This document shows, piece after piece, positions 1 to 64,000 of a stretch of DNA of 64,000 nt. The notes beneath the pieces were generated by a model. The model saw only the letters and a program-made list of their open reading frames with translations, did not search any database and was not told the DNA's origin. The number at the start of each line of letters is the position of its first letter. The first letter of the stretch is position 1. This DNA comes from Emticicia sp. 21SJ11W-3. GTDB lineage: Bacteria; Bacteroidota; Bacteroidia; Cytophagales; Spirosomataceae. The DNA lies in assembly GCF_024138715.1 (NCBI RefSeq), contig NZ_CP092074.1, forward strand, positions 62,001 to 126,000. The letters run 5' to 3'. The translations under genes were made by a program, and so were the position numbers.

Positions 1-35
1 TTTACGGCAAAAAAACCATCTTTCTTGATTTGAAT

Positions 36-1235
36 ATGACCTACGATGTAATTGTTATTGGTGGAGGAATTGTCGGGCTGGCAACTGCTTTGAAAATCAA
101 ACAGGGCAATCCAACCCTGAAACTGTTGATTATTGAAAAAGAAACCAAAGTTGCCCTACATCAGACAGGCCACAATAGCGGCGTTATACATTCGGGTTTA
201 TATTACAAGCCTGGTAGTTTAAAAGCTACCAATTGTATACGGGGTTATGAGATGCTTCTTGACTTCTGTCGCAATGAAGACATAAAGCATGACTTATGCG
301 GCAAGATAGTAGTTGCTACCCGCCCTGAGCAGGTGCCTATTCTGGATGGTCTTTTTGAACGCGGCAAACAGAATGGACTGGATGGGTTTAAGATGCTAAA
401 CCCTGAGCAACTGAAAGAATACGAACCCCATGTAAAAGGCCTGAAAGGTTTTTTTGTGCCTCAGACCGGCATTATAGATTATACCGAAGTATGTGAGAAA
501 TACCTGCAAAAAACACGTGAGCTGGGTGGAGAAATAGTTTTTGGGCAAAAGGTAACCGGTATAAATTCTCAGGCGAACACATCGGTGGTTAATACTGACG
601 GGGGGTCTTACCAAACCAGGCTGGTGGTAAACTGTGCCGGGTTGTATTCTGATAAAGTAGGGCAAATGACCGACCAACGTGCCGAAAGATTAAGAATTAC
701 ACCCTTTAGAGGTGAATACCTTGAAATAAAACCAGAAAAACAATATCTGGTAAAAAACCTTATCTACCCGGTGCCAGACCCTAACTTCCCGTTTCTGGGT
801 GTGCATTTTACCCGTATGATTCACGGTGGGGTAGAGGCCGGCCCCAATGCCGTGCTGGCTTTTGCCCGTGAAGGCTACAAAAAAACCGATATTAATCTGG
901 CCGAGTTGTTCGAGACCCTCACCTGGCGTGGGTTCCGCAAAGTGGCCGCTAAATACTGGCGCACAGGCTTTGGCGAAATGTATCGTTCGTTTTCAAAAGC
1001 CGCTTTTACCAAAGCTTTGCAGGAACTGATACCCGAAATACAGGAAGATGACCTGATACCCGGCGGAGCAGGTGTAAGAGCTCAGGCCTGTGATTATGAC
1101 GGCGGCTTACTAGACGACTTCGCCATCTTTGAAAACGAGCGCGCCGTTAATGTGTGCAATGCACCATCACCTGCGGCCACTTCGTCTCTCTCAATTGGTC
1201 AGACAGTGAGCGAACTGGTTTTGAAGCGGTTCTGA
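36..1235 (+). CDS. lhgO: L-2-hydroxyglutarate oxidase (FAD-dependent)
   Basis: FAD-dependent oxidoreductase of the DAO superfamily. The LhgO family oxidises L-2-hydroxyglutarate to 2-oxoglutarate, passing electrons to the membrane quinone pool. The Rossmann dinucleotide motif GGGIVG is at residues 9-14, followed by the family block HNSGVIHSG at about 46-54; near the C-terminus PGGAGVRAQ fits the FAD-closing region. At 399 aa it has the normal LhgO length and looks intact. I start it at the ATG at 36, because the in-frame TTG at 30 adds only two residues and the FAD motif normally starts a few residues in. A strong terminator follows, so it ends its transcription unit; what lies upstream is outside the window. 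Family assignment is confident, the exact substrate is inferred. Confidence 0.9.
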   Translation: MTYDVIVIGGGIVGLATALKIKQGNPTLKLLIIEKETKVALHQTGHNSGVIHSGLYYKPGSLKATNCIRGYEMLLDFCRNEDIKHDLCGKIVVATRPEQVPILDGLFERGKQNGLDGFKMLNPEQLKEYEPHVKGLKGFFVPQTGIIDYTEVCEKYLQKTRELGGEIVFGQKVTGINSQANTSVVNTDGGSYQTRLVVNCAGLYSDKVGQMTDQRAERLRITPFRGEYLEIKPEKQYLVKNLIYPVPDPNFPFLGVHFTRMIHGGVEAGPNAVLAFAREGYKKTDINLAELFETLTWRGFRKVAAKYWRTGFGEMYRSFSKAAFTKALQELIPEIQEDDLIPGGAGVRAQACDYDGGLLDDFAIFENERAVNVCNAPSPAATSSLSIGQTVSELVLKRF

Positions 1236-1261
1236 TAAAAAACATTAATTTTTTAAGATTG

Positions 1262-1310
1262 AACAAGCCCGGTTATATATTGTTATAGCCGGGCTTGTTG
1301 TTTGTTTATT
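1262..1310 (+). terminator. Rho-independent terminator after lhgO
   Basis: Arms AACAAGCCCGG (1262-1272) and CCGGGCTTGTT (1289-1299) are perfectly complementary, and the stem extends inward with one G-U pair. A T-rich stretch follows. Confidence 0.85.
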
Positions 1311-1380
1311 TAAAAAATAAGTGGCTATTCCAACCATTTTTAATAATCAGGTATCTATGCTATTGAAAAGGGTACTGAGC

Positions 1381-1449
1381 CTCAGTCAAAACATTTGTTT
1401 AAGTCAGGGGAAAAACATGCTCGTTTGTTTATTCCCTTGACGGACTGAG
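1381..1449 (+). other. Nested inverted repeats upstream of the serpin locus
   Basis: The outer arms CTCAGTC (1381-1387) and GACTGAG (1443-1449) enclose inner arms GTCAGGGGAA (1403-1412) and TTCCCTTGAC (1432-1441), which pair over 10 bp with one wobble. There is no T-run, so it does not look like a terminator. It lies about 65 bp before the first gene of the exported-protein cluster and could be a 5' UTR structure or a regulator-binding site. The function is unknown. Confidence 0.4.
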
Positions 1450-1514
1450 TTGTTGGTTCTGGCCGTATTAAAAAACCGGCAACAGTTATATGGAAACAGA
1501 AGATTTTAAATCAG

Positions 1515-1967
1515 ATGAAAAAAGTACTTGTGTTGTTTGTAGCAGCTGCCATAGGATTGGGCGGTTGCAAGGATGAAAAAATAGAAGCCTCATATCCTTC
1601 TTTTGAGGCAATGAGAGGGTCTGATTTACTTGGCCAATGGAAATTTAAAGGGTATTCAGACGGGAAAACGCCAAAGTTTGATGTAACAATGGAGTTAAAG
1701 AATGAGAAAGAGAAAGTTACAATTTACGGGCGTAGTTCAGTGAATTTTTATTTTGCCGAACCGATGGTTGACGAAAACAAAAGAACCTTCAGGATACCGG
1801 CAATTGGCTCAACAAAAATTGCTGGCACTCCTGATGCCAACTCTTTCGAGCTTACCTACTATGAAAGCCTGCGTAATGTTGAAAAATACGACTTGAAAGA
1901 CAGAAACATATTGGTATTGTATGTGTCATCACCGGCAAATGAAGCCTTGTATTTTGAGAAAAAGTAA
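1515..1967 (+). CDS. Small hypothetical lipoprotein
   Basis: 150 aa. A short hydrophobic signal ends in a lipobox LGGC with Cys18, so the protein should be lipidated and exported. I do not recognise the mature domain: it is hydrophilic with many beta-type segments (for example VTMELKNEKEKVTIYG), in the size range of lipocalin-like or META-like lipoproteins, but no diagnostic motif is visible. It is 33 bp upstream of the serpin gene with no terminator between, so the two are probably co-transcribed. It could be a partner or unrelated cargo; the sequence does not say. Confidence 0.75.
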   Translation: MKKVLVLFVAAAIGLGGCKDEKIEASYPSFEAMRGSDLLGQWKFKGYSDGKTPKFDVTMELKNEKEKVTIYGRSSVNFYFAEPMVDENKRTFRIPAIGSTKIAGTPDANSFELTYYESLRNVEKYDLKDRNILVLYVSSPANEALYFEKK

Positions 1968-2000
1968 AAGAACAACCTAATTATTTAAATCAACCTACAT

Positions 2001-3221
2001 ATGAAAACACTTAAAATTGCATTGTTAGCAGTAATATGTTCTCTGGCTGCGGCAAGTTGTAGTGATAAAAACCAGGTATCGCCGGATACCGAGAAAGCTA
2101 ATAACCAACTGAAGGCCATACCCGGCACTTTTGCTGACCATACCAGCGAGTTTGCCTTTGATTTCTGGAAAAAACACGATGCCTCTGAGGCTCCTGATAA
2201 AAGCTATTTTGTTTCCCCGCTAAGTCTACACATTGCATTAGGAATGCTGCTCAACGGAGCTGATGAAAAAACAAAAGAGGAAATTCAGAAAGTGCTGAGG
2301 GTCTCATCAGATATGTCAGTTACCAATGGTATTTATAAAGACCTGATTGATAATCTTCCGCTGAGTGACCCTAAAGTAAAAAACACCATAGCCAATTCGG
2401 TTTGGTACAGAAACACCTTTAATGTTAATCAGTCTTACTTCAATAACCTCAAAACATATTTTAATGCAGGGGTTTTTGCCGAAAACTTTGATGATAGCCA
2501 GACAGTAGGTAAAATTAACAACTGGGCAAGTGACAACACCAACGGCAAGATTAAGAAAGTGATTGAAGAAATAAGCCCTGACCAGGTGCTGTTTCTGATG
2601 AACGCGCTGTACTTTAAAGGCGACTGGAAAACCCAATTTAAAGAAGCAAATACCCAGAACGACAACTTTACCGGTACCAAAGGAACAAAGAGCGTGAAGA
2701 TGATGAACATGACCGAAAATGTAAAGTATGCCAAACGCGATAGTTACCAGGCCATAGAGTTGCCTTATGGAGACGGCAATTATGTAATGACAGTAATTTT
2801 GCCGGATAAATCTACCGATGCCACACTGGCAAACTTTTCTGTCAATGAATGGAAGGCGCTAACCGGAGCCCTGAAAGAGCAAAAAGTAATTGTAGGCCTG
2901 CCCAGGTTTACACTTGAGTATGAAACAGACCTGAAAAAAGTGCTGATGGAAATGGGTATTAATGCCGCCTTTACCAATGGGGCCGACCTATCGAAAATTG
3001 CTGGTAAAGCCGGTGATTTAAAAGTGGGAATGGTAAAACAGAATACCTACGTTGGTGTTGACGAAAAGGGTACTGAGGCTGCAGCCGTAACCACCATTGG
3101 TGTGGTAGTTACTTCTTTGCCCGCTTATCCGCAGGTAGTTTGCAACCGCCCGTTTTTGTTTGTAATTAGCGAGAAACAATCAAACACCATTCTGTTTACA
3201 GGTAAAATCTCGAATCTGTAA
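2001..3221 (+). CDS. Serpin-family protease inhibitor, lipoprotein
   Basis: 406 aa, a full-length serpin (clade I4 in MEROPS terms). The signal ends in the lipobox AASC with Cys20, so it is predicted to sit on a membrane surface rather than float free. Serpin hallmarks include NALYFKGDWKTQF near residues 200-212, the distal-hinge and C-terminal block CNRPFLFVI, and FTGKISNL at the C-terminus. The reactive-centre loop has the inhibitory hinge GTEAAAVTT (P15 Gly357 onward; P14 Thr, P12-P10 Ala). Counting 15 residues from P15 puts the scissile bond near Thr371-Ser372. Such a small P1 suggests an elastase- or subtilisin-like target rather than a trypsin-like one; this is inference. It is likely co-transcribed with the lipoprotein gene upstream and ends at a strong terminator. 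Confidence 0.93.
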   Translation: MKTLKIALLAVICSLAAASCSDKNQVSPDTEKANNQLKAIPGTFADHTSEFAFDFWKKHDASEAPDKSYFVSPLSLHIALGMLLNGADEKTKEEIQKVLRVSSDMSVTNGIYKDLIDNLPLSDPKVKNTIANSVWYRNTFNVNQSYFNNLKTYFNAGVFAENFDDSQTVGKINNWASDNTNGKIKKVIEEISPDQVLFLMNALYFKGDWKTQFKEANTQNDNFTGTKGTKSVKMMNMTENVKYAKRDSYQAIELPYGDGNYVMTVILPDKSTDATLANFSVNEWKALTGALKEQKVIVGLPRFTLEYETDLKKVLMEMGINAAFTNGADLSKIAGKAGDLKVGMVKQNTYVGVDEKGTEAAAVTTIGVVVTSLPAYPQVVCNRPFLFVISEKQSNTILFTGKISNL

Positions 3222-3311
3222 GGTGCATGATCAAATTTTAAAACTATTGTTTTCCGGTACCGACAAGTGTAGCATATAATTTTTGGAGTAATCCGATTAA
3301 AATAAATCCGC

Positions 3312-3357
3312 AAAGCCATGTGATATAAAGATTCCCATCTTTCACATGGCTTTTTTT
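3312..3357 (+). terminator. Rho-independent terminator after serpin gene
   Basis: Arms AAGCCATGTGA (3313-3323) and TCACATGGCTT (3342-3352) are perfect complements. A second small stem AAAGAT/ATCTTT sits inside, and seven T residues follow. Confidence 0.9.
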
Positions 3358-3383
3358 ATTTAAACAGATTAAAAACTAAAACT

Positions 3384-4673
3384 ATGAAAAAATTCTACCT
3401 CAAGTGTTTATCAATTATATTCTGCTTAGGTATGGCGGCAGGTACGCAATCTTGTACGGACGACTGCGAAACTACCCGTACCTACAGAACTACCCGGGCC
3501 TTTACTATTTCTGTTGACCAAATACGCGCAGGTATAGCCTGGCAAGCCCCACAGGATTTAATCAATCCGGGAAAGATTTATGTGAAAGACAATTACATCT
3601 TTGTTAATGAAATAAAACAAGGGATACATATCATTGATAATACGAATCCGGCGAACCCGGTAAACATGGGTTTCCTGAAAATACCCGGGGTGATAGACAT
3701 GGCCGTGAAAGGTAACACGCTCTATACAGACAGCTACACAGACCTGGTTACCTTTGATATCGCCGACATTAAAAATATTAAAGAATCGGGCAGGGTAAAA
3801 GATGTTTTTACTAGCGGCATGGCAGATGGTGTAACCTGGTATTATAATGAGAATATCAAATTGCTGACCGATTATGAAATAAAAATTGTAACAGAAAAAT
3901 ATCGTTCAAACTGTGGTTTTTCGATTGTAAGCCCTAACCCTGTTTACTACGATCTGAGCAACTATAATGGTTCTAAAGGGCCTACCAGTTCAAACGGCTC
4001 GTCATCGTCCAGCAGTACGGGTCAGGGCGGCTCTATGGCAAGGTTTACTTTGTATGACGACTTCCTTTACACAGTTTCACAAAATGACCTTGTTCTTTTT
4101 AATATCCGGAACCAGAGCCAACCCGTTCAGGAAAACAAGATAAATCTTGGTTGGGGTATCGAAACTATTTTTCCTTATCAGGACAAACTGTTTATCGGGT
4201 CAAACACAGGGCTTTATATCTTTGATAATAAAGAGCCCGCAAAGCCTCAGCTGATGTCTATGTTTCAGCACGCCCGCGCCTGCGACCCGGTGGTGGTGCA
4301 TAACAACATTGCTTACGTAACGCTACGCGCTGGCTGGTGCGGTGTTGCACCCAACAGGCTAGATGTAATAGATGTGGCCAATCTTTCTGCACCCAGGTTA
4401 ATTAAAAGCTATGAAATGCAGAACCCCGCCGGCTTGGGTGTAGACTTCCCCAGTCTTTTTATCTGTGAGGGCAAATTTGGTCTTAAATCTTTTGATGCCA
4501 GTAGCGCGTCAGACATAAAATTGCAGCAGCATATTGATAAATTGGATGCCTTTGATGTGATTCCGCTAGGTGGAAAACACCTGTTGATGGTTGGTAAAGA
4601 TGGCTTGTATCAGTACGATGCCAGTAATCTGAAAGACATGAAACTATTGAGTGTAATTCCGGTAAAACAATAG
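3384..4673 (+). CDS. LVIVD-repeat beta-propeller lipoprotein
   Basis: 429 aa with a lipobox TQSC at Cys24, so an exported lipoprotein. The mature part shows repeating beta-propeller units of the LVIVD type, for example KIYVKDNYIFVNEIKQGIHI followed by DNTNPANPVN, with similar units ending in FDIADI and IDVANLSAP. A low-complexity linker rich in Ser and Gly (SSNGSSSSSSTGQGGS) interrupts the propeller at about residues 205-220 and is probably a surface loop. LVIVD proteins are common, functionally uncharacterised surface proteins in Bacteroidota. The gene starts 27 bp after the serpin terminator and is 26 bp from the next gene, with which it probably forms an operon. Confidence 0.85.
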   Translation: MKKFYLKCLSIIFCLGMAAGTQSCTDDCETTRTYRTTRAFTISVDQIRAGIAWQAPQDLINPGKIYVKDNYIFVNEIKQGIHIIDNTNPANPVNMGFLKIPGVIDMAVKGNTLYTDSYTDLVTFDIADIKNIKESGRVKDVFTSGMADGVTWYYNENIKLLTDYEIKIVTEKYRSNCGFSIVSPNPVYYDLSNYNGSKGPTSSNGSSSSSSTGQGGSMARFTLYDDFLYTVSQNDLVLFNIRNQSQPVQENKINLGWGIETIFPYQDKLFIGSNTGLYIFDNKEPAKPQLMSMFQHARACDPVVVHNNIAYVTLRAGWCGVAPNRLDVIDVANLSAPRLIKSYEMQNPAGLGVDFPSLFICEGKFGLKSFDASSASDIKLQQHIDKLDAFDVIPLGGKHLLMVGKDGLYQYDASNLKDMKLLSVIPVKQ

Positions 4674-4699
4674 ACATAAACCTTAAAACGGCACATCAG

Positions 4700-5371
4700 A
4701 TGAAAAACCTTAATATTTATATTATTTCAGTAAGCCTTTTGTTGATGAGCATTGCAGGTAGTAGTAATGAAACCCAGGCGCAGGAAACCAAAGAGAAGTT
4801 TTTCAGGAAACACAGATTTGTGAACATGACAGAGTTCGGCGTTATGTTTGGCCGCACAAAGTATCTGGCCTCTTATGGCGGGTGGTATCCTTACTCTGGG
4901 CCTTCAGTTGGGGTTCCGGCAATATATCAGGTAAGCAAGCAGGTAAATGTTTCAGGGCAGACATTCAATGGCGTTTATATAAACTCAAAAACTGCGGCAG
5001 GCCTTACGTTGGGGGTTGATGGGTACGGCGAAACCCTATTGATGCCATTAGCATTGGGCATAAGAAGAAACATACATCAGAAAAGAGAGGAAGGAAGCAG
5101 CCTTATGGGTGGTCTTGATGCAGGTTATTCAACAGCTTGGCTGAACGAAGACAACACAGGTTTTAAGACCTCAGGCGGCTTAATGATAAGCCCTACAGTT
5201 GGGTACCGGTTACCTATGAGAAACGGTTCTGCCTGGCTGATTAACTTTGGATACCGATTTCAAAAGGCTGAATACCGGCAGGAACGCCAGGTAGACGGGA
5301 TTTACTGGAATGAATTGAAGGAAGACCGAAAGTATAAGAGACTGGTTGTAAGATTGGGGATTGAGTTCTGA
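4700..5371 (+). CDS. Putative outer-membrane beta-barrel protein
   Basis: 223 aa. An N-terminal signal peptide (hydrophobic residues 5-20, then ETQAQE) is followed by alternating aromatic/glycine segments such as NFGYRFQKAEYRQ, and the protein ends in LVVRLGIEF. A terminal Phe on an amphipathic strand is the usual C-terminal signal for outer-membrane barrels. I do not recognise a named family. It follows the LVIVD lipoprotein by 26 bp and ends just before a bidirectional terminator, so the pair probably forms one transcript. Confidence 0.7.
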   Translation: MKNLNIYIISVSLLLMSIAGSSNETQAQETKEKFFRKHRFVNMTEFGVMFGRTKYLASYGGWYPYSGPSVGVPAIYQVSKQVNVSGQTFNGVYINSKTAAGLTLGVDGYGETLLMPLALGIRRNIHQKREEGSSLMGGLDAGYSTAWLNEDNTGFKTSGGLMISPTVGYRLPMRNGSAWLINFGYRFQKAEYRQERQVDGIYWNELKEDRKYKRLVVRLGIEF

Positions 5372-5377
5372 CTACCC

Positions 5378-5418
5378 AAAACAAAAGCCCTGAAACCGGT
5401 TTCAGAGCTTTTGTTTTG
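5378..5418. terminator. Bidirectional terminator between convergent genes
   Basis: An almost perfect palindrome of about 19-bp arms (AAAACAAAAGC with CTGAAACC, then GGTTTCAG with GCTTTTGTTTT) has A/T tracts on both sides, so it can stop transcription from both the outer-membrane protein gene and the converging DUF3467 gene. Confidence 0.85.
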
Positions 5419-5433
5419 AAGAGCAGGTATGTA

Positions 5434-5763
5434 TCATGCTTCTCCCATAGGGCCACCGAAATTCATCGGAAAAGGCAGGGGTTCGTTGGTTTCTCTGATA
5501 GAACCAAAGTTATCTTCATACTTAGAAATATTGTCTTGCAAGGCGGTTAACAAACGTTGGGCGTGTTCTGGTGTAAGAATAACCCTGGATTTTACTTTGG
5601 CCTTGGGTACACCGGGCATTAATCTGATAAAATCTATTACAAACTCGGTATTAGAATGAGCAATCATAGCCAGATTTGCATATACGCCCTCTGCCATTTC
5701 TTCCGATAATTCAATATTTATTTGTTGTTCAGGCTCTTCCTGAGCATCTTTCTTCTTTGCCAT
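5434..5763 (-). CDS. DUF3467 domain protein
   Basis: 109 aa, soluble, no signal. The block EGVYANLAMIAHSNTEFVIDF followed by RLMPGVPKAKVKSRVILTP is the conserved DUF3467 core; this small family is widespread in Bacteroidota and has no established function. The N-terminus is charged (MAKKKDAQEEPEQQ) and the C-terminus ends in FPMNFGGPMGEA, typical of the family. It converges on the exported-protein cluster and has its own intergenic region upstream. Confidence 0.9.
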   Translation of the reverse strand: MAKKKDAQEEPEQQINIELSEEMAEGVYANLAMIAHSNTEFVIDFIRLMPGVPKAKVKSRVILTPEHAQRLLTALQDNISKYEDNFGSIRETNEPLPFPMNFGGPMGEA

Positions 5764-5931
5764 ATTCTTGAAAAATGTTAATTTCTATGAAGGCACGCTG
5801 CCCTGTAAATATAACGAAAATATATTTTTTAATATTAATAAATGAAATTTAATCGGTAAATATTATTGAGCGGCATTTGCTTGTGCGCTACCTTTAAGTG
5901 GTTCTTTTTCAGCTGTTTATGCTTATGGAAA

Positions 5932-6750
5932 TTAGTTTTTCTTTACCGCTTCGCGGATTCTAACCAGTTTTTCCAATAAAGATTCAAGCTGGTTGAGCGG
6001 TAACATATTGGCACCGTCTGACTTAGCCATAGATGGCTCCAGGTGGGTTTCAATAAATATTCCGTCGGCTCCTACGGCTATGGCTGCTTTGGCTATGGTT
6101 TCAATCAGAGCCGGTTTACCACCCGTAACACCTGATGACTGATTAGGTTGTTGAAGCGAGTGCGTGCAATCCATTACTACGGGCACGTTAAAGGCCTTCA
6201 TTTCGACAATATTGCGGTAGTCGACCACAATATCAGAATACCCGAACGAATTCCCGCGGTCGGTCAGCATTACCTGTGCGTCAGGGTTTACGGCATTAAT
6301 TTTTTCAACGGCAAAGCCCATTCCTGAGCCGTGCATAAATTGTCCTTTCTTAACATTAACAGCTTTGCCGGTTTCAGCAGCGGCAACCAGCAGTTCGGTC
6401 TGGCGGCATAGAAAAGCAGGTATCTGCAAAACATCTACAAACCTGGCAGCTATGGCGGCCTCATGAGACTCGTGGATGTCTGTTATGGTTGGCAATTCAA
6501 GCGTGTCACCTACTTTTTTTAGAATACTCAAGGCAAGTTCATCACCAATACCTGTAAAAGAGTTCAATTTGGTTCGGTTGGCTTTCCGATACGACGCCTT
6601 AAATATATAAGGTATCTGCAGGCGGTCGGTAATTTTCTTTACTTTCTCGGCAATTTCAAGAGCCATATCATGGCCCTCTACCACACATGGCCCGGCAATT
6701 AAGAAAAAATTGCCCGAATTCTGGTTTTTTAATTGATTGACTTTCAGCAC
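5932..6750 (-). CDS. kdsA: 3-deoxy-8-phosphooctulonate synthase
   Basis: 272 aa, full length. It condenses phosphoenolpyruvate with arabinose 5-phosphate to form Kdo-8-phosphate for the lipopolysaccharide inner core. The DAHP/KDO8P synthase motifs are all present: AGPCVVEG at 19-26, PYIFKASYRKANR, PAFLCRQTELL, VNVKKGQFM, LTDRGNSFGY and the C-terminal FIETHLEP...AKSDGANMLPL. Cys22 in AGPCVVE is at the position of the metal-ligand Cys of Aquifex-type enzymes, where the metal-independent E. coli enzyme has Asn, so this should be the metal-dependent class. It is divergent from acpP, with about 230 bp of shared promoter region. Confidence 0.96.
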   Translation of the reverse strand: MLKVNQLKNQNSGNFFLIAGPCVVEGHDMALEIAEKVKKITDRLQIPYIFKASYRKANRTKLNSFTGIGDELALSILKKVGDTLELPTITDIHESHEAAIAARFVDVLQIPAFLCRQTELLVAAAETGKAVNVKKGQFMHGSGMGFAVEKINAVNPDAQVMLTDRGNSFGYSDIVVDYRNIVEMKAFNVPVVMDCTHSLQQPNQSSGVTGGKPALIETIAKAAIAVGADGIFIETHLEPSMAKSDGANMLPLNQLESLLEKLVRIREAVKKN

Positions 6751-6915
6751 TTTAAATGTTTTTTTTGCCCACTATAAAGTAGGTTTTTCTTAATTAATTG
6801 ATGGAATATTTCTATTCCGGAGTGTTTTTCCAAAATTTCTTTCGTATTTCAGGCTTTAATAGAAAAACAAATACAAATGTCGAAAGTTTTCTGACACTAA
6901 AAAACTTTCCCGTAT

Positions 6916-6947
6916 TTTGTTGTTTTCGTTGAAAAGCATTTTCTTTG
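6916..6947 (+). promoter_or_regulatory. Probable acpP promoter
   Basis: TTTG at 6916-6919, a 20-bp spacer, and TTTCTTTG at 6940-6947, one base off the Bacteroidota -7 consensus TAnnTTTG. Transcription would start near 6955. This rules out the in-frame TTG at 6945, which is part of the -7 element. Confidence 0.65.
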
Positions 6948-6977
6948 CAGTCGTTTTTCACCAAACTACAGTTCAAA

Positions 6978-7214
6978 ATGTCAGCAATTGCATCTAAAGT
7001 AAAGAGAATTATCGTAGAAAAACTCGGCGTTGAAGAGTCTGAAGTAACTCCTGAGGCATCATTTACCAATGATTTGGGAGCAGATTCACTAGACACTGTG
7101 GAATTGATAATGGAATTTGAAAAAGAATTTAACGTATCAATCCCAGACGACCAGGCAGAAAATATCCAGACAGTAGGTCAGGCTATAACATACTTGGAAG
7201 AAAATTCTAAATAA
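6978..7214 (+). CDS. acpP: Acyl carrier protein
   Basis: 78 aa, acidic, the normal ACP length. It carries growing acyl chains on 4'-phosphopantetheine attached to Ser37 in the motif [10 protein letters not shown]. The start is the ATG at 6978, because the longer reading frame begins inside the predicted -7 element. It heads the typical Bacteroidota order acpP-fabF-rnc. A perfect 14-bp inverted repeat separates it from fabF and may help make ACP more abundant than FabF; that is inference. Confidence 0.97.
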
Positions 7215-7227
7215 TTTTCGAGTTGCG

Positions 7228-7266
7228 AGTTTCAAGTTTCATGATACAAGCCTGAAACTTGAAACT
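7228..7266 (+). repeat. Perfect 14-bp inverted repeat between acpP and fabF
   Basis: AGTTTCAAGTTTCA (7228-7241) is the exact reverse complement of TGAAACTTGAAACT (7253-7266), with an 11-nt loop. No T-run follows, so it is not a normal terminator. As an mRNA hairpin it could protect the acpP message 3' end or reduce read-through into fabF. Confidence 0.7.
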
Positions 7267-7296
7267 TTATAACTTTGAAACTTCAAACCTCATTTT

Positions 7297-8544
7297 ATGG
7301 CTTTCAAACGAGTAGTTGTAACAGGATTGGGGGCTATAACGCCTATCGGTAATACGGTAGAAGAGTTCTGGCACGGATTATCAACCGGTGTGAGCGGCGC
7401 AGCCTTTATCACTAAGTTCGACGCCAGTAAGTTCCGAACAAAATTTGCCTGCGAAGTTAAAAACTTTGACGTAACGCAATTTATACCAAGGCAGGATGCC
7501 CGTAAAATGGACTTATTTACCCAGTATGCCATGGTAGCAGCCGATGAAGCTGTGAAAGACTCTGGTATTGATTTGGAAACAATCAATAGAAATAAAGCCG
7601 GTGTTATATGGGGGTCGGGTATTGGCGGTCTGAAAACCTTTGAAGAAGAGGTGATTAACTTTGCCAGTGGCGACGGTACCCCGAAATTCAATCCGTTTTT
7701 CATTCCGAAAATGATTGCCGACAGTGCCTCGGGCCAGATTTCTATTAAATATGGCTTCCGTGGTCCTAACTACATTACTGTATCGGCATGCGCCTCTACC
7801 AATAATGCCATTATAGACGCATTTAATTACATACGCTTAGGTAGAGTTAATATTTGTATATCAGGTGGCTCAGAGGCTGCCATTACTCAAGCGGGTATTG
7901 GTGGTTTCAACGGCTTGCGTGCCATGTCTGAAAGAAACGATGACCCTGCAACGGGCTCAAGACCTTATGACAAAGACCGTGACGGTTTTGTGTTGGGCGA
8001 TGGCGGTGCAGCATTGATTCTGGAAGAGTATGAGCATGCAGTAGCACGTGGAGCCAAAATATATTGTGAGATAGTAGGTGGTGGTATGTCTTCAGACGCA
8101 TATCATATTACAGCCCCACACCCCGAAGGTTTAGGAGCGTTTCTTTCTATGCAGGATGCCCTGGAAGATGCCAACATGAAACCCGAAGAGGTTGATTACA
8201 TCAATACCCATGGTACGTCAACACCACTGGGTGACCCACAGGAAATTAAAGCTATTGAGCAGTTGTTTGGTGATCATACCTACCAGATGAGCATCAGTTC
8301 TACCAAATCAATGACAGGCCACTTACTTGGAGCAGCCGGAGCAGTTGAATCTGTTGCTGCGGTACTGGCTATCCAAAATCAGGTTGTTCCGCCAACCATA
8401 AATCTGTTCAATATTGATGAGGCAATTGACCCAAGAATAGATTTAACCCCAAATGTGGCGAAATCAAAAAAAATTGATGTAGTTTTGAGTAATTGTTTTG
8501 GTTTTGGCGGACATAATGCTACGCTAATATTTAAGAAAATCTAA
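7297..8544 (+). CDS. fabF: Beta-ketoacyl-ACP synthase II
   Basis: 415 aa. It elongates fatty acids by condensing malonyl-ACP with acyl-ACP in the cytoplasm. The thiolase-fold catalytic triad is visible: Cys165 in VSACAST, His in NTHGTSTPLGDP, and His in KSMTGHLLGAAGAVE. The glycine-rich end SNCFGFGGHNA is also present. It is 82 bp downstream of acpP and 9 bp upstream of rnc, so one operon is likely. Confidence 0.97.
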   Translation: MAFKRVVVTGLGAITPIGNTVEEFWHGLSTGVSGAAFITKFDASKFRTKFACEVKNFDVTQFIPRQDARKMDLFTQYAMVAADEAVKDSGIDLETINRNKAGVIWGSGIGGLKTFEEEVINFASGDGTPKFNPFFIPKMIADSASGQISIKYGFRGPNYITVSACASTNNAIIDAFNYIRLGRVNICISGGSEAAITQAGIGGFNGLRAMSERNDDPATGSRPYDKDRDGFVLGDGGAALILEEYEHAVARGAKIYCEIVGGGMSSDAYHITAPHPEGLGAFLSMQDALEDANMKPEEVDYINTHGTSTPLGDPQEIKAIEQLFGDHTYQMSISSTKSMTGHLLGAAGAVESVAAVLAIQNQVVPPTINLFNIDEAIDPRIDLTPNVAKSKKIDVVLSNCFGFGGHNATLIFKKI

Positions 8545-8553
8545 TTTCGAAAC

Positions 8554-9300
8554 GTGTTGTCGGAGGCTAGTAACTTTTGGGGATTCTTTAAAACGAGTTC
8601 AAAAGAACGTGAGTTTAGAAAAGCTGTAGAGCAAATTATTGGTGAAAAGCCGAGTAATCCTTTGCTCTATCAGTTGGCCTTTCGACATACCTCTGCGTCA
8701 AAAGAAACCAATATTGGTGGTTTTCGCGAGTCGAACGAACGGCTTGAATATCTGGGTGATTCGGTGTTGGGCATGATAGTAGCCGAATACCTTTTCAAGA
8801 AATATCCGTTCAAAGATGAAGGGTTCTTAACCGAAATCAGGTCGAGAATTGTTAACCGCGAATCTTTGAATCAGGTAGCACGCAAGATTGGTTTAGAGAA
8901 GCTCATTCAGTTTGATGGCCAGCGCATTGCCCACAGCCGTACATCGATGTATGGCGATGCCATGGAAGCCCTTATCGGCGCTATCTATCTCGACAAAGGC
9001 TTCAGATTTACCAGAACTTTCATTCTGAAAAAACTGATAGCCAATTATTTTGACCTCGACACCGTTATTCAGACCAATACCAATTATAAAAGTATTCTGT
9101 TAAGCTGGGCACAACAAGAAGGCAAAAAGATTGTTTTTGAGATTGTGCAGGAAAACGGCAAGCATCACCATAAAGAGTTTGTGGCACAGGTAAAAGTAAA
9201 TGGTGAGGCCATTAGCACCGGTGGTGGATGGAACAAGAAAAAAGCCGAACAGGAAGCCGCCCGCAGGGCCTGCGAAAGTTTAGAAATAAAATCTTCATAA
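8554..9300 (+). CDS. rnc: Ribonuclease III
   Basis: 248 aa. It cleaves double-stranded RNA, including the processing stems of rRNA precursors such as those seen around 16S and 23S in this window. The RNase III signature ERLEYLGDSVLGMIVAEYLF is at about residues 63-82, the second acidic cluster is in YGDAMEALIGAIYLDKG, and a C-terminal double-stranded RNA-binding domain ends GGWNKKKAEQEAARRACESL. The start is a GTG at 8554; no ATG in the frame would keep the full N-terminal helix. It lies 9 bp after fabF and is closed by a terminator. Confidence 0.95.
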   Translation: MLSEASNFWGFFKTSSKEREFRKAVEQIIGEKPSNPLLYQLAFRHTSASKETNIGGFRESNERLEYLGDSVLGMIVAEYLFKKYPFKDEGFLTEIRSRIVNRESLNQVARKIGLEKLIQFDGQRIAHSRTSMYGDAMEALIGAIYLDKGFRFTRTFILKKLIANYFDLDTVIQTNTNYKSILLSWAQQEGKKIVFEIVQENGKHHHKEFVAQVKVNGEAISTGGGWNKKKAEQEAARRACESLEIKSS

Positions 9301-9301
9301 T

Positions 9302-9331
9302 AAAAAAGACGCAAAACCTTGCGTCTTTTTT
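9302..9331 (+). terminator. Rho-independent terminator after rnc
   Basis: AAAAAAGACGCA and TGCGTCTTTTTT form a 12-bp stem with a short loop and a T tract, directly after the rnc stop. Confidence 0.9.
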
Positions 9332-9391
9332 GTTTACCCTGATAGTAGAGAGACAACAGTAAACAGTAACAAGCATTAAGCACCCCACCCA

Positions 9392-10429
9392 ATGACCCAA
9401 TTGCCTATTCTTATCATTAAATTCGGTACTGCTTCTATAACGCAAACCAACGGCGAGCCAGACGAAACCATTATTGCCGATATTGCCCGGCAGGTTTCTG
9501 AGTTACATGCCCGGTATCATATTGTTATTGTGTCGTCGGGTGCGGTAGGAGCAGGCAAGCACTATATAAAACAGTATTCAGGCCAAATAGCAGAAAGGAA
9601 GGCCGCCGCAGCCATTGGCAATCCGTTGTTATTAAGTATTTATTCCAGGTACTTCTCGGCATACAACATACAAATTGCACAGAGCTTGTGCGAGCGCCAG
9701 CACTTTGGCAACCGCGAGCAGTTTCTGCAACTGAAAGAAACGTATCAGGAGTTGTGGGCAAATGGTATCATACCAATTGCCAACGAAAACGATGTGGTGA
9801 GTAACCGCGAGTTGAAGTTTTCAGATAATGATGAACTAGCCACCCTGATAGCCACTGGCTTTGGCGCCGAAACCCTGATGATATGCACGTCGGTTGGCGG
9901 CTTGCTGGATAAAGAAAAGAACATAATCAGAAAAATAGAAACCATTGATAACCAGATATTAGGCCTGGTTGATAACAGTAAGTCGGCTTTGGGTTCGGGC
10001 GGTATGGCCTCTAAGTTAACGTTTACCAAGCTGGCTACCCGCATGGGAATTAAGGTGATTATTTTCGGCATGAAAACCCCAGATGGTATCCTGAACGCAT
10101 TGCAGGGGCAAGCCGGAAGTGAGTTTCTGCCGCAGGAGGTAAATCTTTCATCGCGTAATAAATGGCTGGCAAGCGGTAGCTTAACCGTAGGCACACTACA
10201 AATTGATGCCGGAGCCGTAAAAGCCCTTCAGAAACGCAGCAGTTTGCTGGCAGTGGGTATAAAAAAGGTTAAGGGAGATTTTGAAGCCGGAGAGGTGGTG
10301 GAGATAACAGATGGCCACGGCGTAATGGTAGGAGTGGCACGTATCAGGGTTACATCTGCCGAACTGAAAGCCAATTTAAGTACCCAGAATTTTGAAGTGG
10401 CCAATGCCAACGATATTGTCTTAATATAA
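9392..10429 (+). CDS. proB: Glutamate 5-kinase
   Basis: 345 aa. It phosphorylates L-glutamate, the first step of proline synthesis. The amino-acid kinase domain is in residues 1-250, with KFGTASIT, VSSGAVGAGKHY, NENDVVSNRELKFSDNDELA and the glycine-rich GSGGMASKL. A C-terminal PUA domain follows at about 265-345 (KGDFEAGEVVEI...GVARIRV), as in the long form of ProB. proA is not next to it, although the two are often adjacent. Together with pruA at 41.9 kb the window holds one proline-synthetic and one proline-degrading step. Confidence 0.94.
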   Translation: MTQLPILIIKFGTASITQTNGEPDETIIADIARQVSELHARYHIVIVSSGAVGAGKHYIKQYSGQIAERKAAAAIGNPLLLSIYSRYFSAYNIQIAQSLCERQHFGNREQFLQLKETYQELWANGIIPIANENDVVSNRELKFSDNDELATLIATGFGAETLMICTSVGGLLDKEKNIIRKIETIDNQILGLVDNSKSALGSGGMASKLTFTKLATRMGIKVIIFGMKTPDGILNALQGQAGSEFLPQEVNLSSRNKWLASGSLTVGTLQIDAGAVKALQKRSSLLAVGIKKVKGDFEAGEVVEITDGHGVMVGVARIRVTSAELKANLSTQNFEVANANDIVLI

Positions 10430-10577
10430 AGCCCTCGTTAAGCCGGTTTTTAGTTTTCTATGAGCTACGTTATTTCTTGGGTGGTACCTGTCTAGTAATG
10501 AAATCTGAATTTTAAAAAAATATAAACTTTGTTAACTTTAATATGGTTTTATAGCAAGAAATTAAAAAGATTAAGCA

Positions 10578-11048
10578 ATGGCACAGGTAAAACAAGAAAT
10601 AGTAGATGCTTTAAGGCGTACCGCCGGCAAGCTTCAGGCTGGTACGCAATATATGTGGGGGCACATGGGTAGTTGTAACTGCGGCAATCTGGCGCAGGAG
10701 GTAACCCGGAAAACCAAAGCAGAAATACATGCATACGCCATGCAGGGGCGCGGCGACTGGAACGAACAATTGAATGATTATTGTGGTGTTAGTGCCATGC
10801 CCATTGACCTGCTGATTTTTGAAATGCTGACAGCAGGGTTTACGTTAGAAGACCTGAAAAATCTTGAGAAACTATCAGACAAAGACGTTTTGTCTCGCCT
10901 ACCTGTAGAAAAACGCTATTTGCGCCACAATGTTAGAGAAGATGTTATCGTTTATTTACTAGAGTGGGCAAATATGCTTGAAGAACAATTGTTAGAGACC
11001 ATTGAACTGCCTGATTTTTTACAAGAAACAGCATTAACACATGCGTAA
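10578..11048 (+). CDS. Conserved hypothetical protein with Cys/His cluster
   Basis: 156 aa, no signal peptide, not recognised. The N-terminal part contains WGHMGSCNCGNLAQ (residues 27-40), plus His51 and Cys69 in LNDYCGVSAMP, so His29, Cys33, Cys35, His51 and Cys69 could form a metal site; this is a guess from spacing. The C-terminal half is helical and acidic (FTLEDLKNLEKLSDKDVLSRL, then LLEWANMLEEQLLETIEL). A near-consensus promoter AAACTTTG lies at about 10524. Its last 8 bp overlap the start of the next gene, which implies translational coupling. Confidence 0.75.
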   Translation: MAQVKQEIVDALRRTAGKLQAGTQYMWGHMGSCNCGNLAQEVTRKTKAEIHAYAMQGRGDWNEQLNDYCGVSAMPIDLLIFEMLTAGFTLEDLKNLEKLSDKDVLSRLPVEKRYLRHNVREDVIVYLLEWANMLEEQLLETIELPDFLQETALTHA

Positions 11049-11640
11049 AGCTTTTTTAACCCTTACCTTACTTATTTGTGCCTTTGCGGCATTTGCACAG
11101 GAAGAAGAACCACAACAGAAAGAAAAGCCCATATTTTTTGAGCAGCCAAAGCCCGCCTGGAAAGAAAGACTAAGGTATGGAGGTAATTTATGGCTTGGTT
11201 TCTTTGGTGCTTTTTACATTGATGTGTCGCCTATGGTAGGGTATGAGCTAGGGGAAAAAGGAACTGTTGCCGGGCTGGGCGCCAACCTGATATACCAGGG
11301 TAATTTTAACCAGAACGGCAATTTGGTTTACGGACCCAAGCTATTTGTAAGGCAGCAGGTTTTCAGATCTATTTTTATACATGCAGAATATGAAATGATG
11401 AATGCCTATGCCAGTCAGTTCTATTCTTTTAATCCGAATACTCCCGTTACCGACATTAAAAAGAAGTGGGAAGGCTCACCGCTACTAGGTGCCGGGTTTT
11501 ATCAGGGGCGCGGCGGAAACAGAGGCAGTTTTATTTCGTTGATGTACAACCTGGGCTACCCTAACCGGGGTTTTATCAGTCCGCAGGGCTTAGGTGGTAA
11601 TAATTCACCTATTGTTGTTCGCTTCGGATTTCTTCTTTAA
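11041..11640 (+). CDS. Putative outer-membrane protein
   Basis: 199 aa. A clear signal peptide (MRKAFLTLTLLICAFAAFAQ) is followed by an acidic stretch, then beta-barrel-like strands such as GGNLWLGFFGAFYIDVSPM and LFVRQQVFRSIFIHAEYEMM, and a C-terminal amphipathic strand IVVRFGFLL. No named family is recognised. It starts inside the last codons of the preceding gene (8-bp overlap), so the soluble Cys/His protein and this exported protein should be made together. Confidence 0.72.
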   Translation: MRKAFLTLTLLICAFAAFAQEEEPQQKEKPIFFEQPKPAWKERLRYGGNLWLGFFGAFYIDVSPMVGYELGEKGTVAGLGANLIYQGNFNQNGNLVYGPKLFVRQQVFRSIFIHAEYEMMNAYASQFYSFNPNTPVTDIKKKWEGSPLLGAGFYQGRGGNRGSFISLMYNLGYPNRGFISPQGLGGNNSPIVVRFGFLL

Positions 11641-11665
11641 TAATCTTTAGCATCAGGTATTTGTA

Positions 11666-12388
11666 ATGCGTATTTTTGTGGCCTGTAAAAATGAGCCATA
11701 CTTGAATAATTCCGGCAAATACTCTTTCGCACTTGTTTCGTCTGTTTTTTTAACAGTTGTTCCGTTGGTTTTCACCTCAATTATTACTGTCTGGGTAATA
11801 ACAAATGAGGCAGAGATCATAACATACAGCCCCACCCGGTGGGCACTTATCACACTGCTTTGCTGTATTACATCAGCAGTGGCGGTTACCCCACCCACAT
11901 TTCTTGCGCTGGTTTTTGGTTATTTTTTAGGCTGGGGCGCTGTATTACCGTTGTTATTAATGAACATGGCGGCCATTGTGCTGGTAAACACCATTACACG
12001 CAGGCTTGATAAAGACCGGTTCAGAAATTACTTACAGGAAAACAAGAAAGCAAAAGACCTGTTAGATGCAATTCAACAACAGGAACTGAAGATTATTTTC
12101 TTCGCCAAACTATCGCCTGTTTTGCCTTTTGCTTTAACCAACTTTGTTTTTGCGTTATCAGGCGCTAAACTAAAGAATATCTTGTTAGGAGGGTTTTTGG
12201 GTATGATACCCAGAACAATACTGGCTGTATGGACGGGCCAACAGGCCAATGAAATCAGGAAATTGCTGGAGAACCCCAATGAAGGGAATGTGCAGAAAAT
12301 ACTGCTAATTATATTATTGGTAGCTTCTGTAGCAGGAATTTTTTACTTTATTAAGCCACTTAAAAGCAAAGCCGATTCTGTTGAATAG
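11666..12388 (+). CDS. VTT-domain (TVP38/DedA-like) membrane protein
   Basis: 240 aa integral membrane protein with about five hydrophobic segments. The VTT/SNARE-associated core is FAKLSPVLPFALTNFVFALSG followed by LGGFLGMIPRTILAVWTGQ, at about residues 148-195. Bacterial homologues act as lipid scramblases or flippases or in membrane homeostasis. A perfect -7 sequence TATTTTTG lies at 11671-11678, inside the first codons, so the true start might be the TTG at 11702 (residue 13), which would still keep the first membrane segment. I keep the ATG at 11666 as an unresolved choice. Confidence 0.8.
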   Translation: MRIFVACKNEPYLNNSGKYSFALVSSVFLTVVPLVFTSIITVWVITNEAEIITYSPTRWALITLLCCITSAVAVTPPTFLALVFGYFLGWGAVLPLLLMNMAAIVLVNTITRRLDKDRFRNYLQENKKAKDLLDAIQQQELKIIFFAKLSPVLPFALTNFVFALSGAKLKNILLGGFLGMIPRTILAVWTGQQANEIRKLLENPNEGNVQKILLIILLVASVAGIFYFIKPLKSKADSVE

Positions 12389-12389
12389 C

Positions 12390-12416
12390 GTGCCGGATAT
12401 GTACCCGGCACACTTT
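12390..12416. terminator. Short hairpin between convergent genes
   Basis: GTGCCGG (12390-12396) and CCGGCAC (12405-12411) form a 7-bp stem, followed on the plus strand by CTTTTATA. It is a weak terminator candidate between the VTT gene and tpiA. Confidence 0.5.
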
Positions 12417-12422
12417 TATATA

Positions 12423-13184
12423 TCAGAACGATTTGGCAATATTTACAAATTCTCTTGATTTCAACGAAGCGCCACCTACAAGGCCGCCGTCTACGTCAGG
12501 GCAGGCAAATAGTTCTTGTGCGTTGGCACCATTTACGCTGCCTCCGTATAGAATACTAATTTCTTCAGCAACTTCAGCACCGTATTTAGAAGCCAGGTGG
12601 TCTCTCAACACTTTGTGCATTTCCTGTGCCTGGTCGTTACTGGCAGTTACGCCGGTGCCAATAGCCCAGATGGGTTCGTAGGCAATTACGACTTTCTTCA
12701 AATCGTCAGCTGATAGGTGGAAAAGGCCGTTGGTTAACTGACCCGTTACGAAATCAAAATGGATGCCCTCGTTGCGTTGTTCAAGGGTTTCGCCGCAGCA
12801 GAAAATAGGAGTTAATCCGGCTTCAAGAATTGCGTTTACTTTCTCAGCCAGAAAAGCATCAGACTCATTGAAATACTGACGGCGTTCGCTGTGACCGATA
12901 ATGATATACTGAACACCTACCGATTGCAACATTGGTACTGATACTTCGCCCGTGTAAGCTCCTGAGGCCTTTGGGTAACAGTTTTGTGCACCCAAAGCTA
13001 CCTTTGGGCTGTCAATCAGTTTTCCGAATGTGCCTAAATAAGGAAACGGAACACAAACGACAATCTGTACATCAGGGTTCACGATTTCGTCTTTAGCCAT
13101 ATTAACTACTTCTGACAAAAGGATTTGGCCTTCTTCAAAAGTTTTATTCATTTTCCAGTTGCCAGCGGCAATTTTTTTTCTCAT
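12423..13184 (-). CDS. tpiA: Triosephosphate isomerase
   Basis: 253 aa, TIM-barrel enzyme interconverting dihydroxyacetone phosphate and glyceraldehyde 3-phosphate. Catalytic Lys is in AAGNWKMNKT, catalytic His in IIIGHSERRQYF, and catalytic Glu in VIAYEPIWAIGTG; the phosphate-binding loops ILYGGSVN and GLVGGAS are intact. The start MRKKIAAGNWKMN is chosen at 13184 because TIM proteins begin just before this motif and a -7-like TATCTTCG lies at 13213-13220 on the minus strand, inside the longer frame. It converges with the VTT gene. Confidence 0.96.
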   Translation of the reverse strand: MRKKIAAGNWKMNKTFEEGQILLSEVVNMAKDEIVNPDVQIVVCVPFPYLGTFGKLIDSPKVALGAQNCYPKASGAYTGEVSVPMLQSVGVQYIIIGHSERRQYFNESDAFLAEKVNAILEAGLTPIFCCGETLEQRNEGIHFDFVTGQLTNGLFHLSADDLKKVVIAYEPIWAIGTGVTASNDQAQEMHKVLRDHLASKYGAEVAEEISILYGGSVNGANAQELFACPDVDGGLVGGASLKSREFVNIAKSF

Positions 13185-13238
13185 ATAATTAGTTCTTTGA
13201 TTATTTGATTTGCGAAGATAATAGTTTTTCATGAAAAA

Positions 13239-13751
13239 CTATAAGTACATTTCCAGGGCTACATCGGCTCGTTTATATGGTGATGTGAAATCTTCCACCC
13301 TTGTAAAACCCAGCTTTTTGTAGAGGTTCAGAGCCGGGGCTAGCGAAGAGTTTGTCTCCAGATATACTCTTTTAGCGCCAAGCTCACGGGCTTTCTCAAT
13401 AGCAGCCCTGCCCAATGCAAAGCCGATGCCCAGGCCTTTGGCGGTATCACTTACGCCCATTTTGCAGAGTTCAAAACTATTGTTAGGCATGGGTTTCAGG
13501 GCTGTTGTCCCCAGAATTTCATTGTCCAGATTAGCTAGCAGTATGGCACCACCGGTAGCCAGAAAATACTTCTCCGGGTTTTCTAACGAATCCAGGTCTC
13601 CCTGCTCAACTTTAAAGTATTGGTTTATCCAGTTATAGTTAATCTCCTTAAATGCCTGATAATGCTTCGGATTGTCTATTTCAAAACCGATAATTGTTAC
13701 AACCAAACTATTTTTATTGAAAGTGTTTATCGTTAAATCTTCCTGCTTCAT
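13239..13751 (-). CDS. GNAT-family N-acetyltransferase
   Basis: 170 aa. The acetyl-CoA-binding motif A of the GNAT fold is visible as MGVSDTAKGLGIGFALGRAAIEKA, followed by KRVYLETNSSLAPALNLYKKLGFTRV, the usual fourth strand and helix. The substrate cannot be told from sequence. It has its own promoter and is 55 bp upstream of tpiA on the same strand, though tpiA seems to have its own -7 element as well. Confidence 0.85.
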   Translation of the reverse strand: MKQEDLTINTFNKNSLVVTIIGFEIDNPKHYQAFKEINYNWINQYFKVEQGDLDSLENPEKYFLATGGAILLANLDNEILGTTALKPMPNNSFELCKMGVSDTAKGLGIGFALGRAAIEKARELGAKRVYLETNSSLAPALNLYKKLGFTRVEDFTSPYKRADVALEMYL

Positions 13752-13770
13752 TGCTTTGCTAATTATTGTT

Positions 13771-13778
13771 CAAAAATA
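13771..13778 (-). promoter_or_regulatory. -7 element of GNAT gene
   Basis: The minus strand reads TATTTTTG, an exact match to TAnnTTTG, 20 bp before the start codon. Confidence 0.55.
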
Positions 13779-13852
13779 GAACAAGGGGCTTAATTTTTCA
13801 TGCTGTTTTTGCTTTTTGTGAAATAGAGCAAGATTCGGCTGGATAAGTCTAA

Positions 13853-14605
13853 ATGGTTTTAAGACTTTTGCCTGCAACAAACCCAGTTAATATGTTAGCG
13901 GAAATAGCACAACGCGTAGAAAGCCAGAATTGGCAACACCATGCAGACAGTCTGAATGAAAAAGGATACGCCGTTTTACCTCAAATCCTTACAGACGAAG
14001 AATGCAGGCAATTGATTGAAAACTATAATAATAATGAGCTTTACCGGAGTATCATTAACATGAAGCGATTTCAGTTCGGCAGTGGCGAGTATAAGTATTA
14101 CCAATATCCCTTACCTGATGTAATTACTCAACTACGCCAATTAGTTTATCTGTATCTGGTTAAGGTGGCGAATGAGTGGATGTTTAAACTTGGGATTAGT
14201 AAAGATTTTCCCGAGGCCCTGGAGGGACTTCTGGAAGAATGCCGGCAGGCTGGGCAAACCAGACCTACGCCCTTGATTCTTAAATATCAGGCCGGGGACT
14301 GGAATGCCCTTCATCAGGATTTGTATGGTGAGGTCTACTTTCCGTTTCAGATGGTTGTATTCCTTACACAGGCTGGTTTGGATTACGAAGGTGGCGAGTT
14401 TGTGATGGTGGAGAACCGCCCAAGAATGCAGTCGAAGCCCATTGTGTTACAACCCAGTAGGGGTGATGCTGTTATTTTTACTACTAATTACAGACCTGTT
14501 TTGGGTACAAAAGGTTACTACCGTGCCACCGTACGGCATGGAGTAAGTGAGGTAAGGAAAGGGCAGCGGTTTAATCTGGGCGTTATTTTTCATGATGCAC
14601 CATGA
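13853..14605 (+). CDS. 2OG-Fe(II) oxygenase
   Basis: 250 aa. The double-stranded beta-helix dioxygenase residues are all visible: His154-x-Asp156 in LHQDLYGEVYFP, the distal His229 in RATVRHGVSEV, and the 2-oxoglutarate-binding Arg239 in GQRFNLGVIFHD. It should couple 2-oxoglutarate decarboxylation to an oxidation; the substrate is unknown. It overlaps the Ada metal-binding-domain gene by 4 bp (ATGA), so the two are translated together, and it lies near an AraC-MGMT gene. That neighbourhood suggests a role in alkylation-damage repair, functionally like AlkB, although the protein is not an evident AlkB homologue; this is inference. An internal ATG at 13892 is an alternative start. Confidence 0.85.
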   Translation: MVLRLLPATNPVNMLAEIAQRVESQNWQHHADSLNEKGYAVLPQILTDEECRQLIENYNNNELYRSIINMKRFQFGSGEYKYYQYPLPDVITQLRQLVYLYLVKVANEWMFKLGISKDFPEALEGLLEECRQAGQTRPTPLILKYQAGDWNALHQDLYGEVYFPFQMVVFLTQAGLDYEGGEFVMVENRPRMQSKPIVLQPSRGDAVIFTTNYRPVLGTKGYYRATVRHGVSEVRKGQRFNLGVIFHDAP

Positions 14606-14856
14606 TACAGCACTCAGCTTTAGGCGCCAACCGTTTTACGAGAGCCAGAGCCTTGTGGAAGAAAATAAGGAATGAAGAGGTAACTATGGCCGGGAATATG
14701 AAATTGAAGATTTACGGAAGATTAGACTGCCGGTCAGGAAAAAAGATGAAAGTAAAAAACCGTGTATTTTTTGAGAATGAAGCAGAGGCAATGAACTGTG
14801 GATATCGCCCCTGCGCGGTTTGTATGAGGGAGAAATATCTGTTGTGGAAAGGATGA
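14602..14856 (+). CDS. Stand-alone Ada metal-binding domain protein
   Basis: 84 aa, resembling only the N-terminal Zn domain of Ada. The block CRSGKKMKVKNRVFF followed by GYRPCAVCM aligns with the Ada segment from Cys42 to the Cys69/Cys72 pair; here these are Cys43, Cys71 and Cys74. The position of Ada Cys38, which in E. coli is both Zn ligand and methyl acceptor, is Gly39. It therefore probably cannot act as a methylphosphotriester acceptor in the usual way; Cys66 might be a substitute ligand. It overlaps the 2OG-Fe(II) oxygenase by 4 bp and converges on an AraC-MGMT gene that itself lacks this domain. Confidence 0.8.
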   Translation: MIQHSALGANRFTRARALWKKIRNEEVTMAGNMKLKIYGRLDCRSGKKMKVKNRVFFENEAEAMNCGYRPCAVCMREKYLLWKG

Positions 14857-14899
14857 GCCCGTGACACGGAATATCATTCCGTGCTACTGCTACGCCACA

Positions 14900-15754
14900 C
14901 TACAATCTCCCCAACTCCCAACCCAACATTGCCTTTTTACGGGTGATGCCCCAGCGATATCCGCCGATGCCTCCTACCTTTTGTAAAACCCTGTGGCACG
15001 GAATAACATAAGCCAGGCGATTGCTGCCGATGGCTGTTCCTACGGCTCTATGTGCAGTGGGTTGACCAATGTTTTGAGCAATGGTATTATAACTGACCAT
15101 TTGCCCGAACGGAACTTTCAACAGTGCTTCCCAAACTTTTATCTGAAAGTTAGTGCCTCTTAAAAGCAATGTAATTGGGGTTATGGTTTTTTCTGTTCCG
15201 TAAAATATCTGCTCAATAAATGGTCGGGTAAACTCTTTGTCAAAAACAAATTCTGCATTAGCAAAATCAGTTCTGATTTCCGAAATAGCCATTTCATGGC
15301 CCTCTGTTTCAATAAAGCGTAAATCGGTAATGCCCCGACCCGTTACGGCTATCAGGCACTGACCGAAAGGCGTTGTATGGATGCCATAATGAATGGTAAG
15401 CCCATCGCCTTTGGCTTTAAACTCGGCAGGGGTCATGGCCTCATAAGTGACAAATAAATCATGCAGGCGGCTGGTACTCGACAGACCCGATTCAAACGTA
15501 GCGTCCAGAAGATTATCGCTCTGGGTTAGTTTTTCTTTGGCAAATTCTTTGGTAAGAAAACGCATAAACCGTTGGGGGCTGGTGCCTGCCCACTTGCTGA
15601 ATAAGCGGTTGAAATGAAATTCTGACAGGGCTACGTGGTCTGCAATTTCTTTCAGGCTTGGTTGCAGCTGAAAGTTATCTTCAATATAATGAATGGCCTT
15701 TTCAATGCGGCTATAATCTATGTTGTCCTGATTCTCTAACGTTTCCATCTGCAT
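14900..15754 (-). CDS. AraC-type regulator fused to O6-alkylguanine methyltransferase (Ada-like)
   Basis: 284 aa with two domains. Residues about 15-110 form an AraC helix-turn-helix (LKEIADHVALSEFHFNRLFS). Residues about 120-284 form the methyltransferase, with the suicide cysteine Cys253 in IPCHRV and the tail GGIGGYRWGITRKK. This is Ada without its N-terminal Zn domain, so it can take methyl groups from O6-methylguanine and bind DNA, but the classic switch through a methylated N-terminal Cys is missing. The missing domain is encoded separately 43 bp away on the opposite strand. The pairing is striking but a functional link is inference. Confidence 0.92.
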   Translation of the reverse strand: MQMETLENQDNIDYSRIEKAIHYIEDNFQLQPSLKEIADHVALSEFHFNRLFSKWAGTSPQRFMRFLTKEFAKEKLTQSDNLLDATFESGLSSTSRLHDLFVTYEAMTPAEFKAKGDGLTIHYGIHTTPFGQCLIAVTGRGITDLRFIETEGHEMAISEIRTDFANAEFVFDKEFTRPFIEQIFYGTEKTITPITLLLRGTNFQIKVWEALLKVPFGQMVSYNTIAQNIGQPTAHRAVGTAIGSNRLAYVIPCHRVLQKVGGIGGYRWGITRKKAMLGWELGRL

Positions 15755-15817
15755 TTACGTGTTTATAAACCAAAATTACGATGGCTTTCCTGTGCCCACA
15801 ATCTGAATATTGCTCAC

Positions 15818-16384
15818 TTAGCAACGCCAGTCCCACAGCACCACACGCCAGATTTCGTTCAGTTCGGTATCATGAAAATCTTTGATGTTCTGAAACCCGA
15901 TACGCGTATGTGCCTTTTGCGAACGAAGATTTCTGGACGATATATCTGTGATACACATATCAAATTTATCTGAAAGCTCCTCTCGTAATTTCTGATACAT
16001 ACCATCAAAAAGCCCCATGCTCCGGTAGCCTTCTCCTACACATACCTGCCCCATTACTACGTAATTAAACTCTTTCAGGGGGCGGTTTTCAAACTCAATC
16101 AGGTCAATAGTATCAAACAGACTTCTGATTTCCGGCACATCATTTCTGAACTGGGGCAGCATGGCCAGGCAGTAACCCACAACGGTATCGCCGTCTTTGG
16201 CAATTATACTCGCTTGCGCATCGTTCATGGCTTTTAAAACATCATAATTATGCTCGACAGTTACAAAGCCCTGGCTTTCTATTTGTTCGGCTGTGAGGTT
16301 CTTTTTAAGGTTTTTTTGTTGAAGTGCCAGAATACCTCTTACATCGGCAGCTGTTTTTACGGTGGTAATGTTTGGAGCCTGCAT
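15818..16384 (-). CDS. GNAT-family N-acetyltransferase
   Basis: 188 aa from the ATG at 16384 (MQAPNITTVKTAADVRGIL); the longer frame adds seven residues upstream. The GNAT core is visible as VVMGQVCVGEGYRSMGLFDGMYQKLREEL, followed by ITDISSRNLRSQKAHTRIGFQNI. The substrate is unknown. It lies 63 bp upstream of the AraC-MGMT gene on the same strand, so it might be co-transcribed with it. Confidence 0.82.
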   Translation of the reverse strand: MQAPNITTVKTAADVRGILALQQKNLKKNLTAEQIESQGFVTVEHNYDVLKAMNDAQASIIAKDGDTVVGYCLAMLPQFRNDVPEIRSLFDTIDLIEFENRPLKEFNYVVMGQVCVGEGYRSMGLFDGMYQKLREELSDKFDMCITDISSRNLRSQKAHTRIGFQNIKDFHDTELNEIWRVVLWDWRC

Positions 16385-16430
16385 ATCTTTAATTGAAAGC
16401 CGCAAATAAATAAAAAAGCCAAAAAGTAGC

Positions 16431-16438
16431 TATCTTTG
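16431..16438 (+). promoter_or_regulatory. -7 element of lactonase gene
   Basis: TATCTTTG is an exact TAnnTTTG match, 35 bp upstream of the ATG at 16474. It makes the in-frame TTG at 16450 an unlikely start. Confidence 0.6.
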
Positions 16439-16473
16439 GTGTACATTTATTGAACATTATTCAACCGTTACTT

Positions 16474-17604
16474 ATGATGAATTTCAGGAACCTGATACGC
16501 TGTTGCTCACTGCTTATGTTCGTAACATTCAGCAGTTATGCACAAAATAATGACTATTACCTGTTGGTAGGTACGTATACCAGCAAAGGAAGCGAGGGCT
16601 TGTATGTTTATAAATTTAATACCCGTACCGGAGATTTCGCCTCTGTAAGTGTAACCGGCGGAATTAAAAACCCGACTTTTCTGGATGTAGCACCCAATGA
16701 GAAATTTGTTTATGCCGTTGGCGAGACAGAAGACGGTTCGGTAAATGCCTACAGCTTTGATAATAAAACAGGGAAGCTGACCAAACTGAATACGCAGTCG
16801 GCAGGTGGTTCGGGGCCTTGCCATATATCGGTTGACAAAACCGGAAAATGGGCTTTGGTTGGTAATTATGGTGGCGGCAGCCTGAGCATATTGCCTATTG
16901 AAAAAGATGGGTCATTGGGTGCACCTACCCAAACCATTAAGCATGAGGGCAAGGGTGTAAATGCCAGCCGTCAGGAGAAGCCACATGTACATTCGGTAAA
17001 CATTGCCCCCAACAATACTGATATTTTTGTGGCAGATTTGGGCATTGATAAAATTGTGAGTTATCAGTTAGATGCCCAAACCGGACGCCTGAGTGCGGGC
17101 AATCCTCCGGCTACCAAAACGGCCGATGGCGCCGGGCCGCGGCATTTCAAGATTCATCCCAATGGTAATTGGGCGTATGTCATTCAGGAGCTGAATTCTA
17201 CTGTAACGGCCTATCACTACGGCAAAGGCGCTTTGGAGGAAATGCAGACCATATCTACCTTGCCACCTGAATTTAAAGGCCGGAATGCCTGCGCTGATAT
17301 TCATATTTCTGCCGATGGCAAGTTTCTGTATGGCTCCAATCGTTTTTATGACCATCTGGTTATTTACAGTATAGACCAGAAAACAGGAAAACTTACCTAT
17401 ATTACCAATCAGCCGGTGCAGGGTAAAACCCCTCGCAACTTTATGATTGACCCAACCGGCAAGTGGGTTTTAGTGGCTAATCAGGATAGCGACAACATTG
17501 TGCTGTTTAAAAGAGATGCCAAAACCGGCACACTAACACCAACAGGCAAAGAAGTGAAAGTGTCCATGCCTGTTTGTTTGAAGATGATAAAGGCAGCAAA
17601 GTAA
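16474..17604 (+). CDS. Exported lactonase-family beta-propeller protein
   Basis: 376 aa with a signal peptide (hydrophobic residues 8-20, then SSYAQNND). The mature part is the seven-bladed propeller of the lactonase family (PF10282, related to 6-phosphogluconolactonase Pgl of E. coli): GTYTSKGSEGLYVYKFN, VGNYGGGSLSILPI, HVHSVNIAPNN and GAGPRHFKIHPNG are typical blades. E. coli Pgl is cytoplasmic, whereas the signal peptide here argues for a periplasmic sugar lactone or another substrate. The start is the first of two adjacent ATGs. It converges on the TonB receptor gene. Confidence 0.85.
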   Translation: MMNFRNLIRCCSLLMFVTFSSYAQNNDYYLLVGTYTSKGSEGLYVYKFNTRTGDFASVSVTGGIKNPTFLDVAPNEKFVYAVGETEDGSVNAYSFDNKTGKLTKLNTQSAGGSGPCHISVDKTGKWALVGNYGGGSLSILPIEKDGSLGAPTQTIKHEGKGVNASRQEKPHVHSVNIAPNNTDIFVADLGIDKIVSYQLDAQTGRLSAGNPPATKTADGAGPRHFKIHPNGNWAYVIQELNSTVTAYHYGKGALEEMQTISTLPPEFKGRNACADIHISADGKFLYGSNRFYDHLVIYSIDQKTGKLTYITNQPVQGKTPRNFMIDPTGKWVLVANQDSDNIVLFKRDAKTGTLTPTGKEVKVSMPVCLKMIKAAK

Positions 17605-17612
17605 AATAAAAG

Positions 17613-17632
17613 AGGGCCGCTAACCGGCCCCC
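17613..17632. terminator. Hairpin between convergent genes
   Basis: GGGCCG and CGGCCC arms with a short loop, flanked by A-rich and CTTCATTT sequence, lie between the lactonase and TonB-receptor stop codons. Confidence 0.55.
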
Positions 17633-17637
17633 TTCAT

Positions 17638-19746
17638 TTAAAGAAATATCCTCACATTGCCACCTACCTGCCAGTTTCGGGTTGGGGCAGGGTTGAAGAA
17701 ACGATTACCAACAGGATTCAGGTCATTGCCCAGGCTGTATAACTTATCCAACAGGTTGTCGCCTGCTACAAAGATGTTGATAGCCAGCGGTTTAAATGTT
17801 TTCTGATACCCCAACCTTGCATTGAGCAACCAGTAGCTGTTGGCATAAACCGTATTGGCATCATTCACCGGCAGGCGGTCGGTAAAGTTAATGGTTGAGT
17901 TCAGATAAAAACCCGGCTGACTGACGATGTCAAGACCAGATACCCATACATGCCGCGGTACACCCGTCAGGCTTTTACCAGATAAATCAGTTTGTACCTG
18001 CTTATAGTTTTTAAACTGATAGTCTGCCAGTGTAAAGCTGCTAAAAAGCCTTAATTCCCGCACTGTTGTTGCTTCGGGTTTTTTTACAAGCCAGCCGTTC
18101 AGCAATACTTCCAGCCCGTTTTGCAGGGTGCCTCCGGCATTTACAAAGTATTCGGTTCCTGCTTCGTTCACACGTCTTACAATAGTATTCTGCAGGCGGA
18201 AAGAATACGCCGTTACATCAAACGACAATCGTTGATTCAACAGGTTTCCTCTGGTACCAATTTCATAATTAGTACCTCTTTCAGAGGCCAGCGTAGGCAC
18301 AAAGGTGGTGTTTCGGTATCCGGCAGTAAATTCACTTACTAACGGCGGAGAAAACCCGCTGCTGACACTGGCAAAAACAGCTATCTTATCTTTTATTTTT
18401 TTCAATAAAGCTATTCTGGGTAAAAAGGCAGCCGGCAGAAAATTATCAATTGGTTTGATGTTCGGCGCGTCTGAAACCCGGGTGAAGTTATACTTTACAC
18501 TGTTATAACTGGCACCGATTGTCAATATAATGTTTTGTGGTAGTTCTGTTTCCAGTTGTGTAAAGAGAAAATAACTCATGGCGCCCACGTTATCGTTGGT
18601 TTGCAGGGTATCAATATTGCCGCCTCTGTTACCAAAGTTACGAATCACCCAGTATGACTGCTGAAACTCTCCTCCGGCTGACAGGCGATTAGAAATTGTA
18701 CCTGTTCGAAACGCGTAGGTTGTGCGGGTTCGTCCGCCAAAAGTCTGTTCATTCCTGATTTCATAATTGGTAATAAATGGGTTCCGTAGTTCGGTGATAG
18801 TTCCGTATAAAGCTGTTACATTTGTCCAGTGTTCATTAAAGCGGTATTCCTGCGATACCCCCAGATTAAATACTTTCTGGTAAATACCTGCCTTTTGCTG
18901 AATTGGCCCCGGTATTGTTGGTGTAGGCTGGCGCGCCAGCCTGGGGTTCTGGTCCATCTGTGCCTGCGTTAGCCCGCCCGGCGTTTGATAATGCATATCA
19001 GAATACAGGGCCGATACATTAAACGTTCTGTGCGCAGACGCAAAGAAATTTGAACGCCAGCTGAGCACATCACGTACTGTGGCACTGTTCTGGCGGTAAC
19101 CGTCGGCCTGTGCATGGGCATAACTCAATACAGAGTTAATTTTCTCTGTAGCCAGATTCCATGAAATGGCCCGGTTCTGTAATCCAAAACTTCCCCAGCC
19201 AAAGGTAGTATTTATATAGCTGGTAGGTTTTTCTTTTGAGCTCTGTTGCGCCATTGCTTTATTACCACCCAGCAGTATCACTCCTCCTGTTCCGGCACCG
19301 TAAATGCTTCCAGCAGGGCCTTTAATTACCTCAATGTTTCCAACGGTGTTCATATCTATGGCATTCAGAAAAGTATTACCGTTACCATCAGTCAGCGGAA
19401 TATCATTCCAGTAAATCTTTACATTTCTAACACCAAAAGGAGAGCGGAGAGAACTACCCCGGATGGAAAGGCGATAACTGCCCGGAGAGCGCTCTTCCAT
19501 GCGCACACCCGGCAAGGTATTAAAAACAGGCACCAGGGTTGTGTTCTGGAATCTCTCAATATCTTTAATTGTCAGCACGCCTACCGAAGCGGCTGTCTCG
19601 GTGAGCTTTCTTTCGGTTTCAAAGCCTCTTACTACCACTTCGTTCAACTGTTGCGTGGCAATAGTGGTGTCTGTTTCCTGTGCCTGCGCAAACAATGAAA
19701 AACCAGTAAAAAATGTAACAAGAATAGTAAAGTGTTTCAATTGCAT
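17638..19746 (-). CDS. TonB-dependent outer-membrane receptor
   Basis: 702 aa. It takes up a large ligand across the outer membrane using TonB energy. A signal peptide (MQLKHFTILVTFFTGFSLFAQ) is followed by a TonB-box-like segment LNEVVVRGFE and a plug domain with RLSIRGSSLRSPFGVRNVKIYWNDIP and IEVIKGPAGSIYGAGTGGVI, then a 22-strand-type barrel ending in QVGGNVRIFL. No SusD partner or carboxypeptidase-like domain is present, so it is more like siderophore/metal or cofactor receptors than a polysaccharide SusC. I start at the ATG at 19746; the in-frame TTG at 19797 would overlap the comEC stop. It is probably co-transcribed with comEC. Confidence 0.92.
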   Translation of the reverse strand: MQLKHFTILVTFFTGFSLFAQAQETDTTIATQQLNEVVVRGFETERKLTETAASVGVLTIKDIERFQNTTLVPVFNTLPGVRMEERSPGSYRLSIRGSSLRSPFGVRNVKIYWNDIPLTDGNGNTFLNAIDMNTVGNIEVIKGPAGSIYGAGTGGVILLGGNKAMAQQSSKEKPTSYINTTFGWGSFGLQNRAISWNLATEKINSVLSYAHAQADGYRQNSATVRDVLSWRSNFFASAHRTFNVSALYSDMHYQTPGGLTQAQMDQNPRLARQPTPTIPGPIQQKAGIYQKVFNLGVSQEYRFNEHWTNVTALYGTITELRNPFITNYEIRNEQTFGGRTRTTYAFRTGTISNRLSAGGEFQQSYWVIRNFGNRGGNIDTLQTNDNVGAMSYFLFTQLETELPQNIILTIGASYNSVKYNFTRVSDAPNIKPIDNFLPAAFLPRIALLKKIKDKIAVFASVSSGFSPPLVSEFTAGYRNTTFVPTLASERGTNYEIGTRGNLLNQRLSFDVTAYSFRLQNTIVRRVNEAGTEYFVNAGGTLQNGLEVLLNGWLVKKPEATTVRELRLFSSFTLADYQFKNYKQVQTDLSGKSLTGVPRHVWVSGLDIVSQPGFYLNSTINFTDRLPVNDANTVYANSYWLLNARLGYQKTFKPLAINIFVAGDNLLDKLYSLGNDLNPVGNRFFNPAPTRNWQVGGNVRIFL

Positions 19747-19793
19747 AAAGATTTTAGATAGCTGCTGATTTTTTTGTAAAGTTGAATTTTGGC

Positions 19794-21848
19794 TCAATTT
19801 GGCCTGACAGAGTAGGCTCCTGTCTGATTTAACACAACCAGAGGCAAGCCCATATTACCGGCCTGTTTCTTCAGATTTTCGACCAGATAGGGCTTATAAG
19901 AGCCATCAACAATTATCAAGTCCGGCTTTAAACTTTCAAAAGCCCTCAGGTCTCTGATGGCATTGTTTGAAAGCAGTACATAATTGGTTCGGCCTATGAG
20001 ATTGCCCTTGAAAGGCTTTTGTAACCAAAGTATTTTTCTACCGTCAAACTCAAAAACTGTCATACCCTGATGGTTGGTATAAGACGCCACGTCCAAAAGA
20101 TTCTGGTTTGATACGCCCATTCTGTCGTAATAATTCTTCAAATTAAAATTATAAATCTTCTTATCGTGTATAACACCCGAGTCACCCATAAAGGTTGCAG
20201 ACTTCCCTTCTATTAAACTTACCCCTGCATGGTTATTGATAGCATGGAACGTCAGTTCCTTTTGACTACTCTGTTTGTAATCTTCATATACATTTGCTAA
20301 AGCCAATATACTAAATAGCCCTGTAGCTATGCGTAGATACTTCAATTCTGAATATCGGAAGAAAGCAATGCTTAAGCCCAAAATAGCATACCATGCCAGT
20401 AATTCTGGCATAGATATAGAAAAGCCTTTAAGGGTTGACAGGGGCAGTTTCTGAAAAGCAAAAACAGACTCATTCAATAAAAGGCATGAGTATTTTAAGA
20501 TAAAAGCCAAAACATGAGAAAGTATGGGAACGCTGGCAAAAAACAATAAGAATAGCCCCGCCGGAAGAATACTGAAAGAAAAAAAGGCAACGACGGGGTT
20601 GGCTATAAGAAAATAAGCCGGAAACTGGTGAAAATAGTAAATGCTAAGTGGGGTGGTAAACAATTGAGCAGCAAAGCAAATGACTGTTCCTTCCCATATT
20701 ATCCGAATGAGGGGGTTCGTTGGGTTAACCAATTCATTCAGATATGAATAAAGATATACAATGCCGACAATAGCCAGATAAGACAACTGAAAGCCGATGT
20801 CGGCCAACCAGTAGGGGTTCCAGGCCAGTAAAACCAAAGCAGAAACCGCCAGTATATTATAAATATTGTGCGACCGGTTTAAAGTGGTACCTACAAGCAG
20901 AAAAGAAAAAGTAACGGTTGCCCTTAGTACTGTTGATGACAAGCCTGTAAAAAGAGCGTAGGTCCACAAGATACTTAGTGTAATGAGCAGGAAAATCCAG
21001 GGCCCGTGTTTGCCTTTTTTCTTTAGCCAGCCCAAAGCTATTCCAATAATCCAGAACAAAATCCCCACATGCATTCCTGAAACAGACAACACATGAATGG
21101 CTCCAGATGCAGAATAGGCGCTCAGTAAATCGTCATCAATATCGTCTCTTATACCCACAATCATTGCGTTGGCAATGGCATATTCACGGGGTGTTTGTAC
21201 CCATGTCTTAAAAACGCTATCGGCATATAAATTGGCCTGAAACGCAGTTTTAAGTAAAGCAGAAGGCGGCTTGTTGCCTAGCAGAAGATAGTCTTTGTTT
21301 TTTAAGAAGTGCGAGGCATAGATTCCTTTATTGGCCAGATATTGTTTATAATTAAACTCCTCAGGATTTTTCGGCAACTCCACCTCTTTCGGTGTGCCTT
21401 TAATCAGCAATACATCTCCATAGGTGGGTTTAAAAGAATCATCCTTACTAAAGTATAAAATTACTTTTCCGGTGGTGTTTTTCCACTTGCTACCCGCTTG
21501 CGCTGCCTCAATTTTTGCCTCTGCTTTAAAGGTTCTGGGTTTTGTTTCAGCATTGGAAATAATAACCGCCTGATAATATTGAATGCCCCCCAGATTTTTA
21601 AAATGCGCTGGATTATTAATAGCGGTTGACCGGTAAGTTATTATCCAGCCAGAGAAAAAGAATAATAAACATGCCAGAGTGCCTCTTACAAAAGCCTGTT
21701 TGCCATAAACAGAGGCCAAAAGGCCTAGCACCAGGCTAATGAATGTTAAATAAAAAGTTGTGTGGAAATAGTGGGTTTGTAAATACGCAAGTATTCCTGT
21801 AATAAAAAACAGTAAGTACCTAATGACAGGAAATGCGTTAAATTTCAT
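19794..21848 (-). CDS. comEC: ComEC/Rec2-family competence protein
   Basis: 684 aa polytopic membrane protein, the channel for single-stranded DNA in natural transformation. The competence-domain signature HVLSVSGMHVGILF is at about residue 245, followed by LFTGLSSTVLRATVTFSFLL and many membrane helices; an N-terminal OB-like DUF4131 region is at about 40-190. The C-terminal 130 residues are where a metallo-beta-lactamase-like domain would be, but I see no HxHxDH motif, so that part seems degenerate, as in many Bacteroidota homologues. Its start overlaps the esterase stop by 4 bp (ATGA). Confidence 0.9.
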   Translation of the reverse strand: MKFNAFPVIRYLLFFITGILAYLQTHYFHTTFYLTFISLVLGLLASVYGKQAFVRGTLACLLFFFSGWIITYRSTAINNPAHFKNLGGIQYYQAVIISNAETKPRTFKAEAKIEAAQAGSKWKNTTGKVILYFSKDDSFKPTYGDVLLIKGTPKEVELPKNPEEFNYKQYLANKGIYASHFLKNKDYLLLGNKPPSALLKTAFQANLYADSVFKTWVQTPREYAIANAMIVGIRDDIDDDLLSAYSASGAIHVLSVSGMHVGILFWIIGIALGWLKKKGKHGPWIFLLITLSILWTYALFTGLSSTVLRATVTFSFLLVGTTLNRSHNIYNILAVSALVLLAWNPYWLADIGFQLSYLAIVGIVYLYSYLNELVNPTNPLIRIIWEGTVICFAAQLFTTPLSIYYFHQFPAYFLIANPVVAFFSFSILPAGLFLLFFASVPILSHVLAFILKYSCLLLNESVFAFQKLPLSTLKGFSISMPELLAWYAILGLSIAFFRYSELKYLRIATGLFSILALANVYEDYKQSSQKELTFHAINNHAGVSLIEGKSATFMGDSGVIHDKKIYNFNLKNYYDRMGVSNQNLLDVASYTNHQGMTVFEFDGRKILWLQKPFKGNLIGRTNYVLLSNNAIRDLRAFESLKPDLIIVDGSYKPYLVENLKKQAGNMGLPLVVLNQTGAYSVRPN

Positions 21849-23140
21849 TTTTTAGCCAATAATTGATCTAATAACCAGTTCATTACCGCTTCATTTTCTT
21901 CCGGGAAAGTCCAGTGGCCTGTTTCTTGATAGAGCTTCAATGTTTTTGGCGAATTAATCACATTATAAACCGCCCACATAGAAGTTGGCGGACAGGTTTC
22001 GTCATTAAAGCCCATTGAGTAGAAGCAAGGTACTTTCAGTTGTTTGGCAAAGTTTACCACATCATAATAGGCTGCTGTTTTTATCTTGGCATCGGTATGG
22101 TTATGCGCATTGCTTTTATCAAAAATATGTGGCCAGCCACCGGCACGCCCTTTCAGGTAACCTGCCATATCAGACAAAGCAGGGTAAATAGGTGCCGACC
22201 ATTTCACGCGGGGGTCCAGGGCTGCCGTAACAATAGACAAGGCCCCACCCTGGCTTCCGCCTGTCACTGCCAGATTTGTTCCGTCATATTGCGGCAGGCT
22301 CACCAGAAAATCGTTGGCACGCACACAGCCCAGATACACACGTTTAAAATAATACAAGTCGCGGTTATCAAGGTTATAAGTCCAGTAGGCATTCAAAGGC
22401 CCTGCTCCTAAGTTGGCATATACAGAAGGCTCCATAGTAACCGGAATGCCGTGGATACCTATTTCAAGGGTAATAATGCCTTTCTCGGCAGTTTTTACAT
22501 CTCCGCCATAAGGTCTTACGCCTGCGCCCGGTACTCTCAATAAGGCCGGATATTTCCCTTCTTTTTTGGGTACGCACAAGATGCCATACAGACGTACTGT
22601 ACCGTATTCACGGTAGTTTTGCAGGTTTACATGGTAAACATTAACGGTCTCGGTGCAACGTTCGGGGAGCAGCGTCATCTGCGCATCCATAGGCACTTTG
22701 GCCAGGTCTGCTTTGGCTTTGTTCCAGAACTGCACGAAGTCGGTTGGTAATTCTACAGCTGGTTGAATCTTCTCTGGTTCAAAGGCAGCAGTAGCCAGGT
22801 TGCGGTATTCTTTACCGTCTACCTTGGCAATAATAGTGCATCTTAAAAACCCGGCTGTGGTCATGGTACCGCCATCCAGTTTGATAACCCCGTCTTTCAG
22901 AATAATGCTGTCTTTTTTGTTTTCAAACTTCTCGGGGCCTATCTGATACACAATCTTTACATTTTTAAGCGGGTTACCATACTTTAGCACCATAACAGAG
23001 AACTTAACCGGTTCGCCCGGTTTGTAAGTCCAGTCTTCATGTTCGGGGGCTACAATTACTTTAATGAGCCGTTCGGCAGGCTGTGCAAAAGCCAGACCCG
23101 TGATAAGGAACAGGCCAAGCATAACAAAAATTTTCTTCAT
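21845..23140 (-). CDS. Exported acetyl xylan esterase-family hydrolase
   Basis: 431 aa with signal peptide MKKIFVMLGLFLITGLAFAQ. Residues 25-125 form a beta-rich N-terminal domain, and the rest is an alpha/beta hydrolase of the AXE1/cephalosporin-C deacetylase type. The nucleophile Ser is in TGGSQGGAL, the acid in NDETCPPT and the His in ETGHWTFP. It probably removes acetyl groups from plant polysaccharides or sugars in the periplasm. It is 26 bp after the SGNH hydrolase gene and overlaps comEC by 4 bp, so an SGNH-AXE1-comEC transcript is likely. Confidence 0.9.
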   Translation of the reverse strand: MKKIFVMLGLFLITGLAFAQPAERLIKVIVAPEHEDWTYKPGEPVKFSVMVLKYGNPLKNVKIVYQIGPEKFENKKDSIILKDGVIKLDGGTMTTAGFLRCTIIAKVDGKEYRNLATAAFEPEKIQPAVELPTDFVQFWNKAKADLAKVPMDAQMTLLPERCTETVNVYHVNLQNYREYGTVRLYGILCVPKKEGKYPALLRVPGAGVRPYGGDVKTAEKGIITLEIGIHGIPVTMEPSVYANLGAGPLNAYWTYNLDNRDLYYFKRVYLGCVRANDFLVSLPQYDGTNLAVTGGSQGGALSIVTAALDPRVKWSAPIYPALSDMAGYLKGRAGGWPHIFDKSNAHNHTDAKIKTAAYYDVVNFAKQLKVPCFYSMGFNDETCPPTSMWAVYNVINSPKTLKLYQETGHWTFPEENEAVMNWLLDQLLAKK

Positions 23141-23165
23141 GTTGAATAGAGGTTGATAATACCGG

Positions 23166-23885
23166 TTATTTATAGTTTTTCAATAAGATGGGTCTTACTA
23201 CCGATGTCCATTGCGCATAACCTTTCGGTGTCATGTGCAGGCTGTCTTTAATAAAATATTCACCATTAACTTTTCCGTTCGGGGCATACATTACGGGTCT
23301 GATATCAACAAAACTAAAGTTTTTGTGTTTATCTATGTAGGCTCTGATGAGCGCGTCGGCCGTAGTGGTAAGATTCCATTTGTCTTTTCTTGATATAGAG
23401 GGCTTCATCGAAATGTAATACACTTTAGTTTTTGGCAGCTTGTTCTGTATCAGGGTGGCCAGTTCGGCAAAGGCATCAAATAACTGCTCGGGCGTTTTCT
23501 CCTTACCCGAAAACAAATCGTTTTCGCAATACAGCACTATTATTTTGGGCTTATATGGTACCAGCATCCGGTTGGCATAATAAGTCATTTCAGGGAAGGT
23601 AGAACCACCAAAACCGTGGTTAATAACGGGCAGTGGTGCAAAGTCTTCTTTCAGGGTTTTCCAGAGGCGTATGCTAGAGCTGCCGTAGAATACAATTTGC
23701 CCCTGCAGCTTGTGCAGCCCTATGGCAGCATCGGCTTTTTCAAAAGCCTGTATCTCTTTTTCGGAGCGATTTACCTCATAGTTGAGGGTGAATTTTTCGC
23801 CCACGGCCTGGTGGGTAAGCGTTTTATGGCAGGCAATAGAAAGGACAATCAGCGCAATAGTTAATAGTAAGGGTTTTATCTTCAT
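23166..23885 (-). CDS. SGNH/GDSL-family lipoprotein hydrolase
   Basis: 239 aa with a signal ending at a lipobox-like SIAC (Cys19). All four SGNH blocks are visible: Ser in FYGSSSIRLW, Gly in NHGFGGSTFPEM, Asn in LYCENDLFSG, and Asp-His in DSLHMTPKGY. Such enzymes are acyl or acetyl esterases; beside the AXE1 enzyme a role in deacetylating carbohydrates is plausible. A -7-like TACTTTCG lies at about 23905-23912 on the minus strand. Divergent from the M3 peptidase. Confidence 0.88.
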   Translation of the reverse strand: MKIKPLLLTIALIVLSIACHKTLTHQAVGEKFTLNYEVNRSEKEIQAFEKADAAIGLHKLQGQIVFYGSSSIRLWKTLKEDFAPLPVINHGFGGSTFPEMTYYANRMLVPYKPKIIVLYCENDLFSGKEKTPEQLFDAFAELATLIQNKLPKTKVYYISMKPSISRKDKWNLTTTADALIRAYIDKHKNFSFVDIRPVMYAPNGKVNGEYFIKDSLHMTPKGYAQWTSVVRPILLKNYK

Positions 23886-24033
23886 AGTTTCATAGATTAT
23901 TTTACGAAAGTATCGAAAAATGAAAAACCTATTGATAAAAATCTGAAAAATTAGGCGAAATGACCGATAGCATAGACGTCTGAATCTTTGCCAACAGTTT
24001 TTGTTATTTATAGTAGTTTGTCGGTCATTCGTT

Positions 24034-24041
24034 TATCTTTG
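24034..24041 (+). promoter_or_regulatory. -7 element of M3 peptidase gene
   Basis: TATCTTTG is an exact TAnnTTTG match. With a start of transcription near 24048, the ATG at 24072 leaves a normal short leader, while the ATG at 24054 would be almost leaderless. Confidence 0.6.
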
Positions 24042-24071
24042 TGACGTTCAAAAATGATAGGAAAACAGTAT

Positions 24072-25793
24072 ATGGAAGAAATAGTAATCCCTCAGCGGAA
24101 AGCCCGCAAATTTATTGGAGAAGCGTTTTCGTTAACCTCATGGGCAGAAGTGCAGCCCCTGTATGAAAATCTGGTTAACCGTAATATTGAAAGTGTGCAG
24201 GACTTACGCCAGTGGTTTATTGACCGCAGCGAGCTGGAGTCATACCTGTCTGAAAACATGGCCTGGCGGTATATAAAAATGACCTGTGATACTGCCAGCG
24301 AAGACAACCAGAAAAACTACCAGTTTTTTGTGGAAGAAATCCAGCCGCAGCTATCGTCTTATAACGACCAGCTGAATAAAAAAGCACTGGAAAGCCCATA
24401 CCTGAACGCATTGGAAGACAAAGGCTTTGATATTACCATTCGGGGAATGAAAAAGGCAGTAGAGATTTTTCGTGAAGACAATATACCGCTTGAAACCCTT
24501 GTTCAAACCAAACAGGCTGAGTATCAGTCTATTGTTGGCGCCATGACGGTAACCATTAACGGACAGTTAATGACACTGCCCAAAGCCGGAGACTTGTTAC
24601 AGTCGCCCGACAGAGCGGTTCGGGAAGATGCCTGGACTAAAATATCGGAGAGACGTTACCAGGACCATGAGCAACTGGACAGCCTTTTTAACGAGCTGAG
24701 AGACCTGCGCCATCAGATTGCCACCAATGCAGGCTTTGCCAATTTTCGCGACTATATGTTTGCCGCTATGGGGCGTTTTGATTATACCCCGAAAGACTGT
24801 TTTAATTTTCATGAGGCGGTGGCCGAAACTGTAGTGCCTTTGGTTAATAAAATGGCCAAAGAAAGAAAAGAAAAGCTAAAGGTAGATGAACTACGCCCCT
24901 GGGACCTGAAAGTAGATACCGATGGCAAACCGGCCTTAAAGCCTTTCACAGACGGAGAAAATCTGCTTGATAAGACCATTCAATGTTTTAATGAGATAGA
25001 TGCCCGGCTGGCCAATTATATCCGTATTATGCGCACCATGAGGCATTTTGATGTGGAGTCTCGTGTAGGTAAAGCGCCGGGGGGGTATAATTATCCGCTT
25101 GAAGAAATAGGTGTGCCTTTTATTTTTATGAATGCTACCTCAAGCCTGCGAGACGTAGTAACTATGGTGCATGAGGGTGGCCACGCCATTCACTCTTTTG
25201 AAATCAGAGACTTACCACTCAACACTTTCCGCAGCACACCGTCAGAAGTGGCCGAACTGGCCTCAATGTCTATGGAGTTAATCTCAATGGAGCACTGGGG
25301 TGCCTTTTTTGAGAATGAGGATGACCTGAAACGCGCCAAAGTAGAGCATCTGGAAGATATTCTGGAAGTACTGCCCTGGATAGCCACCATCGATAAATTT
25401 CAGCACTGGATTTACGAGAATCCAACGCATAGCATTGAAGAACGTCAGGAGGCATGGTTGAAGATATATGAGTTGTTTTCAGATTCGGTTACGAACTGGA
25501 AAGGCTTTGAGCGTTTCAAGAAATATGTATGGCAAAGACAGCTTCACGTATTTGAGGTGCCTTTCTATTATATTGAATACGGAATGGCTCAACTGGGGGC
25601 AATCAGCGTATGGCGCAATTATAAGCACGATAACGCAAAAGGATTAGAGGGCTACCTGAACGCACTTCGTTTAGGATACACCGCACCAATAGGCAAAATT
25701 TATGAGGCAGCCAATGTAAAATTTGACTTCTCGAAAGAATACATTGCCGAACTGATGGCATTTGTAGAGGCCGAACTTGAACAATTGAGATAA
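24072..25793 (+). CDS. M3-family oligoendopeptidase
   Basis: 573 aa cytoplasmic zinc metallopeptidase that cuts short peptides (PepF/thimet-like). The zinc site HEGGH in TMVHEGGHAIHSFE is at about residues 367-371, with the downstream Glu ligand in SEVAELASMSMELI. The helical N-terminal half (MEEIVIPQRKARKF onward) is typical of the family. The start is taken at 24072 on the promoter position and because homologues begin close to the IPQRKARKF block; 24054 would add six residues. It has its own promoter and converges on hemA across a terminator. Confidence 0.92.
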   Translation: MEEIVIPQRKARKFIGEAFSLTSWAEVQPLYENLVNRNIESVQDLRQWFIDRSELESYLSENMAWRYIKMTCDTASEDNQKNYQFFVEEIQPQLSSYNDQLNKKALESPYLNALEDKGFDITIRGMKKAVEIFREDNIPLETLVQTKQAEYQSIVGAMTVTINGQLMTLPKAGDLLQSPDRAVREDAWTKISERRYQDHEQLDSLFNELRDLRHQIATNAGFANFRDYMFAAMGRFDYTPKDCFNFHEAVAETVVPLVNKMAKERKEKLKVDELRPWDLKVDTDGKPALKPFTDGENLLDKTIQCFNEIDARLANYIRIMRTMRHFDVESRVGKAPGGYNYPLEEIGVPFIFMNATSSLRDVVTMVHEGGHAIHSFEIRDLPLNTFRSTPSEVAELASMSMELISMEHWGAFFENEDDLKRAKVEHLEDILEVLPWIATIDKFQHWIYENPTHSIEERQEAWLKIYELFSDSVTNWKGFERFKKYVWQRQLHVFEVPFYYIEYGMAQLGAISVWRNYKHDNAKGLEGYLNALRLGYTAPIGKIYEAANVKFDFSKEYIAELMAFVEAELEQLR

Positions 25794-25803
25794 CTATTAT
25801 ACA

Positions 25804-25835
25804 AAAAGAAAGCCGACTGCAAAGTCGGCTTCTTC
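25804..25835. terminator. Terminator between M3 peptidase and hemA
   Basis: AAGCCGACT (25810-25818) and AGTCGGCTT (25823-25831) form a 9-bp stem with a GCAA loop; A-rich and T-rich flanks make it usable in both directions. Confidence 0.8.
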
Positions 25836-25857
25836 ATTATAAGGTATACAAGGATTA

Positions 25858-27114
25858 TCAGATAACCTGTTTTTCAAGATTAAACAGGTCGTTCAATACA
25901 TCAATCAGTGTTTCGGCTTCTCCGCGTTTACAGGCAGCTTTCAGTTGCAATACAGGTAGTTTAATTACTTTCTGCATCATGCTGGCTGTAATTTTATCCA
26001 TTTTCTCTGCTTCCTCTGCCGACAATTCTTTAACAAAACGCGCCATCTCTTCTTTTCTGATTTGTTCCAGAGCGCCTTTCAGTTTCTGAATAGTTGGCGA
26101 AACAATCATTTCCTGCGACCAGTTGTTGAACTCGCCCAGGGCATCTTCAATAATACCTTTTACCTGCGGTATGGCATCTAAACGGCGTTGTAATGCTTCG
26201 TTCGCACGGCGTTGAATCTCGTCCAGGTCATACAATACAATGCCTGTCAGGTCTTCTACTTCAGGGGCAATACTGCGCGGCACCGATAAGTCAATCAGAT
26301 ATTTAACGGCAAGCGTTTTATATTTAAGCGTAGCAGGGGTAATCAAAGGCTCTTCTACACGCACCGACGAAATCACAATGTCGGCCTCCATTATTTGTTC
26401 CTGAACTGTGCTAAAGTCAGAAACTTTAAAGCCCAGCTCCTGCGCCAGCGCCTCAGCTTTAGCTGCAGTGCGGTTGGTTATAGTAATGTTCTGGTAATTT
26501 TTATCAGCAAGGGTTCTGCAAACATCTTCGCCGATCTCACCTAAGCCTACAACCAGAATTTTCGGATTCGATAATAAAGGCAGAAAGCTCTCCAGTACCT
26601 CAACCGTTGCATAAGAGGTAGATGCGGCACCGTCTCTGAAGGCGGTTTCCTGTACCACTCTTTTGTTGGTAAAGAAAATAGTATGCAACAGGCGGTGTAA
26701 AAACGGCCCGGCCATATTTGCATCAGCCGACCATTGGTAAGCATGTTTCACCTGATTCGGTATCTGCAGGTCGCCCACCACCTGAGATTGTAATCCTAAC
26801 GCCACTTCAAACAAATAATTAACCGCCTCATGATGATTATTGACAAAATTAAAATAAGGCAGAATTTCGTTCGAATTCAGTACTTTTAAGCTTGCCAGCA
26901 GGCGTATAATATCTTCGCTAATATTGTTTTCGGCGTAGTAATATATCTCGGTACGGTTGCAGGTAGAAAGCACAAGTGTTTCGGAAACATCAAATGTTTC
27001 ACGAATTTTAAGCATCAGATTCTTACATTCCTCTTCATTAAGTGCAATTTGCTCTCTTATGTTAAGAGAGGCATTTTTATGAGAAATGGTTATCGCTTTA
27101 AAGTGTCCGTACAT
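25858..27114 (-). CDS. hemA: Glutamyl-tRNA reductase
   Basis: 418 aa. It reduces glutamyl-tRNA to glutamate-1-semialdehyde, the first step of C5-pathway haem synthesis. The catalytic Cys is in LVLSTCNRTEIYYY at about residues 47-60; the substrate-binding part includes QVVGDLQIPNQVKHAYQWS, the NADPH-binding part VVGLGEIGEDVCRTL, and a C-terminal dimerisation helix region follows. Length and order of domains are normal. The next haem genes are not in the window. An exact -7 element lies 21 bp upstream. Confidence 0.95.
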   Translation of the reverse strand: MYGHFKAITISHKNASLNIREQIALNEEECKNLMLKIRETFDVSETLVLSTCNRTEIYYYAENNISEDIIRLLASLKVLNSNEILPYFNFVNNHHEAVNYLFEVALGLQSQVVGDLQIPNQVKHAYQWSADANMAGPFLHRLLHTIFFTNKRVVQETAFRDGAASTSYATVEVLESFLPLLSNPKILVVGLGEIGEDVCRTLADKNYQNITITNRTAAKAEALAQELGFKVSDFSTVQEQIMEADIVISSVRVEEPLITPATLKYKTLAVKYLIDLSVPRSIAPEVEDLTGIVLYDLDEIQRRANEALQRRLDAIPQVKGIIEDALGEFNNWSQEMIVSPTIQKLKGALEQIRKEEMARFVKELSAEEAEKMDKITASMMQKVIKLPVLQLKAACKRGEAETLIDVLNDLFNLEKQVI

Positions 27115-27134
27115 GTCATTCTATAAATACACTG

Positions 27135-27142
27135 CAAATTTA
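27135..27142 (-). promoter_or_regulatory. -7 element of hemA
   Basis: The minus strand reads TAAATTTG, matching TAnnTTTG, giving a leader of only about 15 nt for hemA. Confidence 0.55.
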
Positions 27143-27470
27143 CAGTCATTAAACAATTTGATTGTTATGGAATGTTATGATTTTTGTCAGCTTTCGTAAT
27201 TTAGAAAGATTCTAAACTCCTGTTGGCGCGTGTAAAGTTTTCAACTAAGAAAAATACAATAGCAGAAAGCGTAAAAAACTGTCAGTAATTAATAACATAA
27301 AACCCGGGTAAACAATTCATAATTATCATCAGTTTGGTTTTCATTTAATGCGCGCGCTTTTAATCAGGCTTTTTCAGCTAAAATTATATATACGCGAAAC
27401 CAAACGAAAAAGCTTCTTCAAAAGTTATGTGGATATGTTAAAATATAGCAAAAGCCGCCAATGAGCATAC
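27143..27470. other. Intergenic region without a recognised gene
   Basis: AT-rich spacer between the divergent hemA and thioredoxin-like genes. I see no convincing ORF, tRNA or hairpin; only the flanking promoters can be supported. Confidence 0.5.
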
Positions 27471-27500
27471 TTGACTAATTAATCCAAATTTTTATCTTTG
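27471..27500 (+). promoter_or_regulatory. Promoter of thioredoxin-like lipoprotein gene
   Basis: TTG at 27471-27473, a 19-bp spacer and TATCTTTG at 27493-27500: a textbook Bacteroidota promoter 20 bp before the ATG. Confidence 0.75.
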
Positions 27501-27520
27501 TCTTAACATCCGAAGAAAAT

Positions 27521-28741
27521 ATGAAAAAAGTACTCCTGCTAGCACTTGTTGCGTTAGCGTCATGTCAGAAAACAGCTGAAGTTAAAACCGGTACATGGCG
27601 TGCTGTTATACTCACTGCAGGCGGTGACCTGCCTTTTGGGTTGGATATCCGAAAAGAAGGCGAAGCCTACAATGTTTTGGTAATTAATGGCGATGAAAAA
27701 CTGAAAATGGACCAATCGTTTCTGAGAGACGATTCATTGCATATACCCATGGAGATTTTTGACTCTGAGATAGTAGCAAAAGTGGAAGGTGATAAAATGA
27801 CCGGATACTGGAAAAAAATGCGGTCGGATTTTACATTTGTGTTTGGCAGATTCTCGGCTGAATACGGTAAAAACTATCGCTTTTCCGAAACCAGCGATGC
27901 ACCCCAGGCCGTATTGGCAGATAAATACAGTGTTTTATTTCTATCGGCCGATAAAAAAGATTCAACCCAATCAGTTGGTGTGTTTCAAACCAAAGGGTCA
28001 CAGGTACAGGGTAGTTTTCTGACTACCACCGGAGATTATCGATATCTGGCCGGCGATATTGTGGGCGACAGCCTGAAGTTGTCTTGCTTTGATGGTACTC
28101 ATGCGTTTTTGTTTAAAGCAAAAATTGATGGCGATAACCTGACGGGGGGGTTCTGGTCTGGTGTTAGTGGCTATGAGTCATGGACAGCCACCAAAGACAG
28201 TAGCGCAACATTACCAGACGTAACAAAATTAACGTATCTGAAAGAAGGCTATAAGACAGTAGATTTCAAATTTCCGAATACTGACAACAAGCCGATATCG
28301 CTGAGCGATGAAGCCTACAAAGGCAAGGTATTGGTAATACAGATTATGGGTTCGTGGTGCCCCAACTGTATGGACGAAAGCCGCTTTCTGGCTCCGTGGT
28401 ACAAGAAGAATAAAGACAGGGGCGTTGAGATAATAGGGCTGGCGTATGAAAAAAGCACCGATACAACGTTTGCCTTTCCGAAAATCAAGCGCATGAAAGA
28501 GCGTTTCGGTATTGATTACCAGGTGTTGCTGGCAGGAACCAACAATAAAGATGAAGCATCAAAAACACTGCCTATGCTAAACAGGGTTATTGGTTTCCCG
28601 ACCACTATTGTTATTGATAAAAAAGGGCAGGTACGTAAAATTCACACCGGGTTTTCGGGCCCCGGTACAGGTAAGTACTACGATGCGTTTGTGAGTGATT
28701 TTAATCGTCTGATAGATAAGCTTCTGGCAGAGAAATCCTGA
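27521..28741 (+). CDS. TlpA-like thioredoxin-fold lipoprotein
   Basis: 406 aa. The signal ends in a lipobox LASC (Cys15), so it is a periplasm-facing lipoprotein. Residues about 20-240 form a beta-rich domain of unknown fold with a repeated look (VAKVEGDKMTGYWKKM, KAKIDGDNLTGGFWSG). Residues about 250-400 form a TlpA/ResA-type thioredoxin domain with the redox motif WCPNC in IMGSWCPNCMDESRFLAPW. It probably reduces or isomerises disulfides in exported proteins. It stands under its own strong promoter. Confidence 0.88.
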   Translation: MKKVLLLALVALASCQKTAEVKTGTWRAVILTAGGDLPFGLDIRKEGEAYNVLVINGDEKLKMDQSFLRDDSLHIPMEIFDSEIVAKVEGDKMTGYWKKMRSDFTFVFGRFSAEYGKNYRFSETSDAPQAVLADKYSVLFLSADKKDSTQSVGVFQTKGSQVQGSFLTTTGDYRYLAGDIVGDSLKLSCFDGTHAFLFKAKIDGDNLTGGFWSGVSGYESWTATKDSSATLPDVTKLTYLKEGYKTVDFKFPNTDNKPISLSDEAYKGKVLVIQIMGSWCPNCMDESRFLAPWYKKNKDRGVEIIGLAYEKSTDTTFAFPKIKRMKERFGIDYQVLLAGTNNKDEASKTLPMLNRVIGFPTTIVIDKKGQVRKIHTGFSGPGTGKYYDAFVSDFNRLIDKLLAEKS

Positions 28742-28800
28742 ACAGCGGCCTAAACAATTTGATTAATATAGCGTTTAGTGTAAAAACTAAACACGAAAGC

Positions 28801-29346
28801 ATGAGCATAGATACAACAGAGATTATTTTGGTAAACGATGCTGATGAAGCAACAGGAAGCGGGCAGAAATTGTGGGTGCATCAGCAGGGTTTGCTACACA
28901 GGGCTTTTTCAGTTCTGGTATTCAATGATAACAACGAATTACTTATTCATCAACGCGCATTAGACAAGTACCATTCTGGTGGTTTATGGACAAACACCTG
29001 TTGCGGGCACCCTAATGTAGATGAGGAAATAAAATCTGCCGCCGAACGAAGATTAGGAGAAGAGATGGGTTTCACTACCTCTCTCGACTTTCTATACAAG
29101 TTTCATTACATAGCTCATTTTGACAACGGCTTGACAGAAAACGAAATAGACCACGTTTTTATGGGTATATATAATGAAACATTTGAAGTAACCCCCACCG
29201 AGGTGATTGCTTACAAGTGGGTTTCGGTAGCAGAAATTACTGAAGAGGCACAAAGAAACCCACAGGATTACACCGTATGGTTCAGGAAGATTCTGAAAAG
29301 CGAGGCCTTCAATGAGTTTGTGTCAAACAATTATATTTTATCATAA
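28801..29346 (+). CDS. idi: Isopentenyl-diphosphate delta-isomerase, type 1
   Basis: 181 aa. It converts isopentenyl diphosphate to dimethylallyl diphosphate for isoprenoids. It has the Nudix-like fold with catalytic Cys in WTNTCCGHP and catalytic Glu in TENEIDHVFMG; metal-binding residues are in HQRALDKYHSGG and the AAERRLGEEMGF box. The ATG at 28801 is chosen over an upstream TTG because the protein normally starts shortly before EIILVND. It is followed after 12 bp by the VOC gene. Confidence 0.95.
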   Translation: MSIDTTEIILVNDADEATGSGQKLWVHQQGLLHRAFSVLVFNDNNELLIHQRALDKYHSGGLWTNTCCGHPNVDEEIKSAAERRLGEEMGFTTSLDFLYKFHYIAHFDNGLTENEIDHVFMGIYNETFEVTPTEVIAYKWVSVAEITEEAQRNPQDYTVWFRKILKSEAFNEFVSNNYILS

Positions 29347-29358
29347 AACATTATTGTA

Positions 29359-29745
29359 ATGGAAAAAAGGGTAATAGGCCTTGGTGGTGTATTCTTTAAA
29401 TCGGAAGACAGCACAGCTTTAAGGGGTTGGTACAAAGAGCATCTGGGTATTGACTCTGAGGCTTGGGGAGGTATTTTTGAATGGCGTAGAAAGGATAATC
29501 CGGACGACCTGACCTCAACTGCCTGGAACCCTTTTAAGAAGGATACCACCTATTTTGAGCCAAGCAAAAAAGACTTTATGATTAACTACCAGGTTGAAAA
29601 TCTGGATGAACTGCTGGTGGCGCTGAAAGATGAAAGTGTAACCATTCTTGGCGGGCCTGATGATACCGAATACGGTAAGTTTGGCTGGATACTAGACCCC
29701 GAAGGTAACAAAATAGAACTTTGGGAGCCACCAAAAAATGTTTAG
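29359..29745 (+). CDS. VOC-family (glyoxalase-like) protein
   Basis: 128 aa, one pair of beta-alpha-beta-beta-beta modules typical of the vicinal oxygen chelate fold: VIGLGGVFFKSEDSTALRGWYKEHLG at the start and KFGWILDPEGNKIELWEPP at the end, where Glu of IELWEP is the common metal ligand. Substrate unknown; not a classical glyoxalase I by length. Closely follows idi, likely the same transcript. Confidence 0.85.
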   Translation: MEKRVIGLGGVFFKSEDSTALRGWYKEHLGIDSEAWGGIFEWRRKDNPDDLTSTAWNPFKKDTTYFEPSKKDFMINYQVENLDELLVALKDESVTILGGPDDTEYGKFGWILDPEGNKIELWEPPKNV

Positions 29746-29763
29746 CGCTATCAATAATTATTG

Positions 29764-29771
29764 TATTTTTG
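29764..29771 (+). promoter_or_regulatory. -7 element of cyclophilin gene
   Basis: TATTTTTG is an exact TAnnTTTG match. It lies inside the 5' extension of the open frame, so the ATG at 29797 must be the start. Confidence 0.6.
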
Positions 29772-29796
29772 TGCCTCTCATATTATTAATCAAAGC

Positions 29797-30498
29797 ATGA
29801 AAAAAGGTCTGTTTGTTGTTAGTTTTTTGCTTGTTTCTTCACTGACTTTTGCTCAAAAAAAATCAAAGAAAGACTATCTTGTTACCCTGAAAACCACCTA
29901 CGGAACCATGCACATGGTTTTGTTTGATGATACGCCGCTGCATAAAGAAAATTTTATCAGACTGGTTAAGAAAAAGTTTTACGACAGCCTTTTGTTTCAT
30001 CGTGTGATAGACGGTTTCATGATTCAGGGTGGTGACCCTAATTCGCGAAAAGCTAAACCCGGCGACATGTTGGGCAATGGTGGTGGAGACATGGAACGTA
30101 TACCATTTGAGTTTAAGCCTAATCATGTGCACAGAAAAGGGGCTTTGGCTGCTGCCCGTGATAATAACCCAGAGAAGAAATCAAGTGCCAGCCAGTTTTA
30201 TATTGTACAAGGCAAAAAACTGACAGACGATGAGTTGACCACAGTGGCCGGGCGCAACAAAATGAATTACACCAACCAGCAAAGAGTCGATTACCTGGGC
30301 ATGGGTGGTACCCCCCGCCTTGATAATAATTATACCGTTTTTGGTGAGGTAATTGACAACCTGAATGTGATAGACACCATTGCCGCCCAACCACGTGATA
30401 AAGCCGACCGACCGCTCAAAGACGTGAAAATGAGCATGACAGTGAAGAAGATGAAGAAGAAAAAAATCATGAAGCGGTATGGGTATAAGTATGAGTAG
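29797..30498 (+). CDS. Exported cyclophilin-type peptidyl-prolyl isomerase
   Basis: 233 aa. Signal peptide MKKGLFVVSFLLVSSLTFAQ, then a cyclophilin domain with FHRVIDGFMIQGGDP and SSASQFYIVQG, which hold the catalytic Arg and active-site residues. It should assist folding in the periplasm. A family-specific insertion (KLTDDELTTVAGRNKMNYT) is present and the C-terminus is strongly basic (VKKMKKKKIMKRYGYKYE). The start is fixed by the promoter inside the longer frame. Confidence 0.92.
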   Translation: MKKGLFVVSFLLVSSLTFAQKKSKKDYLVTLKTTYGTMHMVLFDDTPLHKENFIRLVKKKFYDSLLFHRVIDGFMIQGGDPNSRKAKPGDMLGNGGGDMERIPFEFKPNHVHRKGALAAARDNNPEKKSSASQFYIVQGKKLTDDELTTVAGRNKMNYTNQQRVDYLGMGGTPRLDNNYTVFGEVIDNLNVIDTIAAQPRDKADRPLKDVKMSMTVKKMKKKKIMKRYGYKYE

Positions 30499-30545
30499 GA
30501 CGGATTGGTAATCCGTCAAAACGTACAACGGATTGATAATCCGTT
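30499..30545. repeat. Pair of REP-like palindromes
   Basis: GACGGATT-GGT-AATCCGTC (30499-30517) and AACGGATT-GAT-AATCCGTT (30527-30545) are two perfect hairpins with the same core, spaced 28 bp start to start, just after the cyclophilin stop. There is no T-run. This is the form of a bacterial interspersed palindromic repeat. Confidence 0.7.
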
Positions 30546-30600
30546 GATTTCCACGAACAAAAAATAGCCATCAATAAAGCGTAGAAGAAATACACAAGAT

Positions 30601-31503
30601 ATGAAGAAAATTTTACTGACAGGTTCTAATGGTTTGTTGGGGCAAAAGCTGGTTGAGCTTCTGGTTAGCACAACTAATCATGACGTATATGCAACAGCAA
30701 GAGGTGAAAACCGGCTGCCGTTTACTGAAGGCTATACCTACACACCCATGGATATTACTGATAAAACCCAGGTGCAAGAGGTTATAGACCGCATTAAACC
30801 TGAAGTAATTATTAATACGGCGGCCATGACCAATGTAGACATGTGCGAGACCGCCAAAGACGATTGCTGGAAACAGAACGTAAACGCAGTAGAGTATCTG
30901 GTTGAGGCAGCCGAAAGAAACAGTTGTTTTTTGTTGCATGTATCAACCGACTTCATTTTTGATGGTAAAAACGGCCCTTACAAAGAAGACGCCGAGGCTA
31001 ACCCTATCAGCTTCTATGGCTGGAGCAAATATGCAGCAGAGAAAATAGTAATAAACAGCAATATTCGCTGGGCAATTGCCCGCACTGTGCTGGTATATGG
31101 CATTGCTCATGATATGAGCCGTACCAATATTATTCTGTGGGTGAAGAAATCGCTTGAAGACGGAAAAAACATAAAAGTAGTAACCGACCAGTGGAGAACC
31201 CCTACACTGGCTGAAGATTTAGCCAAAGGATGTTTGCTGATTTCAGAAAAAGAAGCAGAAGGCATTTATAATATTTCAGGAAAAGACTTCCTGACTCCTT
31301 ACGAAATGGCCATTATGACGGCCGATTACTTTAACCTTGATAAATCGTTAATTTCCAAGGCAGACTCCACCACCTTTACGCAACCTGCCAAACGCCCGCC
31401 AAGGACAGGTTTTGATTTAACGAAATCGAACGAAGTGCTGGGGTACAACCCTGTTAGCTTTACCGAGGGTATAGAGATATTGGCCAAACAGATAGGAGCC
31501 TGA
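30601..31503 (+). CDS. RmlD-like NAD(P)-dependent sugar-nucleotide reductase
   Basis: 300 aa short-chain dehydrogenase of the dTDP-4-dehydrorhamnose reductase type. The nucleotide motif GSNGLLGQ is at residues 8-15, the catalytic YxxxK in FYGWSKYAAEK, and an HVSTDFIFDGKNGPYKEDAEANP block matches RmlD. No rmlA, B or C gene is nearby, so it may act on another nucleotide sugar or in another reduction. It converges on nadD with one base between the genes. Confidence 0.85.
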   Translation: MKKILLTGSNGLLGQKLVELLVSTTNHDVYATARGENRLPFTEGYTYTPMDITDKTQVQEVIDRIKPEVIINTAAMTNVDMCETAKDDCWKQNVNAVEYLVEAAERNSCFLLHVSTDFIFDGKNGPYKEDAEANPISFYGWSKYAAEKIVINSNIRWAIARTVLVYGIAHDMSRTNIILWVKKSLEDGKNIKVVTDQWRTPTLAEDLAKGCLLISEKEAEGIYNISGKDFLTPYEMAIMTADYFNLDKSLISKADSTTFTQPAKRPPRTGFDLTKSNEVLGYNPVSFTEGIEILAKQIGA

Positions 31504-31504
31504 T

Positions 31505-32077
31505 TTACAGATAGAATTTTTTCCAGCGGATATACTCTTCTACAATATCACTTACCATATAGCGTATGGGCTTGCCAGCCTTAATACTGTTGCGTATAAA
31601 TGTGGCTGATATATCAAGCAAAGGCGCTTCTATAAACTTAACCTTCGGGTGATTGCTGAACTTATGCTCAGGCGTATTGGGCCTGGGGTACACATACAGT
31701 GCATAATACTCCAGTATCTTATCGTAGTTTTTCCAGTTTTCAAACTGTACCAGATTGTCTTCGCCCATAATCAGCTTGAATTCATGGTTTGGATGCCGTT
31801 CCGTCAATTTGGCTAGTGTATCTATGGTGTAGCTGGGTTTAGGCATTGAAAACTCAATGTCTGTTGCTTTTAGCTTATAATTATCCGAAATCGCCTTTTC
31901 TACCATGGTCAGCCTGTCAAATTCATGCAACAGGCCTTTGTTTTTCTTGAAGGGGTTCTGAGGCGACACCACAAACCAAACTTGTTCAAGGTCGGTAGTA
32001 TAGGCCATTGTATTGGCAATAATCAGATGCCCTATATGAATAGGATTAAACGAACCAAAAAACAAACCGATCTTCAT
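31505..32077 (-). CDS. nadD: Nicotinate-nucleotide adenylyltransferase
   Basis: 190 aa. It adenylates nicotinate mononucleotide in NAD synthesis. The nucleotidyltransferase signature GSFNPIHIGH is at residues 8-17, and ISATFIRNSIKAGKPIRYMV near the C-terminus is the second (ISxTxxR) motif. The ATG at 32077 is used, since the protein starts right before the signature; the longer frame adds ten unrelated residues. Downstream of the Gfo/Idh gene on the same strand, 97 bp away. Confidence 0.94.
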   Translation of the reverse strand: MKIGLFFGSFNPIHIGHLIIANTMAYTTDLEQVWFVVSPQNPFKKNKGLLHEFDRLTMVEKAISDNYKLKATDIEFSMPKPSYTIDTLAKLTERHPNHEFKLIMGEDNLVQFENWKNYDKILEYYALYVYPRPNTPEHKFSNHPKVKFIEAPLLDISATFIRNSIKAGKPIRYMVSDIVEEYIRWKKFYL

Positions 32078-32173
32078 GCTGCTTCTTTTAGTGTCAAAAT
32101 CAAGCACAAATATATAAAAAAGGCGGCCACTCTATAAAAGAATGACCGCCCTCCTGGCTGGTAAGAGCCATAA

Positions 32174-33319
32174 TTATATTTTAACCCACGCTTGTTTGCG
32201 GTGGCTTTCAATAATTCTCTCACAAATAAGCAATTCACGCAAGCCATCAGCAAATGTAGGGAAAGTCGGGTTCTCCGGTTGTTTGCCTTCTGCTACGGCA
32301 GCATAAACTTCTTTAAACAATTGTTTTGATGTATCCGGGAAACCCTCGTTGTGCCCACCCGGGAAACTGATTAGGCTTGTGGCTTCACGATAAAACAACG
32401 ATGGGTCTTTCATTAAAACCTGGTTGGCGCCATCACGTTTGCCAATCCACATTTCGTTTGGTTTTTCAGAGCACCATTCAAAATTAGCTTTTGAACCCGA
32501 AATCTCAAGATTCAAACGGTTTTTACGACCCGCCGAAACCTGGCTAACCGTTACGCTTCCTTTATTGCCGTTATCAAATCTCAGCAATACGTTGGCGTGG
32601 TCTTCGGTATTGATAGGTACTTCCTGGTAATCAGAAGCCTGCAACATTTTGCCAGAGTAAGTTTCAATAGCTTTTAATGGTTTCAGACGTGTTTTGTGTA
32701 CAGTTGAGAAATCAGCCATTACCTCGGTGATTTTCAGGCCTGTAATGTATTCTGTTACATCTAGTAAGTGTGAACCGATGTCGGCAATAGCTCTTGAATC
32801 GCCAGATTTGTCCGGCTCCAAACGCCAGTTGTAGTCTGTCTGGTAGAAAAGCCAGTCTTGCAGATACGAACCCAGAATAGAGTAGATTTCACCCAGGTCG
32901 CCTTTTTCGCGCATGGTTTTCATCTGACGAACCAACGGATAATATCTCAGGTTGAAATGAACGGCATTAACAAGACCTGATTCGGCTGCTATTTTTACCA
33001 GCTCTTCGGCTTCTTCAATTTTGGTAGCCAGAGGTTTTTCGCAAACTACGTGTTTGCCAGCCAGTAAAGCTGCTTTTGACTGAGAATAATGCAGGAAATT
33101 AGGCGTACAGATGTGAATACACTCAATGTCTTCCTGTTTCAGCAAGTCTTCAAAGATATAGGCTCTTTCAATTCCAAGGCTGGCAGCTTTTTCTGTAGCC
33201 AGGTCAATGTTAGCTTCGCAAAGTGCGGCCACTTCTACATTGGGTAAACGGCGTAGGGCTTCAATGTGAGCGGGCCCGATAAAACCCGTTCCGACAACGG
33301 CAACTTTAATTTTTTTCAT
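32174..33319 (-). CDS. Gfo/Idh/MocA-family oxidoreductase
   Basis: 381 aa NAD(P)-dependent sugar-type dehydrogenase. The Rossmann motif VGTGFIGPAHIEAL is at residues 9-22, the catalytic-Lys motif CEKPLATK at about 93-100, and the C-terminal GFO_IDH_MocA_C domain follows, with the YLQDWLFYQTDYNWRLEP and DIGSHLLDVTEY blocks. The substrate is unknown. A GntR/UTRA regulator is encoded immediately upstream on the same strand, which suggests sugar-controlled expression. Confidence 0.9.
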   Translation of the reverse strand: MKKIKVAVVGTGFIGPAHIEALRRLPNVEVAALCEANIDLATEKAASLGIERAYIFEDLLKQEDIECIHICTPNFLHYSQSKAALLAGKHVVCEKPLATKIEEAEELVKIAAESGLVNAVHFNLRYYPLVRQMKTMREKGDLGEIYSILGSYLQDWLFYQTDYNWRLEPDKSGDSRAIADIGSHLLDVTEYITGLKITEVMADFSTVHKTRLKPLKAIETYSGKMLQASDYQEVPINTEDHANVLLRFDNGNKGSVTVSQVSAGRKNRLNLEISGSKANFEWCSEKPNEMWIGKRDGANQVLMKDPSLFYREATSLISFPGGHNEGFPDTSKQLFKEVYAAVAEGKQPENPTFPTFADGLRELLICERIIESHRKQAWVKI

Positions 33320-33373
33320 AGTGAAATAAAACCTCTGTCCCCTGATGAGGAATTAATTTTGGTTAAAGAATAA

Positions 33374-33395
33374 GGCCCCCTTCAGGGGTGGGGGC
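33374..33395. repeat. GC-rich palindrome in AT-rich spacer
   Basis: GCCCCC-TTCA-GGGG-T-GGGGGC forms a strong hairpin between the Gfo/Idh and GntR genes. It has no T-run and looks like a short interspersed palindrome of the kind frequent in Bacteroidota intergenic regions. Confidence 0.5.
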
Positions 33396-33412
33396 AACCG
33401 CTGTGCGGTATC

Positions 33413-34123
33413 TTAATTAAAACTACTAATGGCGTATTTTTCTGTATTACAGTATATCAGACTATATATGTAAAATCCTTCTTTTGATGTGCCGTATTTA
33501 CGTAAAATCTGCAAAACCGGCGACTTCACCCTGGTTTTAAGCAGGCTGGCAATATCTTTGGTGGCAACAATTGCCCGTACTTCCTGCTGCATACTGGTAA
33601 CATCAATATGATACCGCATAAATAGCGTGCGGAACAACGAACCGTCAATCAGTGGTTGGTCTGTCATACCTTCCAGGTTAACATTCGGAAAATACGTTTG
33701 CTCAAGCATTATGGGCACTTCGTCCATAAAACGCAAGCGCTTCAAAAATACAAATTCTGTATGAATTTCCTGTTGAAGTAAGTGTTTAAAAATAGGCTCG
33801 GTAATGGTATGTATTACTGGCCCATCTAATATGCTGGTGGTGCCGTGGCGGTCGCTGGCAGTTACTACGTCTGTCCAGCCTTTCAAAGAAAGCAACCCCA
33901 GCGATTTCCGGTTGGCGGTTACAATGCTGCCCTTGCCGTGCTGGCGTGTAATGTATCCTTCTTTCACTAGTTCGTTTAGTGCCTGCCGGACGGTCATGCG
34001 GGTGGCATTAAACTCAACGCACAGTTCGTTTTCAGATGGGAGCAAACTACCCTCTGAGTGTTGCCCTGAAGTAATAGCCTCTTTTAAATGAGCCTGGATT
34101 TGCCGATAAAGCGGTATCTTCAT
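33413..34123 (-). CDS. GntR-family (UTRA) transcriptional regulator
   Basis: 236 aa from ATG 34123. The N-terminal winged helix covers residues 1-72 (PLYRQIQAHLKEAITSGQ, LPSENELCVEFNATRMTVRQALNELVKEGYI), followed by a UTRA effector-binding domain (FVFLKRLRFMDEVPIMLEQTYFP). Regulators of this HutC type sense sugar phosphates or small acids. The longer frame upstream runs through its own -7 element and a terminator hairpin, so it is not used. Probably controls the adjacent Gfo/Idh gene. Confidence 0.93.
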   Translation of the reverse strand: MKIPLYRQIQAHLKEAITSGQHSEGSLLPSENELCVEFNATRMTVRQALNELVKEGYITRQHGKGSIVTANRKSLGLLSLKGWTDVVTASDRHGTTSILDGPVIHTITEPIFKHLLQQEIHTEFVFLKRLRFMDEVPIMLEQTYFPNVNLEGMTDQPLIDGSLFRTLFMRYHIDVTSMQQEVRAIVATKDIASLLKTRVKSPVLQILRKYGTSKEGFYIYSLIYCNTEKYAISSFN

Positions 34124-34165
34124 AAATATTACCTCTGTGCTAAAGAGTATTGGCTGTAAAGAACG

Positions 34166-34173
34166 CAAAAATA
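34166..34173 (-). promoter_or_regulatory. -7 element of the GntR gene
   Basis: The minus strand reads TATTTTTG, matching TAnnTTTG, with a leader of about 36 nt to the ATG at 34123. It lies downstream of the terminator of the candidate sRNA, so the regulator gene has its own promoter. Confidence 0.6.
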
Positions 34174-34218
34174 ATACGCATTTGGCTATTACTTTTATTT
34201 TATGCAGTCTCTTATTTA

Positions 34219-34331
34219 TCAAAAAAGGCATTCAGGATTCCCGAATGCCTTTCCAAGACGAAAATACTTTAACCTATGATGAATACTCCGACTGGCGGAG
34301 GATTCAAAATCTTTGAACTTCAATAAAGAAG
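34219..34331 (-). ncRNA. Candidate small RNA with own promoter and terminator
   Basis: Read on the minus strand, a complete promoter (34337-34367) is followed by AACTTC-TTTATT-GAAGTT, then TTCAAA-GAT-TTTGAA, then CTCCG-CCAGT-CGGAG, and finally a 10-bp terminator hairpin AAAGGCATTC/GAATGCCTTT followed by six T. The predicted RNA is about 110 nt with four stem-loops. No ORF of note lies inside. It does not match the sequence signatures I know for 6S, SRP, tmRNA or RNase P RNA. An alternative is a leader of the GntR gene, but that gene has its own promoter after the terminator. Confidence 0.6.
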
Positions 34332-34336
34332 TTACG

Positions 34337-34367
34337 GAAATTTATATCAATAAATTCTGTTGTCAAA
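34337..34367 (-). promoter_or_regulatory. Promoter of the candidate sRNA
   Basis: On the minus strand TTTG (34364-34367) is followed by a 19-bp spacer and TAAATTTC (34337-34344), seven of eight matches to TAnnTTTG when N is free. Start expected near 34330. Confidence 0.6.
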
Positions 34368-34620
34368 CGCTAAATATACCATACAAAAAAAGTTAAAAAA
34401 CGTTGTATAATCAAATATTTACCCTGTTTTTTTTAATCTATGATAATATATAGTCATGTTTTGTCAAAAAAGTATCAGAATAACCAGGAATCACATCCGG
34501 CGCATTACGCGTACCCGTATACAGGCATGGGCCACAATATTCCGTTCGTTGTTGATTGTTAACTTTTAGTGTATTTAATCAAAAAAAAACCGTTTTTTTT
34601 CTGAAAACTTCAAAAAAAAC
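34368..34620. other. AT-rich intergenic region without a recognised gene
   Basis: Spacer between the sRNA promoter and the mraY promoter, with many A and T runs. I see no supported ORF or RNA here. Confidence 0.5.
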
Positions 34621-34628
34621 TATCTTTG
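34621..34628 (+). promoter_or_regulatory. -7 element of mraY
   Basis: TATCTTTG is an exact TAnnTTTG match, 27 bp before the ATG at 34656. The TTG that would start the longer frame is part of this element. Confidence 0.65.
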
Positions 34629-34655
34629 CTACACTTTCCTAAAAACCAATGTCCT

Positions 34656-35876
34656 ATGCTTTACTACTTATTTGCTTACCTTGACAAGACCTTCAATTTC
34701 CCGGGTGCGGGGGTGTTTCAGTACATTACTTTTCGTGCCATGGGCTCTATTGTTTTATCGCTTTTAATTGCGGCAATTTTTGGTATACGGCTCATTAACT
34801 ATCTCCGTAAACTTCAGATTGGTGAAACCATCAGAGACCTGGGTCTTGAAGGCCAAATGCAGAAAAAAGGAACGCCTACCATGGGGGGCTTCATTATTCT
34901 GGCATCGCTCATGATTCCGGTATTATTATTTGCACGCCTGGATAACGTCTACATTGTATTGCTGATTATTGCTACCATCTGGACATGCGGCATAGGCTTT
35001 GCCGACGACTACATAAAGGTTTTTAAGAAAGATAAAGAGGGGCTGAAAGGCCGTTTTAAAATAGTAGGGCAAGTTGGCCTGGGGCTGATTGTTGGTCTTA
35101 CTTTGTACTTCAACGATAATGTAAAAATCAGAGTCTACGAAAAAGCGAAAATAAGCACGGCAGTAGGAGAAGTGCAAAAGTATGTAGATGTACACTCACT
35201 GACAACCACGGTGCCTTTTACCAAAAACAATGAGGTAGATTATCAGATTCTAGGTAGTTTTTTACCAGAAAGCATGGCCTGGATTCCGTATGTATTAATA
35301 GTGATTTTTATCATTACGGCGGTATCAAACGGGGCTAACATTACGGATGGTATTGACGGCCTGGCTGCGGGTACATCGGCCATAATAGGTTTAACATTAG
35401 CCATTTTTGCTTATTTATCAGGCAATAAGGTGTTTTCTCAATATCTTAACATCATGATGATCCCGAACTCTGGCGAGGTAGTGATTTTCTGCTCTGCCTT
35501 TGTGGGGGCCTGCATAGGCTTTATGTGGTATAATGCGTATCCGGCACAGGTGTTTATGGGTGATACCGGTAGCCTTATGCTGGGCAGTGTTATTGCGGTG
35601 CTGGCGTTGGCTTTGCGTAAAGAACTATTGATACCGGTTATGTGCGGTATTTTTCTGGTAGAGAATATTTCGGTGATTTTGCAGGTAAGTTATTTCAAAT
35701 ATCAGAAAAGAAGGCGAGGGCTTGAATTTGCTCAGAAAAACCGGCTTTTCCTGATGTCGCCATTACACCATCATTTTCAGAAAAAAGGTTACCATGAGTC
35801 AAAGATTGTAACTCGTTTTCTGATAGTAGGCATTGTGCTGGCGGTGGCGTGTCTGGTAACGCTCAAACTCCGCTAG
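34656..35876 (+). CDS. mraY: Phospho-N-acetylmuramoyl-pentapeptide transferase
   Basis: 406 aa polytopic membrane enzyme that makes lipid I from UDP-MurNAc-pentapeptide and undecaprenyl phosphate. Active-site motifs are present: [46 protein letters not shown] and [11 protein letters not shown] roughly 60-residue extra segment (residues about 150-200) is usual for Bacteroidota MraY. The gene normally sits inside the mur/fts (dcw) cluster; here it stands alone with its own promoter, between a sRNA candidate and a hydrolase gene. Confidence 0.97.
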
Positions 35877-35879
35877 GCA

Positions 35880-36677
35880 TTATTTCAGAATCTCATCTAG
35901 TTTGATCTGATATTCCTTGAAATTATTTAAACCCCGATGGCGTCCTCCCGGTAAGGTAGTGAGTATGTCATCGGGGTTTTTCTTTAATATCTCAGCCAGT
36001 TTCAGGCTATGGCTGTACGGAATTACCTGGTCGTCGGTACCATGAAATAGATACAACGGGGCTTTTACTTTCGTTATCCACTCTTCAGCAGGTAAAATAA
36101 ATTCACAGACTTTGCCGTACGGATAAATTGGCAGGCGGCTCCACGCAATAGCAGGTATGCTGGTATAGGGTGTTTCCAGAATCAGCATTTTTACATCATT
36201 ATCCATAGCCAGTCTGGTGGCTACTCCGGTGCCCAGCGAGCGCCCGTAAATAATAATGTCTCTGGGTGGGTATCTCCGCTGAATATCTTTAAGCACGGTC
36301 TGTGCATCGCTCAACAGATTTTTTTCATCCAGGCGGCCGTTGCTTTTTCCAAACCCCCGGTAGTCGTACATAATTACATCATATCCCCTTGAGGTAAAGT
36401 CTTCGGCATATTTACCCCAGGCTTTTATATTGCGCGAGTTGCCGTGCAAATACATAACCACACCTTTACGCGGGTTAGCCGCCGTTGTAAACATCAGGGC
36501 ATTCAGCTTAATTTTAGGCTCAGTAGCAAAATAAAACTCCTGGGCATTTTTAAACTCAAAAGCATAATCTTTGTCCAGTTTTTCTGGGTGTAGTATAATA
36601 AAACGCTGAAACAATACGGCTAATCCGAAAACGGCAACGTATACAATCAGGGCAATGGTCAGGATTCTCTTCAACAC
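35880..36677 (-). CDS. Alpha/beta hydrolase, membrane-anchored
   Basis: 265 aa. One N-terminal hydrophobic segment (residues 4-22) probably anchors it. The hydrolase core has the oxyanion region MYLHGNSRNIKAWG, the nucleophile Ser in IYGRSLGTGVA, Asp in LFHGTDDQVIPYSHS and His in GGRHRGLNNF, the Bem46/YfhR-like pattern. Substrate unknown. It converges on mraY with only 3 bp between the stop codons. Confidence 0.88.
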   Translation of the reverse strand: MLKRILTIALIVYVAVFGLAVLFQRFIILHPEKLDKDYAFEFKNAQEFYFATEPKIKLNALMFTTAANPRKGVVMYLHGNSRNIKAWGKYAEDFTSRGYDVIMYDYRGFGKSNGRLDEKNLLSDAQTVLKDIQRRYPPRDIIIYGRSLGTGVATRLAMDNDVKMLILETPYTSIPAIAWSRLPIYPYGKVCEFILPAEEWITKVKAPLYLFHGTDDQVIPYSHSLKLAEILKKNPDDILTTLPGGRHRGLNNFKEYQIKLDEILK

Positions 36678-36938
36678 GTATCTATCTGTTTTTTTTTTGC
36701 AGAGTTAAGTTTCATCATACAAAACTATTCTATTCAGAATTGTTTGTCAAAGATTAAATCAAATCTGTCTGTAAAAATATCAATCATGCGGCTGATATTA
36801 ACCATTTACGATGGAATATTCTGGTATACAATAAAGCTGAAGTGCATAAAGTATTTACACAAAATAGCCCAAAAACAATAAGGCCGGGTATGGCGAGACA
36901 CTTTGGCTATGTAATAAGTTTAAATAATAGGCCTTAAC

Positions 36939-37499
36939 CTACGCCGGCGAACCACTAAAGGCAATGTTTTTCATTTTAAGCAAATGCCCATGTGTAATAA
37001 TATGCTTAAGGTCGTTTACTTTTCCGTATTGCGTGCCTTCATAGTGGCTTACCAGCTCAAACAGAATATCCATTAGTTGCTCTAGTTTTTCGGCTCCTAT
37101 TATTTCTGCAAATTTATCGTTCACATGTTCCATACACCTTTTCCAGTCAAGCAATGCCTGCAACCCCTTTTCAGAATGTCTTACTATCAGCGCACGGGCG
37201 TCTGCCTGGTCTTTTACCACGTTTACATATCCTTCATTTTGTAATTCCTTTATCAGTTTGCTCATGGCCTGTTTGGTTACGCAGGCGCGCTGAGAAAGAT
37301 TATTGATGTTGGTCCCCTCTAAATCTATGTGTACCAAAGCTACAATGTGGCCTATTCTGAAATTGGTATAGCCGATACTCTGCACATATTCTCCTGCCAG
37401 ATCGCTCAAATACCTGTAGGTCTTGCTTAAAAGCCGTCCCATTAATCGCTCCTTTTTAGATTTAAAAGCAACTATTTCCTTGAAAATTTCTTCGTTCAT
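36939..37499 (-). CDS. MarR-family transcriptional regulator
   Basis: 186 aa. A winged helix is visible at about residues 45-110: HIDLEGTNINNLSQRACVTKQAMSKLIKELQNEGYV, with the wing DQADARALIV. It is divergent from the EmrA-EmrB-TolC operon, and its own -33 element overlaps a perfect palindrome that also overlaps the efflux promoter, so it most likely represses both and is released by a toxic ligand. That last step is inference from EmrR-like systems. Confidence 0.92.
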   Translation of the reverse strand: MNEEIFKEIVAFKSKKERLMGRLLSKTYRYLSDLAGEYVQSIGYTNFRIGHIVALVHIDLEGTNINNLSQRACVTKQAMSKLIKELQNEGYVNVVKDQADARALIVRHSEKGLQALLDWKRCMEHVNDKFAEIIGAEKLEQLMDILFELVSHYEGTQYGKVNDLKHIITHGHLLKMKNIAFSGSPA

Positions 37500-37577
37500 T
37501 GTTGTTGTTCAGATTCAAAGCACTCATATTGATGCATAATGAAAACACTAAATTTCATGATTTCTTGTGTTCTGATA

Positions 37578-37608
37578 CAAAATTATATAGAAAAAATAAA
37601 TTAGTCAA
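37578..37608 (-). promoter_or_regulatory. Promoter of the MarR gene
   Basis: On the minus strand TTG (37606-37608), a 20-bp spacer and TAATTTTG (37578-37585). The -33 element lies in the left arm of the operator palindrome. Confidence 0.65.
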
Positions 37609-37624
37609 TATGCTTGACTAATTT
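37598..37624. promoter_or_regulatory. MarR operator O1
   Basis: A perfect palindrome with 11-bp arms, AAATTAGTCAA (37598-37608), 5-bp centre, TTGACTAATTT (37614-37624). The two arms carry the -33 elements of the two divergent promoters, so one bound dimer can block both. Confidence 0.75.
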
Positions 37625-37645
37625 AGTAAACTTGGTTTACATTTG
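37614..37645 (+). promoter_or_regulatory. Promoter of the efflux operon
   Basis: TTG at 37614-37616 in the right arm of O1, a 21-bp spacer, and TACATTTG at 37638-37645, an exact -7 match. Confidence 0.7.
37626..37640. promoter_or_regulatory. Second palindrome in the efflux promoter
   Basis: GTAAAC-TTG-GTTTAC, perfect arms, lies between the -33 and -7 elements. Its sequence differs from O1, so it may bind another regulator or be incidental. Confidence 0.45.
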
Positions 37646-37649
37646 CATC

Positions 37650-37669
37650 GTCAATTTAGTTGACTAATT
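37650..37669. promoter_or_regulatory. MarR operator O2 (partial copy of O1)
   Basis: GTCAA-N5-TTGACTAATT repeats the core and spacing of O1; the right arm is identical over 10 bp, the left only over 5. It lies just downstream of the predicted start of transcription. Confidence 0.6.
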
Positions 37670-37706
37670 CTAAGAACAAACGCAAAAACAAAACAATCGG
37701 ATTAAG

Positions 37707-38750
37707 ATGGCTACTCCGCAGAAAAAAAGCATTAAAAATTACATTCCACGTATCATTTTACTTATCGTTGTGCTTGCCGCCGGCATCTATGCTTACCAAA
37801 GCTACAAGTATGGGCAGGGGCACGAGTCAACAGATAATGCCCAGATAGAAACTTATTCGGTACCGGTGGTACCACGTGTAGGGGGTTACGTGAATACCGT
37901 AAACATGAAAGACTTTGAACAGGTAAAGAAAGGCCAGCTACTGGTAGATATTGACGACCAGGAACAACAACTGGCCCTGGCCGAAATGGAAGCCGTTTAT
38001 CAGCAATTATTAACAGATGTTGAAAACGCAAAAGCCAACATAAAAAACACAAAAATGACAATCAGCGCGGCTGAAACTAACCTGAAGGCTACCGCTTTGC
38101 GAAAAGATAAAGCTAGAAGAGACTCAGAGAGAGATGCTAAGCTACTGGCTGACAATGCCATTACCCGCCGCCAGGCAGAAGACAGCCAGTCGGGTCTGGA
38201 TGTTCTTAATGCCCAGTATGATGGTCAAAAACAAGACATTGCCGCTACTAAATCGCGCCTGGATATACTAGGCAGTAACCTACACAAAGCAGAAGCAGCG
38301 CTGGCTGTACAAAAAGCTAAAATTGACCAGCAAAGACTAAAACTGACTTACTCTAAAATCTATGCTACCGAAAATGGTAAAATAGGCCGAAAAAGCGTTG
38401 AGCCGGGGCAGTACATACAACCCGGGCAAACTTTGGCCACCATTGTGCAGGACTCATTATACTGGGTTGTGGCTAACTTTAAAGAAACGCAAATAAGCAG
38501 ATTGGCAATAGGCCAGCAGGCGGTTATTAAGCTGGATGCCTTCCCTGATTTGGAGCTGACAGGCAAAATTATTGATTTCTCTGATGCCACCGGAGCCAAA
38601 TATGCATTGCTGCCACCAGATAACGCCAGTGGAAACTTTGTGAAAGTTACCCAGCGAATACCAGTAAAAATTGCCATTGACCATGTAGAAAAATACCGCG
38701 ACAAACTACGCGCAGGCATGAGCCTTGAAGTGGAAGTGAAACTGAAGTAA
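37707..38750 (+). CDS. emrA: EmrA/HlyD-type efflux adaptor
   Basis: 347 aa membrane-fusion protein linking the inner-membrane pump to TolC. One N-terminal membrane helix (IILLIVVLAAGIYAYQ) is followed by a biotinyl-lipoyl half (VVPRVGGYVNTVNMKDFEQVKKGQLLVDID), a long coiled-coil hairpin at about residues 85-215 with many Ala, Lys and Glu, and the second lipoyl/beta-barrel part (YATENGKIGRKSVEPGQYIQPGQ). First gene of the MarR-controlled operon, 24 bp before the pump gene. Confidence 0.92.
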   Translation: MATPQKKSIKNYIPRIILLIVVLAAGIYAYQSYKYGQGHESTDNAQIETYSVPVVPRVGGYVNTVNMKDFEQVKKGQLLVDIDDQEQQLALAEMEAVYQQLLTDVENAKANIKNTKMTISAAETNLKATALRKDKARRDSERDAKLLADNAITRRQAEDSQSGLDVLNAQYDGQKQDIAATKSRLDILGSNLHKAEAALAVQKAKIDQQRLKLTYSKIYATENGKIGRKSVEPGQYIQPGQTLATIVQDSLYWVVANFKETQISRLAIGQQAVIKLDAFPDLELTGKIIDFSDATGAKYALLPPDNASGNFVKVTQRIPVKIAIDHVEKYRDKLRAGMSLEVEVKLK

Positions 38751-38774
38751 GGCATACACCCACAAAAAAATTAC

Positions 38775-40379
38775 ATGGAAAATACAGTAGAAATAAAAAA
38801 TAAAGCTGTAGGTGCTTCCAGGTTTATTATCGTTCTCACAACAGTGACGGCAGCCATAATGGAGCTGCTAGACACAACGATTGTAAACGTAGCACTGAAT
38901 CAGATGGCTGGCTCGTTAGGGGCTACCATTGAAGATATTGCCTGGGTTATTACCTCTTATGCCATAGCCAACGTAATTATTATACCCATGACAGGCTTTT
39001 TGGGAGAGTATTTCGGGCGAAAGAATTACTACCTCGTATCAATGGTTGTGTTTGGTATATCGTCTTACCTCTGTGGTAATTCGGGTAGTCTTTGGGAACT
39101 GGTGTTCTGGAGGTTCATACAGGGTATAGGCGGCGGAGCCTTGCTGTCAACGTCTCAGGCTATTTTGTTTGACGCCTTCCCGGGTAAAGAACGCGGAACA
39201 GCCTCAGGGCTTTTTGGTATGGGTATTGTATTAGGCCCTACACTCGGCCCCACTCTGGGTGGATACATCGTAGATAATTATACATGGGGCGACATCTTCT
39301 TTATTAATGTACCCATCTGTATTATTGCTACTATTCTGACCATTCTTTATATTCCTAAAAAAGCTGGTGAGGGTACTAAAAAAGACCAGATAAAGATTGA
39401 TTACCCGGGTATATTATTATTGATGATTGGTATTGGCGCCCTGCAGTATGTGCTTGAAAAGGGAGAATCGAAAGACTGGTTTCAATCAAAAGAAATAATG
39501 ATTGTGAGCCTGGTGGCAGTATTAGGCATTGTGGGTTTCATAGGCCGGGAGCTCAATACAGACCACCCTGTGGTTAATCTCAGGGTTTTCGGAAACCGTA
39601 ACTTTGCGTTTTCAAGCATTTTTGTAATGGTTTCAGGCTTTGGCTTGTTTACTTCTGTGTTCGTATATCCGGTTCTGGTGCAGCGTATCAATGGTTTTAC
39701 ACCTTATGAAACGGGCCTTTCACTTTTGTTCCCGACTTTAACCATCCTGCCGTTGTTCCCTATTCTTGGCCGGCGGATGTCGGCTGGCGCATCACCAATA
39801 CCATTTGTCGTTGCCGGTATTCTCATATTTGCCTTCTTTGGTTTTTATAGTGGTACCGCAACTACCGATATGAGCCGCTGGGATTTCTACCCCATGCAGC
39901 TGATGCGCGGTCTAGGAACCGTACTTTTGCAGCTACCCCTTATCAATGCCTCGGTGGCAGGTTTAAAGCCCAATGAGTTTGGGGCGGGTATCTCTCTAAC
40001 CAATATGATACGCCAGTTGGGTGGGGCTTTCGGTATTGCCTTGGCCAACAACTATGTGGCTATACAGTATGCACAGCACCGGTCAGATCTGGTATCCAAC
40101 TACGTACCGAGTAACCCATTATTTATGGAACGGCTCAATGGTCTCAAGATGACATTCCTGTCGAAGTCGGGCGATGCAATACATGCCGCCACACAGGCGT
40201 ACAGGCAATTGGAGTTGCTGCTAGACAGGCAGGCGTATTATCTGGCATATCTGGACACCTTCCGTATCATATCATTATTCTTTATATGTGTATTGCCCCT
40301 TGTTGTATTGCTGCGCACTAAAAAGAAAAGTGCTGCCGAAGCAGCAGAGGCCGCCAAGGCTGCCGCAGAGTCTCATTAA
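38775..40379 (+). CDS. emrB: EmrB/QacA-type drug efflux transporter (DHA2, MFS)
   Basis: 534 aa with about 14 membrane segments, a proton-driven pump of the DHA2 family. The start region has the DHA2 signature LLDTTIVNVALNQMAGSL, then WVITSYAIANVIIIP, the loop GEYFGRKNYY and the antiporter motif GPTLGPTLGGYIVDNYTWG. The C-terminus is an Ala/Glu-rich tail. Together with the adaptor and the TolC-like gene it forms a complete tripartite exporter of hydrophobic toxic compounds; exact substrates unknown. Confidence 0.94.
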   Translation: MENTVEIKNKAVGASRFIIVLTTVTAAIMELLDTTIVNVALNQMAGSLGATIEDIAWVITSYAIANVIIIPMTGFLGEYFGRKNYYLVSMVVFGISSYLCGNSGSLWELVFWRFIQGIGGGALLSTSQAILFDAFPGKERGTASGLFGMGIVLGPTLGPTLGGYIVDNYTWGDIFFINVPICIIATILTILYIPKKAGEGTKKDQIKIDYPGILLLMIGIGALQYVLEKGESKDWFQSKEIMIVSLVAVLGIVGFIGRELNTDHPVVNLRVFGNRNFAFSSIFVMVSGFGLFTSVFVYPVLVQRINGFTPYETGLSLLFPTLTILPLFPILGRRMSAGASPIPFVVAGILIFAFFGFYSGTATTDMSRWDFYPMQLMRGLGTVLLQLPLINASVAGLKPNEFGAGISLTNMIRQLGGAFGIALANNYVAIQYAQHRSDLVSNYVPSNPLFMERLNGLKMTFLSKSGDAIHAATQAYRQLELLLDRQAYYLAYLDTFRIISLFFICVLPLVVLLRTKKKSAAEAAEAAKAAAESH

Positions 40380-40416
40380 TGACAGGTATCATTCAAAAAT
40401 ATTTAAGTTTTTAACA

Positions 40417-41718
40417 ATGAAATTTCCGAAAATAACCATAACTCTCTTATTGCTTCTCAGTCAGGTAGCCCTTGCACAGAACCCGAATGAGGCGCTGGCT
40501 TCTTTAGTGAAGCAGGCCATTGAGTATTCGCCAAGAGTAAAAGAACAGGTGCAATTACTGAATACCGGCGACTACCGAATTAAAGTGCAGGAAAGCGGGC
40601 TGAAACCCCAGATTAGCGGAGAGGTGGGCTACACAAGACTTGACCCCGTAGCCGAAGCCGTTATACCGATTCAGGGTTTCGACGGTAAATTGCAGTTTCA
40701 GCCTCATAACAACTACAATACGGCCGTAAATGCCTCTTATGTTATTTATGATTGGGGCCGTTTTAAAGCGGGTGTACAGAAAACCCTGCTGGATATGCAG
40801 CAACAGCGCGAGAACATTGAGAGCCTTAAACAAACTCTGGCTTATCAGGTTGCGCAGTTGTATTATAGTATTATTTATATCCAAAAGGCCATTGTTGTGC
40901 AGCAAGACCAGGTTAAGCTGGTAGAAGAAAACGGTAAAATTATCAGCGACCGCCTGAAAAGTGGCGATGCCCTGGACTATGATTTGGTACAGGTACAGGT
41001 ACGCTATAAAAATGCCGAGATACGGGTAGTAGATTTGCAGGGGCAACTAGAAAAACAATATATTTTCTTAAGCGCGCTGATAGGCTCTGATGCCAGAAAG
41101 CAGGTTCCGGCCAATGCTGAGCTGCAATACAACTATCCGATTGCCGATGCTCAGGGGGCTATCAGTGAGGCCGTTACCAATAATCAGGACATAAAAACGG
41201 CACTGGCCCGCGAAAACGCACTGGCACAAGAGGTGAAGATATCGTCAATGACAAACCTGCCACAACTGGCGGCCAACGGAGCTGTGGGTATCAGAAATGG
41301 GTATCAACCCAACATTGACGCATGGCGATTCAATACCTTACTGGGTGTAAAGCTCAATATCCCGATTTATACCGGAAAGCGCGGTGCGTATAACACACAA
41401 ATTGCCCGCATTAATCTGGATGCTGCCAAACAAAGCACCGAGGCACAGAAAACGCAGATAAACCGTGACATTGAAAATGCTTTTAATGATATAAAAGTAG
41501 CCACCCAAAAACGTACTTTAGCCGAAAGAAATGTGTATCAGGCAGAGTACGGTTTGAAACTGGCCAAAGCACGTCTGGTAAATGGGGTGAGTACTCCACT
41601 GGAAATTCAGACGTCTGAAACGGCTGTACAGGAAGCAAAATTCAGCCTGTTGCAATATGATTATCAGATATTACTGGCAAAACTGGAAATCAGCAGATTG
41701 TCGGGGGTGAAGTTGTAG
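40417..41718 (+). CDS. TolC-like outer-membrane efflux channel
   Basis: 433 aa. A signal peptide (MKFPKITITLLLLLSQVALA) is followed by two OEP repeats of long helices and barrel strands: SYVIYDWGRFKAGVQKTLLDMQ, GDALDYDLVQVQVRYKNAE, LNIPIYTGKRGAYNTQIARI and NGVSTPLEIQTSETAVQEAK. The start at 40417 is set by the signal peptide; the longer frame overlaps the end of the pump gene. Last gene of the efflux operon, followed by a terminator. Confidence 0.92.
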   Translation: MKFPKITITLLLLLSQVALAQNPNEALASLVKQAIEYSPRVKEQVQLLNTGDYRIKVQESGLKPQISGEVGYTRLDPVAEAVIPIQGFDGKLQFQPHNNYNTAVNASYVIYDWGRFKAGVQKTLLDMQQQRENIESLKQTLAYQVAQLYYSIIYIQKAIVVQQDQVKLVEENGKIISDRLKSGDALDYDLVQVQVRYKNAEIRVVDLQGQLEKQYIFLSALIGSDARKQVPANAELQYNYPIADAQGAISEAVTNNQDIKTALARENALAQEVKISSMTNLPQLAANGAVGIRNGYQPNIDAWRFNTLLGVKLNIPIYTGKRGAYNTQIARINLDAAKQSTEAQKTQINRDIENAFNDIKVATQKRTLAERNVYQAEYGLKLAKARLVNGVSTPLEIQTSETAVQEAKFSLLQYDYQILLAKLEISRLSGVKL

Positions 41719-41738
41719 AGGTGAAACGCAAATAGTTA

Positions 41739-41783
41739 CAAGCCCATCTGAATACTCCGGTGTACAGATGGGCTTTGTTTTTT
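41739..41783 (+). terminator. Terminator of the efflux operon
   Basis: AAGCCCATCTG (41740-41750) and CAGATGGGCTT (41765-41775) are perfect arms, followed by TGTTTTTT. Confidence 0.9.
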
Positions 41784-41879
41784 GGTGCACATCTAAACTC
41801 AAACCCGCCTAAATCTGTTATACATTCAGGTACAGCAAAATAGACCGGAAATTTATTCAGACAAATCTGAATTTTCCTC

Positions 41880-41887
41880 TAATTTTG
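41880..41887 (+). promoter_or_regulatory. -7 element of pruA
   Basis: TAATTTTG is an exact TAnnTTTG match. It includes the TTG at 41885 of the longer frame, so the start is the ATG at 41912. Confidence 0.6.
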
Positions 41888-41911
41888 GCAAAAAATCCCC
41901 CTTCATCAATC

Positions 41912-43543
41912 ATGAATAACACTGTCTTTAAAGTACCTGCTCCGGTAAACGAACCGGTTCTGGGTTATGCTAAAGGTTCTCCTGAAAAAATTGCATTAAA
42001 AAAAGCCATTGCCGATGCCCGTTCGAAACAGATAAACGTGCCTATGTATATTGGCAGTGAGCTGGTTTATACCGTTAACAAGATTAAACTTTCGCCTCCG
42101 CACGACCACCAACATATATTAGGGTATGCCAGCGAGGGTGACGCATCTCATGTGCAACGCGCTATTGATGCCGCTTTGGCGGCTCGTACGGCGTGGGCAG
42201 CACTCTCGTGGGAGCAAAGAGCCAGCATTTTTCTGAAAGCTGCCGATTTACTGGCCGGGCCATACCGGGCCAGAATCAATGCGGCTACCATGTTGGGGCA
42301 ATCTAAAAATGCCTATCAGGCAGAAATTGACTCAGCGTGCGAGCTCATAGACTTTCTGCGGTTCAATGTAGCCTTTATGGAGCAGGTCTATACCCAGCAG
42401 CCGGAGTCATCAAAAGGAATGTGGAACAGACTGGAGTATCGTCCGTTAGAAGGTTTTGTATTTGCTTTAACACCATTCAATTTCACGGCCATAGCAGGTA
42501 ATTTGCCTTCTTGCGTTGCCATGATGGGTAATGTTACAGTATGGAAGCCTGCCTATACCCAGATATACTCAGCACAGGTAATTATGGAGGTATTCCGTGA
42601 GGCGGGTCTGCCTGATGGCGTAATTAACCTTATTTATGTAGATGGTCCTGTTGCCGGTGATGTGATTTTCAAACATCCAGATTTTGCCGGTATCCACTTT
42701 ACAGGTAGTACCAGGGTCTTCCAAACCATCTGGAAAACCATTGGCGAGAACATCCATTTGTATAAATCGTATCCGCGTATTGTGGGTGAAACCGGAGGTA
42801 AAGATTTTGTGATGGCACATGAGTCGGCCGATGCCAAAGCCTTGGCAACTGGTTTGGTTCGTGGGGCGTTTGAATATCAGGGACAAAAATGTTCGGCGGC
42901 TTCGCGGGCTTATATTCCTTCAAATATCTGGGAAGAAGTGAAAGGATACATAGTGGAAGATTTGAAAGAGATAAAAATAGGCGGCACCGAAGACTTCACT
43001 AATTTTGTAAATGCGGTTATTGATGAGAGAGCTTTTGACAAAATTGCTACTTATATTGATAATGCTAAAAAGAGCGACAAAGTAACCATAATTGCAGGGG
43101 GAAACTACGATAAATCTAAAGGGTATTTTATTGAGCCAACTGTTTTATTAACATCAGACCCACTGTATGTAACCATGTGTGAAGAGATTTTCGGCCCGGT
43201 GCTCACAATCTATGTTTATGAAGCCGCTGATTTTGAGCAAACCCTGGAACTGGTTAACTCCACTTCGCCTTATGCGTTAACCGGGGCTATCTTTGCCAAA
43301 GACCGTTATGCCATTGATCTGGCCACTAAAAAGCTGGTAGATGCAGCCGGAAACTTCTATATTAATGATAAGCCAACAGGGGCCGTAGTTGGGCAACAAC
43401 CTTTTGGCGGCGCGCGGGCGTCAGGTACCAACGACAAGGCCGGGTCTATCCTGAATCTGTTCCGTTGGGTACAACCACGTACCATTAAAGAAACCTTTGT
43501 TTCGCCAACTGATTATAAATATCCGTTTTTAGGAGAAGAGTAA
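41912..43543 (+). CDS. pruA: L-glutamate gamma-semialdehyde dehydrogenase
   Basis: 543 aa, the NAD-dependent second step of proline breakdown, giving glutamate. The aldehyde-dehydrogenase catalytic Glu is in VGETGGKDFV, the catalytic Cys in YQGQKCSAASRAYIP, and FALTPFNFTAIAGNLPS plus HFTGSTRVFQTIW form the cofactor pocket. Length and the PFGGARASGTNDKAG segment fit the type-2 (non-fused) P5C dehydrogenase. putA is not adjacent. The start is set by the -7 element overlapping the longer frame. Confidence 0.95.
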   Translation: MNNTVFKVPAPVNEPVLGYAKGSPEKIALKKAIADARSKQINVPMYIGSELVYTVNKIKLSPPHDHQHILGYASEGDASHVQRAIDAALAARTAWAALSWEQRASIFLKAADLLAGPYRARINAATMLGQSKNAYQAEIDSACELIDFLRFNVAFMEQVYTQQPESSKGMWNRLEYRPLEGFVFALTPFNFTAIAGNLPSCVAMMGNVTVWKPAYTQIYSAQVIMEVFREAGLPDGVINLIYVDGPVAGDVIFKHPDFAGIHFTGSTRVFQTIWKTIGENIHLYKSYPRIVGETGGKDFVMAHESADAKALATGLVRGAFEYQGQKCSAASRAYIPSNIWEEVKGYIVEDLKEIKIGGTEDFTNFVNAVIDERAFDKIATYIDNAKKSDKVTIIAGGNYDKSKGYFIEPTVLLTSDPLYVTMCEEIFGPVLTIYVYEAADFEQTLELVNSTSPYALTGAIFAKDRYAIDLATKKLVDAAGNFYINDKPTGAVVGQQPFGGARASGTNDKAGSILNLFRWVQPRTIKETFVSPTDYKYPFLGEE

Positions 43544-43589
43544 GTAAAAGTAATTGTGCTTGAGGAGTGGCCAATGCCTCGATATCAAC

Positions 43590-43623
43590 AAAAAAGGTAG
43601 CATTTTAAGGTGCTACCTTTTTT
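43590..43623 (+). terminator. Terminator after pruA
   Basis: AAAAAAGGTAGCA and TGCTACCTTTTTT form a 13-bp stem with an 8-nt loop and a T-run; the A-run on the other side could also serve the converging cysS. Confidence 0.9.
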
Positions 43624-43718
43624 ATGGCGGTATCGAGAATCAGCGAATGAATTCGCTGGCTATTGAAACAAAGGACGATTTTTATTTAAGGTTGCCGACT
43701 TAAGTCCGCAATATAAAA

Positions 43719-45296
43719 CTATTCCTCCCATGCCCAGTCAATGCGGTGCTTCATGTCTTTAATTGTCATGCCGTTTGATTTAAAGTAAGCTCTTATTTCA
43801 TCAACTTTGTCGTATCTCTGGCTTGATTTGTATTCTTTATATAACGACAACATACCGCTCAGAATACCATCGCCCTGTGCAATAGGTTCTTCCTTAAGAC
43901 CTAAAATCTGCTCCAAAAATACCACAAACTTCTCTTTCAATAAGTTGAAGGTATTTTCGCCAAGGGCTCTCGGGTTCAGCTGATTCATGTATATCATGTT
44001 TACATATTTCAGCAAATTAAAAAGCTGTGCAATGGCCACTGCGGTGTTCAGGTCATCATTCATGGCCTCATAAAAAGCCTGAACGGTCTTCTCAATGTCT
44101 TCTTTTTTCTTTTGGTCGATTGCTGTCTCTACTGCCGGGGTTGCCGTTGCCGGCTTGTCAACTACCGCAGATTGCGCATCATTTATCAACTCACTCAGAA
44201 CCGTGTCTGCCGGTTTATCGTTAATACCAATTGTAAGGGTCTTCACAATTCGTAAACCGTTAATCAATCTTCTATAACCTTTCTGAGCCGCACGCAGAGC
44301 ATCGTTCGAGAAATCCAGAGTACTGCGGTATTGAGATTGTAACATGAAGAACCGAACCGTCATGGGGCTATAGGCCTGGTCAAGCAGCGGGTGGCTGCCT
44401 GCAAAAAGCTCAGCAGGTAAAAATGAGTTTCCCAACGATTTCGACATCTTCTGTCCGTTTACTGTCAACATATTTGAGTGCATCCAGTAACGAACAGGCT
44501 CTGTACCGGTAATGCCTACGCCCTGAGCAATTTCACACTCATGATGTGGAAACTTCAAATCCATACCACCGCCATGGATATCAAATTGTTTGCCCAGATA
44601 CTTGGTGCTCATACAGGTACACTCTAAGTGCCAGCCCGGGAAACCCATTCCCCAGGGCGACTTCCATTGCATAATATGCTCGGGGCTTGCGTTTTTCCAG
44701 ACGGCAAAATCAAGCGGGTTTCGCTTTTCTGCTTGTCCGTCCAACTCGCGGGTTTCGTTCAGCAAATCTTCCAGAATTCTTCCTGATAGCTTTCCATAGT
44801 CGTTACCTGCTGCATTATATTTACTGATATCAAAATAAACAGAGCCGTTCGACTCATAAGCCAGGCCTTTATCAATCAAAATTTTTACGGCTTCAATCTG
44901 TTCTACCAGGTGGCCGGTGGCAGTAGGCTCAATACTAGGCGGCAGAAAATTGAATTGCTCAAGCACTTTGTGGAAATCGTTGGTGTACCGTTGCACAATT
45001 TCCATCGGCTCCAGTTTTTCCAGTTTGGCCATTTTGCCAATTTTATCTTCTCCTTCGTCGCCATCACCCACCAGGTGGCCCACATCGGTAATATTTCTTA
45101 CATAGCGAACCTTATAGCCAATCTCGGTCAGGTACCGGTAAAGCACATCAAAAGTAAGAAATGTACGCACGTTGCCCAGGTGTACATAATTATATACAGT
45201 AGGCCCGCAAACATACATACCCACATAGGGGGCATTAATCGGTTTAAACTCTTCTTTTTGGCGTGAAAGCGTATTGTAAATTTTTAGGTTCTGCAT
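43719..45296 (-). CDS. cysS: Cysteinyl-tRNA synthetase
   Basis: 525 aa class I synthetase. The HIGH-type motif is VYNYVHLGNVRTF at about residues 34-46, Zn-binding Cys precedes it in MYVCGPTVYN, and further Zn ligands are in WHLECTCMS and FPHHECEIAQ; the KMSKS loop is GQKMSKSLGNS. An unusual Ala/Thr-rich insert (DKPATATPAVETAIDQKKKE) at about residues 375-395 lies between the catalytic part and the anticodon-binding DALR helix bundle. It has its own -7 element 75 bp upstream. Confidence 0.96.
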   Translation of the reverse strand: MQNLKIYNTLSRQKEEFKPINAPYVGMYVCGPTVYNYVHLGNVRTFLTFDVLYRYLTEIGYKVRYVRNITDVGHLVGDGDEGEDKIGKMAKLEKLEPMEIVQRYTNDFHKVLEQFNFLPPSIEPTATGHLVEQIEAVKILIDKGLAYESNGSVYFDISKYNAAGNDYGKLSGRILEDLLNETRELDGQAEKRNPLDFAVWKNASPEHIMQWKSPWGMGFPGWHLECTCMSTKYLGKQFDIHGGGMDLKFPHHECEIAQGVGITGTEPVRYWMHSNMLTVNGQKMSKSLGNSFLPAELFAGSHPLLDQAYSPMTVRFFMLQSQYRSTLDFSNDALRAAQKGYRRLINGLRIVKTLTIGINDKPADTVLSELINDAQSAVVDKPATATPAVETAIDQKKKEDIEKTVQAFYEAMNDDLNTAVAIAQLFNLLKYVNMIYMNQLNPRALGENTFNLLKEKFVVFLEQILGLKEEPIAQGDGILSGMLSLYKEYKSSQRYDKVDEIRAYFKSNGMTIKDMKHRIDWAWEE

Positions 45297-45370
45297 ATAT
45301 GTTCTTCAATAATCAGATTAATCTATCGTTTAACGTTCCTTGAGGTATTGCCTATCTAAAATAGATAATG

Positions 45371-45378
45371 CAAATTTA
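45371..45378 (-). promoter_or_regulatory. -7 element of cysS
   Basis: The minus strand reads TAAATTTG, matching TAnnTTTG, with a leader of about 65-70 nt. Confidence 0.5.
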
Positions 45379-45420
45379 AGTTTAATTTCTTTATATATAT
45401 AATGTATATAGTATAAGGCT

Positions 45421-46419
45421 TCAGGCCACGGGTACTTCAAGCAAACAGGCCATCAGTTTTTGTTCTAAGCCAGCCCAGTCTGGTTTTTGAGGTGCAATCA
45501 GCTCAATTCGGCTGTCGCGTCGGTAAGCAATGTATTGTACAGTAAATTGCCCTTCGGCGGCATTAATCAAAACCCAGTCTTTCCCGATTCTGAAAACACC
45601 CTTGGCTCGTTCTATTCCCGTCAGGGTACTGAAAAACTGACGCAACTTGGGCAGATTGAAAAGTTCATCCGGAGAGAAAATCCAGCCGCAGCCATACAGC
45701 CCCAGGCCATGACTTTCTTTTTTTACCGGATTACCAACAGCAGGTACCTGTAATTCTTCTTCGTGTTGGTGGGTATGGGTATGTTCATGCGTGTGTGGTG
45801 CAAACTGTGCCTTTCTCTCTGCGAAAGCATCAATATTTAACCAGCGATAATCTAACTCGCCATTGCTTACCGCCTCTACCAATAATTTTGGAGGGTACAA
45901 CGCCTTTGCCCATTCAGTAAACTGCTGCGTTAATGCCTCACCGGCCAGGTCAGTTTTGCTGGCAACTAGTACATCAGCCAGATTTATCTGATCCTGAAAA
46001 GTTTCGTGTGCATTGAAGTCTGTCTGCGCCCAACGCCTTGGGTCAACCAGACAGATAGTTGCTTTTACTTCCAGTATATCTTTCATGAATTTGTTACGCA
46101 GCAAATCCAGTATGTTTTCCGGATGCCCCATCCCGGTGGGTTCTATCAGAATACGGTCTGGCTTTTGTTGTCGCAAAACCGTGGTGAGTGTAAACTGCAT
46201 CGGCACATTGGCCGTGCAACAGATGCACCCCCCTGCCACCTCCCGGATGGTGAGTCCATCTTTTTCATCAATAGTGGCGTGGTCTATAGAAACAGCACCG
46301 AATTCATTAATAATAATAGCCCAACGCTCGTTTGTGGGCTTGCTCGCCAGCAGATGTTTGATGGCAGTGGTTTTACCCACGCCTAAGAAGCCGGTAATGA
46401 GATTGACAGGGATTTTCAT
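45421..46419 (-). CDS. CobW/ZNG1-type GTP-binding metallochaperone
   Basis: 332 aa G3E GTPase. Walker A GFLGVGKTT is at residues 10-18, the metal-binding CxCC motif GGCICC at 63-68, and the guanine-specificity part VASKTDL follows. A His-rich loop (HTHEHTHTHQHEEE) at about 205-220 and a C-terminal CobW_C domain are present. Such proteins deliver zinc or cobalt to client enzymes. An AT-rich inverted repeat upstream could be a metal-responsive operator; metal identity is inference. Confidence 0.92.
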   Translation of the reverse strand: MKIPVNLITGFLGVGKTTAIKHLLASKPTNERWAIIINEFGAVSIDHATIDEKDGLTIREVAGGCICCTANVPMQFTLTTVLRQQKPDRILIEPTGMGHPENILDLLRNKFMKDILEVKATICLVDPRRWAQTDFNAHETFQDQINLADVLVASKTDLAGEALTQQFTEWAKALYPPKLLVEAVSNGELDYRWLNIDAFAERKAQFAPHTHEHTHTHQHEEELQVPAVGNPVKKESHGLGLYGCGWIFSPDELFNLPKLRQFFSTLTGIERAKGVFRIGKDWVLINAAEGQFTVQYIAYRRDSRIELIAPQKPDWAGLEQKLMACLLEVPVA

Positions 46420-46441
46420 ATAATATAAGTGTCAGTGGTTT

Positions 46442-46488
46442 TCTACTTATATATATAGTATCAGAGCATACCTATTATATATAGTAGA
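46442..46488. repeat. AT-rich inverted repeat upstream of the CobW gene
   Basis: Arms TCTACTTATATATATAG (46442-46458) and CTATTATATATAGTAGA (46472-46488) are inverted copies with small shifts. The motif TATATAGTA also occurs near 45407 between CobW and cysS. Candidate operator, for example for a Fur/Zur-type protein; not proven. Confidence 0.35.
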
Positions 46489-46734
46489 AGTGTATGGGTC
46501 ATAACAAAGAATCGGTTTATTAAGTTTTTGCAGCCTCTAAATACTGGCGCCGTGGCTGGTAATAAGAATGAATAATTGTATAATTCGGAGCGGATGTGCT
46601 GAATCCGGCGTTTATTGCCTTATATTATTGCACAAAACGAAGAACTAATATAAACTTTATGGATGGGTTAAATTATAAGTAACTGAAGATAAGGGGAGTA
46701 GGGTTTAGGGTATAAAAAACTCTGGGGGAAGGCC
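46489..46734. other. Spacer upstream of the rRNA promoters
   Basis: No ORF or RNA can be supported. The region leads into the first of four rRNA promoters. Confidence 0.45.
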
Positions 46735-46765
46735 TTGACAAAGGCTAAAAAGTGGCGTACCTTTG
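46735..46765 (+). promoter_or_regulatory. rRNA promoter P1
   Basis: TTG (46735-46737), a 20-bp spacer and TACCTTTG (46758-46765), an exact -7 match, followed by GCAGTCCC at the predicted start. Confidence 0.75.
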
Positions 46766-46870
46766 CAGTCCCAAAAATGGGAGAAACACTGAGCGTTACA
46801 TAGCAGGAGCATAGTAAAAAGGTGGGAATCAGGGAATTGGGGGATGGGTAAAAAAAAGAGTAAAATTAAT

Positions 46871-46901
46871 TTGGAGTTGTAAAAATAAAGTCAGACCTTT
46901 G
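46871..46901 (+). promoter_or_regulatory. rRNA promoter P2
   Basis: TTG (46871-46873), a 20-bp spacer and GACCTTTG (46894-46901), one mismatch, followed by CACCCCGGTT. Confidence 0.7.
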
Positions 46902-46985
46902 CACCCCGGTTAATCGAAAGAGAAAGGAGAAAAGGAGAGGAAAACGGGAGGTGAGAGCGAGGCGAAAAAAAACTTCAAAAATAAT

Positions 46986-47016
46986 TTGGGAATGTAAAAA
47001 TAAATTCAGAATTTTG
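46986..47016 (+). promoter_or_regulatory. rRNA promoter P3
   Basis: TTG (46986-46988), a 20-bp spacer and GAATTTTG (47009-47016), one mismatch, followed by CACCCCGATT. The unit closely resembles P2, as if duplicated. Confidence 0.7.
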
Positions 47017-47116
47017 CACCCCGATTGATTGGAAAAGGAAAGAGAGAAAAGGAAGAGGCGATAAGGAGAGTGAAAAAAAATATGAAAAAATATTTTTTTA
47101 ATTCAAAAAAGAGTAG

Positions 47117-47124
47117 TAACTTTG
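47117..47124 (+). promoter_or_regulatory. rRNA promoter P4
   Basis: TAACTTTG is an exact -7 match; a T-run about 20 bp upstream takes the place of TTG. Followed by CAGTCC, as in P1. Confidence 0.65.
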
Positions 47125-47280
47125 CAGTCCGTTTCGCTTACTAAAATAAGAAAACGGAAAAACGAAAAGAAAAGTTCAGAGTTAAAATAAGAATTGATTA
47201 AGCGGTTGAGGGGGAGGTTGAAGAGAGAGAGCTTAATTAGATTTAACAAGTCGGAAGGTTGCGAGACTGGATGAATAAAG

Positions 47281-47307
47281 TTCATTAACTTGTTGAGAAT
47301 GCAAATG
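47281..47307 (+). other. 5' strand of the 16S processing stem
   Basis: AACTTGTTGA-GAATGCAAATG upstream of 16S pairs with CATTTGTATTCTCATCAACAAGTT downstream (48901-48924), with a 3-nt bulge and one mismatch. This is the expected RNase III substrate that loops out the 16S precursor. Confidence 0.75.
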
Positions 47308-47342
47308 CGAGACCTTAAGTAGTCAGGCAAACTTTGACATTT

Positions 47343-48849
<1,507 letters not shown>

Positions 48850-48900
48850 TAGAGATTTCTTCACAGAAAGAAATAAAAACGACTGACACGAAAGATCAAG

Positions 48901-48939
48901 CATTTGTATTCTCATCAACAAGTTATGTATTAGAGTGAA
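48901..48939 (+). other. 3' strand of the 16S processing stem
   Basis: Complementary to 47281-47307; see there. It lies between 16S and tRNA-Ile. Confidence 0.7.
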
Positions 48940-49013
48940 GGAACGGAAGTTTACAGGTGTAGTGATTGTAGGGAAAGCAAAACTACAAGCCATTAAACTG
49001 CAAACTCTGCAAG

Positions 49014-49090
49014 GGGCTTGTAGCTCAGGTGGTTAGAGCGTTACACTGATAATGTAAAGGTCCGTGGTTCGAGTCCACGCAGGCCCACCA
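49014..49090 (+). tRNA. tRNA-Ile (GAT)
   Basis: 77 nt with encoded CCA. Acceptor GGGCTTG/CAGGCCC, D arm, anticodon stem TTACA/TGTAA with loop CTGATAA, T arm CGTGG-TTCGAGT-CCACG. Usual spacer tRNA of bacterial rRNA operons. Confidence 0.97.
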
Positions 49091-49173
49091 AGTTGAATGG
49101 CGAATGAGAGAATGGCGAATTAGCGAATAAAATATTCATGATTCAAGATTAACTAATTCACGATTAAAATAAA

Positions 49174-49250
49174 GGGGGTTTAGCTCAGCTGGCTAGAGCA
49201 CCTGCTTTGCAAGCAGGGGGTCAACGGTTCGAATCCGTTATCCTCCACCA
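49174..49250 (+). tRNA. tRNA-Ala (TGC)
   Basis: 77 nt with encoded CCA. Acceptor GGGGGTT/ATCCTCC includes the G3-U70 pair that identifies alanine tRNA and a U6-U67 mismatch. Anticodon stem CCTGC/GCAGG with loop TTTGCAA; T arm AACGG-TTCGAAT-CCGTT. Second spacer tRNA of the operon. Confidence 0.96.
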
Positions 49251-49487
49251 AACTAATCACGAATGAAGAATGAGTGAATTAGTGAATAGATGAAGAGTAA
49301 ATAAGTTAACTGATACTTTTAAAAATCGGATACAGTTCTTTACGAAGAAACAAGGTAGAAATACCACAAGTCAGTTAAGACTGGACGACATTCTTATCAT
49401 ATCTAGCACAGCTTGGTAGGTGGTAAGAGTTCAGTTAAGATTGGATGAAGTTATTTGACATGATGGAAGAGAGAAGAAAAGAGATAA

Positions 49488-52299
<2,812 letters not shown>

Positions 52300-52412
52300 T
52301 TTTTTATCTGTTTTTTTCTCTCTCCATTAAAGTCATATAATGAAAGCCTAATGGCCAATAAGATATTCAGGATTCGGTGTTAGTTAACTAGCGAAAGAAT
52401 CATTAAGATCTT

Positions 52413-52523
52413 CATGGTGTCAATAGGGCGGGTGAACACCTCTTCCCATCCCGAACAGAGCAGTTAAGCCCCGCACCGCTGATGGTACTGAGTTCATACT
52501 TGGGAGAGTAAGTAGACGCCAGT
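52413..52523 (+). rRNA. rrf: 5S ribosomal RNA, copy 1 (normal length)
   Basis: About 111 nt. Helix I pairs TGGTGTC with GACGCCA; the conserved CCCATCCCGAACAGAG loop and GATGGTACTG are present, and the 3' half ends GGGAGAGTAAGTAGACGCC. Length and structure are normal for Bacteroidota. It is 113 nt after 23S and is followed by a terminator. Confidence 0.95.
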
Positions 52524-52533
52524 TTTTTATTCC

Positions 52534-52567
52534 AAAGACCGTTACGAAAAGTAGCGGTCTTTTTTTT
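52534..52567 (+). terminator. Terminator after 5S copy 1
   Basis: AAAGACCGTTAC, loop GAAAA, GTAGCGGTCTTT form a 12-bp stem with one wobble, followed by a T-run. Confidence 0.9.
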
Positions 52568-52600
52568 GCATTTTGCCCAACGCAAATCACAAAAGATTTT

Positions 52601-52739
52601 CATGGCGTCCATAGGGTGGGTGAACACCTCGACTGCGCGTCCCGTTCCCATCCCGAACAGAGCAGTTAAGTCCGGGGACGCCCAGTCCGCACCGCTGATG
52701 GTACTGAGTTCATACTTGGGAGAGTAAGTAGACGCCAGT
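52601..52739 (+). rRNA. 5S rRNA, copy 2, with a 2 x 14-nt helix insertion
   Basis: 139 nt, otherwise close to copy 1. Two inserts of 14 nt each flank the helix III/loop C part: GACTGCGCGTCCCG after AACACCTC and a second one ending GGGGACGCCCAGT before CCGCACC. They are complementary over 13 positions with a single C-C mismatch, so the RNA would gain a helix between helix II and helix III. Helix I (TGGCGTC/GACGCCA) is intact and even better paired than in copy 1. Whether it is transcribed past the terminator of copy 1 and enters ribosomes is unknown. Confidence 0.8.
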
Positions 52740-52750
52740 TTTTTATTCCA

Positions 52751-52784
52751 AAGAGGCTGTCCAAAAAGGGGCAGCTTCTTTTTT
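52751..52784 (+). terminator. Terminator-like hairpin formed by the IS left end
   Basis: AAGAGGCTGTCC (52751-52762), loop AAAAA, and GGGCAGCTTCTT (52769-52780) form a 12-bp stem with two wobbles, followed by TTTT. It replaces the native spacer terminator behind 5S copy 2. Confidence 0.7.
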
Positions 52785-54550
52785 GGGTTCAGATAGGAAT
52801 GATTCGGGTTTTACTAAGCGGCGTAGCGATATTTTATCTCGTAAGATTCAAAAAGTACATAAATAGTCCTATTTTGAGCGGTAGATACTGAATTTTGTTG
52901 GTTTTCTTGTTCAGACAGGCGTTTTGCTGCCCACTTTCTCAGATTATGCCCGATAGCCATCAGGCCAAACTCAATACCTACCTTCTGAAGACCCCTTAAA
53001 GTAAATCTTGAGAACTTGTTATTACTTTTCATCTGTCCGAAGACAGCTTCTACCTCTATGGGTCTTTTACTTCGGTGCTTAAGTCCTTCTTCTGAGAGTA
53101 ACCAAGACCTTGCCTTTGCTTTCAGTTCATTAAGTCTGGGATTGACCTCTATTCTTCGGTTGACTTTACTTTTATGGCACATCCCTCTTAAGGGGCATCC
53201 ATCGCATCGCTTGGCCTGATAATACCTGACACCGGACTCATAGCCATTGCTGCTTGTCCTTTTACCTTGGCCGACACATGCCATTCTTTGACCCATGGGG
53301 CATACATAAAAGTCTAAGGCTTTGTTGTAATACAGATTCTGAACCAAAAATGGATTGTTCTTCTGTGATCGTTTCTGCTCTTTATGAAAGTAATTGTACT
53401 TCACATACGCTTTTATGGCTTTCTCTTCAAGCCACTCATAGTTCTGTTCACTACCATAACCTGCATCGGCCACTACCTCTGTACTTTGCTTGCCGTATTG
53501 CTCCTGAAAACCCTCCAGGTGGTGGGTAAGTGTGGTGGTATCTCCTGCTGTCTGATGGATGCTATAATGGGTAATAAACTGGTTCTCGGTACTAATCTGA
53601 CTATTATAGGCTGGTTTGAGTTGACCATTCTGCATATGGTCATCTTTGAGTCGCATGAATGTGGCCTCTTCATCGGTCTTGCTATAACTATTCCGCTCGC
53701 CAAGCGTCTCCAACTGCTGTTCATACTTCTCTAAGCGGGGCAAGTGTTCATCTTGCAGTTGCTTTATTTGCTTTTGCGCCTGTTTAGTACTACCCTTTTG
53801 TTTACTATTCAACTCTGCAAGCTTGTTCTTAAGTTCGGTGCTGTCTATGGGTTTGGGGGTCTCTATTCTATTTAGCTCGCCCTGGTCTTGCTTAATCTGT
53901 GATTCTATCTCTGATAAGACAGACTGGATTTTACCTTCCAGTTTAGCTTTGTTCTTCTCTACTGACCCTTTCCATACAAAACTGTAGCGGCCAGAGGCGG
54001 ACTCTATTTTCGTACCATCCACATACTGCAAATCCAAACTCACATATTGCAATTCATGAAGCATCCGTACTACTGCTGCAAACAGGCTTTGAATATGGCC
54101 TTTTAAGCGTTTACCCCGAAAGTAGTTAATGGTCCGGTAATCAGGAGTGCTGTTACCCGACAACCACATCAAGTGAATGTTCTCCTGTAAGGCTTTCTCT
54201 ATTTTACGGCAGGAATAAATATTCGAAAGGTAGCTGTAGAATAATACTTTCAGGAGCATCCGGGGATGGTAGCTGCTGGTTCCCCCTCCTTTGTATTGGG
54301 AAACAAGCATGCTTATATCCAGTCCGTCAACGACTTCGTTCACGAGGCGAACCGGGTGATTCTGTGGTATTCTCGAAAATATATCTTCCGGAAAAAGACT
54401 TAATTTATTGGCCGGTAACGATTTAAAATGTATCTTCATCTTCTCTTTGTGTTGCACCTCTAAGATAACACTTTTTAGAGGAACAAAGAAAAATCCCCGC
54501 GTCTTTTTTGACCGGGGATTCCTATTTTTTAGACCTTTTTAGACAGCCTC
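52753..54550 (-). mobile_element. IS1182-family insertion sequence
   Basis: About 1.8 kb. Terminal inverted repeats: left GAGGCTGTCCAAAAAGG, right (reverse complement) GAGGCTGTCTAAAAAGG, one mismatch in 17. The single transposase gene inside is intact. The element sits in the spacer between 5S copies 2 and 3: the left flank ATTCCAAAG and the right flank TTTTTTTTGCATTTTGCCC are the two halves of the spacer that is unbroken after copy 1, with its hairpin replaced. No clear target duplication apart from an AAG/CTT ambiguity. Confidence 0.88.
52814..54457 (-). CDS. IS1182-family DDE transposase
   Basis: 547 aa, full length. The N-terminal DUF772-like DNA-binding part has LVNEVVDGLDISMLVSQYKGGGTSSYHPRMLLKVLFYSYL. 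The catalytic residues are visible as Asp in LQYVDGTKIESASG, Asp in EVVADAGYGSEQNYEWL and Glu in RPIEVEAVFGQMKSNNKF. A charged coiled-coil insert lies at about residues 170-260, and a Cys-rich CPMGQRM...CDGCPLRGMC segment at about 390-430, both usual for this family. ATG at 54439 is an alternative start. No frameshift, so the element may be active. Confidence 0.95.
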   Translation of the reverse strand: MQHKEKMKIHFKSLPANKLSLFPEDIFSRIPQNHPVRLVNEVVDGLDISMLVSQYKGGGTSSYHPRMLLKVLFYSYLSNIYSCRKIEKALQENIHLMWLSGNSTPDYRTINYFRGKRLKGHIQSLFAAVVRMLHELQYVSLDLQYVDGTKIESASGRYSFVWKGSVEKNKAKLEGKIQSVLSEIESQIKQDQGELNRIETPKPIDSTELKNKLAELNSKQKGSTKQAQKQIKQLQDEHLPRLEKYEQQLETLGERNSYSKTDEEATFMRLKDDHMQNGQLKPAYNSQISTENQFITHYSIHQTAGDTTTLTHHLEGFQEQYGKQSTEVVADAGYGSEQNYEWLEEKAIKAYVKYNYFHKEQKRSQKNNPFLVQNLYYNKALDFYVCPMGQRMACVGQGKRTSSNGYESGVRYYQAKRCDGCPLRGMCHKSKVNRRIEVNPRLNELKAKARSWLLSEEGLKHRSKRPIEVEAVFGQMKSNNKFSRFTLRGLQKVGIEFGLMAIGHNLRKWAAKRLSEQENQQNSVSTAQNRTIYVLFESYEIKYRYAA

Positions 54551-54592
54551 TTTTTTTTTGCATTTTGCCCAACGCAAATCACAAAAGATTTT

Positions 54593-54722
54593 CATGGCGT
54601 CCATAGGGTGGGTGAACACCTCGACTGCGCGTCCCGTTCCCATCCCGAACAAAGCAGTTAAGTCCGGGGACGCCCAGTCCGCACCGCTGATGGTACTGAG
54701 TTCATACTTGGGAGAGTAAGTA
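54593..54722 (+). pseudogene. 5S rRNA, copy 3, 3'-truncated
   Basis: Same as copy 2 including both inserts, with one substitution (GAACAAAGCAG for GAACAGAGCAG). After AGAGTAAGTAG the sequence turns into unrelated GGGCTCAAGCG, so the 3' strand of helix I (GACGCCA) is missing. Helix I cannot form and the copy is probably non-functional. Its 40-bp upstream flank is identical to the one before copy 2. Confidence 0.8.
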
Positions 54723-54844
54723 GGGCTCAAGCGAAAAAGTTGGGGGTTAAGCATAAATCTTGGCGAGTCTAAAGAGGAAGAAAGGGCTCAAGCGAAAAAG
54801 TTGGGGACTACGCATAAATCTTGGCGAGTCTAAAGAGGAAGAAA
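54723..54844. repeat. Two tandem 61-bp direct repeats
   Basis: Units 54723-54783 and 54784-54844 both run from GGGCTCAAGCGAAAAAGTTG to AAAGAGGAAGAAA and differ at a few central bases (GGTTAAGC against GACTACGC). They begin exactly where 5S copy 3 breaks off. No function seen. The following 140 bp up to the next gene hold nothing I recognise. Confidence 0.8.
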
Positions 54845-54985
54845 GTAATATTTCTTACCCCTCTGAACTGGTTTTGGAATGTTTCAATCTGAGCCTTGAC
54901 AAATACGTATTTAGCGCCTTTATAGACATCAAAGAAGTATAGAAAACCTCCTGTCCTTTTATTTCTCGCTCTCAGTATATTTAAA

Positions 54986-55501
54986 TCAAATCGTTTCAAT
55001 CTTGTCTTCAAAGGTATCCTCCTCAGAATTATAAGTCTTCGGAGCTGACTGTTGGTTATCCTCAAATTTATTATAATAGCGGTCGTAATCTTTATACTTG
55101 CGGTTACGATTATCTTCATTATAGCGTATGTCGCGCTCGTCATAGTACTCACGGTCTCTTCTATCGTCATGATACCTTCGCTCTCTTTCTTGATAATAAC
55201 GGTCGTCACTCCAGCGGTGGCAATGTTCATTACAATCATATCCGCGGCTGTGGTAGTGGCGCCAACCTCTTCCACCTCCTATAATAATCGGTGGTGGTAT
55301 AACGTATACCCTTGGGCTATAACCCCACGAAAGACCAATTACCGGTGGTGGTACGACAATCCGAGGGACAATCACACGTGGAATAACTCGTACATAAGGG
55401 CGGTAGTTATACCGATATCTGTATGCCCTTCTCTGGGCATTTGTTTCGGTAGCGAACAAAAAGCAAAGCAGAATGAAAAGAGAAAAAGCATTACGTTTCA
55501 T
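54986..55501 (-). CDS. Exported Arg/Tyr/Asp-rich low-complexity protein
   Basis: 171 aa. Signal peptide MKRNAFSLFILLCFLFATETNAQ, then RRAYRYRYNYRPYVRVIPRV, a Pro/Val/Gly-rich hydrophobic part (IVVPPPVIGLSWGYSP, VIPPPIIIGGG), and a highly charged tail of Arg, Asp, Tyr and Glu. No enzyme domain is recognised. Such proteins are common and uncharacterised in Bacteroidota; perhaps a cell-envelope or matrix component. Another frame on the same strand (54808-55275) is open but has no support. Confidence 0.7.
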   Translation of the reverse strand: MKRNAFSLFILLCFLFATETNAQRRAYRYRYNYRPYVRVIPRVIVPRIVVPPPVIGLSWGYSPRVYVIPPPIIIGGGRGWRHYHSRGYDCNEHCHRWSDDRYYQERERRYHDDRRDREYYDERDIRYNEDNRNRKYKDYDRYYNKFEDNQQSAPKTYNSEEDTFEDKIETI

Positions 55502-55631
55502 GATTCAGTTCGTTTTTGTAAATAATGCGCTTGCAAGCATAAAGGTTGCATGTTGCGATTTTTAACAAAGACAATTAATTGTAATATTTTCCCTATTTCT
55601 ATATTTTTTTAGCCGGTTTAGAATTAGCTAT

Positions 55632-57941
55632 CTATATATTTAGCCAATAGGTCATTTTTAAAATCAGCGCGCGGTTTTTAGGAGCCCATGCATTTACGTA
55701 GTACCTGCTAATGTTTTCAGCAAAGTAATTATCAGTATAAACCAGAAATACATCACTCACAGGCCTGAATCTCCATTGCAAACGCGAGTTTATATTGATG
55801 TTGTTGGTTTGCGTGTTATACTGAAAGAACGTGCTGAAAAACAGGCTTTTTGATATTGCCAGTTCGGCCCTGGGCCCCAGCAACCAATATTTTACGCTGT
55901 TGTATGGTTTTGGCAGGCGAATGTCAGTAAAGTTGCAGGCTACAGTTAATATGCCGTACGGCTGGAATCTATACGCAATGCTGCTTTCCCAGATTGTAGC
56001 ATTACCATTAAAATACTTGCCCTTACTGAAGTCAAAAGTACCATTTAAGGTATATCGCTGGCTACTGGTGTAGCCCATATTGAAAAACCTGGAGCTATAA
56101 TTACCAACGGGCAACTCTACAACATTCCTGAAAGCATCCGGATTCGGATTATCAGAGGCATTAGTTGGGTCAAAAGTTTCAAACAAGTGAGTAAATTGCC
56201 AGCTGTAGGCTATATAGGCTTCATCTCCTGCAGGGCTGTTAGCAAAAACAAACAGGTTAGACTCACTGTCGAGCAACTTTCCTTTCAAATCAAAAACATC
56301 AGAACCTTCAGACCCTACCCCATAGGCATTTATATATCTGGATATATTCTTCGACTTCGGGTTTAATATTACAGTAACCGGACGAAACAACTGCCATATA
56401 CCCGTGCGAGGCACAAAGCCTACGTCTGCACGGTAGTTTTTACCTATCCGCTGTACACCAAAATTCAAGTCTATATTGGGGTGATGATACCCCATAAAAT
56501 GTGCTGCGCTGGCAGCATCTTTGTTTTCATTGGGCGAGAACGACTGATGATAGTAGGATTCAGCTTCAAAACGGCTGTCTTTAGAGTAGTAGTTAAATTC
56601 AAGGCCACCAACCCGGTTATATTTTCTGTAACTACCTGTTTGTTCTTCGTTTAAATTACCAAATACATTTTCTTTATCTGTAAAAATAGCACCAATGGTT
56701 GAGCGGTCCAGAATCTTTCTTTGCACTGTGGCCACAGAATAATTGGCAGCAGGCAGGTATTTATTGTTACCGAAGCTCACGCGTTTGGTCTGCATATTCA
56801 TGAGGCCTATGCGCCATTTATCGTTTAACTTGCCACTCAGGCGTGCACCGGCCAGGATAGGCACCTGCTGATTGAGCCCCGTATTTGGGTTACGGGTAAT
56901 GCCTATACGGCGAGAGAAGAACGGTCGGGTATCGGGGAAACCGAAACTGCCGAACAGGTCGTTGTTTTCCAGAAAGAACTGGCGCCGCTCGGGGAAGAAT
57001 AACTCAAAGCGGCTCAGGTTTGTTACCTGTTTATCCACCTCAACCTGTGAGAAATCCGGGTTTATTGTTAGGTCCAGGTTAAGCGATGGCGTAACAGCCA
57101 CTTTGGCATCCATACCTATTCCTTTTGGGTAGCCGGTAGTTGTTCCGATAGGGCTCAGGTCTTCTTCATTTCGGGGGAAGTCTTTCTCAGCAGCCAGTGA
57201 AACGTACGGAATCACAGATACATTGGCACCCGGCTTGGGCGGTTTTTCATCCCAGACCATCAGACCTGTAAAGGCCAGGTTACTTGGTGCAAAATTACGT
57301 GGAACGGGCCTCCAGCTAGACTGTTCGTTTGTTTTTAATACAGTTCTGGTAAAGTTTACGCGCCAGCTGTTTTCTCCATCGGCCACTTTATAACGTATTG
57401 TCTTGAAAGGAATGGCCATTTCAACCACCCAATAGTCATCGAAGTTTTTAACGTGCGAATACCACTTATTATCCCAGAAATTAGAGATTTCTTCTCCGTT
57501 AAAAACCAGTCCTTCACGCTGCACCCCATAAGGGTTGGTAACAAACTGAAAAGCATTAAGGCGATCTTTAAAAGTATCCAGGTTCACGGCAAATACATCG
57601 CTGGTACCGGGCTCAAAATCTCTTTTGAGCGATGCAATGGTGTAGGTATTACGTGGTTGGTAGCAAACGGCACCCACATACAAGAAGTTATCATCAAAAG
57701 ATACGCGTACTTCCGTTTGTAATTGGGCAAAAGAAGTATCGTAGGGGCGTTTCAGGAAAAAATTCCCGGCCACGTCGGCGGTTTTCCAAATCTCTTCATC
57801 TAAATGCCCGTCAAGTTTAATCGGGGCAACAGATTTTTTAATATGGATAACGTATTTCTCGTCGTTTGAGGTTTTGTTTTCTTGTGCAATCAGGTTCAAA
57901 GCGCATAAAAATATTCCTACGGCTAAGTAAAGTTTTTTCAT
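55632..57941 (-). CDS. DUF5916 outer-membrane protein with CBM9-like domain
   Basis: 769 aa. A signal peptide (MKKLYLAVGIFLCALNLIAQ) is followed by a CBM9-like beta-sandwich at about residues 35-230 (IKLDGHLDEEIWKTADVAGNF, EVRVSFDDNFLYVGAVCYQP, VEMAIPFKTIRY), then the DUF5916 region, which looks like a beta-barrel (SQVEVDKQVTNLSRFELFFPERRQFFLENNDLF is the conserved link). Function in the family is unknown; sugar or polymer binding is suggested by the first domain only. Own -7 element upstream. Confidence 0.9.
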   Translation of the reverse strand: MKKLYLAVGIFLCALNLIAQENKTSNDEKYVIHIKKSVAPIKLDGHLDEEIWKTADVAGNFFLKRPYDTSFAQLQTEVRVSFDDNFLYVGAVCYQPRNTYTIASLKRDFEPGTSDVFAVNLDTFKDRLNAFQFVTNPYGVQREGLVFNGEEISNFWDNKWYSHVKNFDDYWVVEMAIPFKTIRYKVADGENSWRVNFTRTVLKTNEQSSWRPVPRNFAPSNLAFTGLMVWDEKPPKPGANVSVIPYVSLAAEKDFPRNEEDLSPIGTTTGYPKGIGMDAKVAVTPSLNLDLTINPDFSQVEVDKQVTNLSRFELFFPERRQFFLENNDLFGSFGFPDTRPFFSRRIGITRNPNTGLNQQVPILAGARLSGKLNDKWRIGLMNMQTKRVSFGNNKYLPAANYSVATVQRKILDRSTIGAIFTDKENVFGNLNEEQTGSYRKYNRVGGLEFNYYSKDSRFEAESYYHQSFSPNENKDAASAAHFMGYHHPNIDLNFGVQRIGKNYRADVGFVPRTGIWQLFRPVTVILNPKSKNISRYINAYGVGSEGSDVFDLKGKLLDSESNLFVFANSPAGDEAYIAYSWQFTHLFETFDPTNASDNPNPDAFRNVVELPVGNYSSRFFNMGYTSSQRYTLNGTFDFSKGKYFNGNATIWESSIAYRFQPYGILTVACNFTDIRLPKPYNSVKYWLLGPRAELAISKSLFFSTFFQYNTQTNNININSRLQWRFRPVSDVFLVYTDNYFAENISRYYVNAWAPKNRALILKMTYWLNI

Positions 57942-57972
57942 AAAAGTGTATAATACGGATAGTACTTTAATG

Positions 57973-57980
57973 CAAAGATA
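57973..57980 (-). promoter_or_regulatory. -7 element of the DUF5916 gene
   Basis: The minus strand reads TATCTTTG, an exact TAnnTTTG match, 31 bp before the start codon. Confidence 0.6.
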
Positions 57981-58009
57981 CTATGTAAACAGATATAATT
58001 TCATGTTTA

Positions 58010-58963
58010 TCATGAAACCACATTTACTGGCTGCCCCTTCTGATAGGCCGCAATATTGTTTGCTATACCATTTAAAAGCGCCTTGCGGGCATCTACCCCG
58101 GCCCATGCAATATGTGGCGTTATGATGCAATTCTGAGCTTTTAGAAGTGGGTTATCATGTGCCGGTGGTTCTGTAGAAAGTACATCAAGCCCGGCACCGG
58201 CAATTTGGCCTGCGTTTAGTGCATGGGCCAGATCGGGTTCATTAATTAAACCCCCGCGGGAAGTATTAATTAAAACTGCGTTTGGCTTCATAAGACCTAT
58301 AGAAGCCTGATTGATGAATCCCTGGTTTGCGGTTGTAAGAGGGCAATGCAAAGTAAGGAAGTCGCTCTCTTTCAGAATTTTTTCTACCTCGCATAGTTCT
58401 ACGCCTTCCATCCCGCCTTTGGTAAGGTCTCTTTTATTAGCCAGTACTTTCATGCCAAAGCCCAGGGCAATGCCCGCTACTTTTTTGCCGATATCGCCAA
58501 AGCCCACAATACCCAGCGTTTTACCCTCCAGTTCAATTAAAGGCGAATGATAAAAACACCAGTCGGCAGATGATGGCCAGGTCTGGTCAATATTATTGGC
58601 ATGTTGCGCAACGCGGTTGGTAAAGCTTAATAATAATGCAAATGTGAGCTGGGCTACCGATGCAGAACTATAGCCACGCACATTGGTAACTATTATGCCT
58701 TGCTCTTTTGCCGCCGCCACATCTACAATATTATAACCGGTGGCTGTTACTCCAATGTATTTAAGATCAGGCAACTGGCTGATGGTATCTTTATCCAGCG
58801 GGCATTTGTTGGTCAGAATAACTTCTGCGTCTTTGGCACGTTCAATAATCTGTTCTTTAGGCGTGCGGTCATAGAGTGTTACCTCACCCAAATCATTCAG
58901 AACCGATAAATCAAGGTCGCCAAGGATGTCTATTGTATGGGCATCAAGATATACTATTTTCAT
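58010..58963 (-). CDS. D-2-hydroxyacid dehydrogenase
   Basis: 317 aa NAD-dependent enzyme. The NAD motif GIVGFGDIGKKVAG is at about residues 148-161; the catalytic Arg is in NTSRGGLINEPDL, Glu in DVLSTEPPAHDNPLL and His in IITPHIAWAG. Closest in look to glycerate/hydroxypyruvate reductases (HprA type), but the substrate cannot be fixed. It is 43 bp downstream of the SNF2 gene... in the direction of transcription SNF2 comes after it: the stop of this gene faces the DUF5916 promoter, and the SNF2 gene lies upstream on the same strand. Confidence 0.88.
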   Translation of the reverse strand: MKIVYLDAHTIDILGDLDLSVLNDLGEVTLYDRTPKEQIIERAKDAEVILTNKCPLDKDTISQLPDLKYIGVTATGYNIVDVAAAKEQGIIVTNVRGYSSASVAQLTFALLLSFTNRVAQHANNIDQTWPSSADWCFYHSPLIELEGKTLGIVGFGDIGKKVAGIALGFGMKVLANKRDLTKGGMEGVELCEVEKILKESDFLTLHCPLTTANQGFINQASIGLMKPNAVLINTSRGGLINEPDLAHALNAGQIAGAGLDVLSTEPPAHDNPLLKAQNCIITPHIAWAGVDARKALLNGIANNIAAYQKGQPVNVVS

Positions 58964-59006
58964 ACGTTTGTTCTTTTAAGGTTGAATGGTTTTGCACAGC
59001 CGGCCA

Positions 59007-61952
59007 CTATGCCAGTAAATTCATTATGTCTTCTTTTGATAGAGATTTCACAAAGGTTTCTTCGGTGGTAATCAGGTTATCGAACAGCTTCCTTTTGTTT
59101 TGCTGCAAAGCCAGAATTTTTTCTTCTACCGAGTTTCGTGTAATAAACTTATAGGTAAAAACGGTATTTTGCTGGCCTATTCTGTGCGCTCTGTCTACTG
59201 CCTGGGCCTCAATGGCCGGGTTCCACCAGGGGTCAAGCAGGAAAACGTATTCGGCTGCAGTAAGGTTAAGGCCTAGCCCCCCTGCTTTTAATGATATCAG
59301 GAATATCTTAATGTTCTTGTCATTCTGGAAGCGGTCTACCTGTTCCTGGCGGTTAACCGTAGAACCGTCCAGATAACAGTAAGGTATTTTGTTTTCTTCC
59401 AGATATCGCCTGAAAATAGCTAGGTGCTTCACAAACTGGCTGAACACCAACACCTTGTGGTTTTCGTCTACAATGGTTTCTAACCTTTGCAGTACTTCCT
59501 CATCTTTGCCAGAGCTGCCGTCATAATTCTCATCAATCATCACCGGATTATTAGCCAGCTGGCGTAGCTTGGTTAAGCCCTGCAAAACTACCATCTGCGA
59601 CTTCGCCAGCCCATCCTGCTCAATCTGTTCAAGAATAATGTTGCGATAGTAAGACTTGGCCTCTTCATAAGTTTTTTCCTGTTCTTCCGTCATGTCGCAA
59701 TAATGCACGCTTTCTACTTTGGGCGGAAGCTCCGTTGCCACCTGCGACTTATGCCTGCGCAACATAAAAGGTTTAATGAGACTATAAAGGTGCCTGGTCT
59801 GTTTTTCGTCCTGATGTTTTTCAATGGGAATCTGGTATTCATTCTTAAAGAAGTGCTGTGTACCCAACAAACCCGGATTAATGAAGGTCATCTGTGTCCA
59901 TAAATCCATTGTACTGTTCTCAAGCGGAGTACCCGTCAGTATCAGCCGGTTGGCACTATTCAATTGCATTACTGCTTTTGAGATGAACGATGTCGGATTT
60001 TTAATAGACTGCGACTCATCCAATATCACATAATGAAAACGGTAATCTTTAAGTAAATCAATATCCAGCCTTACAATGCCGTAAGATGTCAGAATCAAAT
60101 CATAATTATCAAACTGCCGGGTGTTTTTCTCGCGGTACGTACCGGTGTAAACAAATGCCTTCAGGTCTGGTGTAAATTTCTCTATTTCTTTCAGCCAGTT
60201 ATAAACCAATGACGTAGGCATTATCAACAGGGTAGGATGTTGCGCCAGCCCCATTTCTTTCTGCGACTGCAAAAATGCCAGCGTCTGAATGGTTTTACCC
60301 AAGCCCATGTCGTCGGCCAGGCAACCTCCAAACTTGTATTCCGATAAAAACCGCAGCCAATCGTATCCGGCTTTCTGATAGGGCCGCAAGGTTGCTAACA
60401 GCCTTTGTGGGGTATCATACTGACTGATTTTCTCAAAATCGCGGAGTCTTTCCAGTTTTCTGGTAATAACCGAATGCGCCAGTCCTTCGTCGGTAAGGTC
60501 TTGCACCAGCACCAGGTGGTGTTTTTTCAGAATTACTTCATCTTCATCGTTTCGCTCTACAAAGCTGAACAGCTCTGAATAGCGGGTGAACCATTCTTCC
60601 GGAATCACGGCTATCTGCCCATTGGGCAAAACAAACTCGCGTTTATTGGCCATAATCAGGTTGCGCAGTTTCAGGAACGGAATCTCAAACTCACCGAATC
60701 GCACTTTTGCCTGAATATCAAACCAGTCGTTTTTCTCTTCAATGTTTATTTCAATGGCCGAGTACCCCAGAAAATACTGTTTCTGGCTCAGGCTGTTTAT
60801 ATCTTGTTTTACCTCAAAATTGTTTTCTTTAAGTAGTTGTGCATTTTTTTGTAACCAGGAAAAAGCCTGAGGTTTCAGGAACGACATCCGTCCCTGTCGT
60901 AAATCAAGCCCCCATTCTTTCAACTGGTTTATTTGCTTGCGCTCATAGGCCAGGTCGCGCTTTACCTTATGGAAAATCCAGTCGTTGCCGTTTTTTTCTA
61001 CGTTTACGTAGGCTTCGGCCGAGAAACTGTCGAAACGAAAAGTATAGCTGCCATATTGAAATGCCAGGTCAAAAACTATTTTGCTTTCTTTTTCATCTTT
61101 TTCGTCTTCGTCCTGTTCAAATAATGAGGCCAAAACTTTCTGACTACTGGCTACTACCTCACTTATTGTCAGCAAAGGTTTAGATGTATGCTTCTCAAAT
61201 CGTATTTCAAAACCCTGTGCAAAAACATCGAACTGCGCTATGAGCGGGGCTATGAATTTTTGATAATAGGTCTCCTCAATGTTACGCGGTATAATGATAT
61301 GATTTTTGTTCAGGAACGGCCGTAGTTTTTTGCCGTCAACCTGTTTTTCAAAATGGTATAGTTTATCATCAATGAGCAGCCAGGCGGGTTCTTCACACAA
61401 AATGCTGGCATTCTTAAACTGAAACTGTACCCGTTCGCCCTGGTGTTTGATGGTCGGGAAATAATGGGTGTTTTCTTCATTACGTACAAAATTAAAGAAT
61501 ACCCGTGCACCTTCAGGTATGATTCTTACCTCTCTCCAGGTTGGGTCGCCGTCGGTACCCATTATAAAAACCTGCTTGGACATCAGCTTTTCTAAAATCT
61601 GAGCCCGGTGTTTTTCCATATAGCTATGAATGGTTTCCTGCAATAGTTTATCTCCTTTTTCGGTGTCGTAAACTTTCAGGAAAAAATCAAGCGGACTTAT
61701 TTTTCGGGTACTGAATTTCTTTAAAATAGCTTCCTGCTGTATGGCATCTATCAGTTTCACGAGTTCAAAATCGGTAGAATCGAGCCGCTCTGCAAATTCT
61801 TTGATGTTCTTAGACGAAACGTTCTGGTTTTGAAGTGTAAGCTCTCCTTTGCTATTGAGCTGAATAATGAAAGATTCAAACAAAAAGCCCAGATACTCAT
61901 GTTCAAATAATGAATATACGATTTGAAAAGGTTGTAAAGTTGATACTTTCAT
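59007..61952 (-). CDS. SNF2-family helicase
   Basis: 981 aa. The C-terminal half is a complete Swi2/Snf2 ATPase: Walker A DDMGLGKTIQTLAF, Walker B-type ILDESQSIKNP, RLILTGTPLENS, and helicase C-terminal part DPWWNPAIEAQAVDRAHRIGQ. The N-terminal half (about 460 residues, with helix-rich and beta segments) is the region specific to bacterial SNF2 proteins of Bacteroidota. RapA-like remodelling of RNA polymerase or DNA-protein complexes is possible but unproven. The longer frame starts at 62033; I prefer the ATG at 61952 (MKVSTLQPFQIVYSLFEHEY), since a -7-like CATTTTTG at 62045 would leave only a few bases of leader for the former. Confidence 0.9.
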   Translation of the reverse strand: MKVSTLQPFQIVYSLFEHEYLGFLFESFIIQLNSKGELTLQNQNVSSKNIKEFAERLDSTDFELVKLIDAIQQEAILKKFSTRKISPLDFFLKVYDTEKGDKLLQETIHSYMEKHRAQILEKLMSKQVFIMGTDGDPTWREVRIIPEGARVFFNFVRNEENTHYFPTIKHQGERVQFQFKNASILCEEPAWLLIDDKLYHFEKQVDGKKLRPFLNKNHIIIPRNIEETYYQKFIAPLIAQFDVFAQGFEIRFEKHTSKPLLTISEVVASSQKVLASLFEQDEDEKDEKESKIVFDLAFQYGSYTFRFDSFSAEAYVNVEKNGNDWIFHKVKRDLAYERKQINQLKEWGLDLRQGRMSFLKPQAFSWLQKNAQLLKENNFEVKQDINSLSQKQYFLGYSAIEINIEEKNDWFDIQAKVRFGEFEIPFLKLRNLIMANKREFVLPNGQIAVIPEEWFTRYSELFSFVERNDEDEVILKKHHLVLVQDLTDEGLAHSVITRKLERLRDFEKISQYDTPQRLLATLRPYQKAGYDWLRFLSEYKFGGCLADDMGLGKTIQTLAFLQSQKEMGLAQHPTLLIMPTSLVYNWLKEIEKFTPDLKAFVYTGTYREKNTRQFDNYDLILTSYGIVRLDIDLLKDYRFHYVILDESQSIKNPTSFISKAVMQLNSANRLILTGTPLENSTMDLWTQMTFINPGLLGTQHFFKNEYQIPIEKHQDEKQTRHLYSLIKPFMLRRHKSQVATELPPKVESVHYCDMTEEQEKTYEEAKSYYRNIILEQIEQDGLAKSQMVVLQGLTKLRQLANNPVMIDENYDGSSGKDEEVLQRLETIVDENHKVLVFSQFVKHLAIFRRYLEENKIPYCYLDGSTVNRQEQVDRFQNDKNIKIFLISLKAGGLGLNLTAAEYVFLLDPWWNPAIEAQAVDRAHRIGQQNTVFTYKFITRNSVEEKILALQQNKRKLFDNLITTEETFVKSLSKEDIMNLLA

Positions 61953-62156
61953 GTTTACAAAATAGGAAGCCCTGCCGCTTGGGTGTTTAGGAGAAACTTT
62001 TCTTATCTGTGTCATGGCGTGGACTTTGTTCATTCAACAAACTACAAAAATGACCATAGATTAGGTGATTTGCAAGGAAGCAGTAGAATAAAAAAAATGT
62101 AGCAACATGAAGAATCATGCTGCTACTGGTAAAGGGAAGAAAGATGAGGTTATGCC

Positions 62157-63500
62157 TTAAATACCGGTGTAATTAAACGGAGTAATACGGCGTAATTCGT
62201 ACTTTACTTTTTCGCCCACATCTAGTGTGTCTATAAACTCCTTTATTTTCTTTTCAGTGATTTTCTCATTGGTACGGGTCAGCGACTTAAGCGCTTCGTA
62301 AGGTTTCGGGAAACCCTCTCTTCTTAAGATGGTCTGTATACCTTCAGCCACTACTGCCCAGTTTTCTTCCAGGTCCTGGTCTATGGCGTCTCGGTTAAGT
62401 TCCAGTTTGTCCAGTCCTTTCAGTATCGATTTCAAGGCAATTACCGTATGTGCCACAGGTACACCCAGGTTTCTTAGCACTGTTGAGTCTGTCAGGTCTC
62501 TTTGCAGGCGAGAAACAGGCAATTTGGCTGCAAAGTGTTCAAAAACGGCATTGGCAATACCCAGATTCCCCTCGGCGTTTTCAAAGTCAATAGGGTTAAC
62601 TTTATGTGGCATGGCCGAAGAACCAATTTCGCCGGCTTTAATTTTCTGCTTGAAGTAGTTCATAGACACGTATGTCCAGATATCGCGCGAGAAGTCTATC
62701 AGTATATTGTTGATACGCTTAATGTTGTCGCTCATTGCGGCCAGCATATCATAGTGTTCTATCTGGGTGGTTTTCTGGCTGCGGCTCAGCCCGAGCTGAT
62801 TGTTTACAAACGTGTTGCCAAATGCTACCCAGTCTGTTTGCGGATAAGCCACAAAATGGGCGTTAAAGTTGCCGGTAGCACCACCAAACTTGGCAGCGTA
62901 AGGTATGGTTTTCAATAAATCAAGCTGTTTTTCAAGGCGTTCACAAAAAACCAGAATTTCTTTACCCAGTTTGGTTGGCGATGCCGGTTGGCCGTGCGTA
63001 TGCGCCAGCAGAGGTATATCTTTCCACTGTTCGGCCAGAAAATGTAGTTTTTCCAGCACCTGAGCAAAAATCGGTAGAATGTTATTATCAACGGCCTCTT
63101 TAAGTGAAAGCGGGATAGCCGTATTGTTAATATCCTGCGAGGTAAGCCCGAAATGAATAAATTCAGAGTACTGGCTGACACCGAGTTTCTCAAAAGCATC
63201 TTTTATAAAGTACTCAACCGCTTTTACGTCGTGGTTTGTAGTCTTTTCTATTTCTTTAATTGTAAGAGCATCTTCTTCCGTAAAGTTTAGGTAAATAGCT
63301 CTTAAGTCTTTGAAGAGCGATTTATCAAAAGTAGAAAGTTGCGGAAGGGGTAATTCAACCAATGCTATAAAATACTCTATTTCAACACGAACACGGTAGT
63401 AAATCAGGCCGAATTCTGAAAAATACTTCGCTAGGTCCTCCACTTGTTTACGGTAACGACCGTCGACAGGAGAAATAGCAGAAAGAGAACTTAAAATCAT
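62157..63500 (-). CDS. purB: Adenylosuccinate lyase
   Basis: 447 aa, acting twice in purine synthesis (SAICAR and adenylosuccinate cleavage). The fumarase-superfamily signature is GSSAMPHKVNPIDFENAEGN, with the catalytic Ser loop; other blocks are TTNHDVKAVEYFI, HFGLTSQDINNTAIP and HTHGQPASPTKLG. It resembles the E. coli type (longer form with SPVDGRYRKQVEDLAKYFSE at the N-terminus). Single gene with its own -7 element. Confidence 0.96.
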   Translation of the reverse strand: MILSSLSAISPVDGRYRKQVEDLAKYFSEFGLIYYRVRVEIEYFIALVELPLPQLSTFDKSLFKDLRAIYLNFTEEDALTIKEIEKTTNHDVKAVEYFIKDAFEKLGVSQYSEFIHFGLTSQDINNTAIPLSLKEAVDNNILPIFAQVLEKLHFLAEQWKDIPLLAHTHGQPASPTKLGKEILVFCERLEKQLDLLKTIPYAAKFGGATGNFNAHFVAYPQTDWVAFGNTFVNNQLGLSRSQKTTQIEHYDMLAAMSDNIKRINNILIDFSRDIWTYVSMNYFKQKIKAGEIGSSAMPHKVNPIDFENAEGNLGIANAVFEHFAAKLPVSRLQRDLTDSTVLRNLGVPVAHTVIALKSILKGLDKLELNRDAIDQDLEENWAVVAEGIQTILRREGFPKPYEALKSLTRTNEKITEKKIKEFIDTLDVGEKVKYELRRITPFNYTGI

Positions 63501-63613
63501 AAATATGTTATTTAAAATGTAGCCAATCTTCTATGGCAGAGATAATTAAAGGTTAAGATTGCTACAAGTAAAGTGGTGCATTACCAATTGAGGGTCTTTT
63601 GCTTAATTACCTA

Positions 63614-63621
63614 CAAATTTA
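63614..63621 (-). promoter_or_regulatory. -7 element of purB
   Basis: The minus strand reads TAAATTTG, an exact match, with a leader of about 105 nt. Confidence 0.45.
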
Positions 63622-63707
63622 ATGTTTTAATGGTAACGGAATCATGGTTCTATCAAAAAAAAAATTAAATTGCTCCACTTTTCAACCTATTCAACAAAAC
63701 CTGATCA

Positions 63708-64000
63708 ATGCAAACCTCTAATTTTATAGGAGAACTCGTCGGTACGCTTGTACTGATTCTACTTGGTAACGGCGTGGTAGCCAATGTATTATTAAAAGGC
63801 TCAAAAGGTGAAAATGCCGGCTGGATATCTATTACAGCAGGCTGGGCATTTGGCGTAATGACGGGTATCTTTGTGGCCCAGAAGTTCGGCAGTTCTGCCG
63901 CACACCTGAACCCCGCAGTTACTGTAGCCATGGCAGTAAAAACCGGCGACTGGTCTAATGTGGTGCCATTTATAACCGCCCAGGTTATTGGTGCTTTTTT
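63708..64000 (+). CDS. Aquaporin/glycerol-facilitator family protein, 5' part
   Basis: 97 complete codons, cut by the window end. ATG at 63708 gives MQTSNFIGELVGTLVLILLG, a first membrane helix with the MIP-family ELxGT motif, then GWAFGVMTGIFVAQKFG and the first pore motif in AAHLNPAVTVAMAVKTGDW. The NPA box makes the family certain. The spacing GVVANVLL...KGENAGWISI resembles GlpF-type glycerol channels more than water-specific AqpZ; glpK or other partners would lie beyond the window. Confidence 0.92.
   Translation, partial: MQTSNFIGELVGTLVLILLGNGVVANVLLKGSKGENAGWISITAGWAFGVMTGIFVAQKFGSSAAHLNPAVTVAMAVKTGDWSNVVPFITAQVIGAF

Follow-up and report, generated by a model that had tools for sequence, protein, structure and literature searches.

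Opposite strikes by a dispersed 14-bp repeat probably explain an extra helix in a duplicate 5S rRNA copy of Emticicia

How does a 5S rRNA copy come to carry two complementary 14-nt inserts that its immediate neighbour in the same operon lacks? The question is raised by a 64,000-nt stretch of the genome of Emticicia sp. 21SJ11W-3 (contig positions 62001-126000), referred to here as the window; the genome is a single contig of 5.18 Mb (labelled G000). The window contains one rRNA operon (16S, tRNA-Ile, tRNA-Ala, 23S and 5S), and the features at its distal end, in window coordinates, are these:

52413-52523, plus strand: normal 5S rRNA, copy 1 (111 nt; RF00001, 80.6 bits)
52534-52562, plus strand: terminator-like hairpin with T-run, between copies 1 and 2
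52601-52739, plus strand: expanded 5S-like copy 2 (139 nt; RF00001, 32.1 bits against a gathering cut-off of 38)
52631-52644, plus strand: insert 1, GACTGCGCGTCCCG (14 nt), within the 5' strand of helix III
52674-52687, minus strand: insert 2, GGGGACGCCCAGTC in plus-strand letters (14 nt), within the 3' strand of helix II; an inverted relative of insert 1
52754-54550, minus strand: IS1182-family insertion sequence between copies 2 and 3 (ends approximate, placed by eye)
54593-54723, plus strand: 5S-like copy 3, with both inserts at 54623-54636 and 54666-54679

A sequence-only reading of this locus had described copy 2 as copy 1 plus two 14-nt inserts, and global alignment agrees, with exactly two gaps of 14 nt each; once the inserts are removed, the cores differ by 4 substitutions over 111 positions. 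The pairing it proposed, over 13 positions with one C-C mismatch, is also borne out and comprises 12 Watson-Crick pairs with a duplex energy of -22.8 kcal/mol. The helix was misplaced, however, as it does not form a new element between helices II and III: insert 1 interrupts the 5' strand of helix III, between CACCTC and TTCCC, and insert 2 the 3' strand of helix II, between AAGTCC and CGCACC. Insert 1 and the inverted insert 2 differ at two positions and are therefore relatives, not identical copies.

We took the 34 pairs of the minimum-energy fold of copy 1, which shows the five helices of the Rfam layout, as the canonical pairs. The helix formed between the inserts crosses eight of these (in helix III the six pairs underneath insert 1, in helix II the innermost two) and could therefore coexist with them only as a pseudoknot; it is thus not the independent module on an unperturbed core that characterizes expanded 5S rRNAs. 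In its free fold, copy 2 is predicted to use the insert helix (-47.8 kcal/mol, against -23.4 kcal/mol with the canonical pairs enforced), retaining 15 of the 34 canonical pairs (helix I, helix IV and the two top pairs of helix III) and losing helix II, the rest of helix III and helix V. The RF00001 model, which the earlier reading had named as a check, does not align 60 nt around helix III, and the resulting 32.1 bits miss the cut-off for a functional 5S.

Copy 2 sits downstream of the normal 5S at the operon end, behind the terminator-like hairpin. The spacer between copies 1 and 2 holds no sigma-70-type site and no TANNTTTG motif, by a promoter test that is weak, as the strict Bacteroidota pattern was silent upstream of 16S too and only a loose pattern matched there. 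Given this position, the lack of a promoter motif, the low score and the predicted misfold, copy 2 most likely yields no ribosomal 5S. Its RNA would miss the canonical 5S fold and would probably not serve in ribosomes, leaving copy 1 as the source of 5S. A separate feature of the operon lies upstream of 16S (window 46850-47048), where tandem 84-nt repeats are 77% alike and TANNTTTG motifs occur in the region; these repeats are perhaps tandem rRNA promoters.

The same arrangement recurs elsewhere in the genome. A second 23S-5S locus (contig C1, ~4.0197 Mb, minus strand; recognized from its 23S and 5S) has the same copy 1 as the window and a long copy 2 whose match to that of the window is perfect over 192 nt (100% identity, E 3.5e-96). 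Each locus also has a third copy. That of the window has lost the last 8 nt of 5S, corresponding to the 3' end of helix I, and scores 18.8 bits with RF00001 (E 0.67), while that of the second locus (~4.0194-4.0195 Mb) is long, damaged and broken after GTTAAG. Both termini of copy 2, by comparison, are intact. A recent duplication, or gene conversion with copy 1, is in our view the best account of these intact ends and of the identity at the two loci, and the sequence that the two loci share would likewise have arisen by duplication or gene conversion.

Several features of copy 2 count against regarding it as a pseudogene. Its helix I is perfect and its 3' half intact, and insert 1 adjoins what we take to be loop C positions 34-37 (E. 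coli numbering), which Stepanov and Fox describe as having room for inserts (PMC7812874). The identity of copy 2 at both loci points the same way, as it could come from purifying selection; gene conversion explains it as well.

The insertion sequence between copies 2 and 3 encodes an IS1182-family transposase (52814-54457, minus strand; NF033551, E 2.2e-132). It occupies the place where the second locus has a terminator stem-loop behind copy 2, and the end of the element is itself a terminator-like hairpin (52750-52781). At copy 3 (window 54722-54843), at the second locus (L012) and in two further sequences (L034 and L049), the breakpoints of 5S-like copies fall on or close to GTTAAG or the 3' end, and the DNA past them is alike (GGGGGATCAAACC..AAAAGTTG and GGCTCAAGCGAAAAAGTTGGGG, iterated); it perhaps represents the ends of one mobile element that has repeatedly struck 5S copies. 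The Rfam scan also returned a SAM_alpha match, which at 22.8 bits against a cut-off of 36 we regarded as chance.

With copy 2 as the query, matches were found in 9 of 11 genomes of the genus (E 0.1). Eight relatives contributed 13 normal 5S loci; a 5S-like copy follows in two (G008 contig C30 and G002 contig C31), 10 have none within ~1.5 kb downstream, and in one (G003) the sequence ends too soon to judge. The occurrence in relatives to which the earlier reading had looked was found for one half of the pair: insert 2 lies at the same 5S site in both G008 and G002, while the site of insert 1 is free in both. The G008 copy has inserts at five sites besides that of insert 2. The G002 copy has a 42-nt block of three units, the last of which is insert 2, together with further inserts of 14, 14, 28 and 1 nt. 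Across four 5S-like copies (G000 copy 2, G008 C30, the truncated G008 C14 and G002 C31), 15 of 18 gap lengths are multiples of 14, the exceptions being 30, 13 and 1 nt; several of these gaps are shared by descent, so the 18 are not independent events. The inserts vary in sequence among the copies (for example, CAGTGCGACTGCCG, TCATTCCATGATGG and GACTGGCCGTCCGC) and are mostly constant in length.

Given that insert 2 has no partner at the insert 1 site in two relatives and that the other inserts there are of other kinds, the pair probably did not arise as a helix. The two window inserts have G at unit position 5, where the corresponding G008 units have A, a difference that considered alone would look like covariation. 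We rejected selection for pairing, as this sole hint is equally explained by unit variants and insert 2 stands in the two relatives with nothing at the insert 1 site to pair with.

Another genus of the family (G021; L022 and L034) has two tandem 5S-like copies with a hairpin insert, GGTTGGTCGCAACC (~15 nt net), which adjoins the insert 2 site; the 5' strand of helix II is altered, and the copies score 36.0 and 35.4 bits with RF00001. An apparent 5S fragment bearing the unit, noticed by eye in G440 (L154), was set aside as it had no Rfam match at E 0.1. Short fragments of the 5S 5' end also lie between 23S and the normal 5S, at L016 172-193 (G003) and, by eye, at L014 ~1437-1480 (G008).

A likely origin of the inserts is seen outside the rRNA operons. 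The 14-mer CGGGGACGCCYAGTC, with at most one mismatch, has 81 matches across the genus (11 genomes, 10 of them positive) against 1 for a reversed control, a count that takes in the 5S copies and units in tandem. Across the family (222 genomes), exact matches to GGGGACGCCYAGTC number 338 against 16 in the control; they come from 73 genomes, reach 34 copies in one genome and are frequently in tandem with a period of 14, as in G117, where nine exact units in a row are followed by a tenth with one mismatch. The GGGGACGCCYAGTC unit extends to 37 of 390 genomes in a sample of the order, ten of them outside the family and from four other families. In a phylum sample it occurs in 2 of 296 genomes, both in the family; 12 of the 296 are members of the order, and none of the 284 sampled from outside the order has it. 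A second unit, GACTRGCCGTCCGC, gave 41 matches against 6 in the control (at most one mismatch, 11 genus genomes), with a tandem of five 14-nt units, of the form GACTAGCCGTC(C/G)GC, outside rRNA in G000 (C1:3204243-3204312, L210). As a further dispersed unit we rejected CAGTGCGACTGCCG, which at 9 matches against 4 in the 11 genomes barely exceeds its control; one of its matches, within a tRNA-like copy, is nevertheless a clean insertion of 14 nt.

On the evidence of these sequences, the inserts are complementary as inverted relatives of one dispersed 14-nt unit: two related units lying in opposite directions must pair. A mini-hairpin as a property of the unit was set aside. The stems of single inserts are not unusual (P 0.05-0.56), with a joint value of 0.0036 for seven inserts. 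A layout of an 11-nt mini-hairpin followed by 3 nt is found in 6 of 6 unit types, and in 2-4% of shuffles for each, though this layout was spotted post hoc and three of the six types are relatives.

The unit was seen by eye in tRNA arrays, terminator-like hairpins, intergenic repeats and apparent transposase reading frames. Filled and empty sites differ by one unit, as expected of a mobile repeat, at both 5S sites and at four pairs outside 5S (in G010, where a third unit is involved, G018, G008 and G005), the difference being exactly 14 nt each time. In the G018 pair, the unit is present in one arm of a hairpin and missing from the other. Over 69 distinct non-tandem sites in the loci examined, some of them related, the base directly before the unit is C in 53 (P 3e-19 against an assumed 0.25) and the second base before it is A or T in 57 (P 7e-5 against an assumed 0.6). 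As the unit ends in AGTC, insertion behind its own end would yield tandem arrays. Units also stand at mirror positions in both arms of several hairpins (G018, G136, G134 and G135), and the filling of both arms could be a second route to complementary inserts.

Individual sites add further detail. Intergenic hairpins in G018 (L135-L137) and G136 (L141 and L142) carry symmetrical units, as if by copying from arm to arm. At G000:C1:4010977 (L044), a unit bearing an in-frame TAG lies inside an apparent transposase gene (by eye). The tRNA-like arrays L051 (G008) and L220 (G010) have short GC-rich inserts, one of which is a clean 14-nt unit of different sequence.

Two broader patterns were sought and rejected. 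A preference for palindromes was weak: once joined, the flanks give somewhat better folds than controls matched for GC (P 0.011; controls existed for 67 of 69 sites), and pairs spanning the junction of the joined flanks are no commoner than in controls (P 0.20). Self-BLAST of 400 kb each from G002 and G018 gave 14-nt places in 1 of 16 and 6 of 25, respectively (gaps of at least 4 nt), and a second pass, with merged gaps of at least 6 nt, gave 1 of 4 and 4 of 8; a genome-wide peak at 14 nt was set aside, as of the five second-pass places one does not resemble the unit and two belong to a single hairpin as its arms, which leaves too few to claim it firmly.

These observations lead us to a reading that we hold to be the most likely by far: copy 2 is a redundant 5S duplicate, placed distally in the rRNA operon and struck by two 14-bp dispersed repeats in opposite orientations, with the extra helix as a by-product. 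Redundancy would have allowed copy 2 to tolerate two separate insertions, one per orientation, and the opposite orientation would have made them complementary, so that the helix would not be a selected structure. We infer, rather than observe, that copy 2 lacks function and that the two insertions were independent events. Of the two possibilities that the sequence-only reading had left standing, it is that of drifting, non-functional units which gains from the predicted misfold, the sub-threshold score and the decayed copies.

The other possibility, a tolerated expansion segment, fared badly. It would require a functional 139-nt 5S rRNA that joins some ribosomes and makes them heterogeneous, and we consider this quite improbable. 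The intact helix I and 3' half and the identity at both loci would suit it, as would the expanded and normal 5S genes that occur together in some published genomes (PMC7812874), but the insert helix excludes helix III and the inner part of helix II unless a pseudoknot forms, helices are lost in the predicted fold, the score lies under the Rfam cut-off, copy 2 stands behind a terminator-like hairpin with no promoter found in the spacer, the insert pair was not found in the two relatives with 5S-like copies, and other copies are decayed. We give a similarly slim chance to a non-ribosomal role, in which the 5S-like unit and its strong hairpin would act as a read-through terminator, a processing signal or a small RNA. 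The great predicted stability of copy 2 as a whole (-47.8 kcal/mol) and the recurrence of insert-bearing tandem 5S-like copies in two genus relatives and another genus of the family are in its favour; it is opposed by the variation of the inserts in number, place and sequence between relatives, and by a 5S-like copy following only 2 of the 13 normal 5S loci in eight relatives (10 without one within ~1.5 kb, 1 ending early). Although rRNA repeats are prone to mis-assembly, an assembly or sequencing artefact is next to negligible in probability, as the genome is a single contig in which two loci carry the long copy, and two further genomes from the genus have insert 2 at that same place in 5S.

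Reading copy 2 as a redundant duplicate hit by repeats also accords with published cases. Stepanov and Fox report expanded 5S rRNAs as well as insertion-bearing 5S pseudogenes at operon ends after a putative terminator, the latter from Peptococcaceae and Pseudoalteromonadaceae, and motifs resembling the thermoanaerobacterial insert in intergenic regions of other genomes (PMC7812874). Those pseudogenes resemble the present copies in lying downstream of a normal 5S with a terminator before them, in occurring at times more than once, and in having a 5S-like core interrupted by inserts; some of them have lost terminal parts (PMC7812874), and here copy 3 of the window lacks its 3' end and copy 2 keeps both ends. 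The present case differs in coming from Bacteroidota and in having inserts that trace to a dispersed 14-nt unit, with lengths mostly multiples of 14. The expanded 5S rRNAs described there share with copy 2 a paired extra sequence of at least 13 nt in the 5S core, beside normal 5S genes, but their segments pair internally and spare the core fold, whereas here the inserts pair with each other across helix III (PMC7812874). Among the top matches in the open-access PMC literature, a collection outside which subscription papers and bioRxiv mostly fall, no paper dealt with this 14-nt repeat or with insertions in the 5S of Bacteroidota. The mobile GC clusters of yeast mitochondria are small GC-rich insertions scattered through the genome; in this they resemble the present unit, and unlike it they are mitochondrial.

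What moves the unit is a separate matter. That a Y1 transposase (RAYT/TnpA-REP) mobilizes the units as REP-like sequences strikes us as rather unlikely. They are short, GC-rich, dispersed and often in inverted pairs, nothing but the unit distinguishes filled from empty sites, and 47 of 48 genomes of genus g32 have Y1 transposase genes. When Y1_Tnp genes were counted within that genus, however, the correlation with unit number (Spearman 0.31, P 0.03, 48 genomes) vanished once genome size was allowed for (partial r 0.11, P 0.46, n=48), so that in this one genus the test tells against a Y1/RAYT mover. REP sequences are described as 20-40 bp long with a stem of at least 7 bp (PMC3733652, PMC6006769) and as tagged GTAG or CGTC at one end (PMC3733652). 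The unit has 14 nt, against 20-40 bp with stems of 7-20 bp, its best stems in seven inserts are 3-4 bp, it has no GTAG tag, and its CGTC lies within the unit and not at an end. The unit resembles REPs, BIMEs and REPINs as a small GC-rich dispersed repeat with hairpin potential and frequent inverted pairs, and differs from them in its length, its short stems, its lack of a terminal tag and its occurrence in tandem arrays of 14-nt period, and inside 5S copies and tRNA arrays too. To judge from sequence features, the 14-nt unit is not a REP by definition but may work in a similar way. As to the mode of movement, we infer that it is most likely by site-preferring insertion without target duplication, possibly by way of a single-stranded hairpin.

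More broadly, and as a tentative proposal that we hold to be possible but would not call probable, Cytophagales may host mobile units of 14 bp, which would comprise a mini-hairpin of 11 nt with 3 nt added and fall into several sequence families. Such units would enter 5S and tRNA arrays, hairpins and genes at exact junctions, mostly behind A/T-C and with no duplication of the target; re-insertion behind their own end would give the 14-nt tandem arrays, and redundant 5S copies would record the process in multiples of 14. To our knowledge, such a unit, if truly mobile, would be smaller than any other mobile DNA.

What the 5S copies show is probably an ordinary by-product in a pseudogene, and cases of this kind are already published from two other bacterial families. 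It carries a caution, in that an rRNA copy with paired inserts does not necessarily hold an expansion segment, as two inverted strikes by a repeat can mimic perfect helices. The novelty is the lead to a 14-bp unit, dispersed and precisely inserted across one order of Bacteroidota, which is unusual and testable. If the unit is truly mobile, it lies far below the 20-40 bp of REPs, and the question becomes which enzyme moves a 14-mer; its patchy distribution across the order, together with clean empty sites, makes this question directly testable.
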